A stretch of DNA of 64,000 nt from Clostridiales bacterium (GTDB lineage Bacteria; Bacillota; Clostridia; Christensenellales; Aristaeellaceae), in assembly GCA_015056365.1 (NCBI GenBank), contig SVGM01000004.1, positions 1 to 64,000 on the forward strand, in the 5' to 3' direction. A model generated the notes under the pieces. The model saw nothing but the letters and a program-made list of their open reading frames with translations, had not been told where the DNA came from and searched no databases. Below, piece by piece: positions 1-64,000 of this stretch. Position numbers and translations under genes: made by a program. Positions within the stretch are counted from its first letter, which is position 1. Each line of letters begins with the position of its first letter.

Positions 1-94
1 GTGACGAACCTATGTGCCATGCGGATGTACATGATGTGCGCGTGTGAAGACTCGCGTTATTTGTGTTGCGCCGCTTGATGAATGAAAGCATTTG

Positions 95-127
95 AGCCCG
101 CTTTGCAAATACGCGAAGCGGGCTTTT
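95..127 (+). terminator. Intrinsic terminator or attenuator just before metN
   Basis: A 9-bp GC-rich stem (95-103 with 116-124) is followed by TTTT. It ends only about 14 bases before the metN ribosome binding site (AGAAAGG, 141-147), which leaves no room for a promoter in between. It may end an upstream gene with read-through, or be a regulated attenuator of the met operon. I do not recognise an S-box or T-box in the 90 bases available; the leader is probably cut by the window edge. ATTTG (90-94) can pair with CAAAT (106-110), which would place the 5' terminator arm in a loop. Confidence 0.6.
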
Positions 128-155
128 CCTATTCAACGAAAGAAAGGTGTGCTTG

Positions 156-1172
156 ATGGTGAACCCGGAAAACGCTTGTCCTCAGATTCAGTTGAAGAAT
201 CTGTGCAAGGTCTACCAGATTCCCGGCGGCGAGGTGCATGCGCTGCAGAACATCAACCTCTCCATCGAGAAAGGCGATATTTACGGCATCATTGGTATGA
301 GCGGCGCTGGCAAGAGCACCCTTATCCGTTGCCTGAACCGGCTGGACACCCCCACCGATGGGCAGGTGCTCATTGACGGGCAGAATGTACTGGCCATGGG
401 CAAAAAGGAACTGCTGCAGACCCGCCGCCGCATGGCGATGATTTTCCAGCAGTTCAACCTGCAGATGCAGAAGACTGTGGCCCGCAACGTACGCTATCCG
501 TTGGAGATCGCCGGTGTGCCCAAGAAACAGGCGGACGAGCGGGTAATGGAGCTGCTCAAGATCGTTGGCCTGGAAGAAAAGGCCAAGGCCTATCCCGCGC
601 AGCTCAGCGGCGGCCAGAAGCAGCGCGTGGCCATTGCCCGTGCGCTGGCCGGCGATCCTGAAATGCTGCTGTGCGACGAAGCCACCAGCGCCCTCGATCC
701 CATGACCACCCAGAGCATTCTGGCGCTTTTGCAGAAGATCAATCAGGAAATGGGTATCACCGTCGTACTGATCACCCATGAAATGGCTGTTATCCGCCAG
801 ATCTGCAACAAGGTGGCCATTCTGGACGGCGGCAAGCTGGCTGAGGAAGGCAGCGTGGATGACGTGTTTATGCACACCAAGTCCGCCGCAGGCCGCAGAC
901 TGTTTGGCATTCTGCCTGAGCAGGAGGAGATTCCGCCTCAGCCTGCCCTTCGCATCGTTTTTGACGGCAGTACCGCCGGACAGCCGATTATCAGCAAGCT
1001 GGTGAAGGATCTGGGCATGGACGTGAACATCCTGTCTGCTGATGTGCGCCAGCTCAATGGCAAATCCTTTGGCCAGATGATGATCGCCCGCCCGGAGGAC
1101 CCCTCGGATGTAAAGCGGGTCATGGAATATCTGCGCGATGCCAGCATGACGGTTGAGGAGGTGCACGTCTGA
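156..1172 (+). CDS. metN: Methionine ABC importer, ATP-binding protein MetN
   Basis: This is the ATPase of a D/L-methionine import complex and acts at the inner face of the membrane with MetI. The Walker A sequence GMSGAGKST, the signature LSGGQKQR and the Walker B region LLCDEATSALDP are all present. The last 75 or so residues form the NIL domain typical of MetN, which senses intracellular methionine in characterised homologues. I chose the ATG at 156 because AGAAAGG lies 8 bases upstream; a GTG at 147 in the same frame overlaps that site. The stop overlaps the metI start (ATGA). Confidence 0.95.
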   Translation: MVNPENACPQIQLKNLCKVYQIPGGEVHALQNINLSIEKGDIYGIIGMSGAGKSTLIRCLNRLDTPTDGQVLIDGQNVLAMGKKELLQTRRRMAMIFQQFNLQMQKTVARNVRYPLEIAGVPKKQADERVMELLKIVGLEEKAKAYPAQLSGGQKQRVAIARALAGDPEMLLCDEATSALDPMTTQSILALLQKINQEMGITVVLITHEMAVIRQICNKVAILDGGKLAEEGSVDDVFMHTKSAAGRRLFGILPEQEEIPPQPALRIVFDGSTAGQPIISKLVKDLGMDVNILSADVRQLNGKSFGQMMIARPEDPSDVKRVMEYLRDASMTVEEVHV

Positions 1173-1834
1173 TGACTTGGGAAAAGCTTCTGCCCCTCCT
1201 GTGGGAAGGCACCCTCGATACCCTGTACATGACCTTCTGGTCCAGCCTGATAGCCTATGTGATCGGCCTACCGCTGGGCGTGTTGCTGGTGGTTACCCGC
1301 AAGGATGGTATCATGCCCTCCCCCACCTTCAATGCGATTCTGGGGGTTGTCATCAACTTCCTGCGTTCCATTCCATTCATTATTATGTTGGCGGTACTGT
1401 TCCCGGTCACCCGCGCGGTCATCGGTACGGCCATCGGCACGAAATCCATCGTCTTCCCGCTGATCATCAGCGCCTTCCCCTACATTGCCCGTATGGTGGA
1501 AAGCTCGCTGGATGAGGTGGATCACGGCATCATAGAAGCGGCTCAATCCATGGGCTCCACCAACTGGCAGATCATCTACAAGGTGCTTCTGCCCGAGGCC
1601 GTTCCTTCCCTCGTCAACGGCGCCGCCATCTGCGTGACCACCATTCTGGGTTACACCGCCATGGCCAGTGCTGCTGGCGGTGGCGGTCTGGGTGCTCTGG
1701 CAATCACCAAGGGCCTTAACGTTCGCAAGTTTGACGTTATGTATTCTGCCAGCCTGCTCCTGGTTGCGCTGGTGCAAATCATCACCGTCTTCGGCGGCCG
1801 TATTACACGCCGTCTGGACCATAAACATCGTTAA
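1172..1834 (+). CDS. metI: Methionine ABC importer, permease MetI
   Basis: An integral membrane permease of 220 residues, the usual length for MetI, with about five membrane segments. The EAA loop that contacts the ATPase is visible in the middle (EAAQSMGSTNWQIIYKVLLP). The start codon overlaps the metN stop, so the two are translationally coupled; GAGGAG lies about 10 bases upstream. It sits between metN and metQ in the standard order for this importer. Confidence 0.95.
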   Translation: MTWEKLLPLLWEGTLDTLYMTFWSSLIAYVIGLPLGVLLVVTRKDGIMPSPTFNAILGVVINFLRSIPFIIMLAVLFPVTRAVIGTAIGTKSIVFPLIISAFPYIARMVESSLDEVDHGIIEAAQSMGSTNWQIIYKVLLPEAVPSLVNGAAICVTTILGYTAMASAAGGGGLGALAITKGLNVRKFDVMYSASLLLVALVQIITVFGGRITRRLDHKHR

Positions 1835-1854
1835 CTTTGAAAGGAGACACCACT

Positions 1855-2673
1855 ATGAAGAAGATTCTCGCTCTGGTTCTGGCTCTGGTTCTGTCCCTGT
1901 CCCTGACTTCCGCTTTCGCGGCTGAGAAGATCTCCGTGATCGCTACTGAAAACCCCCATGCCGAAGTGATGGAGCTGGTCGCTGACGATCTGGCCGCTCT
2001 GGGCTACGAGCTGGAGCTGACCGTGGTTTCCGACTACGTGGTTGAAAACCCCGCCACTGCCGCCGGCGACGTAATGGCTAACTTCTTCCAGCATGTGCCC
2101 TATCTGGCTGGCTACAACGCCGAAGTGCCCGAAGATGAGCAGCTGGTTGCTGTGATCTACACCCACTTCGAGCCCATGGCCATCTATGCCGGCACCAAGG
2201 CTTCTCTGGAAGAGATCGCTGATGGCGACAAGATCGCTGTGCCCAACGACCCCGTCAACGAGAACCGCGCCCTGCTCCTTCTGCAGAATGCCGGCCTGAT
2301 CAAGCTGCCCGAAGGCACCACCCTGGAGAGCACTTGCACTCCCATGGACATCGTTGAGAATCCCTACAACCTGGAGATCGTTGAGCTGAACGCCGAACTG
2401 ATCCCCGGTGCCCGCGCTGACGTTGCCTACGCCGTCATCAACGGCAACAACGCCACCCTGGTTGAGCTGATCCCCAACGTGGACGGTCTGTATGTGGAAG
2501 CCGCTGACAGCGAAGCTGCCCAGGCTTATGTAAACATCGTGGTCGTGAAGCCCGAGAACGCCGATGCTGAGTGGGTCAAGGCTCTGGAGCAGGTTATGTA
2601 CACCCAGGAAGTGTACGATCTGATCGTGAACGCTGGTTTCGCCCCCACCTTCACCCCCGCTGCTGCTGAATAA
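1855..2673 (+). CDS. metQ: MetQ/NlpA-family methionine-binding protein, no lipobox
   Basis: The extracytoplasmic substrate-binding subunit of the MetNIQ importer (NlpA family); NPHAEVMELV near the N terminus matches the family. AAAGGAG at 1839-1845 sets the ATG at 1855; a TTG at 1837 is upstream in frame but precedes that site. The signal peptide ends in SAFAAEK, a signal peptidase I type site. There is no cysteine where a lipobox would be, although MetQ in Gram-positive bacteria is normally a lipoprotein. The rest of the protein looks intact. A strong terminator follows. Confidence 0.92.
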   Translation: MKKILALVLALVLSLSLTSAFAAEKISVIATENPHAEVMELVADDLAALGYELELTVVSDYVVENPATAAGDVMANFFQHVPYLAGYNAEVPEDEQLVAVIYTHFEPMAIYAGTKASLEEIADGDKIAVPNDPVNENRALLLLQNAGLIKLPEGTTLESTCTPMDIVENPYNLEIVELNAELIPGARADVAYAVINGNNATLVELIPNVDGLYVEAADSEAAQAYVNIVVVKPENADAEWVKALEQVMYTQEVYDLIVNAGFAPTFTPAAAE

Positions 2674-2683
2674 TCATTGAGCA

Positions 2684-2720
2684 AAAAGCCCCGAAGCAAC
2701 ATCTGCTTCGGGGCCTTTTT
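2684..2720. terminator. Bidirectional terminator between metQ and the VanY-like gene
   Basis: A perfect 11-bp stem (2688-2698 with 2704-2714) has a 5-base loop, A-rich on the left and T-rich on the right. It can end metQ on the plus strand and the convergent gene on the minus strand. Confidence 0.9.
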
Positions 2721-3804
2721 ATTCGCTAATGGTACAGGCAGCCACTGCATAGCCTGTGTTGTCCAGGCTGACCTCGCAGCTTGTTCCCTTGGGAACGTGA
2801 AATTCTACCCGGCTTCCCTCCATTGGCTTGCACTGAATGATGTGCAGCTGATGGTTCTCTCCCCGTATGACCAAGGTTCCTTTTTCATGCAAATAGTCCA
2901 AATAGGTTGACAGATCCACATCCAGATAAGTCATTGCCGTCGCATGGGCCTCCCCCACATATCGAAAAAGGAACGCTGTTGCCCCTCCCTGGGCTGCATG
3001 CGTACGAACAAACCCGTGTCGCCAGGCAAAGTGCAAAAGCTGGCGTCCCTGCGCTGTTTCCTCCAGGGGCCGCTCATCCAGTGTTTGGAATCCTGCTGTA
3101 CCCAGACGCAACTCTACCGTATATTCCTGCAGCATTTCCGGATCCGTATGCTCATTCGCTTGTAGGAGCGCACTATCCAGCGGCATTTCCTGACTGTATT
3201 TTCGCATGCACGCAAGCTGCAGCGCCTGCTGCTGATCAGCGGTTTGGGTGGCCTGCCTGACATAAAAACCGCCTGCGCCTGCCTTACGAAGCGTTTCGAA
3301 CAGACCTGACAACGCCTGTATGGTTTCCTTGCCGCTTTTAAGCGTCAGGTCATGGACGGGCACCATCCCTTTGCCAAAGTTGACAATGGACTGACAATTG
3401 GACGGCGGGATCCCTGCGGGCAAAGGATGTTCCTTGTCAATTAGCAGCAGCTTGCCGCGCAACAGTTGATCGATGGTATAGGTATGGGATTCCATGGGCA
3501 GATCAGATGGTATACGATATCCGATCCCGCTGACACTTCGGACAGAAGGCGCGACTTGCGCTTGAGGAGCCGCAGCCACCGGATAGGCTATTGCCGGCCG
3601 GCTGACCGGCACGCATACAGGAAGACCAACGGCCAACAAAAAAGCACCTGTCAGCATCATGGTATGTAGCAAACGATTCTGATGAAGAGATGCCTTCCGG
3701 CGCCTGATCACGCATTGCGCGCCCCAGCATCCCGGCATGGACGGCCGAACCCGAATCTGCCGTTTCTTACGCCATTCCTTTTCAGTCAAAATCCCTTCGG
3801 CCAA
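2719..3804 (-). CDS. Degenerate VanY-like (M15) membrane protein, probably inactive
   Basis: A basic N-terminal cytoplasmic stretch of about 47 residues, one membrane segment (about 48-66), then an outside domain that follows the D-Ala-D-Ala carboxypeptidase VanY fold: LLLIDKEHPLP matches the family's entry motif and LFRYVGEAHA its closing motif. The metal-binding motifs are changed. The SxHxxGxAxD region reads PEMLQEYTVELR, and EPWHFRYVG reads TAFLFRYVG, so both zinc His, the Asp and the catalytic Glu appear lost. The start is TTG, 6 bases after AGGAGGGG. It probably binds peptidoglycan or serves as a scaffold rather than cutting; that role is inference. Confidence 0.72.
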   Translation of the reverse strand: MAEGILTEKEWRKKRQIRVRPSMPGCWGAQCVIRRRKASLHQNRLLHTMMLTGAFLLAVGLPVCVPVSRPAIAYPVAAAPQAQVAPSVRSVSGIGYRIPSDLPMESHTYTIDQLLRGKLLLIDKEHPLPAGIPPSNCQSIVNFGKGMVPVHDLTLKSGKETIQALSGLFETLRKAGAGGFYVRQATQTADQQQALQLACMRKYSQEMPLDSALLQANEHTDPEMLQEYTVELRLGTAGFQTLDERPLEETAQGRQLLHFAWRHGFVRTHAAQGGATAFLFRYVGEAHATAMTYLDVDLSTYLDYLHEKGTLVIRGENHQLHIIQCKPMEGSRVEFHVPKGTSCEVSLDNTGYAVAACTISE

Positions 3805-3876
3805 TCCTTTCCCCTCCTTTGGAGGATAGGATAACCGAAGGGATCAATTATTATCCAAAATATCTTCTTTTTACTG

Positions 3877-4230
3877 TCATTCCACCGTTTTGGTGGCAAT
3901 CACATCAATGCCGCTGCCGCATACATCACCCAGCACCACATCACCCATGTGAACAGGAGCCTGCAGCTGAAGACCCGCCAGCTGACGCATGCACTCAAAG
4001 ATCTTCTCCTTGGGAATGGGGCTTCTGGTTTTTACACTGACAGGTATGCTGCGCCCTGTCACAGGGACGGCGGCGGTTACCATGCGCGTAGGTGCAACGC
4101 ATTCCTGACGGGCGTACGTTTCGCCGCGCTTGCAGCTCTGCCCTTCCACCTTCACGACCTGTCCGTCTTCAAGGGTTACCTGCAGGCGACAGCCTACCGG
4201 ACAATTGATACAAGTAATCTGCTGTTCCAT
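3877..4230 (-). CDS. DUF1667 protein, partner of flavin oxidoreductases
   Basis: A small 117-residue cysteine protein. CINCPVGC near the N terminus and a further Cys in GQSCKRGE plus QEC resemble an iron-sulfur or metal site. DUF1667 proteins regularly sit after a GlpA-like and a GlpB-like flavoprotein, as here (16 bases after the previous gene), and may carry electrons for that complex. No direct function is established that I can name. It is the last gene of a three-gene minus-strand operon. Confidence 0.85.
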   Translation of the reverse strand: MEQQITCINCPVGCRLQVTLEDGQVVKVEGQSCKRGETYARQECVAPTRMVTAAVPVTGRSIPVSVKTRSPIPKEKIFECMRQLAGLQLQAPVHMGDVVLGDVCGSGIDVIATKTVE

Positions 4231-4246
4231 ATGGCTCGCCCTCCTA

Positions 4247-5530
4247 TCAGGTCAAAATCTCAACGGTGACGATATCGCCCTCGATCTGACGGATCATGTC
4301 GGGCTTCAGGGACAATTCGGCCATTTCGCCGGGGGTAAAGATACGTTTGCGCTGGCGGAGAATCTCCTTGTCATTGCAGCGAATAACAACCGTTGCGTTC
4401 TCGTAGACCGCTGCCGGACGGAACATGACCTGAATCGCCTCTGCCTCCCCTTCGGGGATCATCAGTCGCTGCGGAACTACGCCGCGCACGCCGTTGCCGT
4501 CCTTCATGGTCACGTAACGACCCTTACGCTGCTTGCCCTGCACATATGCTGCGGCTGCCTTGCCGGCACGGAAGCTCTCCGCACTGACAAAGTCCACCAA
4601 ATCATGCACATGCAGCACATTACCGCAGGCGAAAATACCTTCTTTGCTGGTTTGCAGACTATCATCCACCACAGCGCCTTGGGTAGTAGCAGACATTTCC
4701 ACACCCGCCTGCTGTGTCAGCTCGTTCTCGGGAATGAGGCCAACAGACAGAAGCAGCGTATCGCAGTCGAAATGCTGTTCTGTGCCTGGGATGGGATTGC
4801 GCTTCTCGTCCACTTTGGCGATGGTGATACCGCTGAGGCGATCCTTGCCTTCGATATCCACCACCGTGTGGCTCAGCAGAAGCGGGATATTGTAATCCTC
4901 CAGGCACTGGACGATGTTACGGTTCAAACCGCCGGAATAAGGCATGATCTCCACGCAGGCCAGCACCTTTGCGCCCTGCAGGGTCATGCGGCGTGCCATG
5001 ATCAGGCCGATATCGCCGCTGCCCAGAATGACCACCCTCTTGCCGGGCATATAGCCTTCCAGATTGACGAATTTCTGAGCCGTGCCGGCAGAATAGATAC
5101 CTGCGCAACGACTTCCGGGGGTGCCCAGCGCACCGCGGGGACGTTCACGGCAGCCCATAGCCAGCACGATCGCGCCTGCTTCGAAAAGCTGAACGCCTTT
5201 TTCCTTGCTGATGGCGGTAACAAAGCGATTTTCATCCACGCTCAGCACCGTGGTGCCACAGCGCACTTCGATACCCAGCTCCAGTACCTTGTCGATATCC
5301 CGCTGAGCATATTCAGGACCGGTCAGCTCCTCCTTGAAGCGATGCAGACCGAAGCCGTTATGGATGCATTGGCGCAAAATGCCGCCCATGTGCTCTTCGC
5401 GTTCCAGAACCAGCAGGTTCTCAATGCCCGCCTCACGGGCTGCAATGGCTGCCGCCATACCGGCAGGGCCTGCGCCGATGACCAGCACGTCCACATACTG
5501 CACCTGGCTTTTCAATTCATTGCTAAGCAT
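4247..5530 (-). CDS. FAD/NAD(P)-dependent oxidoreductase, second subunit
   Basis: A pyridine nucleotide-disulfide oxidoreductase fold flavoprotein of 427 residues. The N-terminal FAD-binding sequence is VIGAGPAGMAAAIAA and an internal NAD(P)-binding sequence is VVILGSGDIG; CGNVLHVHD is a second FAD contact. It follows the 484-residue flavoprotein with only one base between the genes and precedes DUF1667. The arrangement resembles the anaerobic glycerol-3-phosphate dehydrogenase complex and related dehydrogenases, but no glycerol kinase or facilitator is nearby, so the substrate is open. Confidence 0.88.
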   Translation of the reverse strand: MLSNELKSQVQYVDVLVIGAGPAGMAAAIAAREAGIENLLVLEREEHMGGILRQCIHNGFGLHRFKEELTGPEYAQRDIDKVLELGIEVRCGTTVLSVDENRFVTAISKEKGVQLFEAGAIVLAMGCRERPRGALGTPGSRCAGIYSAGTAQKFVNLEGYMPGKRVVILGSGDIGLIMARRMTLQGAKVLACVEIMPYSGGLNRNIVQCLEDYNIPLLLSHTVVDIEGKDRLSGITIAKVDEKRNPIPGTEQHFDCDTLLLSVGLIPENELTQQAGVEMSATTQGAVVDDSLQTSKEGIFACGNVLHVHDLVDFVSAESFRAGKAAAAYVQGKQRKGRYVTMKDGNGVRGVVPQRLMIPEGEAEAIQVMFRPAAVYENATVVIRCNDKEILRQRKRIFTPGEMAELSLKPDMIRQIEGDIVTVEILT

Positions 5531-5531
5531 A

Positions 5532-6986
5532 TCAGGCGTCCTCCTTTCCCATGGCGTCGGCGATGGTGCTCACCAGCAGGCGGCTGTTTCCGCCGCCCTT
5601 GGTGACCTGTGTGGGTTCGATCCCCAGCTCTTCCGAGAGGATTTCCAGCACACGGGGGCTGCAGAAGCCGCCCTGACAGCGGCCCATGCCGGCGCGGGTG
5701 CGGCGCTTGACGCCGTCGATGGTGGTAGCGCCCACAGGCCGGCGGATTGCCGCGCGGATCTCTGCTTCCGTTACCTGTTCACAACGGCAGACGATGGCGC
5801 CGTATTCGGCGTTTTCCTTCACAGCCTTCATCCGCTCCTCCAGCGTCATGGCATAGAAGGGTTTATTGCGCATAGGGGCGGATTTCCACTCAGTCTTTTC
5901 GGCAAGGTTGTTCTCGCTTGCGATCTGGCCGACCAGCATTTCGGCAATGGCGGGAGCGGCGGACAGGCCGGGGCTTTCCACGCCAACGGTCTCATACGCA
6001 CCGGGGCATCCTTCCACTGCACCAATGATAAAATCGCCGTTCTCCTCATGGGCACGAATGCCGGCAAAGGTTGTGATCACATTGCGCAGGCTGAGGGCAG
6101 GCCAGGTCATGCGGGAACGATCGTTAACCAGCGCCAGCGCAGCAGCAGTAGTGGAAACGTCGGTGGCATCTTCCACATCCTCAGCAGAGGGGCCTAGGAT
6201 GGTATTACCGTGCAGGGTAGGCGATACCAGTACGCCCTTACCCATCTTGCTGGGGCACTGGAACATGGTACGGGTAAAAAGCAGCGGCTGCACATGATCC
6301 AGCAGGTAATACTCACCCTTACGGGGGATCAGCCTGACCTTACGGTCAGACAGTTGATTATGCAGCTCACCAGATCCGATACCGGCGCAGTTGATGACCA
6401 GATCCGCCTGCATTTCGCCCTTGGAGGTCTCCAGTACAAACCCGTTCTCTTCCTTGTGGATCGCGCTGACATAAGCATTCATGACAAACTGAACCCCGTT
6501 CACTGCTGCATGATCAGCCAGCGCATAGGTCAGCTCGTAGGGGCTGGTCAGACCGCTGGTGGGCACCAGCAGGGCACATTCCACATCAGGATTGGTATTT
6601 GGTTCCAGCCGGAGGATCTCGTCACGTTCAATAATGCGCAGTTCCTCCACGCCGTTCTCCACGCCCTGTTGATACAGCTTCTCCACGGAAGCCCGCTCCT
6701 CGGGAGAAAAAGCCAGCACCATCGCTCCAGGCTGGCCATAAGGCGCGCCAACCTCTTTGCACAGCTGGGGATACATTTTCGCGCCAGCCACATTCAGCTT
6801 GGCCTTCAAAGAACCCGGCTTGGCGTCGAAACCGGCGTGCACGATCGCGCTGTTGGCTTTGCTGGCGCCTTCCGCCACGTCCACGCCGCCCTCCAGTAGC
6901 GTAACATCCGCCTCATAACGGGACAACAGCCGCGCGATCGCACAGCCAACCACGCCGCCGCCGATAATGATGATCTTCTGATTCAA
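5532..6986 (-). CDS. GlpA-like FAD oxidoreductase with C-terminal [2Fe-2S] domain
   Basis: A DAO-family flavoprotein of 484 residues: the N-terminal dinucleotide motif is IIIGGGVVGCAIARLL and HAGFDAKPGSLKA matches GlpA-type dehydrogenases. The C terminus is a BFD-like [2Fe-2S] domain with CRCEQV and GRCQGGFC. In GlpA-type enzymes this pair passes electrons from the oxidised substrate to a quinone or a partner flavoprotein. It is the first gene of the operon with the 427-residue flavoprotein and DUF1667. Glycerol-3-phosphate is the best-known substrate of the family, but hydroxy acids or amines are possible. Confidence 0.85.
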   Translation of the reverse strand: MNQKIIIIGGGVVGCAIARLLSRYEADVTLLEGGVDVAEGASKANSAIVHAGFDAKPGSLKAKLNVAGAKMYPQLCKEVGAPYGQPGAMVLAFSPEERASVEKLYQQGVENGVEELRIIERDEILRLEPNTNPDVECALLVPTSGLTSPYELTYALADHAAVNGVQFVMNAYVSAIHKEENGFVLETSKGEMQADLVINCAGIGSGELHNQLSDRKVRLIPRKGEYYLLDHVQPLLFTRTMFQCPSKMGKGVLVSPTLHGNTILGPSAEDVEDATDVSTTAAALALVNDRSRMTWPALSLRNVITTFAGIRAHEENGDFIIGAVEGCPGAYETVGVESPGLSAAPAIAEMLVGQIASENNLAEKTEWKSAPMRNKPFYAMTLEERMKAVKENAEYGAIVCRCEQVTEAEIRAAIRRPVGATTIDGVKRRTRAGMGRCQGGFCSPRVLEILSEELGIEPTQVTKGGGNSRLLVSTIADAMGKEDA

Positions 6987-7129
6987 GTGGATCCCTCCGT
7001 CTCATGCTGTCACCTTTTTGGCGCAGCCGTATACCTGTTGTTATCATACCACGAATAGGCGCGAAAGAAAACCTATTGTGCCAGTTTTGTTTTTTGCGCC
7101 GCCACACCTGTTCTTTTCCTGCATATAAC

Positions 7130-7158
7130 TTGAAAACCATACCTTTCATCGCTACAAT
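7130..7158 (+). promoter_or_regulatory. SigA-type promoter of icd
   Basis: TTGAAA (7130-7135), a 17-base spacer and TACAAT (7153-7158) lie 40 bases before the icd start. The remaining 6987-7129 stretch separates two divergent genes; I could not place a convincing promoter for the minus-strand oxidoreductase operon there. Confidence 0.65.
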
Positions 7159-7197
7159 GAAACCATTGATTTTCCCCGAAAGGACGTGTACGTATCC

Positions 7198-8391
7198 ATG
7201 GCTCTGATTGAAATGAAAACGCCGCTGGTGGAAATGGACGGCGACGAAATGACCCGTGTGCTTTGGCAAATGATCAAAGACAAGCTGATCCTGCCCTACG
7301 TGGATCTGAAGACCGAATACTATGACCTTGGACTGAAGAAGCGCGACGAGACCGATGACGCCATCACAGTAGAAAGCGCTAACGCGACCCTGAAATACGG
7401 TGTGGCGGTCAAGTGCGCCACCATTACCCCAAACGCTCAGCGTGTGGAGGAATATAATCTCAAACAGATGTGGAAGAGCCCAAACGGCACCATCCGCGCT
7501 ATTCTGGACGGTACCGTATTCCGCGCCCCCGTGCTGGTCAAGGGGATCTCCCCCTGCGTGCGCAACTGGAAAAAGCCCATCACCATCGCCCGTCATGCCT
7601 ACGGCGACGTGTACAAGAACACCGAATATGCCGTGCCCGGCGCAGGCAAAGCAGAAATTTGCTTTACGGATGCGCAGGGCAACGAGACCCGGCAGACCAT
7701 TCTGGAGTTCAAAGATGGCGGCATCATTCAGGGCCAGCACAACACCGACGCAAGCATTACCTCCTTTGCCCACAGCTGTTTCCAGTATGCGCTGTCCGTG
7801 AAGCAGGATCTGTGGTTCTCTACCAAGGATACCATCTCCAAGGTATACGACCACCGCTTCAAGGATATCTTTGCCGACCTTTACGAAAATCAGTACAAAG
7901 AAGCTTTTGAAAAAACCGGTATCACCTATTTCTACACTCTGATCGACGATGCTGTTGCCCGCGTGATCCGCAGCGAGGGCGGCTTCATCTGGGCGCTGAA
8001 AAACTATGACGGCGACGTGATGAGTGATATGGTGGCCACTGCTTTCGGCAGCCTGGCCATGATGACCAGCGTGCTGGTTTCGCCCAATGGTCAGTTTGAA
8101 TACGAAGCTGCTCACGGCACCGTGACCCGCCACTACTACCGCCACCTGAAGGGCGAAGAGACCAGCACCAACTCTGTTGCCACCATCTTTGCCTGGACCG
8201 GAGCGCTGCGCAAGCGCGGCGAGCTGGATGAGCTGCCCGATCTGTGCGCCTTTGCCGATAAGCTGGAAAAGGCCACGCTGGACACCATCGAAAGCGGCGA
8301 AATGACCAAAGATCTGGCTTTGCTGTACGAAGGCGAGGCCAAGGTACTCAACAGCGAGCAGTTCCTGGACGCCATCGCTAGCCGGATGTAA
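7198..8391 (+). CDS. icd: NADP-dependent isocitrate dehydrogenase, eukaryotic (IDH1) type
   Basis: Oxidative decarboxylation of isocitrate to 2-oxoglutarate with NADP+. The protein is 397 residues and matches the homodimeric eukaryotic-like subfamily rather than the E. coli type: EMDGDEMTR at the start, [11 protein letters not shown], and the [10 protein letters not shown] / [15 protein letters not shown] region. I chose ATG 7198 because GAAAGGAC lies at a workable distance; GTG 7186 would be too close to it. It has its own promoter and terminator and stands alone, without citrate synthase or aconitase in the window. Confidence 0.93.
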
Positions 8392-8424
8392 CTTCATTTA
8401 CGAACGTTCACCCCGCCAAATACC

Positions 8425-8460
8425 AAAACCGCAGCGCTATTCACACAGCGCTGCGGTTTT
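8425..8460. terminator. Bidirectional terminator after icd
   Basis: A perfect 14-bp stem (8425-8438 with 8447-8460), with A residues at its base on the left and T residues on the right. It serves icd and the convergent membrane-protein gene. Confidence 0.9.
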
Positions 8461-8491
8461 GATTATGGTTGATGCCATTCACTCTGCCGGC

Positions 8492-8932
8492 TCACATTTT
8501 CCCTTCCAACACCTTGCGGGCAATAAAGGTGGCGATGAACGTCACATACAGGCCGCCAATACACAGGAAGGACGGCACCCGATAGCCCAGACTCATCAGC
8601 ACGAAAGCCAGCACCACAAATACGATCGAGGCCGCAATCATGCCTACCGTGCAAGCAGTCCGAACGATGGCAATATTGCGCTCGTCATTTCGCTCGATTT
8701 CTTCCTGCTCCAGCTTCTTCTGAGGCACCACTTTGCTGCGGATGGTATAAAAGATGGCTACACAAATAATACCGAAGCCAAAGCCGGTGAACATCCCCAG
8801 CAGGGTATTGAACGCCTGCCCCTCCGGCTGAACAATGAGAAACGTGAGCAGACCATAGGCGAAGCTCACGATGCCAAGGGCCACCATAGCCCACCCAATC
8901 CACTTGTTTCGATTTACATTCTTACAAAACAT
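8492..8932 (-). CDS. Four-helix membrane protein of unknown function
   Basis: 146 residues with four clear hydrophobic segments (about 11-33, 44-64, 90-112, 118-138) and a charged cytoplasmic loop between the second and third, with KKLEQEEIERNDERN. The NDER stretch before a membrane segment resembles DUF2178-like proteins, but I am not certain. It is the third gene of a cassette headed by a small Xre regulator and may be controlled by it. The start follows GAGGAGGAA. Confidence 0.7.
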   Translation of the reverse strand: MFCKNVNRNKWIGWAMVALGIVSFAYGLLTFLIVQPEGQAFNTLLGMFTGFGFGIICVAIFYTIRSKVVPQKKLEQEEIERNDERNIAIVRTACTVGMIAASIVFVVLAFVLMSLGYRVPSFLCIGGLYVTFIATFIARKVLEGKM

Positions 8933-8983
8933 ATCTCTTCCTCCTCATATTCTGTATAAAGATCAATTGTTCCGTCATCCATG

Positions 8984-9211
8984 TCAGATTCCGGCGCGGC
9001 GAAGAATGATCAGCAGCGCAGCGATACCCAGCGCAAACATACCCGTGCCAACGCCGCTCATCACGCCCAACAGTCTGTTGCCGTACCTGCCGTTCTGCGC
9101 GCCTTTGCGCTTAAACAGCCAGAAACCAGCCATGGCAAGCATCAGCCCAAGGATCAGCAGCAGGCATACAGCTGTGGGACCCATGCTGCGGATGGTGTCG
9201 ATCAGACTCAC
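8984..9211 (-). CDS. Small membrane protein with two helices
   Basis: 75 residues with one hydrophobic segment at each end (about 13-31 and 48-69) and a short basic loop. The start is GTG and overlaps the TGA of the Xre gene (GTGA), so the two are translationally coupled. No family recognised. Such regulator-plus-membrane cassettes are common in Bacillota, but their role is usually unknown. Confidence 0.72.
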   Translation of the reverse strand: MSLIDTIRSMGPTAVCLLLILGLMLAMAGFWLFKRKGAQNGRYGNRLLGVMSGVGTGMFALGIAALLIILRRAGI

Positions 9212-9411
9212 GCTTCTTCCTCCTCATCGATAAACATTTCTTCAACGGTTACGCCAAAGTACCTTGCCAGACGAAGCGCCAGCAAAATGCTGGGATTGTA
9301 GCGGCCATTCTCCAATGAACTGATGGTCTGGCGAGAAACCTTCATGACCTCTGCCAGTTCATCCTGTTTCATGCCGCGTGCCAGACGCAGTTCCTCCAAA
9401 CGGTTTTTCAT
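9208..9411 (-). CDS. Small Xre-family transcriptional regulator
   Basis: 67 residues, essentially only a Cro/CI helix-turn-helix: QDELAEVMKVSRQTISSLENGRYNPS is the DNA-binding part (shown as two helices). The C terminus is acidic (DEEEEA). It heads a three-gene cassette with two membrane proteins. Its promoter is flanked by repeats containing CTTTACATA, so autoregulation is likely (inference). Confidence 0.9.
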   Translation of the reverse strand: MKNRLEELRLARGMKQDELAEVMKVSRQTISSLENGRYNPSILLALRLARYFGVTVEEMFIDEEEEA

Positions 9412-9450
9412 TCGGACTCCTCTCCTCCAGCATCAAAAATGGAAAGCATG

Positions 9451-9506
9451 CTTTACATAACATATCATACCATCCATTTTACAGTATGTCAAGCACACTT
9501 TACATA
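9451..9506. repeat. Direct repeats flanking the Xre promoter, putative operator
   Basis: CTTTACATA occurs at 9451-9459 and again at 9498-9506, one on each side of the promoter, and TTTACA recurs a third time near 9478-9484. The placement over and around the promoter suits binding sites for the regulator. This is inference from position only. Confidence 0.45.
9464..9492 (-). promoter_or_regulatory. SigA-type promoter of the Xre cassette
   Basis: Read on the minus strand: TTGACA (9492-9487), a 17-base spacer and TATGAT (9469-9464). It lies about 50 bases before the regulator start. Confidence 0.8.
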
Positions 9507-9544
9507 TTTTTTGATAAACAAATCTGACTCACTGTTTTTGCCTA

Positions 9545-9582
9545 TATAAAAAGCGTTCCCCCATCGCATATGAAGGAACGCA
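9545..9582 (-). terminator. Terminator after the DUF1848 gene
   Basis: Inverted repeat GCGTTCC (9553-9559) with GGAACGC (9575-9581); on the minus strand it is followed by TTTTTATA. It ends the DUF1848 gene. Confidence 0.75.
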
Positions 9583-9607
9583 AGTGCCTGTTTCCGTAGC
9601 AAGCATA

Positions 9608-10531
9608 TCAAAAACGCTGCTGTCCATCCAGCCAGGTTTCCTGTTTTGCCTGATGAACCCGGTCGCCGGGCATGGAAGTCCCCAGCAGGAAGGGCGACGA
9701 TGGATCGTGCCTGCGCCTGTTCTGCTGCACAGTTTCTTCACTGTCGTTTGCATAGCAGTAGCGGCACAGATGGCCGCAGCTGTGGTATGCACCAATATCG
9801 CAGCTCAAGTAGCACGCGCATTCTTTGCGGGTAGGCTTGGTTTTCGGAGCATTCAATCGGGCGTGAAGCGCGGCTTCAAAGGTTGCAAGGGTCATGCATC
9901 CGCTGCAATCCACCCCGTAGGGCGAAAGTTCGTCTCCCTCGGCGCAGGCCTTCACCGTCATACCGTAGGCGCCCGCGATCTCCGCAAAGGCTTTCCCCAG
10001 ATAGAGGCGATCCTTCTGTTCCACTTCCCGGACTTCTGGGAAATTCCGTTTCACTTTTTCATAAAGATCAATGAAGCTGATAACGCAGGTATTGGTGGCA
10101 CCCCGGAGCGTTCTGGCCATGGTTTCAAAATCGCGCAAATGCCGCTGCACGGTGTACGTATCCGTAAGCAAAACAGGATCGTAACGCCAGCAGACGGACT
10201 CCTTTCCCAACCGATCGGAAAGTGCCCAAAAATCCTCCATGACCTTTTCCTTGGGCGGCACATTGGGCTCCATATCCCTGCCATAGGGCGTGATGGTTAC
10301 AAACCAGTACTGGCCGTAAGATGACAGCCTGTCCAGATGCGGCAGCATGGGCGCAGGATTCTTGGTACAGAACACCAGCAGATCCACCACCTCCGGCGAC
10401 AGCAGATAACAGGTCACCGCAGATGGATCATATGGATTGCGCACCAGAACAAAGCCTTCTTCCAGACGCTTCAGGAACCAGGGAGTATAAAAGGCGGGGA
10501 TGTCGGTGCGCATACCGGTATGAATGATCAT
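9608..10531 (-). CDS. DUF1848 family protein, cysteine-rich C terminus
   Basis: 307 residues of the uncharacterised DUF1848 family. The N-terminal part contains DIPAFY and LVFCTKNPAPMLPHL; the C-terminal part holds eight cysteines in short pairs (DCSGC, ECAC, SCD, SCGHLCRYC), which looks like an iron-sulfur or zinc site and recalls radical-SAM-like proteins. No biochemical function is established to my knowledge. It follows the SGNH hydrolase gene with five bases between, so the two are co-transcribed. Confidence 0.83.
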   Translation of the reverse strand: MIIHTGMRTDIPAFYTPWFLKRLEEGFVLVRNPYDPSAVTCYLLSPEVVDLLVFCTKNPAPMLPHLDRLSSYGQYWFVTITPYGRDMEPNVPPKEKVMEDFWALSDRLGKESVCWRYDPVLLTDTYTVQRHLRDFETMARTLRGATNTCVISFIDLYEKVKRNFPEVREVEQKDRLYLGKAFAEIAGAYGMTVKACAEGDELSPYGVDCSGCMTLATFEAALHARLNAPKTKPTRKECACYLSCDIGAYHSCGHLCRYCYANDSEETVQQNRRRHDPSSPFLLGTSMPGDRVHQAKQETWLDGQQRF

Positions 10532-10536
10532 GCTGA

Positions 10537-11583
10537 TTAATCCTTTGCAACCAGCGAACGCAGATAATCCGCCAGCATATGTCCAACCCGCTGATTATAG
10601 GCTGCGTTGGGGTGCTGACGCGCGCCATAATCTGCCTCGGTGTAATCCGGCATCACAAAGAAACTCACGTCCCTGATGCCTTCTGCCAGGCAGCGGTTCA
10701 CCGCATTGATTCCAATCTGCGGCAGCCGATCGGAAGACGGCAGGATCCAGACGATCTTGGCCTGAGGGTTGCATTCCCGGATGGTTTTGATAAAATCAGC
10801 CACCTTCCCGGTAAGCACCGGCAAAAGCTCCTCGACCCGTTCCGCACGGCGCATGGCGCCGATGTCGTTGGTCAGGAGGCGTACGCACACCACGTCCGCT
10901 TTCCAGGAGGTAAAATCATAGGCTTTCTGACAGCCGCGCTTTTCTGCTGCTTCGCCTTTCAGGACGCCGGCGATCTGGCGGTACCCATCCGCCATGTTGC
11001 CTTCGGTCTTTAACTCCCAATCCCAGCTGACGCCGTAGCCGCTCTGGGAAAGCACGCGGCGCTCCGCTCCCAGTTCCTGTGCGGCATAATGGGTATAGTT
11101 GGCGCAGGCGGAGAACCAGATGGAGATCCACTCGTCGTTGTCTTTGGGCGCAAGCGAACCCTCGGCGCTGGTCAGGCTGTCGCCGACAAATTCAATGCGC
11201 AGCTTGGGCTGCGGAAGTTCTAGCAGTTCTCCGTCATAACGGATCCCATGCAGGATCACCGTTGCTTCCGGAGAAGCAGGCATCGGCTGGGTCTCTTTCA
11301 TCAGCGTAACGATGCGGGAGGTTTCGGCGCTCATTCCGCATACCAGGGGATACCAGTGCCGGCCCTGCTGCACGGGAAAGCGGGCAATGGGATAGCCTTC
11401 CACGGTGGCACAGACCCACATATCAGGCTGCTGTACCGGCGCTTCCAGTTCGGCCCAAAGCTGCGTTCCCTTCAGATTGACCATGAAACCGCTGCCCGTC
11501 CAATCCAGGCACACCGGTTCCTGTTCCAGATCCATACGGCCAAGCAAACGTACATTGGGTGCTTTCACACTGCTTTCGATCAT
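10537..11583 (-). CDS. SGNH/GDSL hydrolase, CE2-like carbohydrate esterase
   Basis: 348 residues with no signal peptide. An N-terminal beta domain (about 1-130) precedes an SGNH hydrolase domain with the nucleophile in FVGDSLTSAEG, a block resembling GTND (LLTNDIGA) and a distal Asp-His site in DYGARQHPNAAYN. This two-domain layout resembles carbohydrate esterase family 2, which removes acetyl groups from sugars. It is first in an operon with the DUF1848 gene. Confidence 0.8.
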   Translation of the reverse strand: MIESSVKAPNVRLLGRMDLEQEPVCLDWTGSGFMVNLKGTQLWAELEAPVQQPDMWVCATVEGYPIARFPVQQGRHWYPLVCGMSAETSRIVTLMKETQPMPASPEATVILHGIRYDGELLELPQPKLRIEFVGDSLTSAEGSLAPKDNDEWISIWFSACANYTHYAAQELGAERRVLSQSGYGVSWDWELKTEGNMADGYRQIAGVLKGEAAEKRGCQKAYDFTSWKADVVCVRLLTNDIGAMRRAERVEELLPVLTGKVADFIKTIRECNPQAKIVWILPSSDRLPQIGINAVNRCLAEGIRDVSFFVMPDYTEADYGARQHPNAAYNQRVGHMLADYLRSLVAKD

Positions 11584-11619
11584 TTTACTGTCTCCTGTTC
11601 ATGATGATAGGTTACCGTC

Positions 11620-11648
11620 ATCATATCATGCGCTAAAACAATCGTCAA
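11620..11648 (-). promoter_or_regulatory. SigA-type promoter of the SGNH hydrolase operon
   Basis: On the minus strand: TTGACG (11648-11643), a 17-base spacer and TATGAT (11625-11620), about 37 bases before the start codon. It is divergent from the flavodoxin promoter at 11700. Confidence 0.75.
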
Positions 11649-11699
11649 TGAAGGCAAAAGGTTTCCGGGGCAAAAATCATCGCGGCGGCAAAGGTTTAT

Positions 11700-11728
11700 T
11701 TGACCCTCGTCCAGGTATGCTGTATAAT
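11700..11728 (+). promoter_or_regulatory. SigA-type promoter of the flavodoxin-rfk-ecf operon
   Basis: TTGACC (11700-11705), a 17-base spacer and a consensus TATAAT (11723-11728), about 36 bases before the flavodoxin start. Confidence 0.85.
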
Positions 11729-11764
11729 AGATTGGTTAGAATTTCATGTAGAGGAGCTGGATGG

Positions 11765-12268
11765 ATGAACGTTTTGATTGGATTTGCCAGCAAAACGGGC
11801 ACGACGGAAAAAGCTGCCCGGATGCTGTACCAGCAGCTGACCGATATAGGCTGGCAAACCACCGTGGCCGATCTCAGCAAAGAAAACCCCAGTCCGGCCT
11901 GTTATGACCTAGTCATCACTGGCTCGCCTGTGCGCTGCGGGATGATCCACAAAGCCATCAAGGGCTGGCTCAGCGCCAATGAAAGCGAGCTGCTGACCAA
12001 ACCCTTTGCCCTGTTTTTGTGCCGTTGTATGCAAAATGACCCTGTGAATGCGCTGGCTGCTCAGGTATCCGAAAAGTTGCTGAATCATGCTTCCAAAATC
12101 GACGACATGGGCGGAGAAATGGATCTGGCCAAGCAGAAAGGCTTTGACCGATTCATGGTGAAAATGATCAGCAAGATGCCGCAGGCTGCACAGATGCACA
12201 TCAGCGGTGTGGAACCGGAGCGGGTCGCCGCCTTTGCCCAGGCGCTCAAGGAGACTGTACAAGCATGA
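11765..12268 (+). CDS. Flavodoxin-domain protein (HemG-like)
   Basis: 167 residues with a flavodoxin fold; the FMN phosphate-binding loop is FASKTGTTEKAA, and TGSPVRCGMIHK fits the 50s loop. It resembles the HemG-type flavodoxins that in some bacteria oxidise protoporphyrinogen, though no heme genes are near. GAGGAG lies 8 bases before ATG 11765, which makes the upstream in-frame extension unlikely. Its stop overlaps the start of the riboflavin kinase gene (ATGA), which makes the cofactor, FMN, and its user neighbours. Confidence 0.85.
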   Translation: MNVLIGFASKTGTTEKAARMLYQQLTDIGWQTTVADLSKENPSPACYDLVITGSPVRCGMIHKAIKGWLSANESELLTKPFALFLCRCMQNDPVNALAAQVSEKLLNHASKIDDMGGEMDLAKQKGFDRFMVKMISKMPQAAQMHISGVEPERVAAFAQALKETVQA

Positions 12269-12672
12269 TTTCTCTTCCCTTTACCCTGTTAGGGACCGTG
12301 GTCCGTGGTAAGCAGCTGGGCACCCAATTGGGCTTTCCCACCGCCAACATTCGCTATGACGCCCAGCTTGCGCAGTGGCCCAGAGAGGGCGTATATGTGG
12401 GGCTGGCGCAACCAGAGGATGAGCCGCAAGAATACCTGTGCATCCTCAATCAGGGAAAGCATCCCACCACTCCCGAGGGCATTCCTACTGTGGAAGCCCA
12501 CCTGCTGGCTTACTCTGGTCAGGCGCTGTATGATCGTAAACTGCGCCTCACCTACCTTCATTTTCTGCGTCCCGAGCAAACCTTTGACACGCTGGACGAC
12601 CTGAAAGCACAGCTTGCCGATGACCGGCAGGCAGCGCTTCTCTGGGCCAGCCAGCACAATGTAAGGAGTTGA
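12265..12672 (+). CDS. Stand-alone riboflavin kinase
   Basis: 135 residues forming only the riboflavin kinase domain normally found at the C terminus of bacterial RibF. Visible: G-KQLGTQLGFPTAN (ATP/Mg site), GVYVGLA, ILNQGKHPT, TVEAHLL, and FLRPEQTFDTLDDL near the end. It converts riboflavin and ATP to FMN. It is translationally coupled to a flavodoxin and lies upstream of an ECF vitamin transporter module. The RibF homologue of this genome at 61.0-61.8 kb seems to lack this activity, so this gene probably supplies it. Confidence 0.85.
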   Translation: MISLPFTLLGTVVRGKQLGTQLGFPTANIRYDAQLAQWPREGVYVGLAQPEDEPQEYLCILNQGKHPTTPEGIPTVEAHLLAYSGQALYDRKLRLTYLHFLRPEQTFDTLDDLKAQLADDRQAALLWASQHNVRS

Positions 12673-12676
12673 TCCT

Positions 12677-13543
12677 ATGGAACAACAGCAGGCAACGCCT
12701 ATCGTACTGGATCAGGCGTGCTATCAATACGATGAGCAGGATGAAACCCTTGCCGTCGATCATGTGACCCTTTCTGTGGAAAAGGGCAGTTTTGTGGCAG
12801 TGCTTGGACATAACGGCTCCGGTAAAAGCACCATGGCCAAGCTGATGAATGCGATCTACCTGCCCACGGAGGGCAAGGTCATGGTCTGCGGCATGGATAC
12901 GACCTCCGAAGAGGACGTCTGGAGCATCCGTAAGCATGCGGGAATGGTATTCCAGAATCCGGACAACCAGATCGTTGCCAATGTGGTGCGGGAGGACGTA
13001 GCCTTCGGTCTTGAGAACCTGGGCGTTCCCCGGGAGGAAATGCTGCCCCGCATTGACGAGGCGCTCAGCGCTGTCCGCATGACCGAAAGAGCGGACTCCG
13101 CCCCTCATATGCTTTCCGGCGGACAGAAGCAGCGCGTAGCCATCGCCGGCGTGCTGGCCATGCAGCCTGACGTCATGATTATGGACGAGGCCACCGCAAT
13201 GCTGGATCCTTCCGGACGCAAGGACGTACTGGCCACGGTGCACCGGCTGAATAAAGAAAGTGGAATGACTGTGGTGTGGATCACCCACTACATGGAAGAA
13301 GCCGCCACCGCCGACCGAGTGGTGGTGCTGGACAGCGGCAAAGCTGTGATGGACGGTACGCCCGCACAGGTTTTCTCCCGCGTGGAGGAGATCAAGGCGT
13401 TGGGCCTCGACGTGCCTCCCATGGCCGAGCTTGCGCTTCGGTTGCGCAATGCCGGTCTTCCCCTTGAGGAAAACATTCTCACCGTTACGGATATGGTAAA
13501 GGAGCTGAAGAAGACGCTATGCCCATCCAAATCGAGCACCTGA
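12677..13543 (+). CDS. ecfA1: ECF transporter ATPase EcfA1
   Basis: The first of two ATPases of an energy-coupling factor transporter, shared among several vitamin-binding S components. Walker A is GHNGSGKST, the signature LSGGQKQR, and Walker B IMDEATAMLDP. A Q-loop FQNPDNQIV is also typical. 288 residues is normal. It overlaps ecfA2 by 25 bases. No S component is encoded in the window, so this is the shared group II module. Confidence 0.95.
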   Translation: MEQQQATPIVLDQACYQYDEQDETLAVDHVTLSVEKGSFVAVLGHNGSGKSTMAKLMNAIYLPTEGKVMVCGMDTTSEEDVWSIRKHAGMVFQNPDNQIVANVVREDVAFGLENLGVPREEMLPRIDEALSAVRMTERADSAPHMLSGGQKQRVAIAGVLAMQPDVMIMDEATAMLDPSGRKDVLATVHRLNKESGMTVVWITHYMEEAATADRVVVLDSGKAVMDGTPAQVFSRVEEIKALGLDVPPMAELALRLRNAGLPLEENILTVTDMVKELKKTLCPSKSST

Positions 13544-14397
13544 CGCATACCTATATGCCGGGAAGCCCCTTTTCCGCCGTGGCGCTGAACGACATCAGCC
13601 TGACCATTGAAGACGGCGAGCTAATCGGTCTCCTTGGCCATACCGGCTCCGGTAAAACCACCCTTGTGCAGCATCTCAACGGCCTGATCAAGCCCACGCA
13701 GGGCCGGGTCATTGTGGACGGGCTGGATATTTCCCAGAAGGGCACCAGCCTGCTTGACGTGCGCAAAAAAGTAGGCCTGGTCTTCCAATATCCTGAATAT
13801 CAGCTGTTCGAGGAAACCGTAGCCAAGGATATTGCCTTTGGTCCAAAAAATCTGGGCCTTTCCCAGGAGGAGATCGACCAGCGGGTACGCACCGCCATGG
13901 AAAAAGTAGGCCTTGACTACGAAGAGGTCGCTCAGCGCTCTCCTTTTGAGCTCAGTGGCGGTCAGATGCGCCGAGTTGCCATTGCCGGCGTACTGGCCAT
14001 GCAGCCCAAGGTATTGGTACTGGACGAGCCCACCGCAGGACTGGATCCTGCCGGGCGGCGCAGCATCCTTGATATGATCCGCCAGCTGCACGCGGCCGGA
14101 GGCCTGACGGTGATCATGGTCAGCCACAGCATGGACGATATTTCCACCCTTGCCACCCGACTGATCGTCATGAGCAAAGGACAGGTGGCGCTTACCGGAA
14201 CGCCCCGGGAAGTGTTCCAGCATCGCCAGCAGCTCAGTGAGATCGGTCTGGGCGTGCCTCAGGCGGCTGAACTTGCACATGCGCTTAGGGAAGCAGGCCT
14301 TGATCTGCCTGAAGATATTTACACTGCCGAGGAAGCCTTTGAAGCCATCCTGCAGCTGGCTGGAATCACGAGTAAAGGGGAGGCTGGCGTATGCTGA
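13519..14397 (+). CDS. ecfA2: ECF transporter ATPase EcfA2
   Basis: The second ATPase of the heterodimer: Walker A GHTGSGKTT, signature LSGGQMRR, Walker B VLDEPTAGLDP, Q-loop FQYPEYQLF. 292 residues. It starts inside the end of ecfA1 and overlaps the start of ecfT by seven bases, so the subunits are made together. Confidence 0.95.
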   Translation: MPIQIEHLTHTYMPGSPFSAVALNDISLTIEDGELIGLLGHTGSGKTTLVQHLNGLIKPTQGRVIVDGLDISQKGTSLLDVRKKVGLVFQYPEYQLFEETVAKDIAFGPKNLGLSQEEIDQRVRTAMEKVGLDYEEVAQRSPFELSGGQMRRVAIAGVLAMQPKVLVLDEPTAGLDPAGRRSILDMIRQLHAAGGLTVIMVSHSMDDISTLATRLIVMSKGQVALTGTPREVFQHRQQLSEIGLGVPQAAELAHALREAGLDLPEDIYTAEEAFEAILQLAGITSKGEAGVC

Positions 14398-15197
14398 GAG
14401 ACATCACCCTCGGGCAGTATATGCCCGGCAACACTGTGGTGCACCGGCTGGATCCCCGCACCAAGATTCTATTGACTGTCGTATACATCGCCATGATCTT
14501 CTGCGTTACCAGTCCTGTATGGTACGTAATTCCGCTGCTGTATTTGGCGCTGTGCGCGAAACTGGCGGGCATCTCCCTCAAGCAGTTGCTCAAAGCCGTT
14601 AAGCCGCTTCGCTTTCTGCTGATCCTCACCTTCTTGCTCAACCTGTTCTTCTCCACCGGTACCACCATCCTGATTCATTGGGGCTTTTTCAAGATCACCA
14701 AAGAAGGGCTGATGACGGCCATCCACTTCAGCATGCGTCTGATCTTCCTGGTGGCGGGCACGTCCGTCCTGACGTTGACCACCTCCCCCATCGCGCTTTG
14801 CGACGGCATCGAAGTGCTGTTCAAGCCCCTGAGCAAGATCGGTTTCCCTGCCCACGAACTGGCCATGATGATGACCATCGCCCTTCGCTTTATCCCCACC
14901 CTGATCGAAGAGGCGGATAAGATCATGAAGGCGCAGATGGCTCGCGGCGCTGATTTCGAAAGCGGAAATCTGCTCAAGCGCGCCAAGGCCATGGTACCGC
15001 TGCTAGTGCCGCTATTTGTCAGCGCGTTCCGCCGCGCAGGCGAACTGGCCATGGCCATGGAAGCCCGCTGTTATCACGGCGGCGAAGGACGTACCCGGAT
15101 GCGGGTGCTCCGTTTCACCATGAACGACGCTTATGCGGCGCTGGTTACCATAGCTGCTTTGCTTCTGACCATCTTCTGCGGGATGTGGCTGAAATGA
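14391..15197 (+). CDS. ecfT: ECF transporter transmembrane subunit EcfT
   Basis: 268 residues with several membrane segments. The two coupling helices that bind the ATPases carry the family's Ala-Arg-Gly signatures: MARGADFE and AMEARCYHGGEGRT. It joins EcfA1 and EcfA2 to exchangeable S components. The stop overlaps the truA start (ATGA). Confidence 0.94.
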   Translation: MLRDITLGQYMPGNTVVHRLDPRTKILLTVVYIAMIFCVTSPVWYVIPLLYLALCAKLAGISLKQLLKAVKPLRFLLILTFLLNLFFSTGTTILIHWGFFKITKEGLMTAIHFSMRLIFLVAGTSVLTLTTSPIALCDGIEVLFKPLSKIGFPAHELAMMMTIALRFIPTLIEEADKIMKAQMARGADFESGNLLKRAKAMVPLLVPLFVSAFRRAGELAMAMEARCYHGGEGRTRMRVLRFTMNDAYAALVTIAALLLTIFCGMWLK

Positions 15198-16009
15198 CCG
15201 AATTACCCCCCATTATCAAACCCGACCCTAAGCCAGGTACGCACCGCGTGCTGATCCGCGTCAGCTACGATGGCACCGCCTATGCAGGCTGGCAGCGGCA
15301 GCAAAATGCGCTGGCTGTCCAGCAGGTGCTGGAGGAAGCCCTGAGCAAACTAACGGGCGAAACCATCACCGTGACCGGTTCCAGCCGTACTGATGCCGGC
15401 GTTCATGCCCTGGGTCAGTGCGTGCATTTCGACACCTGCAGCAGGATCCCGGCTGATAAATATCCTTTTGCCCTCAACACCTGTCTCCCGGCAGATATCC
15501 GTGTGCTGGCAGGAATGGATATTTCTTCACAGTTTCATGCAAGATTTGATGCAAAAGGGAAATCCTATACCTATCGCATTCACAACGCGCCCCATGCCAG
15601 TGCTTTGATGCGTAATTTCAGTGCGCACGTTCCGCAGAATCTGGATGTTTCCCTGATGCAGCAAAGCCTCCCCTGCCTCATCGGCACCCACGATTTTGCC
15701 GCATTTCAGGCAGCAGGTGGTACCGCGAAGACTACCATTCGCACGCTGGAAAGTATTCAGTTGCTTCAGAATGGTCCGGAGCTAACGCTCATGGTTCGCG
15801 GCAACGCGTTCCTGTATAACATGGTACGGATCATTGCCGGAACTGCACTGGATATCGGCATGGGCCGCATTCCGCCGGAAGCCTTCCAAAAAGCCCTGGA
15901 TACAGGCGATCGTCTTGCGCTGGGCATCACCGCTCCTGCCTGCGGACTGGAACTGACGCAGGTGTACTATCAGCATCCGTCTGTTGGACAAAATCTGTTC
16001 GCTGAATAA
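15194..16009 (+). CDS. truA: tRNA pseudouridine synthase A
   Basis: Makes pseudouridine at positions 38-40 of the tRNA anticodon arm. The catalytic Asp is in SSRTDAGVHALGQ; GTHDFAAFQ and the C-terminal RGNAFLYNMVRIIAGT are family hallmarks. The ATG at 15194 overlaps the ecfT stop; a GTG nine bases upstream is also in frame. The ecfA1-ecfA2-ecfT-truA order is usual in Bacillota. Confidence 0.94.
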   Translation: MTELPPIIKPDPKPGTHRVLIRVSYDGTAYAGWQRQQNALAVQQVLEEALSKLTGETITVTGSSRTDAGVHALGQCVHFDTCSRIPADKYPFALNTCLPADIRVLAGMDISSQFHARFDAKGKSYTYRIHNAPHASALMRNFSAHVPQNLDVSLMQQSLPCLIGTHDFAAFQAAGGTAKTTIRTLESIQLLQNGPELTLMVRGNAFLYNMVRIIAGTALDIGMGRIPPEAFQKALDTGDRLALGITAPACGLELTQVYYQHPSVGQNLFAE

Positions 16010-16044
16010 GATTTACCGATCATCATTGACAAAGGAGGCGTTCC

Positions 16045-16932
16045 ATGTCCGACTACATCCTCAGTTGCTGTTCCACAGCCGACTTGACCCGTGAGCACTT
16101 CGAGACCCGTGACATCCATTACATCTGCTTCCACTACGAACTGGATGGTAAGCAATACCTGGACGATCTTGGCCAGACAATGCCCTTTGATCAGTTTTAT
16201 TCAGCTATGGCCAATGGTGCTGAAACCCGCACTTCCCAGATCAACCCCGGCGAATTTGTGGACTACTTCACGCCCTTTTTGGAGCAGGGAAAGGACATTT
16301 TGCACGTCTGCCTGTCCTCCGGCATTTCCGGCGTGTTTAACTCCGCAGAGCTAGCCCGTAAAGAACTTTCTGAAAAATACCCCGAGCGAAAGATCTATGT
16401 GGTGGACTCCCTGGGTGCTTCCTCCGGTTATGGCTTGCTGATGGATCGTCTGGCTGACCTGCGCGACAGTGGAATGGGCCTGGACGAACTTTGTCAATGG
16501 ATGGAAGACAACAAGTTGAATATGCATCTGTGGTTTTTCTCCACCGACCTGACGTTTTTTGTCAAGGGCGGTCGTGTTTCCAAAGCGTCCGGTTTCGTTG
16601 GTAATGTACTGCACATCTGCCCGCTTCTGAATGTGGACTACAAAGGCAAACTGATTCCACGTTTTAAGATCCGAGGCCGAAATAAGGTCATCCACGAGAT
16701 CGTAAAAAAAATGGAAGAGAACGCACAGGACGGACTGGCCTACAACGGCAAGTGCTATATCTCTCACTCAGCCTGCCTTGAGGATGCCCAAGCAGTTGCC
16801 CGTTTGATTGAAGAACGGTTCCCCAATCTCAACGGAAAGGTAGAGATTTACAGCGTGGGTACCACCATTGGCAGCCACACCGGTCCCGGAACAGTGGCGC
16901 TGTTCTTCTGGGGCAGCAAACGTACTAACTAA
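16045..16932 (+). CDS. DegV family fatty-acid-binding protein
   Basis: 295 residues of the DegV family, whose members bind a fatty acid and in some species present it to a fatty acid kinase (FakB role). SSGISGVFNSA and the region TFFVKGGRVSKASGFVGN match the lipid-binding site. No FakA kinase gene is in the window. Spacing of 35 bases from truA, with AAAGGAGG before the start. Confidence 0.9.
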   Translation: MSDYILSCCSTADLTREHFETRDIHYICFHYELDGKQYLDDLGQTMPFDQFYSAMANGAETRTSQINPGEFVDYFTPFLEQGKDILHVCLSSGISGVFNSAELARKELSEKYPERKIYVVDSLGASSGYGLLMDRLADLRDSGMGLDELCQWMEDNKLNMHLWFFSTDLTFFVKGGRVSKASGFVGNVLHICPLLNVDYKGKLIPRFKIRGRNKVIHEIVKKMEENAQDGLAYNGKCYISHSACLEDAQAVARLIEERFPNLNGKVEIYSVGTTIGSHTGPGTVALFFWGSKRTN

Positions 16933-16969
16933 ACCCTTTGACGATCTACAAAAGGAGGGGCATTGGCGA

Positions 16970-17575
16970 ATGTTGATCATTGGAATCTGCGGTGCCAGTG
17001 GAAGCGGCAAAAGCACGCTGGCTCAGGAATTGTGCCGTTCGATCGGCGATCGTTGCATCGTGATCAATCACGACTGCTATTACCGTGATCATTCTCACCT
17101 GTCATTTGAAGAACGGTGCCGTCTCAATTACGACGAACCCGACATCTTCGATCATGACCTGTTTCTTGAAGACATGAAGACGCTGCTTGATGGCAAACCG
17201 ATCACCCGCAAGCAGTACGATTATTCCAATCATCGCCGGGCTGATTCCGATGAACTGATCTACCCGGCCGACGTGGTGATCATTGAAGGCATTCACGTGT
17301 TCTATGATCCGCGGCTGCGCGATCTGATGTTCCTGAAGCTTTACATGAGCGTGGAGCCTGATGTGTGCCTTTTGCGCCGCATCACCCGCGACATCAATGA
17401 ACGCGGTCGCAGCATTGAGAACATCTCGACCCAGTATCTCACCACCGTCAAGCCCATGTTTGACAAGCACATTCGCAACTACATCGAGTTGGCGGACGTC
17501 ATCGTTGCCCACGGCGGCAAAAACGCCCGCATCGTCAGCATTCTGGCTGGTTATGTTCGCCACGAACTCGGCTGA
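16970..17575 (+). CDS. udk: Uridine kinase family protein
   Basis: About 201 residues. P-loop GASGSGKSTL; the following NHDCYYRDHSHL matches the substrate region of uridine/cytidine kinase, and RRITRDINERGRS is the lid. It phosphorylates uridine or cytidine for pyrimidine salvage. The start is ATG 16970, about 10 bases after AAAGGAGGGG; the 34-residue upstream extension lies inside degV and is not supported. Confidence 0.9.
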   Translation: MLIIGICGASGSGKSTLAQELCRSIGDRCIVINHDCYYRDHSHLSFEERCRLNYDEPDIFDHDLFLEDMKTLLDGKPITRKQYDYSNHRRADSDELIYPADVVIIEGIHVFYDPRLRDLMFLKLYMSVEPDVCLLRRITRDINERGRSIENISTQYLTTVKPMFDKHIRNYIELADVIVAHGGKNARIVSILAGYVRHELG

Positions 17576-17593
17576 ACCAACTGATTGCAATCA

Positions 17594-17641
17594 AAAAGAG
17601 CACCGGGAAGGCTTCGTTGCACTCCCGGCGCTCTTTTTTTG
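17594..17641. terminator. Bidirectional terminator between udk and the GGDEF/EAL gene
   Basis: A GAGC-x-CCGGGA stem pairs with TCCCGG-x-GCTC and is flanked by A-rich and T-rich tracts; TTTTTTT follows on the plus strand. It separates two convergent transcription units. Confidence 0.85.
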
Positions 17642-17642
17642 T

Positions 17643-20600
17643 TTAGTCCTCCGACCCGGCCTGTTCCGCTTCCTGCAATAGAACCTTATATTGATTCTTG
17701 CCAGCGGTCTTCGCCAGGTACAGTGCCGCGTCCATACGCTCAAAGACAGCGCTGAATTCCTCGTTGGGGTGCGCCGCGGTGACGCCTACGCTGCAGCGAA
17801 CTTCTCCCTCGCCTTTCAGCCGAATCTCGCTGACGCTCTTAATAAGCAGCTCGGCCTTTCGCTTCGCAACCTCAATAGAATGGGTATTGCGCATATACAC
17901 GACAAACTCGTCGCCGCCAAACCGGGCGACAATATCGTTCTGACGAAACAGGCTGCTGATTCGTTGCGCAACCATATGCAGCACAACATCGCCTTCCGGA
18001 TGACCATAAGTGTCGTTGATGTTCTTGAAGTTATCCAGATCCACGAACAGAAGCGCATCCGTCTGGTCTTCTTGCATATCTGCCAGCGCTTCTTCGATAG
18101 CGATGCGTCCGGTGTCCTTGTTCATCAGGCCGGTGGTGCCGTCGTACTGGGCGCGGACCTCCAGCTGGTTATGAAGAACGCGTTCCTCGTTGATATCCTC
18201 AATACAGCCAACCAGACGATAGACATTGCCAGCTTCGTCAGCCATGCTCACATACCGCATACGCTGCCAGCGGTAATCCTCGCAGAAATAACGGCCCATA
18301 AATTCCAGCACGCCGCTGACCGGCTTACGGCAGGCATTGATCAGACAATGGCGAACCGCAGCAAGGTCATCGTTGTGGATATAGAACGATCTGCTTTCCA
18401 GACTCTTGAGGTAGTTGGGATGCAGTTCCTCCTCCGCCTGCTGACCGGGGCGCGCTTTGGACAGGGTCATCATGTCATCGTCCGGCCGGTAATCAAACAC
18501 AACGATGTCATCAATTTCGCTGATGATACGGTAGCGTTCCTGTTCCCAGCGTTCCTTTTGTTCGCTCTCTACCTGCTCCGTGATCTCGTACGAAGCAGCA
18601 TAGCAGTAATACTTCCCTCTGCGCTGCAGCAGTTTGCAGGCAAAGGCGATCCAGATCAACTTACCGTCCAGGCGGCAGGCGGCTTTTCTGATATGCACAA
18701 CCTCTCCGCTCCAGAAACGTTCTTCGATTCCCGCGGGCGAAGGAGACATTTCATGCAGATATTCCACATGTTCGTTGGTCTCGTGCAGGGTAAGGAACGT
18801 ATCGTAATCCAAGCCAAAGAACGAAGCAAAGTTCGGATTGGCGTAGATCAGCTTGCCGTATCCGCCGTTGGACCCATCCAATTCATGGATGGAGACGCCG
18901 CTGGGAACATGCTCCACAATGTCTTCAAACCGCTGATGCGACTCCACAAGCGCCTCGCTGGCATTGGTGGCTTCATCCATATCCACCAGCGCCGCAAACG
19001 CGCGCAGCTCGCCGCTGGCAAGACGTTCCAGATTGGCGGTACCAATGCGCATCCAGCGATACGCGTCTTCCTCAGTACGCAGCCGTAGATTCAAACGGCG
19101 CTGCTGCTTCCATTCCTCGTCCTGGAAATAGGAAACCAACGCGTCCCGATCATCGGGATGCACGTGCTCCAATATTTCAATACCGCTTTCCTGTACAATC
19201 TGGTTGGTTTGATGATCCGAGTATTCAATGCTGAACTGGTTGGTGTCATAATTCCACTCGATGACATATACGCCTGCCTGCTCCATCATGCAGCGATAGC
19301 GTTCCTTCAGGCGCAATGCGCTATCCTTCAACTCCAGTTCGCGGTTCATACGCTCGCTCAAGCGATGCCGCTGTCCAATCAAAATTGAAAGACTCATGGA
19401 GATCATCAACGCAATACCGATTCGGGAAGGCGTAATCTCTTTTGCATCCACAAACTCAAAGCCAAGGAAGCCATGATAGTCCCCCGCGTATTCGATAGCA
19501 ATCTGCAAAGTGTTATGCATATCAAAGGGCATCCGGGCAAGCTCAGGGTGCTCAGCCAGGCTCTTGACGCCGATCAGGATACCATTGCTGTCGAAATAGT
19601 TATGATAAGCGCCATCGATCTCCTCAGGGAACCGACGATTCTGTTGATTCTCCTTCTGAGGCGGTACGCCGCCGGCACACCATTCAAAGCCGGTAAACCA
19701 AGTACCATCGCCGCAATCCTTGACCACATAGACCCTGGCGAGACCCAGCTGCTCGCCTGTATTTCGAATGATCGTTTCGATGGTTTTCTGCGTACTGTCA
19801 CAGCCAGCAGCCGTAATGCGCATGAGCATTTCCGCAAGGCTGTATTGGTAGTTGCTGCTGATATTACTGAAGTCTCTGCTCAAGCCCGCGCTGATGGCAT
19901 CGCGTTCCACTCGCTGCTGATTATCCAGCAGCATTCCGCTGATACGAGTGACGCGACCATGCTCATCTGCAGCGCTGAGCAGGCGCAGACGGTACCAGCC
20001 CATTCTGCCGCCATCCACTTCGCAACCATAGTTTTCGCAGTAGTTTCCGGCTTCGACCAGTGCCTTGCGGAAACAGCAGCGTGCACCCGCAGCAAGCACA
20101 GGGTGCGGCTTTGGTTCACAGCACTGGGAAAGATAAGGCTGATAGGTATCCGTCAAAACGGTACCGTCCACCCGCTCCATGCGCATGCTCAGACAGTCCG
20201 CTTCTGGATCATAATCCAGCATAGCCACCGTCAGTAGCGTTTCCTCTTCGCCAGGCTGCAGATTTCCATACGGATTACGGGACATTTCGCGCAAGCGCTG
20301 GAAGTCGGCTGTTTCATTGGAAAGATACTTCACGCCAAAGAAGAAGTGCTTTTCGCCGGTGTGAAGCATGATCGTTTCCGCATCCTGCAGCCATGCAGCG
20401 TCACGATAAACGCGATGACGAATGGTCTGAATCGGTATATCATGCAGCGCAAGCTCTGCAAAGAAGCGCTGTACACGGCTTCTGTCCTCTTCAGCCACAG
20501 CGTGCATACACCACTGATTGATGTATTTGCTAAAGATTCTCACTTCATCGTCTTCAGTCTGTCCGTTCTTGATCAGGATGGTATCCTGTTCCAGATCCAC

Positions 20601-23600
20601 TTCGAACAGCTCGTCCATATAGGTCATCAACGCGTCGCGGTATACCTGTGACTGCTTATGCACACGGTCGGTAATGTCGGTAAAGATGCACAGGGAGGTT
20701 CCTTCTCCATCGCCCAGAGAGAAGTGCTTCATCAACACTTCCACCCAGCCAATTGTGCCGTCCTGGCGCACAATCCGGTGCTCAAAGCTCAGGTTGTTTT
20801 CGCCGTCAATCATACGACGCAGGTTTTCCTGAACCAGCTTCAGATCTTCAGGATGCGTGTTTTTCATGGTATCGCCGAAGGTTGCGTTGCGATACTGCAG
20901 CTCGCTTTCGTAGCCGAACATACGCCACAACGCCTCGTTGAAGCGAACCAGTTCTCCGTCACCGCCCTGTTTGACGTCATAACGCATCACGCCGCAGGGG
21001 AGCGCATCATAAAGACTCTTGAGGTAGAGCGTATTCGCCCGGAGAGAGGCCTCCTGCTCATGAAGCCGATCGTCTTTTTCCGCCAACTCGTCCATGTTCA
21101 GAACGATGGCGGTGATAAACTGCTTGTCATCCTCAGTGCGAAGCCTTTGCGCATACATCTGCGTCCAGCGCCAGCCGCCGCTTTTCAATCGCGTACGGTA
21201 CCGAATGCTGTGCTCGCCGCCCTCGGCATCCTGTGCCGCCTGCTGCAGCATGGGAATGAGCAGCGCGCGGTCTTCCTGATGGAGAGCCTTGGTAGGATCC
21301 TGCGAAAAGCGCCGGAAAAAGTCTTCCTGATCGTAGCCGAAAAGCGCGGGAACCGCATCATTGCAATAAACGATATGGGCTTTGTCCTCGATAAGTTCAA
21401 AATGAATGATACCGCCGGGCACGTTGTTGATAATGGCGTTCAGTTCGTCATTAAGGCGAATGTTCTTTTCCATCAGTTCGCGCCGGGTGGTGTTATTGGT
21501 TACGTCGAAATAGTAGATAAGGTGGTTCATGTTGCGGGCGAGGAAACGGATATGAACATGATGCCACATCCAACCCTCTTTGGGCGGAATGGCTTTCATA
21601 CGGAACTCGCACTGCTGCTGCTTGCCTGTTTGCTCTGCCTGCTGCATCGCATCAATCAAGATTTCCCTGAAGTCCACATCGATCCACTGAAGCAAGCCAC
21701 GGCGAACCACGGTGTAGTCCTCCATGGTCGTGCCCATTTCCTCCAGATAGCGTTCGTTAATCCGGAGGGTTTCCAGCTCGTTTCCATCGTATTCCATGAT
21801 AGCGGCGCCGCCCACAAAACTGGAAAACAGCAGCGCAGCCTGGGTAGTTGGATTGATAAAGTCCAGACTGCCTTCCACTGCCGTATTAGGCAGCGACCGT
21901 TCGGGCGAGGCAGTGGTCGTAGTGCTCATCAGTTCTTCAAACTGTTCCACGGGCATAGGCCGCGCATAGTAATAACCCTGCATGACCATACAACCCATGC
22001 TGTGCAGATAGTCAGCCTGAGCGAAGGTTTCTACGCCTTCCGCAATGATAGGTAGATCAAGCCAGTGCGCCATACGCACGATAGAATTTAGGATATTGCC
22101 GCCGCGCTCGTCGATCCTGGAGAGGAACTTCATGTCCAGCTTGAGAACGTCAACAGGCACATTTTTGAGCATATTCAAAGAGGAATAACCGCTGCCGAAG
22201 TCATCCATCTCAACCAGGAAACCGCGTTCACGTAAGCGGTTTACCATGGTAATCAGCTGGTCGGGGTTATCCATATAGGCTGATTCTGTGATTTCGAGGC
22301 GAAGCAGATCAGTAGAGATGTGATACTTCTCCACCAGATGGTCGATCATGTCCAGCAGGCCCTGGTCGGCAATATCTACACGGGAAATATTGACTGAAAC
22401 AGGCACTACCTGACGGCCCTCATCAATCCACTGGCGCAGCAGTTTACAGACCTGCTCCCACATATAATAGTCCAACCTGTTGATAAATCCGTTTCGTTCA
22501 AAGACAGGAATGAACGAAGCAGGCGGAATCAGGCCCTTGGTGGGATGGAACCAGCGTACCAGGGCCTCTGCGCCAACAATGCTGCCATTGGCATGATTGT
22601 ACTGGGGCTGGAGATAAACATGGAACTGACCCTCCGCCAGCGCGCCCTCCATATCACCGATCAGTTCCTGCTCTTCGCGCAGGCGTTCGCGCATGGAGTG
22701 GTCGTAATAAGCCAGATTGCGCTGATAATTGCCCTTGAGCGTCAGCAGAGCGAGCTGAGCTCGGTCGCTGATGATGTTCACGTCCAGTTCCGGATCGTCC
22801 ACCACATACACGCCGATGCGCGGCATAAAACTGTATTTGTTTTTGCTTTCGTTCAGCCAGCCGAGAATGGTTTTCTCGGTCTTCTGCGGATCAAACAGTG
22901 CAATAGGAATGCAGTGAATAAAGTGGTCTGCGCCAATATGGCAGGCATACCATTCGGGATGCTCCAAATAGCGCTGGCCGATATAACGAACCAGTTCATC
23001 AGCGCCGCTGATCCCATAGATATCCTTGTAAATCTTGAACCTGTCAATATCCCAGCGAACGATCACATAACTGCCCGCAGGCCTGTCCTTGATGATGGAA
23101 GAAACCTTGCGGCAGAAGGCACTGTGCGTGCTCAAGCCGGTCAGTTCGTCGATCTCGGCGATCTGCGCTTTTTCGTTGTTGCTCTCAAGCTGACGAACCT
23201 TGGCAATGCAGCTCTTTGCCAACGCATCCAATTGCACCGTGCGCAGAAGATTATGAATGCGCTTAATAGCAAGATGCGGCTCCATCAGGGAAGTGAGCAC
23301 ATCTGCTGCGCCCATTTCCAGTGCCTTGATCCTGCCTTTCTCATCCTGAACGTCCGTCAGCACCAGTGCCGGATACTGCGCCGTCAGCTGCGCCTCCTCC
23401 AGCTGGGAAAGGACATCCCAGCCTGCCTGACAGGGCGCAATCAAATTCAACAGAAGCATACCGCAATGCGGACCCTCCTGCAAAATGCGAAGGGCATTCT
23501 CTGCGTCCGCTGATTCTACAATAATGAACTCATTGGAGAGAGCATTCTTCATCATCACAAAGTTCTGCTCATCCAATCCAACCGTCAGCAAAACACTCTG

Positions 23601-23615
23601 ATAGATTCTAGGCAT
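17643..23615 (-). CDS. Giant cyclic-di-GMP protein: REC-GGDEF-EAL-PAS/GAF-GGDEF
   Basis: About 1,990 residues, soluble, with no membrane segment. In order: a receiver-like domain (1-120), a GGDEF-like domain (about 155-310), an EAL phosphodiesterase (about 320-580), several PAS-type sensor domains (about 600-1250), a GAF domain (about 1250-1430), more PAS domains, and a C-terminal GGDEF (about 1825-1985). The first receiver has Asn57 where the phosphorylated Asp should be, and the first GGDEF reads GADHF, so both look inactive. The EAL domain keeps EALVRW, EITES, DDFGSGYSSL and EGVET; the last domain keeps FGGDEF. It can plausibly both make and destroy cyclic di-GMP. ATG 23615 follows GGGGAG; the 38-residue upstream extension is unlikely. 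Confidence 0.9.
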   Translation of the reverse strand: MPRIYQSVLLTVGLDEQNFVMMKNALSNEFIIVESADAENALRILQEGPHCGMLLLNLIAPCQAGWDVLSQLEEAQLTAQYPALVLTDVQDEKGRIKALEMGAADVLTSLMEPHLAIKRIHNLLRTVQLDALAKSCIAKVRQLESNNEKAQIAEIDELTGLSTHSAFCRKVSSIIKDRPAGSYVIVRWDIDRFKIYKDIYGISGADELVRYIGQRYLEHPEWYACHIGADHFIHCIPIALFDPQKTEKTILGWLNESKNKYSFMPRIGVYVVDDPELDVNIISDRAQLALLTLKGNYQRNLAYYDHSMRERLREEQELIGDMEGALAEGQFHVYLQPQYNHANGSIVGAEALVRWFHPTKGLIPPASFIPVFERNGFINRLDYYMWEQVCKLLRQWIDEGRQVVPVSVNISRVDIADQGLLDMIDHLVEKYHISTDLLRLEITESAYMDNPDQLITMVNRLRERGFLVEMDDFGSGYSSLNMLKNVPVDVLKLDMKFLSRIDERGGNILNSIVRMAHWLDLPIIAEGVETFAQADYLHSMGCMVMQGYYYARPMPVEQFEELMSTTTTASPERSLPNTAVEGSLDFINPTTQAALLFSSFVGGAAIMEYDGNELETLRINERYLEEMGTTMEDYTVVRRGLLQWIDVDFREILIDAMQQAEQTGKQQQCEFRMKAIPPKEGWMWHHVHIRFLARNMNHLIYYFDVTNNTTRRELMEKNIRLNDELNAIINNVPGGIIHFELIEDKAHIVYCNDAVPALFGYDQEDFFRRFSQDPTKALHQEDRALLIPMLQQAAQDAEGGEHSIRYRTRLKSGGWRWTQMYAQRLRTEDDKQFITAIVLNMDELAEKDDRLHEQEASLRANTLYLKSLYDALPCGVMRYDVKQGGDGELVRFNEALWRMFGYESELQYRNATFGDTMKNTHPEDLKLVQENLRRMIDGENNLSFEHRIVRQDGTIGWVEVLMKHFSLGDGEGTSLCIFTDITDRVHKQSQVYRDALMTYMDELFEVDLEQDTILIKNGQTEDDEVRIFSKYINQWCMHAVAEEDRSRVQRFFAELALHDIPIQTIRHRVYRDAAWLQDAETIMLHTGEKHFFFGVKYLSNETADFQRLREMSRNPYGNLQPGEEETLLTVAMLDYDPEADCLSMRMERVDGTVLTDTYQPYLSQCCEPKPHPVLAAGARCCFRKALVEAGNYCENYGCEVDGGRMGWYRLRLLSAADEHGRVTRISGMLLDNQQRVERDAISAGLSRDFSNISSNYQYSLAEMLMRITAAGCDSTQKTIETIIRNTGEQLGLARVYVVKDCGDGTWFTGFEWCAGGVPPQKENQQNRRFPEEIDGAYHNYFDSNGILIGVKSLAEHPELARMPFDMHNTLQIAIEYAGDYHGFLGFEFVDAKEITPSRIGIALMISMSLSILIGQRHRLSERMNRELELKDSALRLKERYRCMMEQAGVYVIEWNYDTNQFSIEYSDHQTNQIVQESGIEILEHVHPDDRDALVSYFQDEEWKQQRRLNLRLRTEEDAYRWMRIGTANLERLASGELRAFAALVDMDEATNASEALVESHQRFEDIVEHVPSGVSIHELDGSNGGYGKLIYANPNFASFFGLDYDTFLTLHETNEHVEYLHEMSPSPAGIEERFWSGEVVHIRKAACRLDGKLIWIAFACKLLQRRGKYYCYAASYEITEQVESEQKERWEQERYRIISEIDDIVVFDYRPDDDMMTLSKARPGQQAEEELHPNYLKSLESRSFYIHNDDLAAVRHCLINACRKPVSGVLEFMGRYFCEDYRWQRMRYVSMADEAGNVYRLVGCIEDINEERVLHNQLEVRAQYDGTTGLMNKDTGRIAIEEALADMQEDQTDALLFVDLDNFKNINDTYGHPEGDVVLHMVAQRISSLFRQNDIVARFGGDEFVVYMRNTHSIEVAKRKAELLIKSVSEIRLKGEGEVRCSVGVTAAHPNEEFSAVFERMDAALYLAKTAGKNQYKVLLQEAEQAGSED

Positions 23616-23677
23616 ACGACTCCCCTGCCATTTGCGAATTTGTTTTTGATTCATAACAAGCATACTTAAACAAATAC

Positions 23678-23706
23678 ATTTTATCACAACCGCAAGGCAA
23701 TGGCAA
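23678..23706 (-). promoter_or_regulatory. Promoter of the giant cyclic-di-GMP gene
   Basis: On the minus strand: TTGCCA (23706-23701), a 17-base spacer and TAAAAT (23683-23678), with a TGA just before the -10 (extended -10). About 63 bases before the start codon. Confidence 0.65.
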
Positions 23707-23783
23707 ACGATTTGAAGAATTGATCGCAAAGAACATAAAAAGAACCGGTTTGATTATTTACGCACGCCCATCATGCAAATTTG

Positions 23784-23827
23784 CAGAAAACGCCCACAGC
23801 ACCGAACTGGGCTGCGGACGTTTTCTG
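23784..23827 (-). terminator. Terminator after the GltS-like gene
   Basis: CAGAAAACG (from 23784) pairs with CGTTTTCTG (ending 23827) with a long GC-rich inner stem. It follows the stop of the minus-strand carrier gene by about 20 bases. Confidence 0.7.
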
Positions 23828-23845
23828 TTATGTACTTTGCGGGTA

Positions 23846-25216
23846 TCAGCCCTTTTTCTTTTTGCAGAGGAAAGCAGTCAGGATGCACAGGTAAACGGAC
23901 GCCAGACCCAGGGTGACGAAGCACAGCAGAGTGGATTCCGCAGCCAGGCTGACAAAAACCAGGATGGGGGCACCCAACACAATGGCATAGCTGCTGCCTA
24001 CCACCAAATTGTTTGCGGCAGGGGTATTCAGCTCGGGGTCGATCTCCCTGAGCAACAGAATACCGGAGCCAATGGTGCCGGTGAGCATACCGTACATGGA
24101 GATGAGACCCTCCCGGCAGTAATCGCCATAGACTTTCTTGCTGATAAAACTCAGATACAGCCAAGTAATCACGCCACCAGCAACAGCGAGCAGCAGGAAA
24201 GGCACCCACAGACCGGAAATATCCTCCAGATTGATGGATGCGATACCGGCAACGATCATCAAGTCGAAAAAGAAACCGGAGAGGCGGTTGAGCAGATAGT
24301 TGTTCTGGTACTGACGGGTAATGAGCCCAGCTTTCTGCCCCTTTTCGAGCAATTTGCTCACAGCCATGGCCAGAGCGGAACCGATGATGAAGTTAAAGCC
24401 CCAGAGCAGGGAGTTCACGGTCTTGGCAAGGCCGGCAGAGATGGCGCTGATGCCGGAGGTCACGCCCCAGGTAAGCAGGTAGCTCAGCAGGTAAACGCCC
24501 AGCACCAGCACGGCCTGAATGGACAGCTTGTCGATGGAATCGGTAATGGGAATTTCGTTTTTATCCTGGAAAAAGTCCTCGGCGGCGGATTCATCCACCG
24601 TATCGGCGCTGGCATTGCGGAGACAGCCCTGTTTCTTCCAACGGTTGAGGATCACAACGCCCACAGTGCAGGCGCACAGATAACCGGCGGCGGAAATGGC
24701 AAGACCAAAGCTGCGCCCGCCGGTGAAGCCCAATACTTCATAGGAGGTGCCGATATTGTTGGCCTGTCCGGGACCCTGACCGTAGCCCATGGGCAAGAGC
24801 AGGCCGGCTGCCTTGAACAGTTCCGGCATGAAAGTATAGGCAAGGCCGATGGAGATGATCAGGCCTGTCACCGCCTGCACCAGATAGGTACCGACGATCG
24901 TCGCGCCGGACTTGAAGCCAGCTGACCGGGAATCCGCGTTCTTGTCAGGCCTGGTCCTGCGCAGGGACATGGCAATGAAGCCCAGAGCAATGCAATGGTA
25001 AACCAGCAGTTCTAGGAGGTTGTTGTCGGGTTTGAACAGGCCAAAGGTCTTCAGAATCAGCAGAAGAAAACCCGCCAAAACGGCCACAGGCATCAAGCCC
25101 TTACGGATGAAGGGAACCCTTCTGCGCAAAATATTGGCCACGATCACCGCAAGCGCAATGGCGCCCAACTGAATAATAAAATTCCATGCACCGACATTTG
25201 CTGCTGAGTAATCCAT
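23846..25216 (-). CDS. GltS-like sodium:glutamate symporter family carrier
   Basis: 456 residues, about ten to eleven membrane segments. LLPMGYGQGPGQA resembles the glycine-rich pore hairpin of the GltS family (sodium/glutamate symporters), and a second inverted half follows. The central cytoplasmic loop is acidic (DTVDESAAEDFFQDKNE). Glutamate is the family's known substrate, but the divergent sequence leaves this open. AAAGGAG lies 9 bases before ATG 25216; the upstream ATG at 25237 precedes that site. The start is 4 bases after the PlsC-like stop. Confidence 0.8.
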   Translation of the reverse strand: MDYSAANVGAWNFIIQLGAIALAVIVANILRRRVPFIRKGLMPVAVLAGFLLLILKTFGLFKPDNNLLELLVYHCIALGFIAMSLRRTRPDKNADSRSAGFKSGATIVGTYLVQAVTGLIISIGLAYTFMPELFKAAGLLLPMGYGQGPGQANNIGTSYEVLGFTGGRSFGLAISAAGYLCACTVGVVILNRWKKQGCLRNASADTVDESAAEDFFQDKNEIPITDSIDKLSIQAVLVLGVYLLSYLLTWGVTSGISAISAGLAKTVNSLLWGFNFIIGSALAMAVSKLLEKGQKAGLITRQYQNNYLLNRLSGFFFDLMIVAGIASINLEDISGLWVPFLLLAVAGGVITWLYLSFISKKVYGDYCREGLISMYGMLTGTIGSGILLLREIDPELNTPAANNLVVGSSYAIVLGAPILVFVSLAAESTLLCFVTLGLASVYLCILTAFLCKKKKG

Positions 25217-25220
25217 GAGG

Positions 25221-26357
25221 TCACGCTCCTTTTGCATTCACGTTATGCCATACGGCGAGGTATTTGCGGAGACAGATTGGCTTGGGCGCATGCATCTCAT
25301 AGTACTTGCCCTGATACGTAAACACCATCAAGTGCTTCTGCACCAGCGCGAAATGAGAAACATTCTCCAGAGGAAAACGATACTGCCCCAATAAAAGTGT
25401 GTTGTCCTCCAGCGTAAGAACATCCTGAGCGAGCAAGTTTTCACTATGATCCTGCTGCAGCTCGAACAGCTTGATGTCCTCGTCCCGGAAGGCAGGAAGC
25501 GTCTCTGCGTTTTTCAGATAGTCATGCTGCCACTCATCCCATTGAAGAATATTCTCAAAGGGCTTGGGGGGATCGAAGGTGCCGTATTCCGTATATACCG
25601 TGTCCAAACCACAGCTACAGCGCACATGGTTTCCCGTGCCGTAAACGGTTCCCTGCTTGTGACACTCAGGACAGATAAACAAGGCAGTTTCGATCTGCTC
25701 GGCCCGTTTTTTCCCTTTGAAGCGCTGGGGTGATTCTTTTTGCCGCTCCCAGGCATTTTCGCTGATGTCCCGATTGACCGCGTCGTTCAGTTCCTGAGAA
25801 GACATATGGGAGAGCTGCTCAGGGGTATAGGTGTTGACGATGCTTCCGTACATCTTTCCCTTGCGGATGCCCTTGCCCCAGCGAGGGGCGGACAGATAGC
25901 CGCCCTCAATCCGGTAAGTCATCAGGTTCACTTTACCGATTTTGGCGATATCACCGGTGCCGGCGAATATCTTCTGCGCGACACCATTCCATGTGGTTTC
26001 ACCCTCGCCAAAGATGCATACAGAATGTCCTGCCCGCAGTTTGCGAAGCATCGCCAGCGCCGTATCACCGCCGTTGGAGCCCTTGCGCCGGGAAATGGGC
26101 GCTACCAGATAATTGATGGCCTTTGTCCTCCATCCCTTGCGGAACAAATGCTCGCTGGCTACGAAGTACATCTGGTGTTTGGGAAAACTGCAAGCAACCA
26201 GAAACGGATCGTAATTGGTTACGTGGTTGGCGATGATCAAAGCCGGGGTTTCAGGATTGTATTCTTCGCAGGAATAATTGAGCATGCGCCTGAAAACAGG
26301 ACATATCACCGCATGCAGGATCCTCCAGAGTTTCTTATGCCGCAGGCTTTCGTTCAT
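25221..26357 (-). CDS. PlsC-like acyltransferase with C-terminal zinc ribbon
   Basis: 378 residues, longer than the usual 200-250 of 1-acylglycerol-3-phosphate acyltransferases. The catalytic NHxxxxD is NHVTNYD (about residue 44), and FGEGETTW stands where EGTR-type motifs lie. After about residue 230 there is a zinc ribbon (CPEC, then CSCG) and a C-terminal all-beta-looking domain of about 100 residues. Acyl transfer to a lipid or glycolipid is likely; the extra domains have no assigned role. It is followed directly by the GltS-like gene. Confidence 0.78.
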   Translation of the reverse strand: MNESLRHKKLWRILHAVICPVFRRMLNYSCEEYNPETPALIIANHVTNYDPFLVACSFPKHQMYFVASEHLFRKGWRTKAINYLVAPISRRKGSNGGDTALAMLRKLRAGHSVCIFGEGETTWNGVAQKIFAGTGDIAKIGKVNLMTYRIEGGYLSAPRWGKGIRKGKMYGSIVNTYTPEQLSHMSSQELNDAVNRDISENAWERQKESPQRFKGKKRAEQIETALFICPECHKQGTVYGTGNHVRCSCGLDTVYTEYGTFDPPKPFENILQWDEWQHDYLKNAETLPAFRDEDIKLFELQQDHSENLLAQDVLTLEDNTLLLGQYRFPLENVSHFALVQKHLMVFTYQGKYYEMHAPKPICLRKYLAVWHNVNAKGA

Positions 26358-26395
26358 AAGTCCTCCTAGTAAGCCAAATTTTGCTCTATTATGTT

Positions 26396-26424
26396 ATGAT
26401 ACATGAAAAAACGACAAGAAACAA
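26396..26424 (-). promoter_or_regulatory. Possible promoter of the PlsC-like/GltS-like operon
   Basis: On the minus strand: TTGTTT (26424-26419), a 17-base spacer and TATCAT (26401-26396). The -35 is weak. Confidence 0.4.
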
Positions 26425-26487
26425 GTTAAAGAATCAGAAAAACAAAAAGGAGCCGCCACACTGGACAGCCCCAAATACTGAAAAAAG

Positions 26488-26526
26488 CAATGACAAACGT
26501 TTTGCCGTCTGTCATTGTTTTTTTCT
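26488..26526. terminator. Terminator after the DEAD-box helicase gene
   Basis: A 12-bp stem with one mismatch (CAATGACAAACG with CGTCTGTCATTG) is flanked by AAAAAA on the left and TTTTTTT on the right, so it works in both directions. The helicase gene ends at 26550. Confidence 0.85.
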
Positions 26527-26549
26527 TGTTCATCATGTGAAAAAAAGCA

Positions 26550-28253
26550 TTATCGACGATCATCGCCTGTGGCCAGAGGGCCGCGCTGCCTGCGAAGATT
26601 GGCGATATATTGCTGATAGCTCAATTCCGTCTGTTCGCTTACCTTCTTCTCTTTTTTCTCCTCTCGAGCGCTCGGGCTTTTTTCTGTTGCGATGGAGCTG
26701 ACCGACACGGGTCTTTCCAGCGGTGTTGCCTTCATCCGAATGGTTTTTTCCGCAGGTTTTGCAGTCGTCTTCGGAGACGCATCTGCCACAGCGGTTTCCA
26801 TTTTCGGCTGCGTAAGCGGCGGTTTCTCCTGTGCAGGCTTTTGCTGCTTGTTCTCGCGCGCCTGTTTGGGCTTGCAGTCGGGCTTGCCCTCTGTGGAGGT
26901 AGATGCCACTTTCTCTTTGCGCTTATCTGCTTTCCGTTCAACCTTCTTCTCATCAGAAGCAGAGACTTTCAGTTTTTGGACTGCAGGCTGTTCTTTTTCC
27001 TTGGCAGGAGCATCCTTCGCTTTGGCGGTGTTTTGCTTGGCGGATTTGGGCGGTTGTTCGCTTTGCGCCTTGCGTCCCTGACGCGGCTGCTTGACCGTTT
27101 CGGTAAAAACCTGCATCGGCCATGCGCTTTCCAGTCTGGTCAGCTTCTTGCCGATCAGCTTCTCGATGTCGTTCAGCTGCTTTTGCTCATCGATACAGCA
27201 AAAGCTGATGGCAATACCTTTCTGCCCTGCGCGGCCTGTACGGCCAATGCGGTGTACGTATGCTTCCGGTTCATTGGGAAGATCATAATTGAATACATGG
27301 GACAGACCGGCGATATCAATACCGCGAGCTGCGATATCCGTGGCGATCAGCACGCGGATCTTGCCTTTTTTGAACTGAGAAAGCGCTTCCTGGCGGGCAT
27401 TTTGGCTTTTATCGCCGTGAATGGCCTTGGAAGCGATGCCGACGCGAGAAAGCTCGCGCACCACGCGGTCTGCTCCATGCTTGGTTCGAGTAAAGACCAA
27501 CGCGCTTTCGATATTGGGCTTGCTGAGCAGATCAGCAAGCAAGTGCTTCTTGTTGGCCTTGTCCACCAGATAGAGAAACTGACGGATGGCGTCCACAGTG
27601 CTGGAGACGGGATCCACCTTCACGGATACGGGATCGGTGAGGATGGAAAGGGCAAGCTTCTCTACCTCAGTGGGCATGGTAGCGGAAAACAGAAGGGTCT
27701 GCCGCTGCGCAGGCAACTGCGCGATCACCCGCTTCACGTCATGGATAAAGCCCATGTCCAGCATGCGATCTGCCTCATCCAGCACGAAAATATCCAGCTG
27801 CTTGAGCGAAATATATCCCTGGCCGATCAAATCGTTCAGGCGGCCCGGCGTAGCCACCAGAATATCCACGCCGCGCTTGAGGGCATCCACCTGCGGCTGC
27901 TGTCCCACGCCGCCAAAAATCACGCAGGAGGTTAGCGGCAGTTTCTTTGCATAAGCGACAAAATTCTCATAGATCTGAAGGGCCAGCTCACGGGTGGGCG
28001 TGAGCACCAGCGCCCGAATCGGCCGTTTGCTGCCCTGTTTGGGCTGCGATTTCGCAAGCAGCTGCAGGATCGGCAGCGCAAAAGCAGCTGTTTTTCCCGT
28101 ACCGGTCTGCGCGCAGCCAAGAACGTCACGCCCTTGCAATACCGGCGGAATGGTCTCCCGCTGAATGGGCGTAGGCTCATGATAACCACACTGCTCAACA
28201 GCGCTGAGCAGCGGTTTGATCAAATTCATCTTTTCAAACAATGATTCTTCCAT
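26550..28253 (-). CDS. DEAD-box RNA helicase with long low-complexity tail
   Basis: About 567 residues. RecA-like core: Q motif with PTPIQ, motif I AQTGTGKT, motif II DEAD, motif III SAT, motif VI HRIGRTGRAG; it resembles RhlE/CshA. After about residue 375 the protein becomes a tail of about 190 residues rich in Lys, Ala, Pro, Glu and Gln, probably disordered, likely for RNA contact, ending in QQYIANLRRQRG. It would act on ribosome assembly or mRNA decay. AGGATAGG precedes ATG 28253; 22 more residues upstream are less likely. Confidence 0.93.
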   Translation of the reverse strand: MEESLFEKMNLIKPLLSAVEQCGYHEPTPIQRETIPPVLQGRDVLGCAQTGTGKTAAFALPILQLLAKSQPKQGSKRPIRALVLTPTRELALQIYENFVAYAKKLPLTSCVIFGGVGQQPQVDALKRGVDILVATPGRLNDLIGQGYISLKQLDIFVLDEADRMLDMGFIHDVKRVIAQLPAQRQTLLFSATMPTEVEKLALSILTDPVSVKVDPVSSTVDAIRQFLYLVDKANKKHLLADLLSKPNIESALVFTRTKHGADRVVRELSRVGIASKAIHGDKSQNARQEALSQFKKGKIRVLIATDIAARGIDIAGLSHVFNYDLPNEPEAYVHRIGRTGRAGQKGIAISFCCIDEQKQLNDIEKLIGKKLTRLESAWPMQVFTETVKQPRQGRKAQSEQPPKSAKQNTAKAKDAPAKEKEQPAVQKLKVSASDEKKVERKADKRKEKVASTSTEGKPDCKPKQARENKQQKPAQEKPPLTQPKMETAVADASPKTTAKPAEKTIRMKATPLERPVSVSSIATEKSPSAREEKKEKKVSEQTELSYQQYIANLRRQRGPLATGDDRR

Positions 28254-28282
28254 CCTATCCTGATGTTCAATTCGGCAAACAG

Positions 28283-28310
28283 GACGCTGCAGGAAAAATA
28301 CTGCAGCGTC
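28283..28310. other. Perfect hairpin between rpe and the helicase gene
   Basis: A perfect 10-bp stem (28283-28292 with 28301-28310) with an 8-base loop. On the minus strand no good T tract follows, so it may be a weak terminator after rpe or an RNA processing or stability element in the helicase leader. Confidence 0.5.
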
Positions 28311-28345
28311 AAAATCCAATCACCATTCAGTATACCCAAAACGGC

Positions 28346-28981
28346 TTATAGCGCATGCACCGCCTGGGCAACGCCTGCGGGGTTTTCCGCCTTGAAGAAG
28401 GCAGTCCCCATGACCAGCACGTTAATGCCGCTGTCTGCAAGCAGTTTCATATTGCTCAGCCCGATGCCTCCGTCGGCCTCGATCTCATCGGCGAATCCCA
28501 TCTGACGCAGTTTCTGCGCTTTGGGAAGAACATCCAGCATGAGCTTTTGCCCGCCAAAGCCTGGTTCGACGGTCATCAGCAACACCCGATCCAGCTGGGC
28601 AAGCCACGGTTGCAGCGCTTGCGCAGGGGTAGCAGGCTTCAGCGAAGCGCCTGCCTGCATCCCCAGTTCACGGATCCGCCGGATACAGGCTTCAAAATCG
28701 TTGGCTTCCTGATGCACAGTAAGGATATTGGCGCCGGCCTGAGCAAACACGTCCACGTACTGCAGCGGATCGCTGAGCATCAGATGTACGTCATAAACCA
28801 TATCCGGCTGCTGTTTTTTCATCGCGGAGAGCAGCGCGGGGCCAAAGCTAAGATTCGGGACAAAATGCGCGTCCATCACGTCAAAATGCAGTTCGTCGCA
28901 GCCCGTGGTGTACGCCAGGGTGAGCGCGTCGCCCAGACGAAGTGGGTCGGCCGCCAGAATGGATGGCGACAGCTTAGTCAT
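28346..28981 (-). CDS. rpe: Ribulose-phosphate 3-epimerase
   Basis: Interconverts ribulose-5-phosphate and xylulose-5-phosphate in the pentose phosphate pathway. SPSILAADPLRL, HFDVMDAHFVPNLSFGP, TVEPGFGGQ and EADGGI are all family signatures with the metal-binding His and Asp. The ATG at 28981 overlaps the rsgA stop by eight bases and follows GGAGG. It ends the long priA-to-rpe run. Confidence 0.95.
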   Translation of the reverse strand: MTKLSPSILAADPLRLGDALTLAYTTGCDELHFDVMDAHFVPNLSFGPALLSAMKKQQPDMVYDVHLMLSDPLQYVDVFAQAGANILTVHQEANDFEACIRRIRELGMQAGASLKPATPAQALQPWLAQLDRVLLMTVEPGFGGQKLMLDVLPKAQKLRQMGFADEIEADGGIGLSNMKLLADSGINVLVMGTAFFKAENPAGVAQAVHAL

Positions 28982-29867
28982 AGCGTTTCCTCCAAACTTC
29001 CTGTACTTTTCTGAGCAAAAGATGATAGCGTTCCAGCCGTTGTTTTCCCAGTTCTCCATTCTCGGCAGCCTCAAGGACGGCACAGCCCGGCTCGCTGAGA
29101 TGGTAGCAGGGAGAAAAACGGCACTGGCCCTCATAGGGCGCAAAATCCGGATAATCGTCTTTCAGATGAATGGGCTCCAGACCTTCCCATGGTTCCAACA
29201 GACTGAAACCCGGCGTGTCCAGCACCTGATATTCGCCGCTGAACAGCAGTTCTGCGTGGCGGGTGGTATGTCTGCCTCGGCTGATCTTTCGGCTGATCTC
29301 GCCGGTCTTGAGTTCAAGGCCGGTGGCTGCGCTAAGCAGCGTGCTCTTGCCAACGCCGGACTGGCCGGCAAAGCAGCAAATCCCCTGGCGAAGCAGTGCC
29401 TGAAGTGCCTCCAGCCCCTCGCCCGTCTGGGCGCTGACCGCCAGCATCGGAACGTTCAGCGAGGCATACTCCCGTTGCACTTCATCAAATACGCTTTGGT
29501 CCAGATCGCACTTGTTGACCACGATCGCGGGAGAAATCCCCTGGCGGAAGGCCAGCACCAAAAGCGTATCCAGCAGCAGATAATCCGGCGCAGGCTGCGG
29601 CGCGATCACCAGCAGCACATAGCGGATATTGGCCACTGGCGGACGAAGCAGCTCGCTGCTCCTTGGCAGGATCTCCTCCACCCATCCATGTTCGTCCCCC
29701 ACGCCGGGTGTGTAGCGAATCTGATCCCCCACCATGGGTGTCAGACGCTGCTTACGAAACTTGCCTTTGGCTCTGAGCACATGGACCTCTCCGTCCAAAC
29801 CGCGGGCGTAATACAACCCGCCGACGCCCTTTACGATGACGCCCTGTTGGGCGTTTCCTTCCGACAA
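28974..29867 (-). CDS. rsgA: Ribosome small subunit GTPase RsgA
   Basis: A circularly permuted GTPase that helps 30S maturation. OB-fold at the N terminus, NKCDLD (G4) before GQSGVGKSTLL (G1), DTPGF (G3), and a C-terminal zinc site with CRFSPCYHLSEPGC. I prefer the TTG at 29867, which lies 8 bases after AGGAGGG. ATG 29909 would overlap prkC and has no clear site. Confidence 0.93.
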   Translation of the reverse strand: MSEGNAQQGVIVKGVGGLYYARGLDGEVHVLRAKGKFRKQRLTPMVGDQIRYTPGVGDEHGWVEEILPRSSELLRPPVANIRYVLLVIAPQPAPDYLLLDTLLVLAFRQGISPAIVVNKCDLDQSVFDEVQREYASLNVPMLAVSAQTGEGLEALQALLRQGICCFAGQSGVGKSTLLSAATGLELKTGEISRKISRGRHTTRHAELLFSGEYQVLDTPGFSLLEPWEGLEPIHLKDDYPDFAPYEGQCRFSPCYHLSEPGCAVLEAAENGELGKQRLERYHLLLRKVQEVWRKRYD

Positions 29868-29880
29868 GCGTGTATCCCTC

Positions 29881-31764
29881 CTACTGCAAGTTGACTTCGA
29901 TTTCGGCAAAAATCTTTCCGTCCAGATAGATTCGGCAAATCATCGGACCACTCTGATCCGAAGAAACCGGGATGATCATGGGGCCGCTCTGACCTGCGGC
30001 ATACATGGAGCGGTACTGCTCAGCTTCGCCGCCGTTTTCCATCAACACCACCAGCAGCTCCCGATCATGGTCTGCGGCAGTCAGTTCCACCAGCGTTTCC
30101 GCCTTGAACTGCTTGGCCGCCTTGGCGATGGTCAGCGTAACGGGCGCATCCATCACCACCAGCGTACCGGCAATGGGTTCCTGCGCCATGACCTTACCCA
30201 CCTGCTGCGCATCCAGCACTTCCTGATACTGAGGCTCCGCCATGGTCAGGCTGCTGTCCTTGAGCAGCGCTGTGGCTTCATCCAAGGTTTTTCCTGCCAC
30301 ATCGGGCACCAGCGTACTGCCGCCCGAGATGGTCAGTTCCACGCTCTGGCCTATCGCATAGCTGCCCCCGGCCTGGGGATTCTGCGCCAGCACGCGCCCC
30401 AAGGGTTCTGTGGAGGTGGTACGAATCAGCACGATGCTAAAACCAAGACCCTGCAGGCTGGTGGTAGCCTCCTCATAGTTCATGCCTGTTACGGAGGGCA
30501 TGGCGTTGCTCTGCGGGCCAAGGCTCACCGTAACCAGCAAGCTGTCTCCCTTACGCATATCCGCTTCTGCCTCAGGAAGCTGATCGATAACCTGACCAGC
30601 CGGAATCGTAGCGTGATTCAACCCTTTCTCCTGCCAGTTCAGACCCATGCGCTTTGCCTGCGCCATGCCTTCTTCCCGGGTCATGCCGACCACATCGGGC
30701 GCTACTGTGCTATTGAGCACATTGGTATAGATCCCGATAACACCGAGAACCAGCAGTGCCAGCAGCGCCGCGCTGATGGAAACCGTGGCAATGATGGTAC
30801 GCAGTTTCTTTCGGCTCATTCGTTTGGAACTGCGGCCGCCGGAATGGCTACGGGGCTGCGGTGGTATGTCATTCTTTTTGACGGGCGGTGCAGCGGGCGG
30901 CGAGTAGGTCTGCGCGGTAAGGACCGCCGCGTCTGGGTCTACCTTGCCTTCCTTGGCGCGCAAAAGAGCGTCTGCCATTTCCCTCGCACTCTGGTAGCGA
31001 TCGACGGGCGCCTTGGCCAGAGCCTTCATCACCACAGCAACCACAGCCGGCGGTGTTTCCGGCGCAAACTCATGAATATGCGGCGGCACATCGTTGATGT
31101 GCTGCATGGCGACGGAAACCGGCGTATCGCCCACAAATGGCACACGGCCGGTGAGCATTTCATACATCACAACGCCGGCAGAATAAATATCGCTGGTGGC
31201 TTCCACCACGCTGCCAGTTGCCTGTTCAGGCGAGGAATAATGCACGGAACCAACCACCGTGTCGCCCTTGGAGATGGTAAAGGCGTTGGTCATCCGAGCG
31301 ATGCCGAAGTCAGCCACCTTCACGTGGCCGTCGGAATGGATCAATACGTTCTGAGGTTTGATATCACGATGAATGATGCCGTTATCATGCGCGTGCTGTA
31401 GCGCGCTGAGGATTCGTACGGACACCTGAATTGCCGTTGCTGCATTCAGTCGTCCGCGCTGACGAATGATATCCTTGAGGGTATTGCCGCTGACGTATTC
31501 CAGAACCAGATAGCGGTATTCCCCCTCCACGCCTACGTCCAACAGGTTGACGATGTTGTGGTGGCTCATCAGGCTGGCGGCCTGTGCCTCACGCTGAAAG
31601 CGTTCAAGGAATTCCTTGTCGCTGTTGTATTCGCTTTTGAGAATTTTGACTGCTACGCTATGGCCGGTACGGATGTCCACTGCGCGGTACACCAGCGACA
31701 TACCGCCCTGACCGATGAATTCTTCAAGCTTATAGCGTTCAGCAAACACCATACCTTTCATCAT
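29881..31764 (-). CDS. prkC: PASTA-domain Ser/Thr protein kinase PrkC
   Basis: 627 residues. Cytoplasmic Hanks-type kinase (about 10-270) with GQGGMSLVYRA, HRDIKPQNVL, DFGIAR and the activation loop GDTVVGSVHYSSPEQ; one membrane helix (about 325-350); then three PASTA repeats (about 355-555) that bind peptidoglycan; then a short beta domain to the end. It senses muropeptides and controls cell-wall and dormancy functions in relatives. It is coupled to the prpC phosphatase (4-base overlap). Confidence 0.95.
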   Translation of the reverse strand: MMKGMVFAERYKLEEFIGQGGMSLVYRAVDIRTGHSVAVKILKSEYNSDKEFLERFQREAQAASLMSHHNIVNLLDVGVEGEYRYLVLEYVSGNTLKDIIRQRGRLNAATAIQVSVRILSALQHAHDNGIIHRDIKPQNVLIHSDGHVKVADFGIARMTNAFTISKGDTVVGSVHYSSPEQATGSVVEATSDIYSAGVVMYEMLTGRVPFVGDTPVSVAMQHINDVPPHIHEFAPETPPAVVAVVMKALAKAPVDRYQSAREMADALLRAKEGKVDPDAAVLTAQTYSPPAAPPVKKNDIPPQPRSHSGGRSSKRMSRKKLRTIIATVSISAALLALLVLGVIGIYTNVLNSTVAPDVVGMTREEGMAQAKRMGLNWQEKGLNHATIPAGQVIDQLPEAEADMRKGDSLLVTVSLGPQSNAMPSVTGMNYEEATTSLQGLGFSIVLIRTTSTEPLGRVLAQNPQAGGSYAIGQSVELTISGGSTLVPDVAGKTLDEATALLKDSSLTMAEPQYQEVLDAQQVGKVMAQEPIAGTLVVMDAPVTLTIAKAAKQFKAETLVELTAADHDRELLVVLMENGGEAEQYRSMYAAGQSGPMIIPVSSDQSGPMICRIYLDGKIFAEIEVNLQ

Positions 31765-32471
31765 TTGTCGCTCACCTCCGGTACCTGTGCGATGACGAAG
31801 GTGATATTATCAACGCCGCCGTTTTCCAGAGCGCGCTCCATCAGACGTTCCGCTGCCGCATCCAGATCCATCGTGGTGAGGATTTCCTGAATCTCCGCAT
31901 CCTCCACCATGCCGTGAAGGCCGTCGGAACAAAGCAGCCATATATCGCCCGGATTTTTCTCCTTCTCCAGCACGTCAGCCTGAACAAAAGGATCCACCCC
32001 CACTGCGCGGGTGATGATATTGCGATTGGGATGCGTTTTCGCCATTTCCTCGGTGATTACGTGATTTCGGACGAGCTCGGCCACAAAGCTATGGTCATCG
32101 GTGATCTGCTGAAGACTTCCTTCGCGCAGCCGATATACGCGGCTGTCGCCCACATGGACGATCAGGAGCCGTTCCTCATCTTCCCACAGTACGCTCAGCG
32201 TCGTTCCCATGCCCCTGAGATTTTCATCCCGGGAGGACATGTCATAGACCCGACGGTTCGCCGCTTCAACAGCCATCTGTGCTGCCTGTACATCGGGCTT
32301 TCTCTGACCGATCGCATTGCGGAAAACCTGCAGAGCCACCCTGCTGGCAGTCTCGCCGCCGCGATGGCCGCCCATACCGTCCGCCACGCCATACAGAGAC
32401 CCTTCCACCAGCACATGATCCTGATTGCTGGCGCGTACCAGTCCCTGATGCGTACGATGACATACCCGCAT
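31761..32471 (-). CDS. prpC: PP2C-type Ser/Thr phosphatase PrpC
   Basis: Reverses phosphorylation by the adjacent PrkC. Metal-binding motifs: VADGMGGHRGGE, VGDSRVYR, LCSDGL and GVDNITFV. 236 residues, the usual size. Its stop overlaps the prkC start, ensuring coordinated synthesis. Confidence 0.95.
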   Translation of the reverse strand: MRVCHRTHQGLVRASNQDHVLVEGSLYGVADGMGGHRGGETASRVALQVFRNAIGQRKPDVQAAQMAVEAANRRVYDMSSRDENLRGMGTTLSVLWEDEERLLIVHVGDSRVYRLREGSLQQITDDHSFVAELVRNHVITEEMAKTHPNRNIITRAVGVDPFVQADVLEKEKNPGDIWLLCSDGLHGMVEDAEIQEILTTMDLDAAAERLMERALENGGVDNITFVIAQVPEVSDK

Positions 32472-32548
32472 TCTGATCGCTCCTTTTGCCGCTTTGGCAG
32501 AGATAATTCATGGTAACAAGTTCACGAAGAAAAAGCAAGAGAGAAGCG

Positions 32549-33598
32549 TTATTCCTCTGCCTCACCGCTGAGGACGCGCCGACGCAGCTGACCGCAGGCG
32601 CCGCCGATATCAGAGCCCATCTCCCTGCGCACCGTAGCCGACACATGGCGTTCCTCCAGCGTCTTGAGGAACTGCTGCACGGCCTGGGGCGTTGCCGGAC
32701 GAAGACTGCGCTCGTCCACATGATTCAGGGGAATCAGGTTCACATGGCACTGCATACCGCCCACCAGCGAGGCCAGTTCTCTGGCATGTTCAGGCCGGCT
32801 GTTGAGCTGGTCGATCAGCGCATACTCAAACACTACGCGCCGACCGGTCTTCTGCACATAGGCGCGAACAGCCGTCATCAGCTGGTCGATGGGATAGGTA
32901 TTGGCAATGGGCATGATCTGCCTGCGGATACGGTCATTGGGCGCATGAAGGGAGATGCTCAGCGTAATGGGCAACCCTTCCTCCGCCAGGCGGTTCATCT
33001 GCGGAACGAGGCCGCAGGTGCTGACAGAGATATTCCTGAGGCTGATGTTCAGCCCATCCTCAGCGTTCACTTTGCGCAAAAAGTCCACCGTATGATCATA
33101 GTTGTCCAGCGGCTCGCCGCTGCCCATCAGCACGATGTGCCCTACATGGCCGCGCTCGCCCAGGAAACGATTTGCCAAAAGAACCTGAGAGAGCATTTCG
33201 GCGCTGGTCAGGCTGCGAACACAACCGTTCAGCGTACTGGCACAGAAGGCGCAGCCCATTTTGCAGCCCACCTGCGTGGAGATGCAAAGGGAATATCCGT
33301 AATGGTAGTGCATCAGCACGCCTTCTATCATATTGCCGTCGATGCAGGAAAAAAGGAACTTGACTGTATCGTCCTTGCTGGAGGGAAAGGCCTGATGAAT
33401 ATTCATGGGCAGATCGATACAGGTCTCCCGGAGCGTTTCCCGGAGCGCCTTGGGCAGGTTTGACATTTCCTCAAAGGGAACGCCCTTTTGGAGCCATGCC
33501 ATCACCTGGCCGGCACGAAACGCAGGCTGACCCAGCTGAGTCAGCAGCGCTTTCAGTTCGGGCAGCTCCATTCCCAGCAACACATGCTTTTCGCTCAT
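32549..33598 (-). CDS. rlmN: 23S rRNA/tRNA m2A methyltransferase RlmN
   Basis: Radical-SAM enzyme that methylates C2 of A2503 in 23S rRNA and A37 of some tRNAs. The cluster motif is CKMGCAFC; SGEPLDNYD and the catalytic C-terminal Cys region (GGACGQL) are present. GGAGGG lies 9 bases before ATG 33598, one base after the rsmB stop. A 77-base gap separates it from prpC. Confidence 0.95.
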   Translation of the reverse strand: MSEKHVLLGMELPELKALLTQLGQPAFRAGQVMAWLQKGVPFEEMSNLPKALRETLRETCIDLPMNIHQAFPSSKDDTVKFLFSCIDGNMIEGVLMHYHYGYSLCISTQVGCKMGCAFCASTLNGCVRSLTSAEMLSQVLLANRFLGERGHVGHIVLMGSGEPLDNYDHTVDFLRKVNAEDGLNISLRNISVSTCGLVPQMNRLAEEGLPITLSISLHAPNDRIRRQIMPIANTYPIDQLMTAVRAYVQKTGRRVVFEYALIDQLNSRPEHARELASLVGGMQCHVNLIPLNHVDERSLRPATPQAVQQFLKTLEERHVSATVRREMGSDIGGACGQLRRRVLSGEAEE

Positions 33599-33599
33599 C

Positions 33600-35144
33600 T
33601 CAGCGCACCCTCCGCATCCGCGCAATGAAGAAGCCCTCTACGCCATCGCGGTAGGCCTGCAATTGGAGACCATTTTTGCCCTGAAGCTGACGCAGGGACT
33701 GCGGGAAGGACGTGGGCAGCGGCTCCAGCTGATAGTTGGGATGCCGCTCAAGGAAGGCAGCAACCTGCTTTTCGTTCTCCTCAGGAAGAATGGAGCAAGT
33801 GGAATATACCAGCGTTCCTCCGACCTTCACATACTGGCACAGATTGTCCAGCAGCTGCTTCTGAGTTTCCGCAATAGCAGAGATATCCTCTTCCTTCAGC
33901 CGCTGTTTGATATCCGGCTTCTGGGTCATCACGCCCGTGCCACTGCAGGGCGCGTCCAAAAGAACCGCGTCCAGAGTGTTCTCCCAATCCTCCATGGGAC
34001 GGGTAGCGTCGCGTACCGTAATGCGCAGATTTTCCAGACGCAAGCGGCGCTTCACGCCGTCCAGCAGCTGAGCACGGGTCTCGTGCAGCTCCCAGGCAAA
34101 TACTCGGCCGGTCATCTGCATGCTTTCGCACAGATAGGCGGACTTGCCGCCGGGCGCAGCACAGGCGTCCAGAATGCGCATGCCCGGCCTGGCCTGGATG
34201 GCCTCCGCCGCCAGCATACTGCTCTGGCCCTGGATGGAATACAAGCCCTTCTGATAGTCCGCATCATAGGTGGGTTCGCTGACGCCTTCCAGCAGGAATG
34301 CATGCGGCGCAACGCCCTTGCGGTAGGTGATTCCCTTGTTTTTGAGCTGCTTTTCCAGCTCCTGGTCGCTGGAGGTGTACAGGTTGGGACGAATGGTAAG
34401 AACAGGCGTCTTCTCCCGGTAGGAAAGAATGCGCTCAGCTTCTTCAGCGCCATATTCCGCAATCAAGCGGTCCACCAGCCACATGGGCGTGGAAGTCATC
34501 ACGTGTAGATAGGTGCGCACGTCATCCTCCCGCTTGGGCCACGGAAGCTCCGCCTTCTGGCGGGACAGATTGCGCAGCACGGCATTGACAAATCCGGTGG
34601 AGTTTTCCATGCCCAAAGCGCGGGTCAGCTTCACCGCTTCATTGACTGCTGCGCTGTCGGGCACGCGGTCAAAGAAGAGGATCTGATAGGCGCCCATGCG
34701 AAGAATATCCATCTGCGCTGCTTCCTTCACCTGATGGGCAAGGAAACCCTTGAGCGCAAAGTCAATGCGGATCTGATCCTCCAGTACGCCGTATACCAGT
34801 CCGGTAGCCAAACGGCGATCCTCCGGCTTGAGACGGGCGGTTTTCAGGCGTTCATTAAGGCTTAGCGCAGCAAACGCGCCGTTTTCGTGCACGTCCGTAA
34901 GCACCTGCAGAGCAACGCGGCGGGCAGGCGTGGTATTGGGCTCTGTGCTCTGCTCGGTACTGGGAGCAGGGCGTGTGTTGCCGCGCTTTGGCTGGCCGTT
35001 ATAGGGGCGCTTGACAAAACCAGTCTTATGCATAGGCGCTTTGTCGCCGCCTCGTCTGTCAAATGCAGGCTTGCCGCCCTGACGCGGCCCGGAGGAAAAA
35101 CTAGAGCGCTGGTTCTGACGTTGGGGTTTCTTATCATTGGTCAT
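33600..35144 (-). CDS. rsmB: 16S rRNA (C967-C5) methyltransferase RsmB
   Basis: 514 residues, with an N-terminal NusB-like RNA-binding domain, then a methyltransferase domain: DACAAPGGKSAYL (SAM), LDAPCSGTG and STCSILPEENE (the catalytic Cys pair). An extra N-terminal stretch of about 70 residues rich in Gln, Arg, Gly and Pro precedes the NusB-like domain and is probably disordered. It overlaps fmt by four bases. Confidence 0.94.
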   Translation of the reverse strand: MTNDKKPQRQNQRSSFSSGPRQGGKPAFDRRGGDKAPMHKTGFVKRPYNGQPKRGNTRPAPSTEQSTEPNTTPARRVALQVLTDVHENGAFAALSLNERLKTARLKPEDRRLATGLVYGVLEDQIRIDFALKGFLAHQVKEAAQMDILRMGAYQILFFDRVPDSAAVNEAVKLTRALGMENSTGFVNAVLRNLSRQKAELPWPKREDDVRTYLHVMTSTPMWLVDRLIAEYGAEEAERILSYREKTPVLTIRPNLYTSSDQELEKQLKNKGITYRKGVAPHAFLLEGVSEPTYDADYQKGLYSIQGQSSMLAAEAIQARPGMRILDACAAPGGKSAYLCESMQMTGRVFAWELHETRAQLLDGVKRRLRLENLRITVRDATRPMEDWENTLDAVLLDAPCSGTGVMTQKPDIKQRLKEEDISAIAETQKQLLDNLCQYVKVGGTLVYSTCSILPEENEKQVAAFLERHPNYQLEPLPTSFPQSLRQLQGKNGLQLQAYRDGVEGFFIARMRRVR

Positions 35145-36073
35145 AACGTTACCTCGCTAAGCTGAATACCGGTAGGGATGGGATGACCCAGCAGATAGGC
35201 ACGCGCTTCCATGCGCTTGGCGTTGGGCGCCTGGATCTCGCAAAGCTCAATCGCTCCGTCGCCTGTGGCGATGACCAAGCCGTTCTTATCGGCCCGGAGA
35301 ACCTGTCCAGGCTTTCCGCTGCCCTGTGCGGCTTTGGCGCGCCAGACCTTAATCGCACCGGTCTGAGTCTCCACATAGGCGCAGGGCCACGGATTCATGG
35401 CACGAACCCGAAGCAAACACTGGCGAGTGGTCTCTTCAAAATTGAGCCTTCCCAGTTCCTTGGTCACTTTGGGGTCATAGGTGCTGAGGGCGTCGTCCTG
35501 CTTCTGACGGGGACAGTTGTCTTCCTCCATTAGGCGAATGGTTTCCAGCAAGAGTTCAGCACCGGCATTGGCCAGGCGATCCGTCAGTTCGCCGGCGGTC
35601 TCTTCCTCGCCGATGGTCACTTCTGTTTTCAGCAGCATATCGCCGGTATCGATGCCGGCGTCGGTGAGCATGGTGGTAACGCCGGCGGTTTCATCGCCGC
35701 TGAGCATGGCCCACTGAATGGGGCCTGCGCCGCGGTGCCGGGGCAGGAGTGAGGCATGCACGTTCACCGTACCCATTTGAGGTACATCCAGCACGTCCTG
35801 GGAAAGGATCTGGCCAAAAGCCGCCGTCACACAAAGATCCGGCGCCAGGGCGCGCAGATCCTCCAGGCCATCCACGCGGATGCGCTGGGGCTGAAACACC
35901 GGAATGCCGTATTCTAACGCACATTCCTTCACCGGGCTCATCTGCACCTTACCGCCGCGACCCTTGGGACGATCCGGCTGGGTGAATACGCCGACTACCT
36001 CATGACCGCTGCCTGCAAGGGCGCGCAGGGAGGGAACGGCGAAATCCGGTGTTCCCATGAACACGATCCTCAT
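35141..36073 (-). CDS. fmt: Methionyl-tRNA formyltransferase
   Basis: Formylates initiator Met-tRNA. The catalytic region NVHASLLPRHRGAGPIQWA and the downstream GIDTGDML are intact; 310 residues is normal. Coupled to def (4-base overlap), the enzyme that later removes the formyl group. Confidence 0.96.
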   Translation of the reverse strand: MRIVFMGTPDFAVPSLRALAGSGHEVVGVFTQPDRPKGRGGKVQMSPVKECALEYGIPVFQPQRIRVDGLEDLRALAPDLCVTAAFGQILSQDVLDVPQMGTVNVHASLLPRHRGAGPIQWAMLSGDETAGVTTMLTDAGIDTGDMLLKTEVTIGEEETAGELTDRLANAGAELLLETIRLMEEDNCPRQKQDDALSTYDPKVTKELGRLNFEETTRQCLLRVRAMNPWPCAYVETQTGAIKVWRAKAAQGSGKPGQVLRADKNGLVIATGDGAIELCEIQAPNAKRMEARAYLLGHPIPTGIQLSEVTL

Positions 36074-36570
36074 TCCTCGTCCTCCTCGTATTCCTCGTCG
36101 TATTCTTCGTATTCCTCATCATCGAAGATCTCGCGGTCCATCTTGTCCACGTAGAGAACGCCGTCCAGATGATCCAGCTCATGACAGATGGCGCGGGCAA
36201 AAAAGCCTTCCGTGCGCAGGTGCACAGGCTCTCCGTTTTCATCCTGGGCGTCAACGGTGACGATCATCGGCCGGGTCACGATGCCGCTGCGACCAGGCAC
36301 GCTGAGGCAGCCTTCCGGACCGCTCTGTTCGCCTTCGGTCTCCACGATCACAGGATTGACCAGCTTAAACAGCCCTTCGCCCACGTCCACCACCACAACG
36401 CGGCGGAGAATGCCTACCTGGGGGGCTGCCAGACCCACGCCGTTGGCTTCATACATGGTATCAGCCATATCATCCAGCAGAATCTTCAGCCGCTTGTCAA
36501 ACTTCTCAACGGGTTTGCACTGCTTGCGCAGCTTGTCGTCTCCGATTTCAATAATCTTCCGAATCGCCAT
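36070..36570 (-). CDS. def: Peptide deformylase with acidic tail
   Basis: Removes the formyl group from nascent proteins. Metal site motifs: GVGLAAPQVG, EGCLSVPG and CHELDHLDG. The last 20 or so residues are almost only Glu, Asp and Tyr (EEYEEYDEEYEEDEE), encoded by a GAG/GAA/TAC repeat that could slip during replication. The tail is not part of the usual family fold. Confidence 0.95.
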   Translation of the reverse strand: MAIRKIIEIGDDKLRKQCKPVEKFDKRLKILLDDMADTMYEANGVGLAAPQVGILRRVVVVDVGEGLFKLVNPVIVETEGEQSGPEGCLSVPGRSGIVTRPMIVTVDAQDENGEPVHLRTEGFFARAICHELDHLDGVLYVDKMDREIFDDEEYEEYDEEYEEDEE

Positions 36571-36597
36571 GGAATCGATCTCCTTTCGTTCTTCCCG

Positions 36598-38850
36598 CTA
36601 CATCATCGTGGCGGGGTTCACCTCGCAATAAATATGGCACCGCTCGTCGCTCAATGCCGTGAGCTCGCTCATCAGGCTCAACAGCGGTGAAGCGTCCGGG
36701 TGGTCGAACAGCTTGAACAGCACATGATAACGGTATTGTCCGCGGATGCGCTTGACCGGCGCCTCGTCGGCGCGAACCATCAACGTGCGCTTTTTTTGCA
36801 GGGGATGGCTGAGCAGATAGGTTTGCACCGTATCATACAGCCGGTCGCACATCTGTTTGACGTCCAGCTCGCTCTCCCCTTCCACCAACAGCCGCGCCAG
36901 CAGCGTAAAGGGCGGATACAGGCCGGTTCGCCGGCGGGAAAACTCCATCTCAAAGAACGCGCGGTAGTCTTGCTCCGCAGCTGCCAGGATGCAGGGATCC
37001 TCAGGCTTGTAGGTCTGTACCACCACCTGGCCTGCGCTTTCGGCCCGTCCGGCACGGCCAGCCACCTGGGTCAGCAGCTGAAAGGTGCGCTCCCGGGAGC
37101 GATAATCCGGCAGATTCAGGGTCATATCGGCCGCCACAACGCCCACCAGCGTCACATTGGGAAAATCCAGCCCTTTGGCGATCATCTGGGTGCCGATGAG
37201 CACCTGGGCGCGGCCCTGTCCAAACTCGTCCAGCAGTTTGGCATGGGCGTCCCTGCCGCGGGTGGTGTCAATGTCCATGCGCACGGTACGAACGCCGGGA
37301 AACAGCTTGTGCATTTCCTCCTCGACTCGCTGGGTGCCGCTGCCGAAGTAGCGGATGTATTTGCTTGCGCATTCCGGGCAGGTCTGCGGCGGCTGACGTA
37401 CAGCGCCGCACAGATGGCAGCGAAGTTCGCCGGTTTCATCATCTGGGCGTTCTCTGTGAAGCGTCATGCTCACATCGCAGGCTTCGCATTTCACCACATA
37501 CCCGCAGCTCCTGCAGCTGATAAAGGTGTGGAAACCGCGGCGATTGAGAAACAGCATGGCCTGCTGTCCCCGTTCCAGACATTCCCGGAGCTTCTGAATC
37601 AAAAGTGCGCTGAAAATGGAGCGGTTGCCAGCTTCCAGTTCCTTTCGCATATCCACCACCGTCACCTGCGGCAGCGGCCGATTGGCTACACGCTTGGGCA
37701 TTTCCACCAATGTATAGTCGCCCCGGCGCGCCATGGCAAAAGACAGAATGCTGGGCGTGGCGCTACTGAGCACCAGGGTTGCACCTTCCCGGGCGCAGCG
37801 GCTTTTGGCTACACGGCGCGCGTCGTATCGGGGATGCTTGTCGCTGAGATAGGTCTGCTCATGCTCCTCGTCAATGACGATCAGACCCAGATTCTCCACC
37901 GGAGCGAAGATCGCGCTTCGGGCTCCCACCACGATCTTTGCATCGCCCAGACGGATGCGCCGCCATTCATCGAATCGCTGCCCGTCTGTCAGCCGACTGT
38001 GGAGCACCGCCGTTGCGGGGCCAAAACGGCTGCGGAACCAGCGCACCATCTGAGGTGTGAGGGCGATCTCCGGCACAAGAATGATGGCGCCCTTTCCCAT
38101 TTCCAGGGCGCGGCTGGCCATGGCCAGATACACCTCGGTTTTGCCGCTTCCTGTCACGCCATGCAGAAGAAACGCGCCTGAGCCGCCTTCCAGCGAGGGA
38201 AGCATGCTGTCCAGCGCTTCCTTCTGCCCTTCGGTCAGCGGCGGCTGTACTGTGCGCTTTTCATCCTCCTCGCCATAAGGGGAGCGAAACACCTCGCGCT
38301 GAGAAAGGATGACAAGCCCGGCTTCTTCCAGCGCTTTCAGGCTTTCACGGGGATTCTGCACCAGTTGGGATAGTTCACTGATGCTGCGGGGCTTGCCGTC
38401 TGCCAGTAAGCGGAGCAGCATGGCCCGCTTCGGGGCGCGCTTCATCCGGTCCGCCTCCCCCGCTGCATCCTCGCAGCAAGTGGCGGCATAAGTTTCCTGC
38501 TTTTGCTTGATGCGGCCGGTACGCATTGCGGCGGGCAGCATCAGCCGGAGCGCCTCGGAAAGCGGGCAATGGGTCTCTGCGGCAATCTCCCTGGCCAGCT
38601 CAAGCATGGAGGGAAGAAGCGCCGGATACTCATCCAGCATCTTGCTGATAGGCCTAAGTTTCTCCAAAGGAAGCTCTGGCGGAAGATCGTTGTCATTCAC
38701 CAGACCGACTACGATACCATCAACGGTTCGCCTGCCCAGAGGCACGTTGACTCTGGAGCCGATCGCCGGATTCATTCCCTCAGGAATCAGATAGGAAAAG
38801 GGCTTGGCTACATTGGTGTGAACCACGTCCACGACGACCTGTGCAACCAT
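36598..38850 (-). CDS. priA: Primosomal protein N' (PriA)
   Basis: 750 residues. Restarts stalled replication forks. N-terminal DNA-binding domain, Walker A GVTGSGKTE, DEEH box, paired zinc-binding cysteines (SCRSCGYVVKCEAC, CHLCGA, CPEC) and helicase motifs such as IGTQMIAKGLDFPNV. AAAGGAGGAGG precedes the start. Part of the run with dacF-like and def. Confidence 0.96.
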   Translation of the reverse strand: MVAQVVVDVVHTNVAKPFSYLIPEGMNPAIGSRVNVPLGRRTVDGIVVGLVNDNDLPPELPLEKLRPISKMLDEYPALLPSMLELAREIAAETHCPLSEALRLMLPAAMRTGRIKQKQETYAATCCEDAAGEADRMKRAPKRAMLLRLLADGKPRSISELSQLVQNPRESLKALEEAGLVILSQREVFRSPYGEEDEKRTVQPPLTEGQKEALDSMLPSLEGGSGAFLLHGVTGSGKTEVYLAMASRALEMGKGAIILVPEIALTPQMVRWFRSRFGPATAVLHSRLTDGQRFDEWRRIRLGDAKIVVGARSAIFAPVENLGLIVIDEEHEQTYLSDKHPRYDARRVAKSRCAREGATLVLSSATPSILSFAMARRGDYTLVEMPKRVANRPLPQVTVVDMRKELEAGNRSIFSALLIQKLRECLERGQQAMLFLNRRGFHTFISCRSCGYVVKCEACDVSMTLHRERPDDETGELRCHLCGAVRQPPQTCPECASKYIRYFGSGTQRVEEEMHKLFPGVRTVRMDIDTTRGRDAHAKLLDEFGQGRAQVLIGTQMIAKGLDFPNVTLVGVVAADMTLNLPDYRSRERTFQLLTQVAGRAGRAESAGQVVVQTYKPEDPCILAAAEQDYRAFFEMEFSRRRTGLYPPFTLLARLLVEGESELDVKQMCDRLYDTVQTYLLSHPLQKKRTLMVRADEAPVKRIRGQYRYHVLFKLFDHPDASPLLSLMSELTALSDERCHIYCEVNPATMM

Positions 38851-38880
38851 CTGCCTCCTCCTTTCTCTTTCCTTAGGGAA

Positions 38881-40383
38881 TTATCGATAGGTACGATTCT
38901 GCGCCTTGGGCACCTTCAGCTTGCGGTAACGGCGGCCGCGCTTGAACACGCGCTTGAGCAGCCGAATGACCACAAACAATGCAATGAACGGCAGCAGAAG
39001 CATGATCACCAGTTTCAGCGTCAGCGGCGGGAAGGGATTCGGGTCGGAATATACCTCTTGCTCGATCTCTTCCAGGGTAAGCGGTGCATTCTCACGGCGA
39101 AGAATGGTCCGGCTGGCCACCAGATCATACACCACAGCGCTTCCGCCATCGTCGGGATAATAGGTCATCGTACCCATGATCTCGCCCTGCTGAATAGGCG
39201 CGGCAAAGTCTCGGGTGTATTCGATCAGCGCCGTCTGACGAAGATTGCGGATCTTGGATTCCATCTCCATCTTGGTGGCAACCACGTGCACCGTGCGCTG
39301 ATCCGTCCGGGCGCGAATGTCCAGCGGCAAGCGCCCCAGATTCTCATCGTCCAGAGAAAAACCGGAGGTTTCGATGGTCAGGGGGTTCTCGTTATACATC
39401 TGTTCAGGCGTTTTGCTGACAAACTGAGAGAAACCATACTCCATCAGCTTTCGGCTATCCGACCAACGGCCAGAGTTGCTGGTGTAGAACACCACGGAGA
39501 TCAGTTCCACGCCGTCCCGCTCGGCTGCGCCTACATAGCAGTAACCTGCGCGATTGTGGAAGCCGGTTTTGATGCCGATAGCATAGGGATAGAAGGTTGA
39601 GGAGGAATCCTCGGTCACTTCCTGATTGGGATTGAGCCAGTTGGTGGAGGCGCCGGTCAGCAGACGGGAACGGCGCAGATTGGACCTAGGCAGCGTATAG
39701 GTGTAGGTGGCTGCGATCTTGCGGAAAATATCGTTCTGCATAGCCAGCTGCGAAATCTTGGCCATATCGCGCACGGTGCTGTAATGGTTGTCATCGTGCA
39801 GGCCGTTGGGGTTGGCAAAATGCGTATTGGTGCAGCCATTGAGCTGGGCAAAGCTGTTCATCAGCTCAACAAAGGTGTACTGGTTGCCGGAGATCACTTC
39901 CGCGATCAGATTGGCGCCTTCGTTACCGCTTCGGACCATGGTGGCATAGAGCAGGTCGCCGAAGTTGATGGTCTCCCCCACGTCCAGGTCGATTTCGGAA
40001 ACGCCTTCTTCATAGACCATGGCGGATTCGGTCATGGTAACGGTCTGACCCATATCGCCCATCATGATACCCAGCAGCACAGTCAGAATCTTTGTGGTAG
40101 AGGCAGGATACATAATCTGATCCGCATTCTTTTCCATGATGACTTCGCCTGTGCTGGCCTCAATGAGAATAGCGGATTTGGCGTAGAGCTGGTCCGGCGT
40201 CAATTCTTCGGGTTTTTCTGGGTCGTAGGGCTTCACGCCGCTGGGCAGGCGCGGCGCCACGTACTGAACTTCCTCTACCATTTCCGCGTTGGCGGACGAA
40301 ACCTCAAAAAGCGGCAGGAGAACAGACCAGCAGCAGATGACAGCCATCATCAAACAAAACAGACGGCAAAGCTGCAAGCGCAT
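38881..40383 (-). CDS. D-Ala-D-Ala carboxypeptidase (DacF/PBP5-like)
   Basis: About 500 residues. Signal peptide, then a serine carboxypeptidase domain with SxxK (PASTTK), SGN (VRSGNEGAN) and KTG (GIKTGFHN), a C-terminal beta domain, and a C-terminal membrane helix (LVIMLLLPFIALFVVI) followed by many Arg and Lys. It trims peptidoglycan stem peptides. ATG 40383 was chosen; a TTG nine bases upstream lies closer to GGAGAGG and is possible. First gene of the operon that continues with priA. Confidence 0.9.
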   Translation of the reverse strand: MRLQLCRLFCLMMAVICCWSVLLPLFEVSSANAEMVEEVQYVAPRLPSGVKPYDPEKPEELTPDQLYAKSAILIEASTGEVIMEKNADQIMYPASTTKILTVLLGIMMGDMGQTVTMTESAMVYEEGVSEIDLDVGETINFGDLLYATMVRSGNEGANLIAEVISGNQYTFVELMNSFAQLNGCTNTHFANPNGLHDDNHYSTVRDMAKISQLAMQNDIFRKIAATYTYTLPRSNLRRSRLLTGASTNWLNPNQEVTEDSSSTFYPYAIGIKTGFHNRAGYCYVGAAERDGVELISVVFYTSNSGRWSDSRKLMEYGFSQFVSKTPEQMYNENPLTIETSGFSLDDENLGRLPLDIRARTDQRTVHVVATKMEMESKIRNLRQTALIEYTRDFAAPIQQGEIMGTMTYYPDDGGSAVVYDLVASRTILRRENAPLTLEEIEQEVYSDPNPFPPLTLKLVIMLLLPFIALFVVIRLLKRVFKRGRRYRKLKVPKAQNRTYR

Positions 40384-40434
40384 TCTGGTCAAAGCATTCC
40401 TCTCCTTCCCCAAATGGTTAAATCTTAACAGCTT

Positions 40435-40464
40435 ATTATACCACTGAATGGCAGCCCAGGACAA
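40435..40464 (-). promoter_or_regulatory. Promoter of the dacF-priA-rpe run
   Basis: On the minus strand: TTGTCC (40464-40459), an 18-base spacer and consensus TATAAT (40440-40435), about 50 bases before the start codon. Confidence 0.6.
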
Positions 40465-40568
40465 GGTATCCCCAAAAGGTTTACAGGCTGAACTTATTTT
40501 TTGACAATCTTTTTTCATCCTCGTACAGCATCGCCGATCAGGAAGACTTCTCAACGCTGGCAAGGGCG

Positions 40569-40597
40569 TTGGCTTTTTCAGGCAAACGTGATAAAAT
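40569..40597 (+). promoter_or_regulatory. Promoter of the iron alcohol dehydrogenase gene
   Basis: TTGGCT (40569-40574), a 17-base spacer and TAAAAT (40592-40597), preceded by TGA (extended -10). A second TTGACA at 40501-40506 lacks a good -10. Confidence 0.55.
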
Positions 40598-40631
40598 AAC
40601 CAAAAACATGCAACACAGGAGGGTTATTCTC

Positions 40632-41804
40632 ATGAAAGATTTTGTTTTTCAGAATCCAACCCGTATCCATTTTGGCCGTAATGCCATGGAAAGCCTGAGT
40701 GGTGAAGTGGCTCGCTACGGAAAGCGTGTGCTGCTGGTTTATGGCGGCGGTAGCATCAAGCGCATCGGCGTGTACGACGCCGTCATGGCCCAGCTGCAGG
40801 CAGCTCAGGCCCAGGTATGGGAGCTGTCCGGCGTACAGCCCAATCCCCGGCTTTCACTGGTGTATCAGGGCATTACGATTTGCCACGAGCAGAACATTGA
40901 GCTGGTGCTGGCCGTGGGCGGCGGCAGCGCCATCGATACGGCCAAGGCCATCGCCAACGGCGCATGCTACGATGGCGACGTCTGGGACCTGTTTGAAGGA
41001 AAAGGCTCCAATACCGCCGTGCTTCCGCTGGGCGTGGTGCTGACCCTGCCTGCCGCCGGCAGCGAGATGAGCAACTCCAGCGTGATCACCCGGGAGGAAG
41101 ATATGTGCAAGCGCGGCCGCAGCACGCCGTTCAACTTCCCCGCCTTCTCCATTCTCAACCCCGAGTACAGCTTCTCCCTGCCTCCTTTTCAGACGGCTTG
41201 CGGCATCGTGGACATCATGGCGCATATGATGGAGCGGTACTTTACCATGGTTGAGCATGTGGAGCTGACGGACAGGCTCATCGAAGGCGCGCTGAAAACC
41301 GTGATCAATAATGCCCCCATCGTTATGGAGAAGCCGGATGATTATGACGCCCGCGCAGAGATCACCTGGGCAGGCGCTCTTGCGCATAATACGCTGCTGG
41401 ACACCGGCCGCATCGGCGACTGGGCCAGCCACAAGCTGGAGCATGAGCTTAGCGCCCTGTACGACATCGCTCACGGCGCCGGCCTGGCGGTGGTATTCCC
41501 GGCCTGGATGAAGTTCGTGCTGCCACGCGGCGGTGCAAAAAAGCTGGCGCAGTTTGCTATCCGCGTGTTTGATGTGCCGGAAACTTTTGGCACAGAAGGC
41601 GCGATTGCTGCCGAGGGCATCCGCAGGCTGGAAACCTTCTATCGCTCCCTTGGGCTGGTGACCACGCTCCACGAAATGGACATCGACCAAAGCCGCATCC
41701 CGGAAATGGCGGAACGCGCTGTGAGGATGATGGGCGGAAAACTGGGCGGATTTGTTCCGCTGGACGAAGCCATGGCTCAGGAAATCTACCGGCTGGCGCT
41801 GTAA
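40632..41804 (+). CDS. Iron-containing alcohol dehydrogenase (butanol dehydrogenase-like)
   Basis: 390 residues of the group III alcohol dehydrogenases, resembling BdhA/YqhD. The cofactor loop is GGGSAIDTAK; the metal ligands lie in DIMAHMME and ASHKLEHELSALYDIAHGAG. It reduces aldehydes to alcohols in fermentation with NAD(P)H. AGGAGGG precedes ATG 40632. A Rex gene is present at 49.4 kb, but no clear Rex site is seen before this gene. Confidence 0.93.
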   Translation: MKDFVFQNPTRIHFGRNAMESLSGEVARYGKRVLLVYGGGSIKRIGVYDAVMAQLQAAQAQVWELSGVQPNPRLSLVYQGITICHEQNIELVLAVGGGSAIDTAKAIANGACYDGDVWDLFEGKGSNTAVLPLGVVLTLPAAGSEMSNSSVITREEDMCKRGRSTPFNFPAFSILNPEYSFSLPPFQTACGIVDIMAHMMERYFTMVEHVELTDRLIEGALKTVINNAPIVMEKPDDYDARAEITWAGALAHNTLLDTGRIGDWASHKLEHELSALYDIAHGAGLAVVFPAWMKFVLPRGGAKKLAQFAIRVFDVPETFGTEGAIAAEGIRRLETFYRSLGLVTTLHEMDIDQSRIPEMAERAVRMMGGKLGGFVPLDEAMAQEIYRLAL

Positions 41805-41857
41805 GCCATGAAAAACGGACCGACGGGGTATTTCCCCTGTCGGTCCGTTTTTCATGG
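41804..41857. terminator. Very strong terminator after the alcohol dehydrogenase
   Basis: An almost perfect inverted repeat of about 20 bp with A's in one arm and T's in the other (AAAAACGGACCGAC with GTCGGTCCGTTTTT). It isolates the alcohol dehydrogenase from the MutS2-like unit, whose promoter begins 17 bases later. Confidence 0.9.
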
Positions 41858-41873
41858 CTGCTTTTCTTGCGTA

Positions 41874-41902
41874 TTGACACGCTGGATTTGCCATGCTATA
41901 AT
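41874..41902 (+). promoter_or_regulatory. Consensus SigA promoter of the MutS2-like gene
   Basis: TTGACA (41874-41879), exactly 17 bases, TATAAT (41897-41902), with TGC before the -10. One of the strongest promoters in the window. Transcription should begin near 41909, about 207 bases before the coding region. Confidence 0.92.
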
Positions 41903-41908
41903 CAGGCA

Positions 41909-42116
41909 TCAATTTTCGGAGGTGCTGGATGTCGGTTCGGTAAAGAACGCTGTATGCGTCAGTGAACCATAGCGGTTGCACGACCGCTTGTTTGCTTTGC
42001 ATATTTGTTTTTACCACCGTCAACAGGCACTTTTTTTCGTGCCAAAAAACGATCATGGTAATAACGGGCGTTCGCTCTCCCATCGTGCAAACTGACACAG
42101 ACAGGAGAGATACCCC
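41909..42116 (+). promoter_or_regulatory. Long structured leader of the MutS2-like gene, putative attenuator
   Basis: It contains a four-codon ORF (41929-41943) and alternative pairings: GGTTC (41934-41938) with GAACC (41964-41968); GTGAACC (41962-41968) with GGTT-G-CAC (41974-41981); AGCGGT (41971-41976) with ACCGCT (41983-41988), the last followed by T-rich sequence. Near the end, CTCTCC (42075-42080) is complementary to GGAGAG (42104-42109), the ribosome binding site of the main gene. The layout suits ribosome-sensitive control; function is inferred. Confidence 0.6.
41929..41943 (+). CDS. Putative four-codon leader peptide MSVR
   Basis: ATG TCG GTT CGG TAA begins 6 bases after GGAGG (41918-41922), only about 20 bases from the predicted transcription start. 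Far too short for a functional protein; translation itself would be the signal, as in the leader ORFs of erm and ABC-F resistance genes. The codons overlap the 5' arm of the first leader helix. Confidence 0.5.
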   Translation: MSVR

Positions 42117-44051
42117 ATGGATCAACGTGCACATTTGAATGCACTTCATTTTGACATCATTCTCGAACAACTCAAAGAGCACGCCCTGAGCGAAAGCGCC
42201 AAGGAAGCCCTCGCTGAGCTGATGCCTTATCAAAATGAAAGCATCGCCAGGGTGAGAATGCTGGAAACCACCTCGGCCCGTGCGCTGCTGGAAACCTGCG
42301 GCACGCCGCCCCTGGCGGCGATGGACAACGTCCGCCAACACCTGCACCATGCTCAGATGGGCGGTATGCTGTTGCCCTCGCAGCTTTGCGAAGTGGCACG
42401 CTTTGTTTCCGCGTGCAAACGCATGGCTGAATACCTGAAACGCGGCGAAGGCTGCGGCCCGACCTGTGCACATATCGGCGTGTATGGCCGCGGCTTTATG
42501 GAACTTTCTGAGCTGCGAAGCGAGATAGAAGCAGCCGTCAGCGAAGAGATGGTATACGACAATGCCTCCCCCGCCCTGCGGGACATCCGCAGAAGGCTGG
42601 CGCAGCAACATGCCCAGATCAAAGAGAAACTGGAACATATCCTCAAGACCAAAAAGGCATACCTTGCAGACAGCTATATCTCCATTCGCGGCGATCATTA
42701 CGTGCTGCCGGTCTTGCGGCGATATAAAAACGAATTCGGCGGAACGGTGATCGAAACTTCCTCCAAAGGCAGCACGCTGTTCATCGAACCCACGGCCATC
42801 CGATCCTTGCAGGAGCAGCTGAACCTGCTATCTCTGGAAGAGGACAATGAGGTACGCAAGATCCTCTACACCCTCAGCGGCGCAGTTGCGGATGCTGCTC
42901 ATGCCATCCAGACAAATATGCAGTTGATGGAACAGCTGGATATTCTCTTTGCCAAGGGAAAGTACAGCGCAGCACTCAACGCCCGGAAAGCGGAGATCAG
43001 CGGCGGAAAGACGCTGCGTATCGTTCAGGGAAGGCATCCGCTTCTGGATGCTGAGACCTGCGTGCCGCTGGACGTTACCCTGGAGGAAGGCTGCGATGGA
43101 ATGATCATCACCGGCCCCAACACAGGCGGAAAGACCATTTCCATCAAGACAGTAGGCCTGCTCTCCGCCATGGCTCAAAGCGGTCTGCACATCCCCTGCG
43201 GCGAAGGCTCCCTGATCCCCATGCACGACCGCTACCTTTGCGATATCGGCGATAGTCAGAGCATCTCCCAAAATCTGTCCACTTTTTCCGGCCACATCAC
43301 CAATGTGCTGGATATCCTCAAAACCGCCAGCCGGGACAGCCTTGTTTTGCTGGACGAACTGGGAAGCGGTACCGACCCTGCCGAGGGCATGGGCATTGCC
43401 ATTGCTGTGCTTGAGGAACTGTGGCTGAGAGGCTGTATGTACATGGTCACTACCCACGACCCCAAGGTCAAGGATTATGCCGCCAGTACGCCCCGTATTC
43501 TGGCAGCGCGCATGGCCTTTGACAAGGAGAGCCTACGTCCGCTGTACCGCCTGGAAATGGGAAAAACCGGCGACAGCTGCGCGCTCTACATCGCTCAGAA
43601 ACTGGGGATGCCGGAGGAGCTTTTGTCCCGTGCCCAAGCCATCGTATACGGCGGCGGGCAATGGCAGGCGCCCGACAGACAAACGCCCGCCTTCCTGCGC
43701 CCGGGAAGCTCGCTGGTGCGTCAGAAGCTGGAGGATGGCTCTGACGAGTCAAAGAAGCGTTTCTCTATGGGCGATTCAGTGATCGTGCTTCCGGACGGCG
43801 AACAGGGCATTGTTTTCCGCCCAGAGGACGATATGGGCATGATGATCGTTCAGGTCAAGGGAGAAAAACGCACCGTCAACCATAAGCGGGTCAAGCTTCG
43901 GATCCCGGCCAGTGAGCTTTATCCGCCAGACTATGATTTCTCTATCATCTTTGACAGCGTTGCCAACCGAAAAGCCGCCCATGTGCTTGGCAAGCGCTAC
44001 GACGCAGAGGCAACCATTGTTTATACGGAAGGAAACAGCAAGGAGGAATAA
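42117..44051 (+). CDS. MutS2-like ATPase lacking the Smr domain
   Basis: 644 residues. A MutS2-type core with lever/clamp helices, then the ATPase: Walker A GPNTGGKT, Walker B LVLLDELGSGTDPAEG and a His switch TTHDPKVKDYA. After the ATPase there is a KOW-like beta region (FSMGDSVIVLPDGEQGIV). The C-terminal Smr nuclease domain of MutS2 (normally reaching about 780 residues) is absent. B. subtilis MutS2 (RqcU) acts on collided ribosomes; a role on ribosomes is therefore possible, as is one in recombination. The next gene is 2 bases downstream. Confidence 0.88.
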   Translation: MDQRAHLNALHFDIILEQLKEHALSESAKEALAELMPYQNESIARVRMLETTSARALLETCGTPPLAAMDNVRQHLHHAQMGGMLLPSQLCEVARFVSACKRMAEYLKRGEGCGPTCAHIGVYGRGFMELSELRSEIEAAVSEEMVYDNASPALRDIRRRLAQQHAQIKEKLEHILKTKKAYLADSYISIRGDHYVLPVLRRYKNEFGGTVIETSSKGSTLFIEPTAIRSLQEQLNLLSLEEDNEVRKILYTLSGAVADAAHAIQTNMQLMEQLDILFAKGKYSAALNARKAEISGGKTLRIVQGRHPLLDAETCVPLDVTLEEGCDGMIITGPNTGGKTISIKTVGLLSAMAQSGLHIPCGEGSLIPMHDRYLCDIGDSQSISQNLSTFSGHITNVLDILKTASRDSLVLLDELGSGTDPAEGMGIAIAVLEELWLRGCMYMVTTHDPKVKDYAASTPRILAARMAFDKESLRPLYRLEMGKTGDSCALYIAQKLGMPEELLSRAQAIVYGGGQWQAPDRQTPAFLRPGSSLVRQKLEDGSDESKKRFSMGDSVIVLPDGEQGIVFRPEDDMGMMIVQVKGEKRTVNHKRVKLRIPASELYPPDYDFSIIFDSVANRKAAHVLGKRYDAEATIVYTEGNSKEE

Positions 44052-44053
44052 CC

Positions 44054-44629
44054 ATGATTCGAAATGATCTCACCATCCGTCCCGAAACCCCGGCGGACTA
44101 TGCAGCAATCGACCAGCTGGTACAGCGCACCTTCGCCCAACACACCGGTTACTCCGATGGTGCTGGCGAGGTAGCTTTCATCCATGAGATTCGGGAAAAA
44201 CCGTACTACGTACCCGAACTGTCTCTTGTGGCGATTTTGGATGAACAGATCGTTGGCCATGTGATGTTCTCCCGCCTGCCCCTTTGCCCCACGTCCCAGT
44301 GGGGAGGCGATATGGAAGCGCCCACCGAACTGCTGGTGATGGGTCCTGTGGCCGTGCACGCAGATCGGATTCATCAGGGAATTGGCGAGACCATGATCCG
44401 CCAGGGGCTGGAACGGGCGCGGGCATACGACTGCAAAGGCATCGTCGTTGAGGGCGACTGGCACTATTACAGCCGCTTCGGCTTTGAAACCTCCGCCGAC
44501 CGCGGGATTTACGCTACCAGCGGCTATCCCCTTCAAGAGCCTCGCTGCATGATGATTCAGGAAAACGCGCCCGGTAGGCTGGAAGGGCAGAAAGGGTATA
44601 TCGTGTTTGCCATGTACGAAAACGCGTAA
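44054..44629 (+). CDS. GNAT family N-acetyltransferase
   Basis: 191 residues; the acetyl-CoA loop is seen as VHADRIHQGIGETMI (Q/R-x-x-G-x-G/A), and GRFGFET-like SRFGFETSADRG follows. It resembles YhbS-type acetyltransferases. The substrate is unknown. It lies 2 bases after the MutS2-like gene, so both share the regulated leader. Confidence 0.88.
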   Translation: MIRNDLTIRPETPADYAAIDQLVQRTFAQHTGYSDGAGEVAFIHEIREKPYYVPELSLVAILDEQIVGHVMFSRLPLCPTSQWGGDMEAPTELLVMGPVAVHADRIHQGIGETMIRQGLERARAYDCKGIVVEGDWHYYSRFGFETSADRGIYATSGYPLQEPRCMMIQENAPGRLEGQKGYIVFAMYENA

Positions 44630-44640
44630 AAGCATCGTGT

Positions 44641-44705
44641 AAGCCATCCAAAAGGCACGCATCCCTTCCAAAAAAGCGCGGAGAGGATGCGTGCCTTTGG
44701 CTTAC
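44641..44705. terminator. Bidirectional terminator after the acetyltransferase gene
   Basis: GGCACGCATCC (44654-44664) pairs with GGATGCGTGCC (44685-44695), with outer arms AAGCC and GGCTT. It separates convergent genes. Confidence 0.8.
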
Positions 44706-44711
44706 GCTCTA

Positions 44712-45563
44712 TTAGGCATAAGGAACAAAACCCGCGGAGAATTGCTGCCAGTGCATCGAGCTTTGCCGCGGCTGCGGGTACAGCGGAAGCTCAGGAGCAG
44801 CAGGTTCAGGATGATGCACCGTGCAGGGTTCAGGACGAAGCAGATAGATCTCCAGACAGATCTCCAGCTTGGCGCAGAAACTGGAATCGTCCGAGCACAC
44901 TTCACCGCCAATCAGGCGAACGCAGGGAACGATAAAGATGCTGTGCCGCCAGCAATCCGACGGCGGACAAGGCGGACGGAAGCTGATCTGCGCCTTGACC
45001 AGAGACGTCGCATGATACATCTTGCCGGCAGCATCGCAAACCTGACAGCATACGGGAATATACACATTGATATGCATCCGGGTATCAGGGCCATGGCTTT
45101 CCAGAGGCGTCCACCAGGGCTGCGCTCCGCTCTGCTGCACCATCACAAGCCTGAAGGGCGGCATGGCGCACTCCGGTAGATCCTCCAGCATTAACTGTAC
45201 ACAAAGCTGTGGAATACTTCGCCTCTCACAGCCAATGATCTTCTGCAGAAGCACGCTCTCCCCCTTACGTTTCGGCGGTTTGACGGGCGGCGCAGCACAG
45301 ACGATACCGCTTTGATGCGCAGGCGGACAGGCTTTGATGGGTCTGGGCCACTCAACTGCTTTATGCAGCGGCGGTTGATAGGCTGACTCTGTGCACTTGG
45401 TCAGGCCGTGATTTTGCGGCTTGGGGCAGGCGTCCAGAGGCGGGCAGGGTTTGGGCGGTACGCAGATTGGCGGCGGACAGTAGGGCGCGGTGATCCCCGA
45501 ATCACAGCAAGCACAGTTGGGCTGCCGATCAGGCATATGGCGATCCGTTTTTGCATAGGACAT
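44712..45563 (-). CDS. Cys/Pro-rich protein, possibly spore-surface
   Basis: 283 residues with 23 cysteines. The first 100 or so residues are rich in Pro and Cys (CPPPICVPPKPCPP). A middle domain (about 105-250) has alternating hydrophobic strands with paired cysteines, for example YIPVCCQVC, and the end is Pro-rich. There is no signal peptide. No family recognised with certainty; the Cys/Pro-rich composition recalls spore coat or exosporium proteins and the middle part loosely recalls SPOCS-type domains, both only as guesses. AGGAGG lies 7 bases before the ATG. Confidence 0.7.
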   Translation of the reverse strand: MSYAKTDRHMPDRQPNCACCDSGITAPYCPPPICVPPKPCPPLDACPKPQNHGLTKCTESAYQPPLHKAVEWPRPIKACPPAHQSGIVCAAPPVKPPKRKGESVLLQKIIGCERRSIPQLCVQLMLEDLPECAMPPFRLVMVQQSGAQPWWTPLESHGPDTRMHINVYIPVCCQVCDAAGKMYHATSLVKAQISFRPPCPPSDCWRHSIFIVPCVRLIGGEVCSDDSSFCAKLEICLEIYLLRPEPCTVHHPEPAAPELPLYPQPRQSSMHWQQFSAGFVPYA

Positions 45564-45587
45564 AGCATTTCCTCCTGAAACAGAATC

Positions 45588-45627
45588 AAAAAACGGCTTG
45601 ACAGGCAGGGAAAACGCCCGTCAAGCC
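45588..45627 (-). terminator. Terminator after the metallo-beta-lactamase-fold gene
   Basis: On the minus strand GGCTTGACGGGC pairs with GCC-GTCAAGCC-type sequence, followed by GTTTTTT. It lies about 30 bases after the upstream stop and about 12 bases before the ribosome binding site of the next gene, so no promoter fits between. Confidence 0.8.
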
Positions 45628-45656
45628 ATCTTATGCTTTTTCTTTTCAGGTGGTGC

Positions 45657-46517
45657 TTATTGATAATCGATCTGATGTGCCTCTGCATTGCCGCCACTGA
45701 GCGTAACCAGAATACCCAGAGAAGCATTCTGGGTAATGGCAACACCGCATTTGATATCCCACAGCCGCGTCAGCACCACATCGGCAGGGGTATCCGGTTC
45801 GTCCTCGCTATTAGTTGAAATGATCGCCCACTGGGGCTTAACAGCAGCCAAAAAGCTGCGGCTGGTGGAGTCATCCTCTGCATGATGCGCAACTTTGAGC
45901 ACCGTAGCCTGGGGAACCATCTGGTTAAGCAGCAGCTCCGCTTCCTCCTCGGACTTCATGTCTCCGGTAAGCAGCAGATTGCCTTCCGGGGTACGGACGT
46001 CGATCACGAGGGAGTTGTTGTCCTCGTTCTTGTCATCCCGACTGATGGGGCCAAGCACATGCATGCTGCTGTTTCCTACCTCGATCACGTCGCCGGCTTT
46101 CAGCCAGGTCAGCGGTACCTTGCGCTTCACGGAAGCCTTGTACACAGGATGATCCTCAATGTTCTTTTCGCTGTGCAGCGTGCTGGCATAAAGCCGATCC
46201 ACCGTGATGTCGCTCTTTAGCAGCTTTGTCAGGCCGCCGACATGATCCTTATCCGTATGGGTAATGATCACACCATCCAGATGAGTTACGCCGTAGGTGG
46301 TCAGCGCTGATTCCAAAGCGTCGTAGCTATCCTTATAACCTGTGTCCACCAGATAACGCTGATCATCCAGGAAAAGCAGAATCGCATCGGCTTTGCGCAC
46401 GTTGATGAACAGCGCGCTTATGTCGCTCTGAGCATGTGCCTGCTGGGCAGGAAACATGAAAATGCCGGCAAGCATCATCATGAAGATTCCAACAACGGTT
46501 GCCTTAAACGAACTCAC
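45657..46517 (-). CDS. Secreted ComEC-like metallo-beta-lactamase-fold protein
   Basis: 286 residues with a signal peptide ending near QQAHAQS and a metallo-beta-lactamase domain resembling the C terminus of ComEC: INVRKADAILL, THTDKDHVGG (HxHxDH site, first His replaced by T-H spacing), LTGDMKSEEE and VAHHAEDDST. The start is GTG after AAGGAGGGG. It may be an exported nuclease or phosphodiesterase; ComEC membrane parts are absent. Confidence 0.82.
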   Translation of the reverse strand: MSSFKATVVGIFMMMLAGIFMFPAQQAHAQSDISALFINVRKADAILLFLDDQRYLVDTGYKDSYDALESALTTYGVTHLDGVIITHTDKDHVGGLTKLLKSDITVDRLYASTLHSEKNIEDHPVYKASVKRKVPLTWLKAGDVIEVGNSSMHVLGPISRDDKNEDNNSLVIDVRTPEGNLLLTGDMKSEEEAELLLNQMVPQATVLKVAHHAEDDSTSRSFLAAVKPQWAIISTNSEDEPDTPADVVLTRLWDIKCGVAITQNASLGILVTLSGGNAEAHQIDYQ

Positions 46518-46565
46518 TTGACTCCCCCTCCTTTTTCTATATCGAATTGTTTACATCTGGTCCGC

Positions 46566-46594
46566 TTCACATTCTGGGTACTATGGTGTATACT
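46566..46594 (+). promoter_or_regulatory. Promoter of uppP
   Basis: TTCACA (46566-46571), a 17-base spacer and TATACT (46589-46594), 34 bases before the start codon. Confidence 0.75.
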
Positions 46595-46628
46595 ATTTGG
46601 GAGTTTGTCCCATGAAAGGAATGATACG

Positions 46629-47480
46629 ATGAGCATTCTCGAAGGCGCTTTGCTTGGTCTTCTCCAGGGTTTGGCTGAATTCCTCCCCATTTCTTCCAGC
46701 GGCCATCTGAATCTCTTTCAGGCATTGCTGAATACCCAGCTGGACAATCAGCTGCTGTTCAACATCCTGCTTCACGTGGGTACGTTGATCGCTGTGGCGG
46801 TAGTTTTCTGGAAAGACTGGCTGGCGATGATCGCTCATCCCATCAAGAACAGGACGCTTGTGCTGCTGTTCGTTGCCTCTCTGCCTGCGCTGATCGCCAA
46901 AATCGTCTTTGATAAGCAGCTGGACTATGTGGAGACCCACAACACCTTTTTGGGCATTTGCTTTCTTGCCACAGGCGCCATGCTGATTCTGACCCAGATT
47001 TTCTCCAAGCGGCAGGAGGCTGCCGGACGGGAAAAGCAGCAGGTCGGTTTCCTGGAAGCGATCGTAATGGGTTGCCTGCAGGCAGTTGGTATGCTGCCCG
47101 GCGTCAGCCGCAGCGGCTCCACCATCTTCGGCGGCGTATGCGCCCGTGTGGACCGTGAAGCTGCCGCCAAGTTCAGCTTCATGATGAGCGCGCCTGCCAT
47201 TGTGGGCGGTCTGCTGTCCGAGGGTAAGGACGCCCTGGAAACCGGCATTGTCTTTGGCAATGACCTGCCTGCCATTATTGTGGGCATGGTGGTCGCGGCA
47301 ATCGTGGGCTATCTGTCCATTCGCTTCTTCCTGAAGCTGATCGGCAAAGCGTCTCTCAACGGCTTTGCGCTGTATGTGACCCTGTTGGGCATCCTCGTCA
47401 TCGTCCTGCAGGCCATGGGCATTCTCACCGATCCACCCGCTGCGGAAGCGGTCAGCATCGCCCTCCAGGGAATTGGCTAA
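46629..47480 (+). CDS. uppP: Undecaprenyl-diphosphatase UppP (BacA)
   Basis: 283 residues, multi-span membrane protein. It recycles undecaprenyl pyrophosphate to the monophosphate for peptidoglycan synthesis, and gives bacitracin resistance when abundant. Motifs: GLAEFLPISSSGHL and GVSRSGSTI, both catalytic. AAAGGA precedes ATG 46629; the earlier in-frame Met codons fall before the promoter. Confidence 0.95.
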   Translation: MSILEGALLGLLQGLAEFLPISSSGHLNLFQALLNTQLDNQLLFNILLHVGTLIAVAVVFWKDWLAMIAHPIKNRTLVLLFVASLPALIAKIVFDKQLDYVETHNTFLGICFLATGAMLILTQIFSKRQEAAGREKQQVGFLEAIVMGCLQAVGMLPGVSRSGSTIFGGVCARVDREAAAKFSFMMSAPAIVGGLLSEGKDALETGIVFGNDLPAIIVGMVVAAIVGYLSIRFFLKLIGKASLNGFALYVTLLGILVIVLQAMGILTDPPAAEAVSIALQGIG

Positions 47481-47496
47481 GCATCCGCTGTTGCAA

Positions 47497-47532
47497 ACAC
47501 CCTTGCTGAAAGAAACAGCAAGGGTGTTTTTT
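47497..47532. terminator. Terminator after uppP
   Basis: A perfect 12-bp stem (ACACCCTTGCTG with CAGCAAGGGTGT) and a 7-base loop, followed by TTTTTT on the plus strand. It also lies just past the convergent VanW gene. Confidence 0.9.
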
Positions 47533-47537
47533 GTGTG

Positions 47538-49358
47538 TCAGTTAAACTCTACCACCTGCTGATAGGCTTTGTATGTAGTGGTGTAAAAGAGTTCCCGTTT
47601 GGTTTCCTGCCCATTCTGATACCAGACCTTGTAGGTTTCCACCACATAGCCGGTACGGGCTTTCACAGTGGTCTGGCTGGTGCCAAAGGGCAATTCCGGA
47701 TTATTCACGTAATTGATCTCCATAGGAGGCTCGATGGTGCGGACAACCTTGGATTCCAGGTCGATGCTCACGCCATTGCCAAGGGACAGACCCCAGATCT
47801 CAGCGGACATCTTCCGGTCGGAATAGTAAGTGATCAGGAAGATCGGCGCCGAGGTGTTGTTTTTGAACTTGAAGTCCAGGTTGGGCCAATTGACGGTGGC
47901 GTCCTCGCCCCTGTCCACGTAGGTGCTGGGCCATGCATGAGGACTGCGCTCCACGATTTCCAGATCAGCGCGGGCCGCCGCGTTGAAGATGGTGGAGGAG
48001 ACCTGACAGATGCCGCCGCCAACCTCCTCAATACTTTGACCGGCGGCAATGGCGCCGGCAGAACGGTAGCCCTTGTCCGTGGTACGCTGTCCAGTGGTCT
48101 TGTTAAAGCTGAAGACCTCGCCTGGCATGATGGCCGTGCCATTGATGGCCTGACAAGCCAGGTTGATGTTGGTATTCCGGTTGCTTTCGCTGGTCGTGTC
48201 CGTGGTATAGGCGGCGATCATGGTAAAGTTGGAGGCCAGCGACTCTTTGGTGATGGTTGCCGGGGTCAGCGTCAGATCCGCCGTCACCACCGCGCCTTGC
48301 GACCCCTGATCCAGCTCATGAATGATCCGCTGATACAGCCCCTCGCTGTCGATCTGGATGCCAGGCTGATCCTCTGTAAAGGTAAACGTTCGGGTCTTGT
48401 AGTCGAAGGAGAGAATCTGCGCGTCGATGGGTTCCCGGTTGACAAAGGCGGCAATCTCATCCACCACTGCACGGACAGCGGCGGTATCATACGTTACTTC
48501 CGTAGTCAGGTTGATCCCGTTTTCCCGAAGCCCGATTACATAGTCCGTGCGCTGACGGAAGGGCGTCTGATGAGTGATCTGAATGTCCGTTGTATTGGTA
48601 CGGCCAATGGCGTAGGCACGTTCCAGCACATTGCCCAGGTTTTGGATCGCAGGAACGTTATTGCCGTCCACAGTCCAGCGCTTGTCACCAATGGAAACCG
48701 TTACGGAATAGGGATTGACTGCCTTGGCAGGAACGCTTCCCAGCGCTTCTCTGGCCTGCTCGACCGTCATGTCCCCCACATTCACGCCGTTGATAAACAC
48801 ACCGGGGTAAATCACATCCCGGGTCATGTAGCTGCGGTATTGCTTATAGAGCGCTGCGGATTCCGGGTCATAGCGCAAAAGCTCTCCGTTGATAAAAGCA
48901 AAATTGTCAAAATCCGTCCAGAAATACCCGGCCATTTGGGGCATCATCATCACCGCAATAACGGACATGCACAAAAAGCAAACGGTGATAATGGCCACAT
49001 AAAGATACGAATGCCAATTCTTGTGACCGTCCTTCGGTTGACGGTTGCCAGTTTGGCTGCGTGTCTGCCTGCGTGTATTGTTTGTTGCGGCAGCAGACCT
49101 GACAGGGCTTTTGCGTTGTTGAAAAACTGGCATATCTGCAATGGAGGCGTTCCAGAGCAGGTTTTCTTCAAAAACAAAATCATTGCTACGGGTTTGACCT
49201 GCAGCAGGGTATTCATCCAAAATGGGGGCGGTCATGGTGCGGAACAGATCCGAAGGTGCGGCAAACGTCCCTTGGTCATTGTCGAAAATCTGCTGTGGTG
49301 CAGCTTTGTGCCGTTCGTTGCCTTGCGGGAAAAAGTCCCCCAGGCCGCTTCCTGCCAT
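47538..49358 (-). CDS. VanW family membrane-anchored protein
   Basis: 606 residues. A cytoplasmic, low-complexity N terminus of about 115 residues, one membrane helix (about 117-140), peptidoglycan-binding-type repeats (about 175-395) and a VanW domain (about 395-520: SNRNTNINLACQAINGTAI, GGGICQVSSTIFN), then a G5-like C-terminal beta domain. VanW proteins are linked to glycopeptide resistance clusters and cell-wall biology, but their function is unknown. It lies 34 bases after rex. Confidence 0.88.
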   Translation of the reverse strand: MAGSGLGDFFPQGNERHKAAPQQIFDNDQGTFAAPSDLFRTMTAPILDEYPAAGQTRSNDFVFEENLLWNASIADMPVFQQRKSPVRSAAATNNTRRQTRSQTGNRQPKDGHKNWHSYLYVAIITVCFLCMSVIAVMMMPQMAGYFWTDFDNFAFINGELLRYDPESAALYKQYRSYMTRDVIYPGVFINGVNVGDMTVEQAREALGSVPAKAVNPYSVTVSIGDKRWTVDGNNVPAIQNLGNVLERAYAIGRTNTTDIQITHQTPFRQRTDYVIGLRENGINLTTEVTYDTAAVRAVVDEIAAFVNREPIDAQILSFDYKTRTFTFTEDQPGIQIDSEGLYQRIIHELDQGSQGAVVTADLTLTPATITKESLASNFTMIAAYTTDTTSESNRNTNINLACQAINGTAIMPGEVFSFNKTTGQRTTDKGYRSAGAIAAGQSIEEVGGGICQVSSTIFNAAARADLEIVERSPHAWPSTYVDRGEDATVNWPNLDFKFKNNTSAPIFLITYYSDRKMSAEIWGLSLGNGVSIDLESKVVRTIEPPMEINYVNNPELPFGTSQTTVKARTGYVVETYKVWYQNGQETKRELFYTTTYKAYQQVVEFN

Positions 49359-49392
49359 CCGTCATCCCCCCCTTCCGCACAGCATCCGTTCA

Positions 49393-50022
49393 TTACGCCT
49401 GCTGATGCAGCATTCGGAAACTCAGCACCTGCAGTCCTTCGTCCAGGTGAACATTCACCACTGCTGCATCCGCTTCCAGTTTCAGATCGCAGGGTGCAAA
49501 GTTCCAAAACCCCTTGATTCCCAAAGCATAGAGCGTATCCGCCATCGCCTGTGCTTCCTCGGCAGGAATAGCCAAAACAGCGATATCCGCAGGGTGTTCG
49601 TTGATAAAACGTTTTACATTTGCAATATCCTGCACGATCATAGCATCTACCTGCATACCGATCTTATCCGGATCCCGGTCGAAGATAGCCGTGGTTTCAA
49701 ATCCATTGGCTGGGAAGGAATCGGAGCAAGCCACTGCACGACCGATGTTGCCGCTGCCGATAATGATCATCTGGTGAGGCTGATCCACGCCCAGAATACG
49801 AGCGATATGCTCACGCAGCTCCGGCACAGAATAGCCATAGCCCTGCCGGCCAAAACCGCCGAAGCAATTGATATCCTGCCGGATCTGCGACGCGGTGAGG
49901 TGCATCCTGTCGCCCAGTCCCTGGGACGAAATCTGCATAACGCCTTCCCGCTCCAGTTCCTTCAGATGGCGGTAGTACCCGGGTAATCTTCTGATCACAG
50001 CATCCGAAACATAACCAGCCAT
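49393..50022 (-). CDS. rex: Redox-sensing repressor Rex
   Basis: 209 residues: N-terminal winged helix, then a Rossmann domain that reads the NADH/NAD+ ratio (IIGSGNIGRAVA), followed by the family's C-terminal swap helix. In Clostridia it represses fermentative dehydrogenases at low NADH. A candidate promoter lies upstream. Confidence 0.94.
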   Translation of the reverse strand: MAGYVSDAVIRRLPGYYRHLKELEREGVMQISSQGLGDRMHLTASQIRQDINCFGGFGRQGYGYSVPELREHIARILGVDQPHQMIIIGSGNIGRAVACSDSFPANGFETTAIFDRDPDKIGMQVDAMIVQDIANVKRFINEHPADIAVLAIPAEEAQAMADTLYALGIKGFWNFAPCDLKLEADAAVVNVHLDEGLQVLSFRMLHQQA

Positions 50023-50115
50023 ACGCTTTCTTCCTCCGTTTCAGGCTATGAAATCAATCGAGCAAAAATATGAACTGCGCCTGAATACAGTCATATATGA
50101 TTCGCAGGACACTTC

Positions 50116-50144
50116 AGTATATCACACATATGGCCAAATCACAA
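50116..50144 (-). promoter_or_regulatory. Promoter of rex, possible autoregulation
   Basis: On the minus strand: TTGTGA (50144-50139), a 17-base spacer and TATACT (50121-50116), with TGA before the -10. TTGTGA also resembles one half of a Rex operator, but the second half is poor. Confidence 0.6.
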
Positions 50145-50163
50145 GAATACCTTTTGCTGTACA

Positions 50164-50199
50164 GAAAAACCGCCGCTATGGCAGAACCACAGCGGCGGT
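50164..50199 (-). terminator. Terminator after ispH-rpsA
   Basis: ACCGCCGCT (50169-50177) pairs with AGCGGCGGT (50191-50199); on the minus strand the stem is followed by TTTTTC. It lies just after the stop at 50212. Confidence 0.85.
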
Positions 50200-50211
50200 T
50201 GGATTGAAAAA

Positions 50212-52233
50212 TTATTCAGCGCTTTCCTCAGCAGCGGCTTCGGCTTCCAGAGCGGCGCCAACAGCTTCGATGTCAACGGCGACGGCTTCAGCACCATCAT
50301 CCTCGACGGGAGCTTCTTCTTCAACAACTTCAGGCTCCAGCAGAGCACGGATGCTCAGGCTGATGCGCTTGGCGACAGGATCGATGCTCAGCACCTTCAC
50401 CTGGACTTCGTCGCCGACGTTCACAGCGTCTTCCACCTTGTTGATACGGGTGGTGGCGCACTGGCTGATGTGAACCAGGCCATCAATGCCGGGCTCCAGC
50501 TCAACGAAAGCACCGAAGGTGGTGATGCGGACGACCTTACCGGTGACCACAGCGTCAGCGGGATACTTCTCGGGAGCCACATCCCAGGGCTTGGGCTGGA
50601 GCTGCTTCAGGCTCAGCTGAATGCGCTCGCGCTCGCGATCGATGGAAACGATCTTGACTTCGACTTCCTGATCGGGGGCAACAACTTCAGAGGGATGCTT
50701 CACGTGAGACCAGCTCAGGTCGGTCACATGGATCAGACCATCCACGCCGCCCAGGTCGACGAAAGCGCCGAAATCGGTCAGACGACGGACAACGCCCTTG
50801 ACCACTTCGCCTTCGGCCAGCTTGCCCCAGGCTTCAGCCTTCTTGGCAGCGTTTTCTTCGCGGATGACAGCACGACGGCTGGCCACAACGCGCTTCTTCT
50901 GCTCGTCCAGCTCGATGATCTTGAGCTTGAGATCCTTACCGACAAACTCGCCGATGTTCTCCACATAGCGATTGGCCAGCTGGGAAGCAGGCACGAAAGC
51001 ACGAATGCCGTTCACGGTGCAGCTCAGGCCGCCCTTGACAACCTTTTCGCCGGTAGCTTCGACATATTCGCCCTTCTCGTACTTCTCGACAAGCTCGGCG
51101 AAGGCCTTACGGTTGAGAATGTTGCGCTGGGACAACAAGACGTTGCCTTCGCCGTCATTAACCTTGACGACCTCCACTTCGATTTCGTCGCCCATGCCGA
51201 CATCCTGAGTAACCAGGTCTTCGCGCTTGATCAGTCCGTCAGACTTGTAACCGATGTTGACACACACCTCGTCTTCGCTGATGAGCACGACGGTGCCGGT
51301 AACGGTCTGTCCGGGTCTGATTTTGACCAGAGTCGCTTCCACATCAGCCATAAAGCTGTTCTTTTCCGCCTCCTCGGTGGAAAGCTGCTGGTTCAATTGT
51401 TCCTTGTCAGTCATACGTGTGAGTACCTCCTTAAGTGACCAATCCGGTGTACTTGCACCGGCGGTGATTCCAATGGATTCCGAATGGATATTTGCAAAGC
51501 CCGGCGGAATATCCGCCGCGCGCTCTACCATAAGGGTACGGCTGCAAATGCTTTTGCAGGTTTCAAAAAGTTTGCGGGTATTAGCGCTGGTTTTGCCGCC
51601 AACCACCAGCATGGCGTCCACCTGACCAGCCAGCTTTCTGGCCTCCGTCTGACGGAGCATCGTGGCAGTGCAGATGGTATCCTTCACTGAAAGTTCCTGT
51701 ACGCGGCTGCGAAGGGCCGTCAGGATTTCTTCCCAGCGTTCGTGGGGAAAGGTGGTTTGGGAAACAGCAAGCGCTTTTTGCATCTGTGGCAGCGCCAGCG
51801 CTTCCTCGGGGGTATAAACCGTGTAAACCTCACCCTGAGCAAAACCGATGGTGCCAATCACCTCGGGATGATCCGCCTGTCCTACCAGAACCACCGGCGA
51901 GCCGTCCGCGCTGTACTGAGCCACATGCTCATGAAGACGGGCGACAAAGGGACAGGTAAGGTCGATCACTTGATCAGCGGTTTCATTTAGCTGCTGCGCC
52001 ACTTGCGGAGCAATGCCATGGCTTCGGATGATGACCGTTTTTCCGCGGGTTTCCTCCACGTTGTGAACGGCATAAATTCCAATGGATTCCAGCTTCTCAA
52101 TGACCTGCGGATTATGCGCCAGCTCCCCGAAGGTAACAATGGCGTTTCCGCTGTCCGCCGCTTTCTGCGCTTCGTTGACAGCTCGGCGTACACCCATGCA
52201 GAAGCCCGCATGATGTGCAATTTCGATTGGCAT
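50212..52233 (-). CDS. ispH: IspH - ribosomal protein S1 fusion
   Basis: 673 residues. The N-terminal part (about 1-280) is HMB-PP reductase, the last step of the MEP isoprenoid pathway, with its three [4Fe-4S] cysteines near [14 protein letters not shown] and the ETCKSIC region. The C-terminal part carries four S1 RNA-binding domains (about 305-375, 385-460, 475-545, 560-630) and an acidic end. Such IspH-S1 fusions are known in Clostridia. The cmk-plsC gene lies 149 bases upstream; the gap holds no gene and no promoter I can place with confidence. Confidence 0.95.
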
Positions 52234-52382
52234 GGAACCATCCTTTCATGCATATCAAATAGGTACTTCGCCACAAATTTTATTTTTCCTTCTTTGTTTT
52301 GTGTCCAATTTGTTAAAAGTGGCATACTTTTTTTGGAACACGTACAAAGAGAAACCCATGCGAAGCAAGACCATTCTATGTA

Positions 52383-53687
52383 TTATTTCGTGTTTTCCTG
52401 ATGAAGCGCGACCAACTCCTGATAGCAGGCAGTAATCCGCTGAAGCAATTCGTCACAAGTATCTTTGTTTACACCCTTTGCGGCGAGAGGCGACGTAGAG
52501 ATCGGCAAGCCACAGTAGGCGTGGATCCGGCGGAACAGTCGGGGTTTGTCCGTGAGATATACAGGGACAAGGGGCGCCTTGCTGCGAAGAGCGATCAGCG
52601 CGATACCGCTTTCCAGCTCCTGCATGACCCCCTGCTTATGACGGGTACCCTCGGGGAAGATGCCAAGAACATCCCCTTCCTTGAGTACCTTCATGCAGGC
52701 GCGCACAGCTGCCATATCCATATTGTGGCGATCTACTGGGATCATGGACAGCATATTGAACAGGCAACGAAGAATCGGGTTTTTGTTCAGTTCCTTCTTG
52801 CCCAGGAAGTGGATCTGGTATCGGAGACAGGCCATGGCCAGCACCACCGGATCCAGCATGCTGTTATGGTTGGAGATCATGATGTACGGCGCATCAATCT
52901 GGGCATTCTCCAGGTTGTGATAGGTCACCGGGAAAAGGAAGCGCATCAGCGGGGCGACCACCCTGATACCACCGCCGTAAAGCGGTGTGAACGAACCGGC
53001 GCGCTTGAGCCGCTTGCCCTGCTTCATACGAACGCAGCGCAGGATATAATCAATCGCCTGCTGCTGGGTCATATCCGTTGTGTCGATGATCTGCGCATCC
53101 TCGGCGGGACGAAGCGGGTCCACCTCGCGGTTCATATCCTGCTCGTCGCGGCGGATCACGTCCGCCAGTACTTCTTCGAAGGTGGTATCTTCACCTTTGG
53201 CCTGGAGCTCGGCAAAGCGGCGCTGAGCGCGGGCTTCGGGCGCCGCGGTCAGGTAAATCTTCAGCGTTGCGTCAGGCAGAACCACCGTGCAAATGTCGCG
53301 ACCATCAAGCAGAACATCCTGTTTGGCTGCCAGCTGACGCTGGCTGGCCACCATAGCCTGACGAACGCCGGCAAACCGGGACACAGCACTTGCGGCCATA
53401 CTGACTTCCGGCGTGCGGATCAGTCCGGTGACGTCCTGCCCTGCGATGGATGTACGCTGCGCGCCGTCCACATAGGCCACTTCCGGCATCACGCTCTTGG
53501 TCAGCTCGCAAAGCGCCTGCTCATCTTCCGGGGAAATCCCCTGCTGAAGGGCATACCAGGCAAACGCGCGGTACATCGCGCCCGTATCCAGGTGCAGGAT
53601 TCCAAGGGCTTGGGCTACACCGTCGGCAACGCTGCTTTTTCCCGCGCCTACGGGACCGTCCATAGCGATGGTCATGTGCATCAGCAA
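52383..53687 (-). CDS. cmk: Cytidylate kinase - PlsC acyltransferase fusion
   Basis: 434 residues. The first 220 or so are CMP kinase (P-loop GPVGAGKSS, LDTGAMYRA, GRDICTVVLPDA). The rest is a 1-acylglycerol-3-phosphate acyltransferase with SNHNSMLDP and FPEGTRHKQG. A TTG at 53687 has AAAGGA 8 bases upstream and is taken as start; ATG 53681 is possible. The two activities, nucleotide precursors and membrane lipid, meet in CTP-dependent phospholipid synthesis. A terminator is right before its ribosome binding site. Confidence 0.92.
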   Translation of the reverse strand: MLMHMTIAMDGPVGAGKSSVADGVAQALGILHLDTGAMYRAFAWYALQQGISPEDEQALCELTKSVMPEVAYVDGAQRTSIAGQDVTGLIRTPEVSMAASAVSRFAGVRQAMVASQRQLAAKQDVLLDGRDICTVVLPDATLKIYLTAAPEARAQRRFAELQAKGEDTTFEEVLADVIRRDEQDMNREVDPLRPAEDAQIIDTTDMTQQQAIDYILRCVRMKQGKRLKRAGSFTPLYGGGIRVVAPLMRFLFPVTYHNLENAQIDAPYIMISNHNSMLDPVVLAMACLRYQIHFLGKKELNKNPILRCLFNMLSMIPVDRHNMDMAAVRACMKVLKEGDVLGIFPEGTRHKQGVMQELESGIALIALRSKAPLVPVYLTDKPRLFRRIHAYCGLPISTSPLAAKGVNKDTCDELLQRITACYQELVALHQENTK

Positions 53688-53702
53688 TCACTCTTTCCTT
53701 TA

Positions 53703-53737
53703 GAAAAAAAGGCTTGTCGGCTAACCGCCGCAAGCCC
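53703..53737 (-). terminator. Intrinsic terminator touching the cmk ribosome binding site
   Basis: On the minus strand, GGCTTG (53736-53731) pairs with CAAGCC (53716-53711), with an inner CGG/CCG part, followed by TTTTTTT (53710-53704). The cmk ribosome binding site begins right after. Confidence 0.85.
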
Positions 53738-53928
53738 ATTGCAAGCCCCAAAGTGCCGCTGCACCCTATTTTTTCACCCGCTATGTTAAGCAGGCCGGTG
53801 CTCTACCTCCACCTTCTGCCGTCCCCTGGCGCACAATGCGGGGGCATGACATCCAATGAACGGACCCGAGCTCCGTTTTGTGAAATGTGGGTAAAAATAG
53901 GATACTGGCGCACACTTCAGGTAACCAT
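53703..53928 (-). ncRNA. Unidentified structured RNA or leader upstream of cmk
   Basis: The whole 316-base gap between cmk and nadR has no gene. A predicted transcript of about 225 bases starts near 53928 and ends at the terminator. CCTATTTTTACCC near the 5' end pairs with GGGTGAAAAAATAGG near the 3' end; AAGTG pairs with CACTT outside it, and inner hairpins are visible (ACGGA/TCCGT, GGTG/CACC, a CCCC/GGGG stem). TGTGCGCCAG occurs twice. It matches no T-box, S-box, FMN or cobalamin element I know. Size, layout and long hairpin are compatible with a 6S-like RNA or an unknown leader. Confidence 0.6.
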
Positions 53929-53934
53929 GGCATT

Positions 53935-53963
53935 ATTATAGTGACTCACCATTGGGATGTCAA
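53935..53963 (-). promoter_or_regulatory. Consensus promoter of the structured RNA/cmk
   Basis: On the minus strand: TTGACA (53963-53958), 17 bases, TATAAT (53940-53935): a perfect match to the SigA consensus, 40 bases after the nadR stop. Confidence 0.92.
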
Positions 53964-54003
53964 GGGGAAAACCCAACGAACAACAGAGAAAATCCTTCCT
54001 GTC

Positions 54004-55047
54004 TCAGGGGCGGATGCCGGTAAGCAACTCATCCACCAGCTCGATGGCTCGGGTCAGGCGCTGATTGTAATCGCCACCCACGATGACGATCTTGTCACCA
54101 AAACCGTGGTCGCGGTACATCTGCAAAAGCCGGTCGTTCAGCATAAGCCGCTTTTCCTGGTCGCCGTTGAGCCGCTGACCGTCCGCCACCCATTTGACGT
54201 CCGGCAGCAGATAGATCAGCCGGTCGTAGCGGGTGTGGTCGATGTATTTCTGTACCAGCTCATTGCGATGGCCCATGTACAGCTCGCTAAAATAATCGGT
54301 GTAGGTTGCGTCGGTATCGAAAAAGCAAACCTTGTTGCAGGCACGCAGAGCCTGATAATCCTGCTCGTACTGCAAATGGGCGATCCGGCCGAAGTCCTCG
54401 TCGGTATAGATGGTTTCGTCGTTGCCCAGGAACTCATGGGCATAATAACGGCCCACCTCCTCGGACCAGGACGTGTTGTACAGCTTTGCCAGGCACTTGG
54501 TCAGCGTGGTCTTGCCGCAACTTTCCGTACCGGCAATGAGCACCTTCTTGGAAAAGAAGGGACGCGCCGCGCCCAGGATATAGTGCCAGTTGCCAAGGAT
54601 GTTGCTGCGGATGTCCGTAGCGGAGATAGGATAGCGGGTCCGCGCCGGATCGAACAGCTCCACCGCGGCTTCAGGAAAATACTTGGCCAGCGTATCGCTG
54701 TACTCCGTATCACCTACAAAAAACGCGTCGATATGCTCCGGAACCACTTCCCGCATGCGCTTGCTCCACAGATCCCAGCCCTGAGGATAAACAGGGATAT
54801 CTGTCTCGTCCAAAACGCGCACGCTGATATGATCCATATCCTGCAGCTGCTGGGAGATCCACTGCTTGCGCAGGCGATAGGAAATCTCCGGAATGCCGGC
54901 GTCGCGGCAGATATCCCGCGTCTGATTCGCATTGTCGGAGATGACCACCACCAGATGGTGACACTTAGTGGAAGCCTCGATCATCTGATATAGGTGACCG
55001 CGATGCGGCGGGAGAAAACGTCCAAAATATACGCCAAGCTGATACAT
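54004..55047 (-). CDS. nadR: NadR-like NMN adenylyltransferase / ribosylnicotinamide kinase
   Basis: 347 residues. The first half is a nucleotidyltransferase (FGRFLPPHRGHLYQMI, HxGH; ISATDIRSN), the second a kinase with Walker A GTESCGKTTL. It makes NAD from nicotinamide riboside or NMN. The N-terminal DNA-binding domain of enterobacterial NadR is absent, so it is enzyme only. GGGAG lies 8 bases before ATG 55047. Confidence 0.9.
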   Translation of the reverse strand: MYQLGVYFGRFLPPHRGHLYQMIEASTKCHHLVVVISDNANQTRDICRDAGIPEISYRLRKQWISQQLQDMDHISVRVLDETDIPVYPQGWDLWSKRMREVVPEHIDAFFVGDTEYSDTLAKYFPEAAVELFDPARTRYPISATDIRSNILGNWHYILGAARPFFSKKVLIAGTESCGKTTLTKCLAKLYNTSWSEEVGRYYAHEFLGNDETIYTDEDFGRIAHLQYEQDYQALRACNKVCFFDTDATYTDYFSELYMGHRNELVQKYIDHTRYDRLIYLLPDVKWVADGQRLNGDQEKRLMLNDRLLQMYRDHGFGDKIVIVGGDYNQRLTRAIELVDELLTGIRP

Positions 55048-55144
55048 AAGCAGTGCTCCCTTCATTCGTATAGCAAACATAAAACACTTCTACAGAACCT
55101 GCCTGCAATCCTGCTTTTTGATCAAACAGACGTCATCATGGGCG

Positions 55145-56170
55145 CTACCACAGCTTCTCTACTGTCACATCGGTAAAATAGTGCGCTACGATCTCCTCCG
55201 CGTCAGCACCCTCCTCCGCCATACCGTAGGCGCCCCACTGACTCATGCCCACGCCATGACCATAACCTTTGCCTGCCATATATACCTGTCCATCCTCTAC
55301 TTTGAGGGAGGTAAGCAGGGTGGAGCGCATTTTGGTGCTGCCCAGTGCGATCCGCAATTCGGCAGCCTGTACAGGCTGGCCGTTTACATTGAGGGTTTTG
55401 GCACGTCCGCCTTCCCCTCTCTCCCCTACAGTCAGGCTCGTACCCTCTTCAACGCTTACTTCCACGCCCTGTTCGGCACACGCGGCAGCAAACTCTTCCA
55501 CGCTGAAACGCGCCTCCCACGCCTGAGCGTCAGTCAGGCTTTGCTGATCCTTTTCATTTTCTACCGAAGAAGGCTCGTTTCCTTGGGTCACCTTGGTGTA
55601 TCCAGGTTCTTCTTTGTCCCAGCCCAACCCAGTTACAGCCCTTTCGGTGGTTCCGCCCGAATGAGCATGAAACCACGCATACGGCAATTCGCCTGCAGCA
55701 CCGAGCACCAGGCCCCGTGTTTCCTCCACCGCCTGTTCAATCCGTTCGTTGACAGCGCTCCGGTCATAGGCCTGAGCTTCCTCAATATCCGTTGATACGT
55801 CCGCTCCCTCGTAGCGGCTGGTCTTTTCATCCACAAACTTCATCACAAATGTGCGTGCCAGAATGGCCTGGGCTTTCAGCGCCTCCATAGGCCAGTCGTT
55901 CTTCATTTCCCCTGCCAGCACGCCCTGTACATAGGTTTCCACATCTACCGTTTCAATCTTTTCATCCTCCACCACATAGACCTTAAGCTGCGGAATTCCG
56001 CTTTCGTCTACTTCCAGTTTGTCATTGGGCCAGCTGACGTTCGCTTTCATTTCCGCGCCGGTGGGCGTGGGTTCGGGGGATGTTCCTTTCGCGGTACTGG
56101 CGCAACTCTGGAACAGTCCAAATACCAGTACGCACAACATGACCAGCGTACCTTTTCGCATTTTGCTCAT
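55145..56170 (-). CDS. SpoIID/LytB-family lipoprotein
   Basis: 341 residues with a lipoprotein signal (LFQSC, Cys about 22). SpoIID domain: LAGEMKNDWPMEALKAQAILARTFV, AWFHAHSGG and the C-terminal KGYGHGVGMSQWGAYGMA are all present, the hallmarks of the peptidoglycan lytic transglycosylase used in engulfment, or of its LytB relatives. Its location beside an M16 peptidase and DUF3267, rather than with spoIIQ, makes the exact role uncertain. GAGGAGGGG precedes ATG 56170. Confidence 0.87.
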   Translation of the reverse strand: MSKMRKGTLVMLCVLVFGLFQSCASTAKGTSPEPTPTGAEMKANVSWPNDKLEVDESGIPQLKVYVVEDEKIETVDVETYVQGVLAGEMKNDWPMEALKAQAILARTFVMKFVDEKTSRYEGADVSTDIEEAQAYDRSAVNERIEQAVEETRGLVLGAAGELPYAWFHAHSGGTTERAVTGLGWDKEEPGYTKVTQGNEPSSVENEKDQQSLTDAQAWEARFSVEEFAAACAEQGVEVSVEEGTSLTVGERGEGGRAKTLNVNGQPVQAAELRIALGSTKMRSTLLTSLKVEDGQVYMAGKGYGHGVGMSQWGAYGMAEEGADAEEIVAHYFTDVTVEKLW

Positions 56171-56238
56171 CAAAAACCCCTCCTCGCAGGCTACTTTGCC
56201 CACAAGAAGGGATTTCGTCACTTGAAATACCTGACAAT

Positions 56239-56820
56239 TCACGCAGGGTCGCCAGGCACGTATACCTTCATTTTGGTGCCGTCATCCTGTACGCGGATAT
56301 TGGCAGGCTTGCGAATGATCTTGGCAACCACGAATAAATCGCCGCCAGAGCCGCCCACATTCATGACCTGGATCAACCAGATCGCCCAGAACCATTCTGC
56401 CGGCACCGCATATGCCAAAAGAAGAAGCACCATGCCCCATACCGCCAGCGGCGCAAGACCGATGATCAAATAGGCAGCCTTTGCAAAATAAGCATAGCTA
56501 CCGGCGTAGGCATACTGCCAGCTCAAACCGAAATGAGGCTTTTTGCGGCTGAAGAGCCACATAAACACACCATGAACAGCCTCATGCAGCACGATATAGG
56601 CCACATAGCCGACCAGCGCCACAGCCAGCTTGAACAAATTCATGGATTGAAAGAAAGGCAGCGGCGCGATCACACAACCGATGACAACCATGACAAGCAC
56701 CAGAGACAAGCCAAGGATGCTGACGATGGTCGCCTGTTTCTTGTCCTTTGTGAGATTGATCGTTTCATCCAGCACATATCCGGCAGACAATTCCAAATCA
56801 GCGAACAATCCGTTTCTCAT
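56239..56820 (-). CDS. DUF3267 membrane metalloprotease-like protein
   Basis: 193 residues with about four membrane segments and the zinc-protease motif HEAVHG in the middle (about residue 79). DUF3267 proteins are predicted membrane-embedded peptidases of unknown substrate. It is 21 bases after the M16 peptidase gene and in the same operon as SpoIID-like. GAAGGG precedes ATG 56820. Confidence 0.82.
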   Translation of the reverse strand: MRNGLFADLELSAGYVLDETINLTKDKKQATIVSILGLSLVLVMVVIGCVIAPLPFFQSMNLFKLAVALVGYVAYIVLHEAVHGVFMWLFSRKKPHFGLSWQYAYAGSYAYFAKAAYLIIGLAPLAVWGMVLLLLAYAVPAEWFWAIWLIQVMNVGGSGGDLFVVAKIIRKPANIRVQDDGTKMKVYVPGDPA

Positions 56821-56841
56821 TGGTATCCCTTCTTTCACTGC

Positions 56842-58113
56842 TTAGCCCAGAGGACTCAGCGCAGGCGCTCCGTCCACCAGCGCGGGGAACGCTTCGGCTT
56901 TGCTGCCTACAAAGGCTGCGCAAGGAGCATTGGAGAGCACGCGCCGGGCCACTTCCATCACTTTTTCCGGAGTAACTGCATCAATCTTTGCCAACGTTTC
57001 TTCCGGGGTACGCATCCTGCCGTTGAGCAACATGCCCCTGCCGATGGACTGCATGCGGCCGCTGGAGCTTTCCAGACCCAGCACATAACCGCCGCGCAGC
57101 TGCGCTTTGGCGCTGAGGAACTCCTTCTCGCTGATGGATTCCTTCAGGAAGATTCGCAGCTGTTCCTGAATCTCACGAAGCACCGTTTCGCCGTTCTCAG
57201 GGGTAGTTCCCGCATAGATGTTGAACACGCCTACACCCTGATAGGAACCGGTGTAGGTGTATACGCTGTAGGCCATGCCCAGTTCCTCGCGGATGCGCTG
57301 AAACAGACGGCTGCTCATGCCTCCGCCAATGGCATTGTTGAACACTGCCAGAGCGTAGAGATCGTCATGATCGGCTTCCACGCCGGGAAAGCCAAGGCAC
57401 ATGTGCAGCTGTTCGGTTTCCTTTTTGCGAGCCAGACGCTCGTTGCGGAACAGTTGCACCTGCCGGGGCGCTTCTTCACCGTCCGGATTGGGGAAGACGT
57501 CGAAGTACTTCTTTGCCAGCGCGACAAACTGCTCCCAGTCATAGTTACCGGCAATGGACAGCACCATGTTCCTGGGCACATAGTGCTTACGCCAGTAAGC
57601 AAGCAGATCGTCACGGGTATAGGAACGGATCAGGCTTGCCGGGCCGAGAATGGGACGGCTGAGGGAGCCGGTAAACTGTGCACTGGCAAGCAGTTCATGC
57701 ACCAGATCCTCGGGGGTGTCCTCCACCATGGCGATTTCCTCCACGATGACGCCCCGTTCCTTATTGAGTTCCTTTTCGTCAAAGGTCGGACGCAGCGCCA
57801 GATCCGCCAGAATATCCACAGCAAGCTGCAGGTCCTCGTCGATGACCTTGGCGTAATAGCAGGTACACTCCTTGCCGGTGAATGCGTTCAGCTGACCGCC
57901 CACCATGTCCATTTCCTCGGCGATGTCACGGGCGCTGCGGGAAGCGGTGCCCTTAAACACCATATGCTCGATGAAATGAGAAAGACCATTCTCCTGTTCG
58001 CTTTCGTTACGACTGCCCACCTTGACCCACACACCCACGGTACAGCTGCGGACATGGGTCAGTTTCTCACCTACAATACGAAGACCATTGGGCAGGGTAA
58101 TCTGATCAAACAT
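56842..58113 (-). CDS. M16 family zinc peptidase (MPP-like)
   Basis: 423 residues. The inverted zinc motif HxxEH appears as HFIEH, with the distant Glu in KERGVIVEEIAMVEDTP. These peptidases cut small peptides, and this gene commonly follows pnp in Bacillota (ymxG-like). AGGAAAGGA precedes ATG 58113. Confidence 0.9.
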   Translation of the reverse strand: MFDQITLPNGLRIVGEKLTHVRSCTVGVWVKVGSRNESEQENGLSHFIEHMVFKGTASRSARDIAEEMDMVGGQLNAFTGKECTCYYAKVIDEDLQLAVDILADLALRPTFDEKELNKERGVIVEEIAMVEDTPEDLVHELLASAQFTGSLSRPILGPASLIRSYTRDDLLAYWRKHYVPRNMVLSIAGNYDWEQFVALAKKYFDVFPNPDGEEAPRQVQLFRNERLARKKETEQLHMCLGFPGVEADHDDLYALAVFNNAIGGGMSSRLFQRIREELGMAYSVYTYTGSYQGVGVFNIYAGTTPENGETVLREIQEQLRIFLKESISEKEFLSAKAQLRGGYVLGLESSSGRMQSIGRGMLLNGRMRTPEETLAKIDAVTPEKVMEVARRVLSNAPCAAFVGSKAEAFPALVDGAPALSPLG

Positions 58114-58145
58114 GCTCTTTGTTCCTTTCCTGATGAAACACAACA

Positions 58146-58178
58146 GCCTTCGGCGGGACGAAGCGTCCCGCCGAAGGC
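58146..58178 (-). terminator. Strong hairpin after pnp
   Basis: A perfect 14-bp GC-rich stem (58146-58159 with 58165-58178) and 5-base loop. On the minus strand it is followed by TGTTGTGTTTC, only a weak T tract, so it may attenuate rather than fully stop transcription, or protect the pnp mRNA end. Confidence 0.65.
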
Positions 58179-58210
58179 GGCTATTGGATCAATGATAACG
58201 CTTATCAGCG

Positions 58211-60388
58211 TTAGTTGCGGTCATTGCCGCCAAAGGGGCGACCATCCCGGCGCGGGGGACGGCTGCGGCGCTCGCCGCCATTGCGTCCACCTTCGCTGGC
58301 GGTGGGATAAACCATGTCGTTACGGATCAGGTTGACGCGGCCCTGAGAGTCGATCTCGCTGACCTTGACTTCGATTTCATCGCCGATGTTCATCACATCT
58401 TCCACCTTCTCCACGCGGTGGTCGGCCATCTTGCTGATGTGCAGCATGCCGTCCTTGCCGGGAGTCAGCTCGATGAAGGCGCCAAAGTTCATGATGCGCA
58501 CAACCTTGCCCATATATACATCGCCCACTTCCACATCCTTGGCGATGCCCTCGATGATGCGGCGGGCCTTGGTGGCGGCAGCTTCGTCGGGGGTAGCGAT
58601 GTAGACGCGGCCATCGTCCTCGATGTCGATCTTGACGCCGGTCTCGGCGATGATCTTGTTGATCATCTTTCCGCCGGGTCCAATGACCTCACGGATCTTT
58701 TCGGGGTTGATGGTGAAGCGGATGATCTTGGGAGCGTACTTGCTCAGGTGCTCACGGGGCTGAGCAAGGGTATCCAGCATGATCTTGAGGATATGCAGAC
58801 GGCCCTGCAGAGCCTGACCCAGAGCGCGCTCAAGGATCGCGCGGTCGATACCGGCAATCTTGATGTCCATCTGGATGGCGGTGATGCCCTTCACGGTACC
58901 GGCGACCTTGAAGTCCATGTCGCCCAGGAAGTCTTCCAGACCCTGGATATCGGTCAGAACGGCCACATTGCCATTCTCGGCGTCCTTGATCAGACCCATG
59001 GCCACGCCGGCAACGGGGCGCTTAATCGGTACGCCGGCATCCATCAGGCTCAGGGTGCTGCCGCACACGGAAGCCATGGAGCTGGAACCATTGGAGGACA
59101 GGATTTCACTCACCAGACGCAATGCGTAGGGGAACTCGTCCTCGGAGGGAACCACAGGCACCAGCGCACGCTCAGCCAGAGCACCGTGACCAATCTCGCG
59201 GCGGCCGGGGCTCTTCATGCGGCCGGCTTCACCAGTGGCATAGGGGGGCATATTGTAATGATGGATGTAGCGCTTGCTATCCTCGGTGCCCAGGCCGTCC
59301 AGAATCTGAACGTCGCTCATGGAGCCAAGGGTAGTCACGGTCAGAGCCTGGGTTTCACCACGGGTGAAGATAGCGCTGCCGTGGGTACGGGGCAGCACGC
59401 CCACTTCGCACCAGATGGGGCGAACGTCGGTCAGGCCGCGGCCGTCGGGACGAATGCCCTGCTCCAGGATCTTCTTGCGCATGATTTCCTTCTTGAGGTA
59501 GTAGATCGCATCGGCGACCTCGCTCATGCGGCCTTCAAACTGCTCGGCGAAATGCTCGTTGCACTCGGCCTGCACCTGATCTTCACGTTCCTTGCGCTCG
59601 TGACGATCGGGGGTTTCGAACACCCAGCAGCACTTGTCGTAGGCAAACTCGCGCACGGCAGCCTTCACGTCTTCGCCGGTGGTAACCAGCTCGACCTCGG
59701 CCTTTTCCTTGCCGATTTCAGCCTTGATCTGCTCGATGAAAGCAACGATCTTCTTGATTTCCTCATGGCCATGCAGAATGGCGCTGAGCATCAGTTCCTC
59801 GGAAACCTCGTTGGCGCCGGCTTCCACCATCAGCACGGCGTCCTTGGTGCCGCTGACGGTCAGATGCAGGCTGGAGCGCTGACGCTGTTCTTCGTTGGGG
59901 TTGATGACGAACTCGTCGTCAACGCAGCCCACGACCACCGTACCGGTGGGGCCGCCCCAGGGAATATCGCTGACGCTCAGCGCAGCGGAAGAACCGATCA
60001 TCGCGGGGATTTCCGGGGGAATATCCTTATCCACGGACAGGCAGGTAGCCACAACCTGCACATCGTTACGCATGCCCTTGGGGAACAAGGGACGCAGGGG
60101 ACGGTCGATCAGGCGGCAAGTCAGGGTCGCCTTTTCAGTGGGACGACCTTCACGCTTGATAAAGCCACCGGGGATCTTGCCCACGGAGTACTGCTTCTCT
60201 TCAAAGTCCACGCTCAGGGGGAAGAAGTCCACGCCTTCGCGTGCCTTCTCGCTCATGGTGGCGTTGACCATCACGACGGTATCGCCGTAGCGGACGAAAG
60301 CAGAGCCGTTGGCCTGCTGAGCATACTTACCGAATTCGATCGACAGCGGACGACCCGCCAATTCCGTAGAAAAAACCTTGTAATCCAT
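58211..60388 (-). CDS. pnp: Polyribonucleotide nucleotidyltransferase (PNPase)
   Basis: 725 residues: two RNase PH domains, an alpha linker, KH and S1 domains ([18 protein letters not shown]), and an Arg/Gly-rich tail. It degrades RNA 3' to 5' phosphorolytically. GAGGAAAG precedes ATG 60388. Two hairpins lie upstream in the leader. Confidence 0.96.
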
Positions 60389-60410
60389 TTTCTTTCCTCT
60401 TCTTCCTTCC

Positions 60411-60457
60411 TGCAACGGGCCACATGCCCGTTGCTTCACCTCTGCCGCTCAGGCGGC
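60411..60457 (-). promoter_or_regulatory. Hairpin pair in the pnp leader
   Basis: A perfect 9-bp hairpin (60412-60420 with 60426-60434, 5-base loop) lies just before the pnp ribosome binding site, and a 5-bp GCCGC/GCGGC hairpin lies at 60444-60457. In E. coli a double-stranded pnp leader is the target of RNase III and of PNPase autoregulation; a similar function is inferred. Confidence 0.5.
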
Positions 60458-60492
60458 TTGAACCGCACGCCTCACCTTTACGTGCATTCATG

Positions 60493-60533
60493 AAAATAGC
60501 CGCGCCGCGCTGGTCAACCCGCGCGGGCGCGGC
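60493..60533 (-). terminator. Terminator between rpsO and pnp
   Basis: On the minus strand GCCGCGCC pairs with GGCGCGGC, with further pairing inside, followed by TATTTT. It may be partial, since no strong promoter is visible between it and pnp. Confidence 0.7.
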
Positions 60534-60543
60534 CATATCAGGG

Positions 60544-60798
60544 TTACTTTCTGAGACCCAGCTTAGCAATCAGAGCGCGATAGCCCTCGATGTCGGTCTT
60601 CTTGAGATAGTCCAGCAGACCACGGCGCTTACCAACCATGAGCAGCAGGCCGCGACGGCTGTGGTGGTCCTTCTTGTTGATCTTCAGGTGCTCGTTGAGG
60701 TGGTTGATGCGCTCGGTGAGCAGCGCGATCTGCACTTCGGGAGAACCGGTGTCACCTTCGTGACGGGCGTAAGTCTGGATAATTTCGCTCTTTACCAT
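60544..60798 (-). CDS. rpsO: 30S ribosomal protein S15
   Basis: 84 residues. [16 protein letters not shown] and DHHSRRGLL are the rRNA-binding signatures. AAAGGAGG precedes the start. The rpsO-pnp order is conserved in bacteria. Confidence 0.97.
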
Positions 60799-60919
60799 TT
60801 GGGGTTGCCTCCTTTAATTGGTAGCGGCTTGACCGCTCCGTTGGTAATCGCCGTATTCATAGCCGGCCGTTGGCTTTCAGCAAGCTGCGGATACGGTTCT
60901 TATGTGCACTTTAGCGCAC
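60799..60919 (-). promoter_or_regulatory. rpsO leader, putative S15 autoregulation site
   Basis: A 120-base leader with hairpins: CCGTAT pairs with ATACGG around an inner AGCC/GGCT stem, and AGCGG-TCAAG-CCGCT lies close to the ribosome binding site. S15 represses its own translation through such leaders in several bacteria; here it is inferred. Confidence 0.45.
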
Positions 60920-60925
60920 TTGAAT

Positions 60926-60954
60926 ATTGTACCACGCTGCAGGTGGTTTGTAAA
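60926..60954 (-). promoter_or_regulatory. Promoter of rpsO
   Basis: On the minus strand: TTTACA (60954-60949), a 17-base spacer and TACAAT (60931-60926). Confidence 0.7.
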
Positions 60955-61015
60955 CGGGTTTGTACAAATTTTGTCTTGTTTTCAATAGCTTCTTTCCCAT
61001 TCGGGGATTACTTCG

Positions 61016-61804
61016 TCAGCCGCACTGCCGAATCAGCTCGATGGTACAGTTTTTTTCGTCTTCGGGCACCGGCAAAGATGCCATGGCATACCGGCCGTCA
61101 TCGCCCTGTTTCACCTGGACAGGCCATACCTTTTTCGAGCCAGTGAAGCGGATCAGGGCACGATAGCGGCCCGCAGCAACCGTCTGCTTGTCCTTATCCA
61201 CAGGCTGCAGGAGCAGTCTGTTTTCCATCCGCTGGATGGCGACTTTCAGCGCATAGGGATGCCCCAGCATCTTTCCTGCCATCTCCACATTTCCCTGCGC
61301 CAGCTCAGATCGAATGATACTGGAGCTGACCTCGCTGCCTTCCAGCGTCACCTGAGGGACAACCTCCGTACGAAAACCAAGAGCATCCCCCAGCACGGAC
61401 AACAGCGCAGGCTTGCCGCTGCCTCCCTTGCCGAAGGTGTGATTATAGCCGCAGATCACGTCCGTTGGATGGAAGCGGCGAACCAGTTCTCCCACATAGA
61501 CTTCCGGCGGCATCTGGCGGATCGTCTCGTCAAAAGGCATAGCGAAGAGCATATCCACGCCCATTTTCTCCAAGAGTTCCGCGCGTTCTTCAAAGGTGGT
61601 CAAAAGCGGCGGGCATTTTTCGGGCGCGACCAGCCTAAGCGGATGCTCAATAAAGGTACAAACCACCAGCGGCGCATTGGCGCGCTTTGCCAACACACGC
61701 GCACGCCGGATCAACACCTGATGCCCGATATGCAAACCGTCAAACATACCAAGCGCGATCACTGCACGGGGGCAGGCAGCCTTTCCATCGGTCACGATCT
61801 GCAT
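61016..61804 (-). CDS. RibF homologue: FAD synthetase with degenerate kinase half
   Basis: 262 residues, shorter than the usual 305-320 of bifunctional RibF. The FMN adenylyltransferase half is intact: GMFDGLHIGH (HxGH), GYNHTFGKGGSG and SSSIIRSEL. After LGHPYAL the riboflavin kinase signature (G-x-LGFPTAN, GVY, NIG-x-PT) is missing; a short unrelated-looking beta region remains. The enzyme would make FAD but not FMN. Neighbours truB and rpsO are standard for ribF. Confidence 0.88.
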   Translation of the reverse strand: MQIVTDGKAACPRAVIALGMFDGLHIGHQVLIRRARVLAKRANAPLVVCTFIEHPLRLVAPEKCPPLLTTFEERAELLEKMGVDMLFAMPFDETIRQMPPEVYVGELVRRFHPTDVICGYNHTFGKGGSGKPALLSVLGDALGFRTEVVPQVTLEGSEVSSSIIRSELAQGNVEMAGKMLGHPYALKVAIQRMENRLLLQPVDKDKQTVAAGRYRALIRFTGSKKVWPVQVKQGDDGRYAMASLPVPEDEKNCTIELIRQCG

Positions 61805-61826
61805 TTTGCTCTCCCCTTTCTATGGG

Positions 61827-62741
61827 TTATGCACCAAGCCAGGTGCGCGTTTTCATCCGTTCGCCCTGCCGCTCCACAATGGCGACGAGCTCGTCATTGA
61901 GCCAGATGCAGGCAGGTTTTCCGTCCTGCGCAGGCGTATCATGAAGCGCTGCAAACCGTTTCCAAGGCATCGTTCCCCCATTTCGCAGCGCATTTTCAAG
62001 CCCAGAGGGCAGCTGGCAGCCGGGCAGGTGCCCCAGCGCCGTTTCCGGCGGCAGCACCTTGTTCCGAAGCGTCCCGTTTTCTTTCGCTTCCTGCAGTTCC
62101 TCCAAAGTAGCCGCCGTTTCCAGCGTAAATACGCCGCTCTGGGTACGCAGCAAAAACCGCATATGGGCCGGACAATGAAGCGCCCGGCCAAGATCATCGC
62201 ACAGGGTACGCACATAGAATCCCTTGGAGCAGCGTACATGGAGCAGCGCCCCGTAATTTTTCGTCATACTGGCCACTTCCAGTGAATGTACCGTTACTTC
62301 CCGTTCCGGAATATCCACTGTCTGACCCTGTCTGGCCAGCTCATAAAGGCATCTGCCGTTCTGTTTCAGGGCGCTGAACATGGGAGGACGCTGAGTCCCC
62401 TTCCCGACGAATCCTTTCACCGCTTCACGAAGGGCGGCCTCATCAGGATACTGCCCGCCGGTCTCGATGACGGTTCCCTGCGCATCCTGCGTATCCGTGG
62501 CGGCGCCAAAAGCGATCTCAGCCACATACGCCTTTTCCTTGTCCTGCATGTAATCAAACAGACGGGCGGCCTTTCCTACCATAACCGGCAGAACACCGGC
62601 GGCTTCGGGGTCAAGCGTTCCGGCATGACCGACTTTCTCGCCATCCAGCATACGCCGCACCATTCCTACCACATGGGCGGAAGACATTCCCGGCGGCTTC
62701 AGCACATTGATAAAGCCGCACAGCGGTTTGGTTTCACTCAT
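61827..62741 (-). CDS. truB: tRNA pseudouridine-55 synthase
   Basis: 304 residues. KPPGMSSAHVV and the catalytic GHAGTLDPEAAGVLPV are present; it makes pseudouridine 55 in the T loop of tRNAs. It overlaps nrnA by four bases. Confidence 0.96.
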   Translation of the reverse strand: MSETKPLCGFINVLKPPGMSSAHVVGMVRRMLDGEKVGHAGTLDPEAAGVLPVMVGKAARLFDYMQDKEKAYVAEIAFGAATDTQDAQGTVIETGGQYPDEAALREAVKGFVGKGTQRPPMFSALKQNGRCLYELARQGQTVDIPEREVTVHSLEVASMTKNYGALLHVRCSKGFYVRTLCDDLGRALHCPAHMRFLLRTQSGVFTLETAATLEELQEAKENGTLRNKVLPPETALGHLPGCQLPSGLENALRNGGTMPWKRFAALHDTPAQDGKPACIWLNDELVAIVERQGERMKTRTWLGA

Positions 62742-63736
62742 CCGTTTCTCTGCGCCTCCAGCGCCGCCGTCATAGCGGCTTCCATCTTCTCCACAGCCTG
62801 ATCAATGGGCAGCTTCATGCCGCAGCCCGCTGCCTGCTTATGTCCGCCGCCGCCAAACTGAGCGGCGACCTGATCCACCCGGTAGGGCGCGATAGACCGC
62901 AGGCTGAACTTGATGCTGCCATCCGCTTTTTCATGGGCGTAATATGCCATGCAAACATCTTCCAGATCAATCGCATAATCCACCACTCCATCCACATGAT
63001 TGGGGTCGGCATTGGCGCGGCGAATCTTCTCCATGCTGGTCTGCAAGCCGGCGATCTTGCCATTAGCCAGGAGGCGCAGAGTGGGAAGCGTTTCACTCAG
63101 CAGCCGGACAAAGGTTACTTCCTTGGTCCGGAACAAAAGACGGCTGTACTCAGCCAGCTCCAGTCCGGCTTCCATCAGACCTTCCATCATTTCAAAGCAC
63201 TCGGCATTGACGCTCTCGTAGATGAAATTCCCGGTGTCGGTGGACAGCGCGGTATACAGGCACAATGCTGCGTCCTTGCTGATGGGCGTTTCCGAAGCGC
63301 GATACAAACGGTAGATCAGCACCGCCGTCGCCGGCGCCGTGGCGTCGATCCAGTTGACCTCACCAAAGCCCACATTGGTGCCGTGATGATCGATCACCGC
63401 ATGGGATTTTGCAGCATGATAGAGTGCTTCGCAAGCGCCCATACGATCGGAGCAGCTCACGTCAACGGCTATGGCAAGGGTGTTCTCATCAACCCGGGCA
63501 TGATCAGGAGAGACAAACAACTCCCAGCACGGCAAAAACTGCAGCTGACGGGGAACCGTTCCATCCAGAACAGCGGTCACCTGCTTGTCCATGCCTTTGA
63601 GCAGCATTGCCAGCGCCAATACGCTGCCAAGTGCGTCGCCATCCGGTGCGATATGTGGAAACAGCAAGATGCTGTCCGCCGCATTCACGGCAGACAGCAA
63701 CGCTTGTATGGTTTCAGGATTCTTGTTCTTCCTCAT
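62738..63736 (-). CDS. nrnA: DHH-family phosphoesterase (NrnA-like)
   Basis: 332 residues. HIAPDGDALGS and VIDHHGTN are the DHH metal motifs, and the C-terminal DHHA1 domain ends with GGGGHKQAAG. It degrades nanoRNA or pAp in relatives, and some homologues cut cyclic dinucleotide products such as pApA. ATG 63736 was preferred; other ATGs just upstream sit on the ribosome binding site. It overlaps the rbfA 3' end. Confidence 0.92.
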   Translation of the reverse strand: MRKNKNPETIQALLSAVNAADSILLFPHIAPDGDALGSVLALAMLLKGMDKQVTAVLDGTVPRQLQFLPCWELFVSPDHARVDENTLAIAVDVSCSDRMGACEALYHAAKSHAVIDHHGTNVGFGEVNWIDATAPATAVLIYRLYRASETPISKDAALCLYTALSTDTGNFIYESVNAECFEMMEGLMEAGLELAEYSRLLFRTKEVTFVRLLSETLPTLRLLANGKIAGLQTSMEKIRRANADPNHVDGVVDYAIDLEDVCMAYYAHEKADGSIKFSLRSIAPYRVDQVAAQFGGGGHKQAAGCGMKLPIDQAVEKMEAAMTAALEAQRNG

Positions 63737-64000
63737 TGGCTTCATCATCCTCCGCATGCACCTGTTTGAGTACCGACGCAATATGGATGCCATACGCGAT
63801 ATTCTGATCCAGTTCGAAGAGCAATTCGGGCGCATAGCGAATGATCATGCTGTGCCCCAGTTCCCGGCGAATATAACCTGCCGCTTTTTTCAAAGCGTCC
63901 AGCATGGGCTTGCGGTTTTCTTCCTCCAGGATGCTGACGTAAATCTTCGCATAGCGGAGATCGCGCGTCACATCGGCACGGGTGATGCTGAACGTACCGC
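63714..64000 (-). CDS. rbfA: Ribosome-binding factor A, N terminus outside window
   Basis: The last 95 or so residues of RbfA, a 30S maturation factor. The reading frame stays open to the window edge. SITRADVTRDLRYAKIYVS and GYIRRELGHSMIIRYAPEL are typical, followed by an acidic end. The true start lies beyond 64000; GTG 63971 is internal. Confidence 0.93.
   Translation of the reverse strand, partial: GTFSITRADVTRDLRYAKIYVSILEEENRKPMLDALKKAAGYIRRELGHSMIIRYAPELLFELDQNIAYGIHIASVLKQVHAEDDEANEEEQES

Follow-up and report, generated by a model that had tools for sequence, protein, structure and literature searches.

The gene for a shortened MutS2 protein (MutS2′) in the window, as we call the whole stretch of 64,000 nucleotides analysed here, is preceded by a leader RNA that we take, with fair confidence, to be a ribosome-sensing attenuator. 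It would represent a new family comparable to the cplR and hflXr leaders, would be relieved by stalling on a very short upstream open reading frame (uORF), and would drive proteins with which translation survives. The main evidence is a conserved uORF together with conserved helices, common to several gene families in gut Clostridia. The class of mechanism, in which a ribosome on the uORF refolds the leader, is likely, and the sensed ribosomes are probably stalled by a drug; we infer the stalling, its inducer, the direction of the switch, the function of the proteins and their role in drug tolerance.

Layout of the leader and of its gene in the window

The window belongs to a 2.6-Mb genome assembly (G000, contig C13). 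The leader spans positions 41903-42116, between the promoter and the MutS2′ gene, and the region contains the following features.

41874..41902, plus strand: sigma-70-type promoter, TTGACA-17-TATAAT with TG before the -10 box; 12 of 12 consensus matches, 17-nt spacer
41918..41922, plus strand: Shine-Dalgarno (SD) sequence of the uORF, GGAGG; a strong SD
41929..41943, plus strand: uORF ATGTCGGTTCGGTAA, coding for MSVR and a stop; consensus start-(x)-[S/T]-V-X-TAA in 63 of 63 leaders
41945..41951, plus strand: 5′ strand of P1, GAACGCT, right behind the uORF stop; family permutation test
41953..41957, plus strand: 5′ strand of P2, TATGC; by eye, beside and not within the tested columns
41971..41988, plus strand: hairpin P3, AGCGGT-TGCACG-ACCGCT (AGCGGT 41971-41976, ACCGCT 41983-41988); family covariation test
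41977..41983, plus strand: TGCACGA, P3 loop strand of a long-range loop contact; 7 of 7 pairs in the window
41999..42003, plus strand: 3′ strand of P2, GCATA; by eye, beside and not within the tested columns
42026..42043, plus strand: small inverted repeat GGCAC...GTGCC flanking a T run; region of the relatives' terminator, weak here
42067..42073, plus strand: 3′ strand of P1, GGCGTTC, immediately 5′ of the anti-SD; family permutation test
42075..42109, plus strand: hairpin P5, CTCTCC 42075-42080 with GGAGAG 42104-42109, covering the main SD; folding
42083..42089, plus strand: TCGTGCA, partner of the P3 loop, within the loop of the anti-SD hairpin; family covariation test
42117..44051, plus strand: MutS2′ gene, 644 aa; MutS2 paralog with its ATPase motifs kept and a predicted C-terminal SH3/KOW-like barrel, without Smr
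44054..44629, plus strand: GNAT acetyltransferase, second gene of the operon; Pfam

The consensus promoter, the strong SD with its tiny ORF, and the pairing of CTCTCC with the main ribosome binding site had been described in the original prediction, and all are confirmed here. One such promoter was found in positions 41500-42400, against a mean of 0.3 in shuffles of this region. Just before it, a terminator-like long hairpin (41808-41855, 20 pairs counted) ends the upstream alcohol dehydrogenase gene. The only Rfam match in the window was a 6S RNA (53741-53926, minus strand; 64 bits, exceeding the gathering score), and the leader gave no match to Rfam in six loci at E up to 1. Judged by sequence, the leader is new relative to known attenuators, having no Rfam match and new targets.

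The downstream gene is MutS2-like, as had been proposed: its product scores 560 bits against TIGR01069 (MutS2; cut-off 400), with a match that stops at model position 511 of 790. Pfam at E ≤ 0.001 recognised MutS_V only, and no Pfam match to an Smr domain was obtained. The AlphaFold model (36 sequences; mean pLDDT 81, pTM 0.69) predicts a MutS2 core and an ATPase followed by a small beta-barrel at residues 554-596, and in this model there is no space for an Smr domain after the barrel. The best Foldseek matches were MutS2 proteins, namely 9a5o_B (a YabR-MutS2 model, E 1.7e-43), B. subtilis 7qv3 (7qv3_w, E 1.6e-34) and T. maritima 9kce. MSSS (PF20297, the MutS2/Smr-associated SH3 domain) matched 7 of 36 relatives weakly (best E 0.0015) and did not match the window protein; a sequence search of the C-terminal domain against solved structures returned one meaningless match. 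The length of MutS2′ is 631-654 aa across 61 members. Because genome G000 also encodes a full-length MutS2 (790-aa open frame, G000:C6:68219), the window gene is a second, shorter copy. The search for RsgA (TIGR00157) matched this genome once, within the window itself, at 29016-29735 on the minus strand.

Distribution of the leader and of the genes behind it

A protein search with the window MutS2′ covered 40 genomes and gave a high-scoring match of this type in 11 of them, the window included; the ten relatives are 50-71% identical. Leader and uORF were present at all ten MutS2′-type loci with upstream DNA (the window and nine relatives), and a TTGACA/TATAAT-like promoter precedes the leader at these loci by eye, except at L007. 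A covariance model (R1) of the leader's first 94 positions, built from ten leaders, matched 84 of 300 genomes of the family at E ≤ 0.1. Strong matches (E < 1e-5) numbered 63, in 61 of the 300 genomes; they include the ten leaders used to build the model, the other 53 being newly gathered. Sixty of them stand before MutS2′ (the gene is broken early in L088 and cut by the contig end in L103), two before a GNAT gene (L075, L080) and one before a GNAT-GNAT-methyltransferase fusion (L098). Inspection of the matches in the 300 genomes extended to E values of 0.01. Among the seven weak ones with E 0.0019-0.0048 (L114-L120), a uORF of the expected kind was seen by eye only in L118, a locus within the genus (E 0.0048) whose uORF, MSVRS-stop, precedes an RsgA-like GTPase gene.

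The model was also scanned against 396 genomes of the order and 391 of the class. Twelve loci with weak matches were inspected, of which nine look like chance and three are real: L131 and L133, before a methyltransferase gene, and L151, before an RsgA-like GTPase gene. The other weak loci of L131-L174 were checked by a regular expression alone, which reported L133, L157 and L164 and is not exhaustive, since it missed L131 and L151. A DNA pattern composed of the SD and the uORF, which misses the window's own type of leader, was run over 84,980 genomes and detected 50 stretches, many on contigs already counted by the covariance model. Most of these (37 of 50) lie before MutS2′, one in Ruminococcaceae bacterium D5 and two with the ORF cut or broken; four lie before an RsgA-like GTPase gene (one broken), two before a methyltransferase gene, one before a GNAT gene and three at loci ending before a gene, and three are apparently unrelated (L183, L187, L189). 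In viral sequences the pattern gave one match, apparently unrelated. A plasmid search with the RsgA-GNAT module gave three weak coding matches, and by eye the leader is absent upstream of the two examined (H1, H2). Among the titles and abstract openings listed by a literature search, with preprints and most subscription journals outside its scope, none dealt with this leader or with a MutS2 that lacks Smr and has a uORF.

Four unrelated gene families share the leader: Smr-less MutS2 paralogs, RsgA-like GTPases, GNAT acetyltransferases and SAM methyltransferases. In each of the genomes G008 and G313 the leader occurs twice, before different genes, and the partner genes are reshuffled. RsgA-like genes are combined with GNAT in L181 and L205 and with a methyltransferase in L214, while L006, a locus available without its upstream sequence, unites MutS2′, GNAT and a methyltransferase that is 35% identical to that of L131. 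The window's second gene encodes a protein 62% identical to the GNAT that immediately follows the leader in L075. In G010 and in G911 the leader-linked RsgA-like gene is an additional copy, and another RsgA in the genome scores higher; the RsgA paralogs in L228, L229 and L230 have no leader by eye. GNAT acetyltransferases and methyltransferases are kinds of enzymes common among resistance genes. Together with the ribosome-linked RsgA-like proteins, such targets fit the sensing of a drug or of ribosome stress.

The leaders of L181, L205, L191 and L151 are nearly identical by eye and stand before RsgA-like genes (the gene of L191 is broken), in records whose labels include Eubacteriales, Peptococcaceae and Bacillota. 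This near identity under differing taxon labels suggests recent transfer. ORFs beside the RsgA-GNAT module of L181 were also considered as recombinase candidates; two gave no Pfam match and the other two matched an AAA ATPase and an SEC-C motif, so that mobility is not claimed.

Conservation of the reading frame and of the pairings

The uORF was sought in the first 50 nt of each leader as a start codon, 0-n codons, Ser/Thr, Val, any residue X and any stop, and it was present in every one of the 63 strong leaders; its stop is TAA in all of them. Ser/Thr is preceded by a single residue (E, L, D or A) or, as in the window, by none. The starts called by script are TTG in 56 leaders and ATG in 7, and five of the TTG-start leaders (L107, L109, L111-L113) have an in-frame ATG one codon upstream. 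GAGG was found in 62 of 63 leaders and ends 5-9 nt 5′ of the start in each of these. The Ser/Thr codons are TCG (41), ACT (16), TCT (3) and ACG (3), and the Val codons are GTT (55), GTG (4), GTC (2) and GTA (2), with synonymous changes only. The residue X is free (Leu 25, Arg 17, Gln 16, His 2, and one each of Cys, Pro and Ala). Since all changes of the Val codon are synonymous and the distance to the stop is fixed, we read the uORF as being under coding selection for [Ser/Thr]-Val at a set distance from the stop; base pairing also constrains its bases. The RsgA-type leaders mostly have Ile in place of Ser/Thr before Val (five of six: L151, L181, L191, L205 and L214), with Ser in L118. The motif is a candidate for a new stalling context. 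By eye, the peptides ESVEIVL and QSVL, in frames upstream of RsgA-like genes without the leader (L230; L226, 1361-1420), are reminiscent of the uORF motif, a resemblance that may be due to chance.

Five pairings (P0, P1, P2, P3 and the loop contact) are supported across the family, and P1, P3 and the loop contact are plain in the window. P2, P3 and the loop contact were evaluated together in an alignment (A3) of 60 full leaders, with the pairs set from the row of L010. In this test 91.3% of 959 cells were paired, against 24.5-47.6% when the partner was slid by one to three columns. Cells with double changes numbered 59 as compared with 14.4 after shuffling (0 of 500 shuffles as high), and they occurred at 11 of the 16 pairs tested. 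For P2, 78.0% of the cells were paired and all five pairs had double changes; it is fully paired in 41 of 60 rows, the window row being unpaired at the tested columns, and the TATGC/GCATA of the window is a shifted match recognised by eye. The loop contact joins the P3 loop to the strand just 5′ of the main SD. It had 96.9% of its cells paired, with all seven pairs formed in 51 of 60 rows, the window included, and its most variable pair is A-U in 30 leaders, G-C in 21 and G-U in 9, with zero mismatches. The strand TGTTTGCT is conserved after P3.

P1 pairs the bases after the uORF stop with the strand just before the loop contact. Its segments scored 17.9 on average with their own partner and 13.2 ± 0.57 after permutation (0 of 10,000 as high; 24 distinct 9-mers), and within the 40 nt searched the best site lay 7-13 nt before the loop contact in 21 of 24 cases. 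P1 is individually unconvincing in L088, L090, L102 and L108, and in the window leader taken by itself the pairing is equalled by 22% of foreign segments and 4% of shuffled ones. P0 pairs the Val-X-stop bases of the uORF with the strand after P2 and scored 16.6, compared with 13.9 ± 0.54 when permuted (0 of 20,000; 20 distinct segments from 66 leaders); it is not distinctive in the window leader, where 15 of 19 foreign segments pair equally well. Both permutations used distinct segments only, and shared ancestry remains in these statistics.

The original prediction had named the conservation of the ORF and of helices in related leaders as its check, and both were found, the uORF throughout the strong leaders and several helices among the aligned ones. 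It had further set out three mutually exclusive pairings. That of GGTTC (41934) with GAACC (41964) is not conserved, GAACC following the uORF in 3 of 60 aligned leaders only (the window, L002 and L004), nor is that of GTGAACC (41962) with GGTTGCAC (41974), as the window alone among the 60 leaders has both strings. The third, AGCGGT with ACCGCT, stands as the conserved RNA hairpin P3, with 98.3% of its cells paired and all four tested positions paired in 58 of 60 rows. The leader proposed earlier is real and its scope had been underestimated, P1, P2, P0, the loop-loop contact and the other target genes having been missed.

Proposed switch, known systems and alternative readings

We propose that a ribosome translates the four- or five-codon uORF, which ends in [Ser/Thr]-Val-X-stop and whose bases, with those just past the stop, would pair with downstream strands (P0 and P1, next to P2 and P3). 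A ribosome held there with Val-tRNA in its P site, the likeliest cause being inhibition of the peptidyl-transferase centre or of early elongation, would shield the uORF together with the P1 strand. Strands released in this way would then refold, relieving premature termination (clear terminators exist in relatives) and/or unmasking the main ribosome binding site, and the operon would be expressed. Through its products translation would survive, with MutS2′, which lacks Smr, being an ATPase on stalled ribosomes and the GNAT, methyltransferase or RsgA-like partners serving in other operons. The ribosome-status switch suggested earlier is retained in kind, as a tiny uORF with a refolding leader, but is mostly wrong in its details: two of its three exclusive pairings are not conserved, and its supposed terminator is probably none. 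More tentatively, and at somewhat less than even chances, a single family of drug-sensing leaders, with fMet-(x)-[Ser/Thr]-Val-X-stop as its key, might have been passed among the four effector families and might mark unrecognised inducible ribosome-rescue or drug-resistance genes of anaerobic gut Clostridia; the Smr-less MutS2′ would then be a "MutS2r", a counterpart of HflXr that gives resistance by splitting ribosomes.

HflX is a GTPase, whereas MutS2′ is an ABC-type ATPase. According to PMC6310831, the Listeria leader rli80 of hflXr (lmo0762) has its uORF, of 14 aa with an RLR motif, within an anti-antiterminator, and the product of hflXr, homologous to a ribosome-splitting factor, gives protection from lincomycin and erythromycin. 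The present leader resembles it in that an attenuator uORF would control a homolog of a ribosome-splitting factor; the drug response is proven for hflXr (PMC6310831) and putative here. In the cplR leader a uORF of three codons is sequestered by a 5′ hairpin, there are also a terminator and a masked SD, and transcription attenuation is joined to translation attenuation; the uORFs of the cplR/vmlR/vgaL-type ARE-ABCF genes are MR[I/M], MIN, MK[L/Q] and MAGN (PMC10201436). Our leaders share with this type the very short uORF, a 5′ hairpin with the uORF, a terminator (clear in some of them) and a masked SD. They differ in the uORF M(x)[S/T]VX-stop, in the long-range P1 and the loop-loop contact, in their targets (MutS2′, RsgA-like, GNAT and methyltransferase genes) and in a drug response that is putative. 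Stalling by chloramphenicol prefers Ala, and less so Ser/Thr, before the P-site residue, as stated for phenicols and oxazolidinones in PMC11832420. With this rule the Ser/Thr-Val of all 63 strong leaders agrees, but the Ile-Val of five of the six RsgA-type leaders does not.

Attenuator leaders with tiny uORFs have on many occasions led to resistance genes, as with erm, ABC-F and hflXr. To judge by sequence, the leaders described here look like a new ribosome-sensing family whose targets are unusual and whose induction and function are presumed. With such a family, inducible genes for ribosome protection that are so far unsuspected could be found by sequence, and the part of MutS2-type splitting factors in drug resistance could be put to a concrete test.

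MutS2′ is like B. subtilis MutS2 in its core and ATPase fold followed by a predicted SH3/KOW-like barrel, and unlike it in ending after the barrel, without Smr. According to PMC10897456, B. subtilis lacking MutS2 is hypersensitive to chloramphenicol, tetracycline and erythromycin; a Walker B mutant is also sensitive, and Smr and KOW mutants are so only modestly and to erythromycin. Deletion of Smr strongly reduces the binding of B. subtilis MutS2 to ribosomes (same source), so that a paralog without Smr may act differently from MutS2; given the modest effect of the Smr and KOW mutants, it could still work, which is not assured. MutS2 splits collided ribosomes (PMC10897456), and this accords with a stall that is intrinsic or that reports general ribosome status (collisions, aminoacyl-tRNA shortage, or slow termination at X-TAA), with MutS2′ in feedback and not a particular drug. 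We regard this as unlikely, though with an appreciable chance. The invariant TAA would suit it, but the residue before the stop is free, so that a stall at termination would not be peptide-specific, and the leader also drives GNAT and methyltransferase genes, for which a drug fits better than collision repair alone.

By the usual footprint, a ribosome whose P site holds Val would shield some 16 nt counted from the start of the Val codon, and with them most of the 5′ strand of P1. Compact terminators after P2 were found in 14 of the 66 leaders scanned (L102, L107-L113, L131, L133, L181, L192, L208, L214), none of them in the window's clade. Because P3 is retained while these 14 relatives carry a separate compact terminator downstream, P3 is probably not the terminator that it had been supposed to be. 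With no compact terminator in the window's clade, a switch there, if any, is more likely to act at the ribosome binding site or via the loop contact. The leader L079 (G136:C35) is longer by some 160 bases in the stretch from P2 to the T run and is otherwise like its relative L076.

Masking was modelled with ViennaRNA, without pseudoknots, the ribosome covering all positions up to 16 nt from the Val codon, in 18 of the 66 leaders (13 of the 14 with a clear terminator and five of the commonest type). It lowers terminator formation in 12 of the 13 clear-terminator leaders, often slightly: by half or more in five (L107, L110, L111, L131, L214) and by 0.01-0.29 in seven. The exception is L112, where the called hairpin, a longer variant, became likelier. 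In folds that stop short of the terminator's 3′ half, masking increases the pairing of the 5′ half with upstream bases by no less than 0.1 in 8 of the 13 leaders and decreases it in two (L109, L110). In all five leaders of the commonest type (L010, L064, L073, L082, L085), masking raises a terminator-like hairpin from 0.00 to 0.81-0.99, the opposite of induction. The P0 partner lies within the loop of this hairpin in some of them, and our guess is that a pseudoknot could let both coexist. The main SD, placed automatically by script with a few doubtful placements, is mostly paired (mean unpaired fraction 0.15 in its local context, as against 0.24 when the flanks are shuffled, with the local value the lower one in 45 of 60). 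Masking leaves it covered, the mean unpaired fraction being 0.19 free and 0.18 masked in 60 leaders folded without pseudoknots; for the window the predicted fraction is 0.00, free or masked. The unmasking of the ribosome binding site that the proposed switch may involve is absent from this pseudoknot-free folding.

The sign obtained for the commonest type, and a window clade devoid of compact terminators, are what would be expected if in these two groups the leader worked in reverse, a stall on the uORF meaning off, or solely at translation. We hold this to be improbable: pseudoknot-free folds exclude crossing pairings (P1 versus P0, and the loop contact), and an opposite logic in sister clades is unlikely given the common architecture.

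It is likewise improbable that the core (P1, P2, P3 and the loop contact) forms a riboswitch-like RNA that binds a metabolite or a drug, the uORF merely coupling translation. The compact fold with its loop-loop contact, the conserved TGTTTGCT strand and the covering of the main SD by P5 would be in keeping with a ligand; against this, the uORF is never missing from the strong leaders and its Val codon changes synonymously, its codons themselves lie in a covarying helix (P0), the targets are ribosome factors and modifying enzymes with no evident metabolic pathway, and no Rfam match was obtained. An ordinary conserved 5′ untranslated region with chance hairpins and no regulation is hardly credible in view of the covariation, the conservation of the uORF and the occurrence before four gene families in several lineages.
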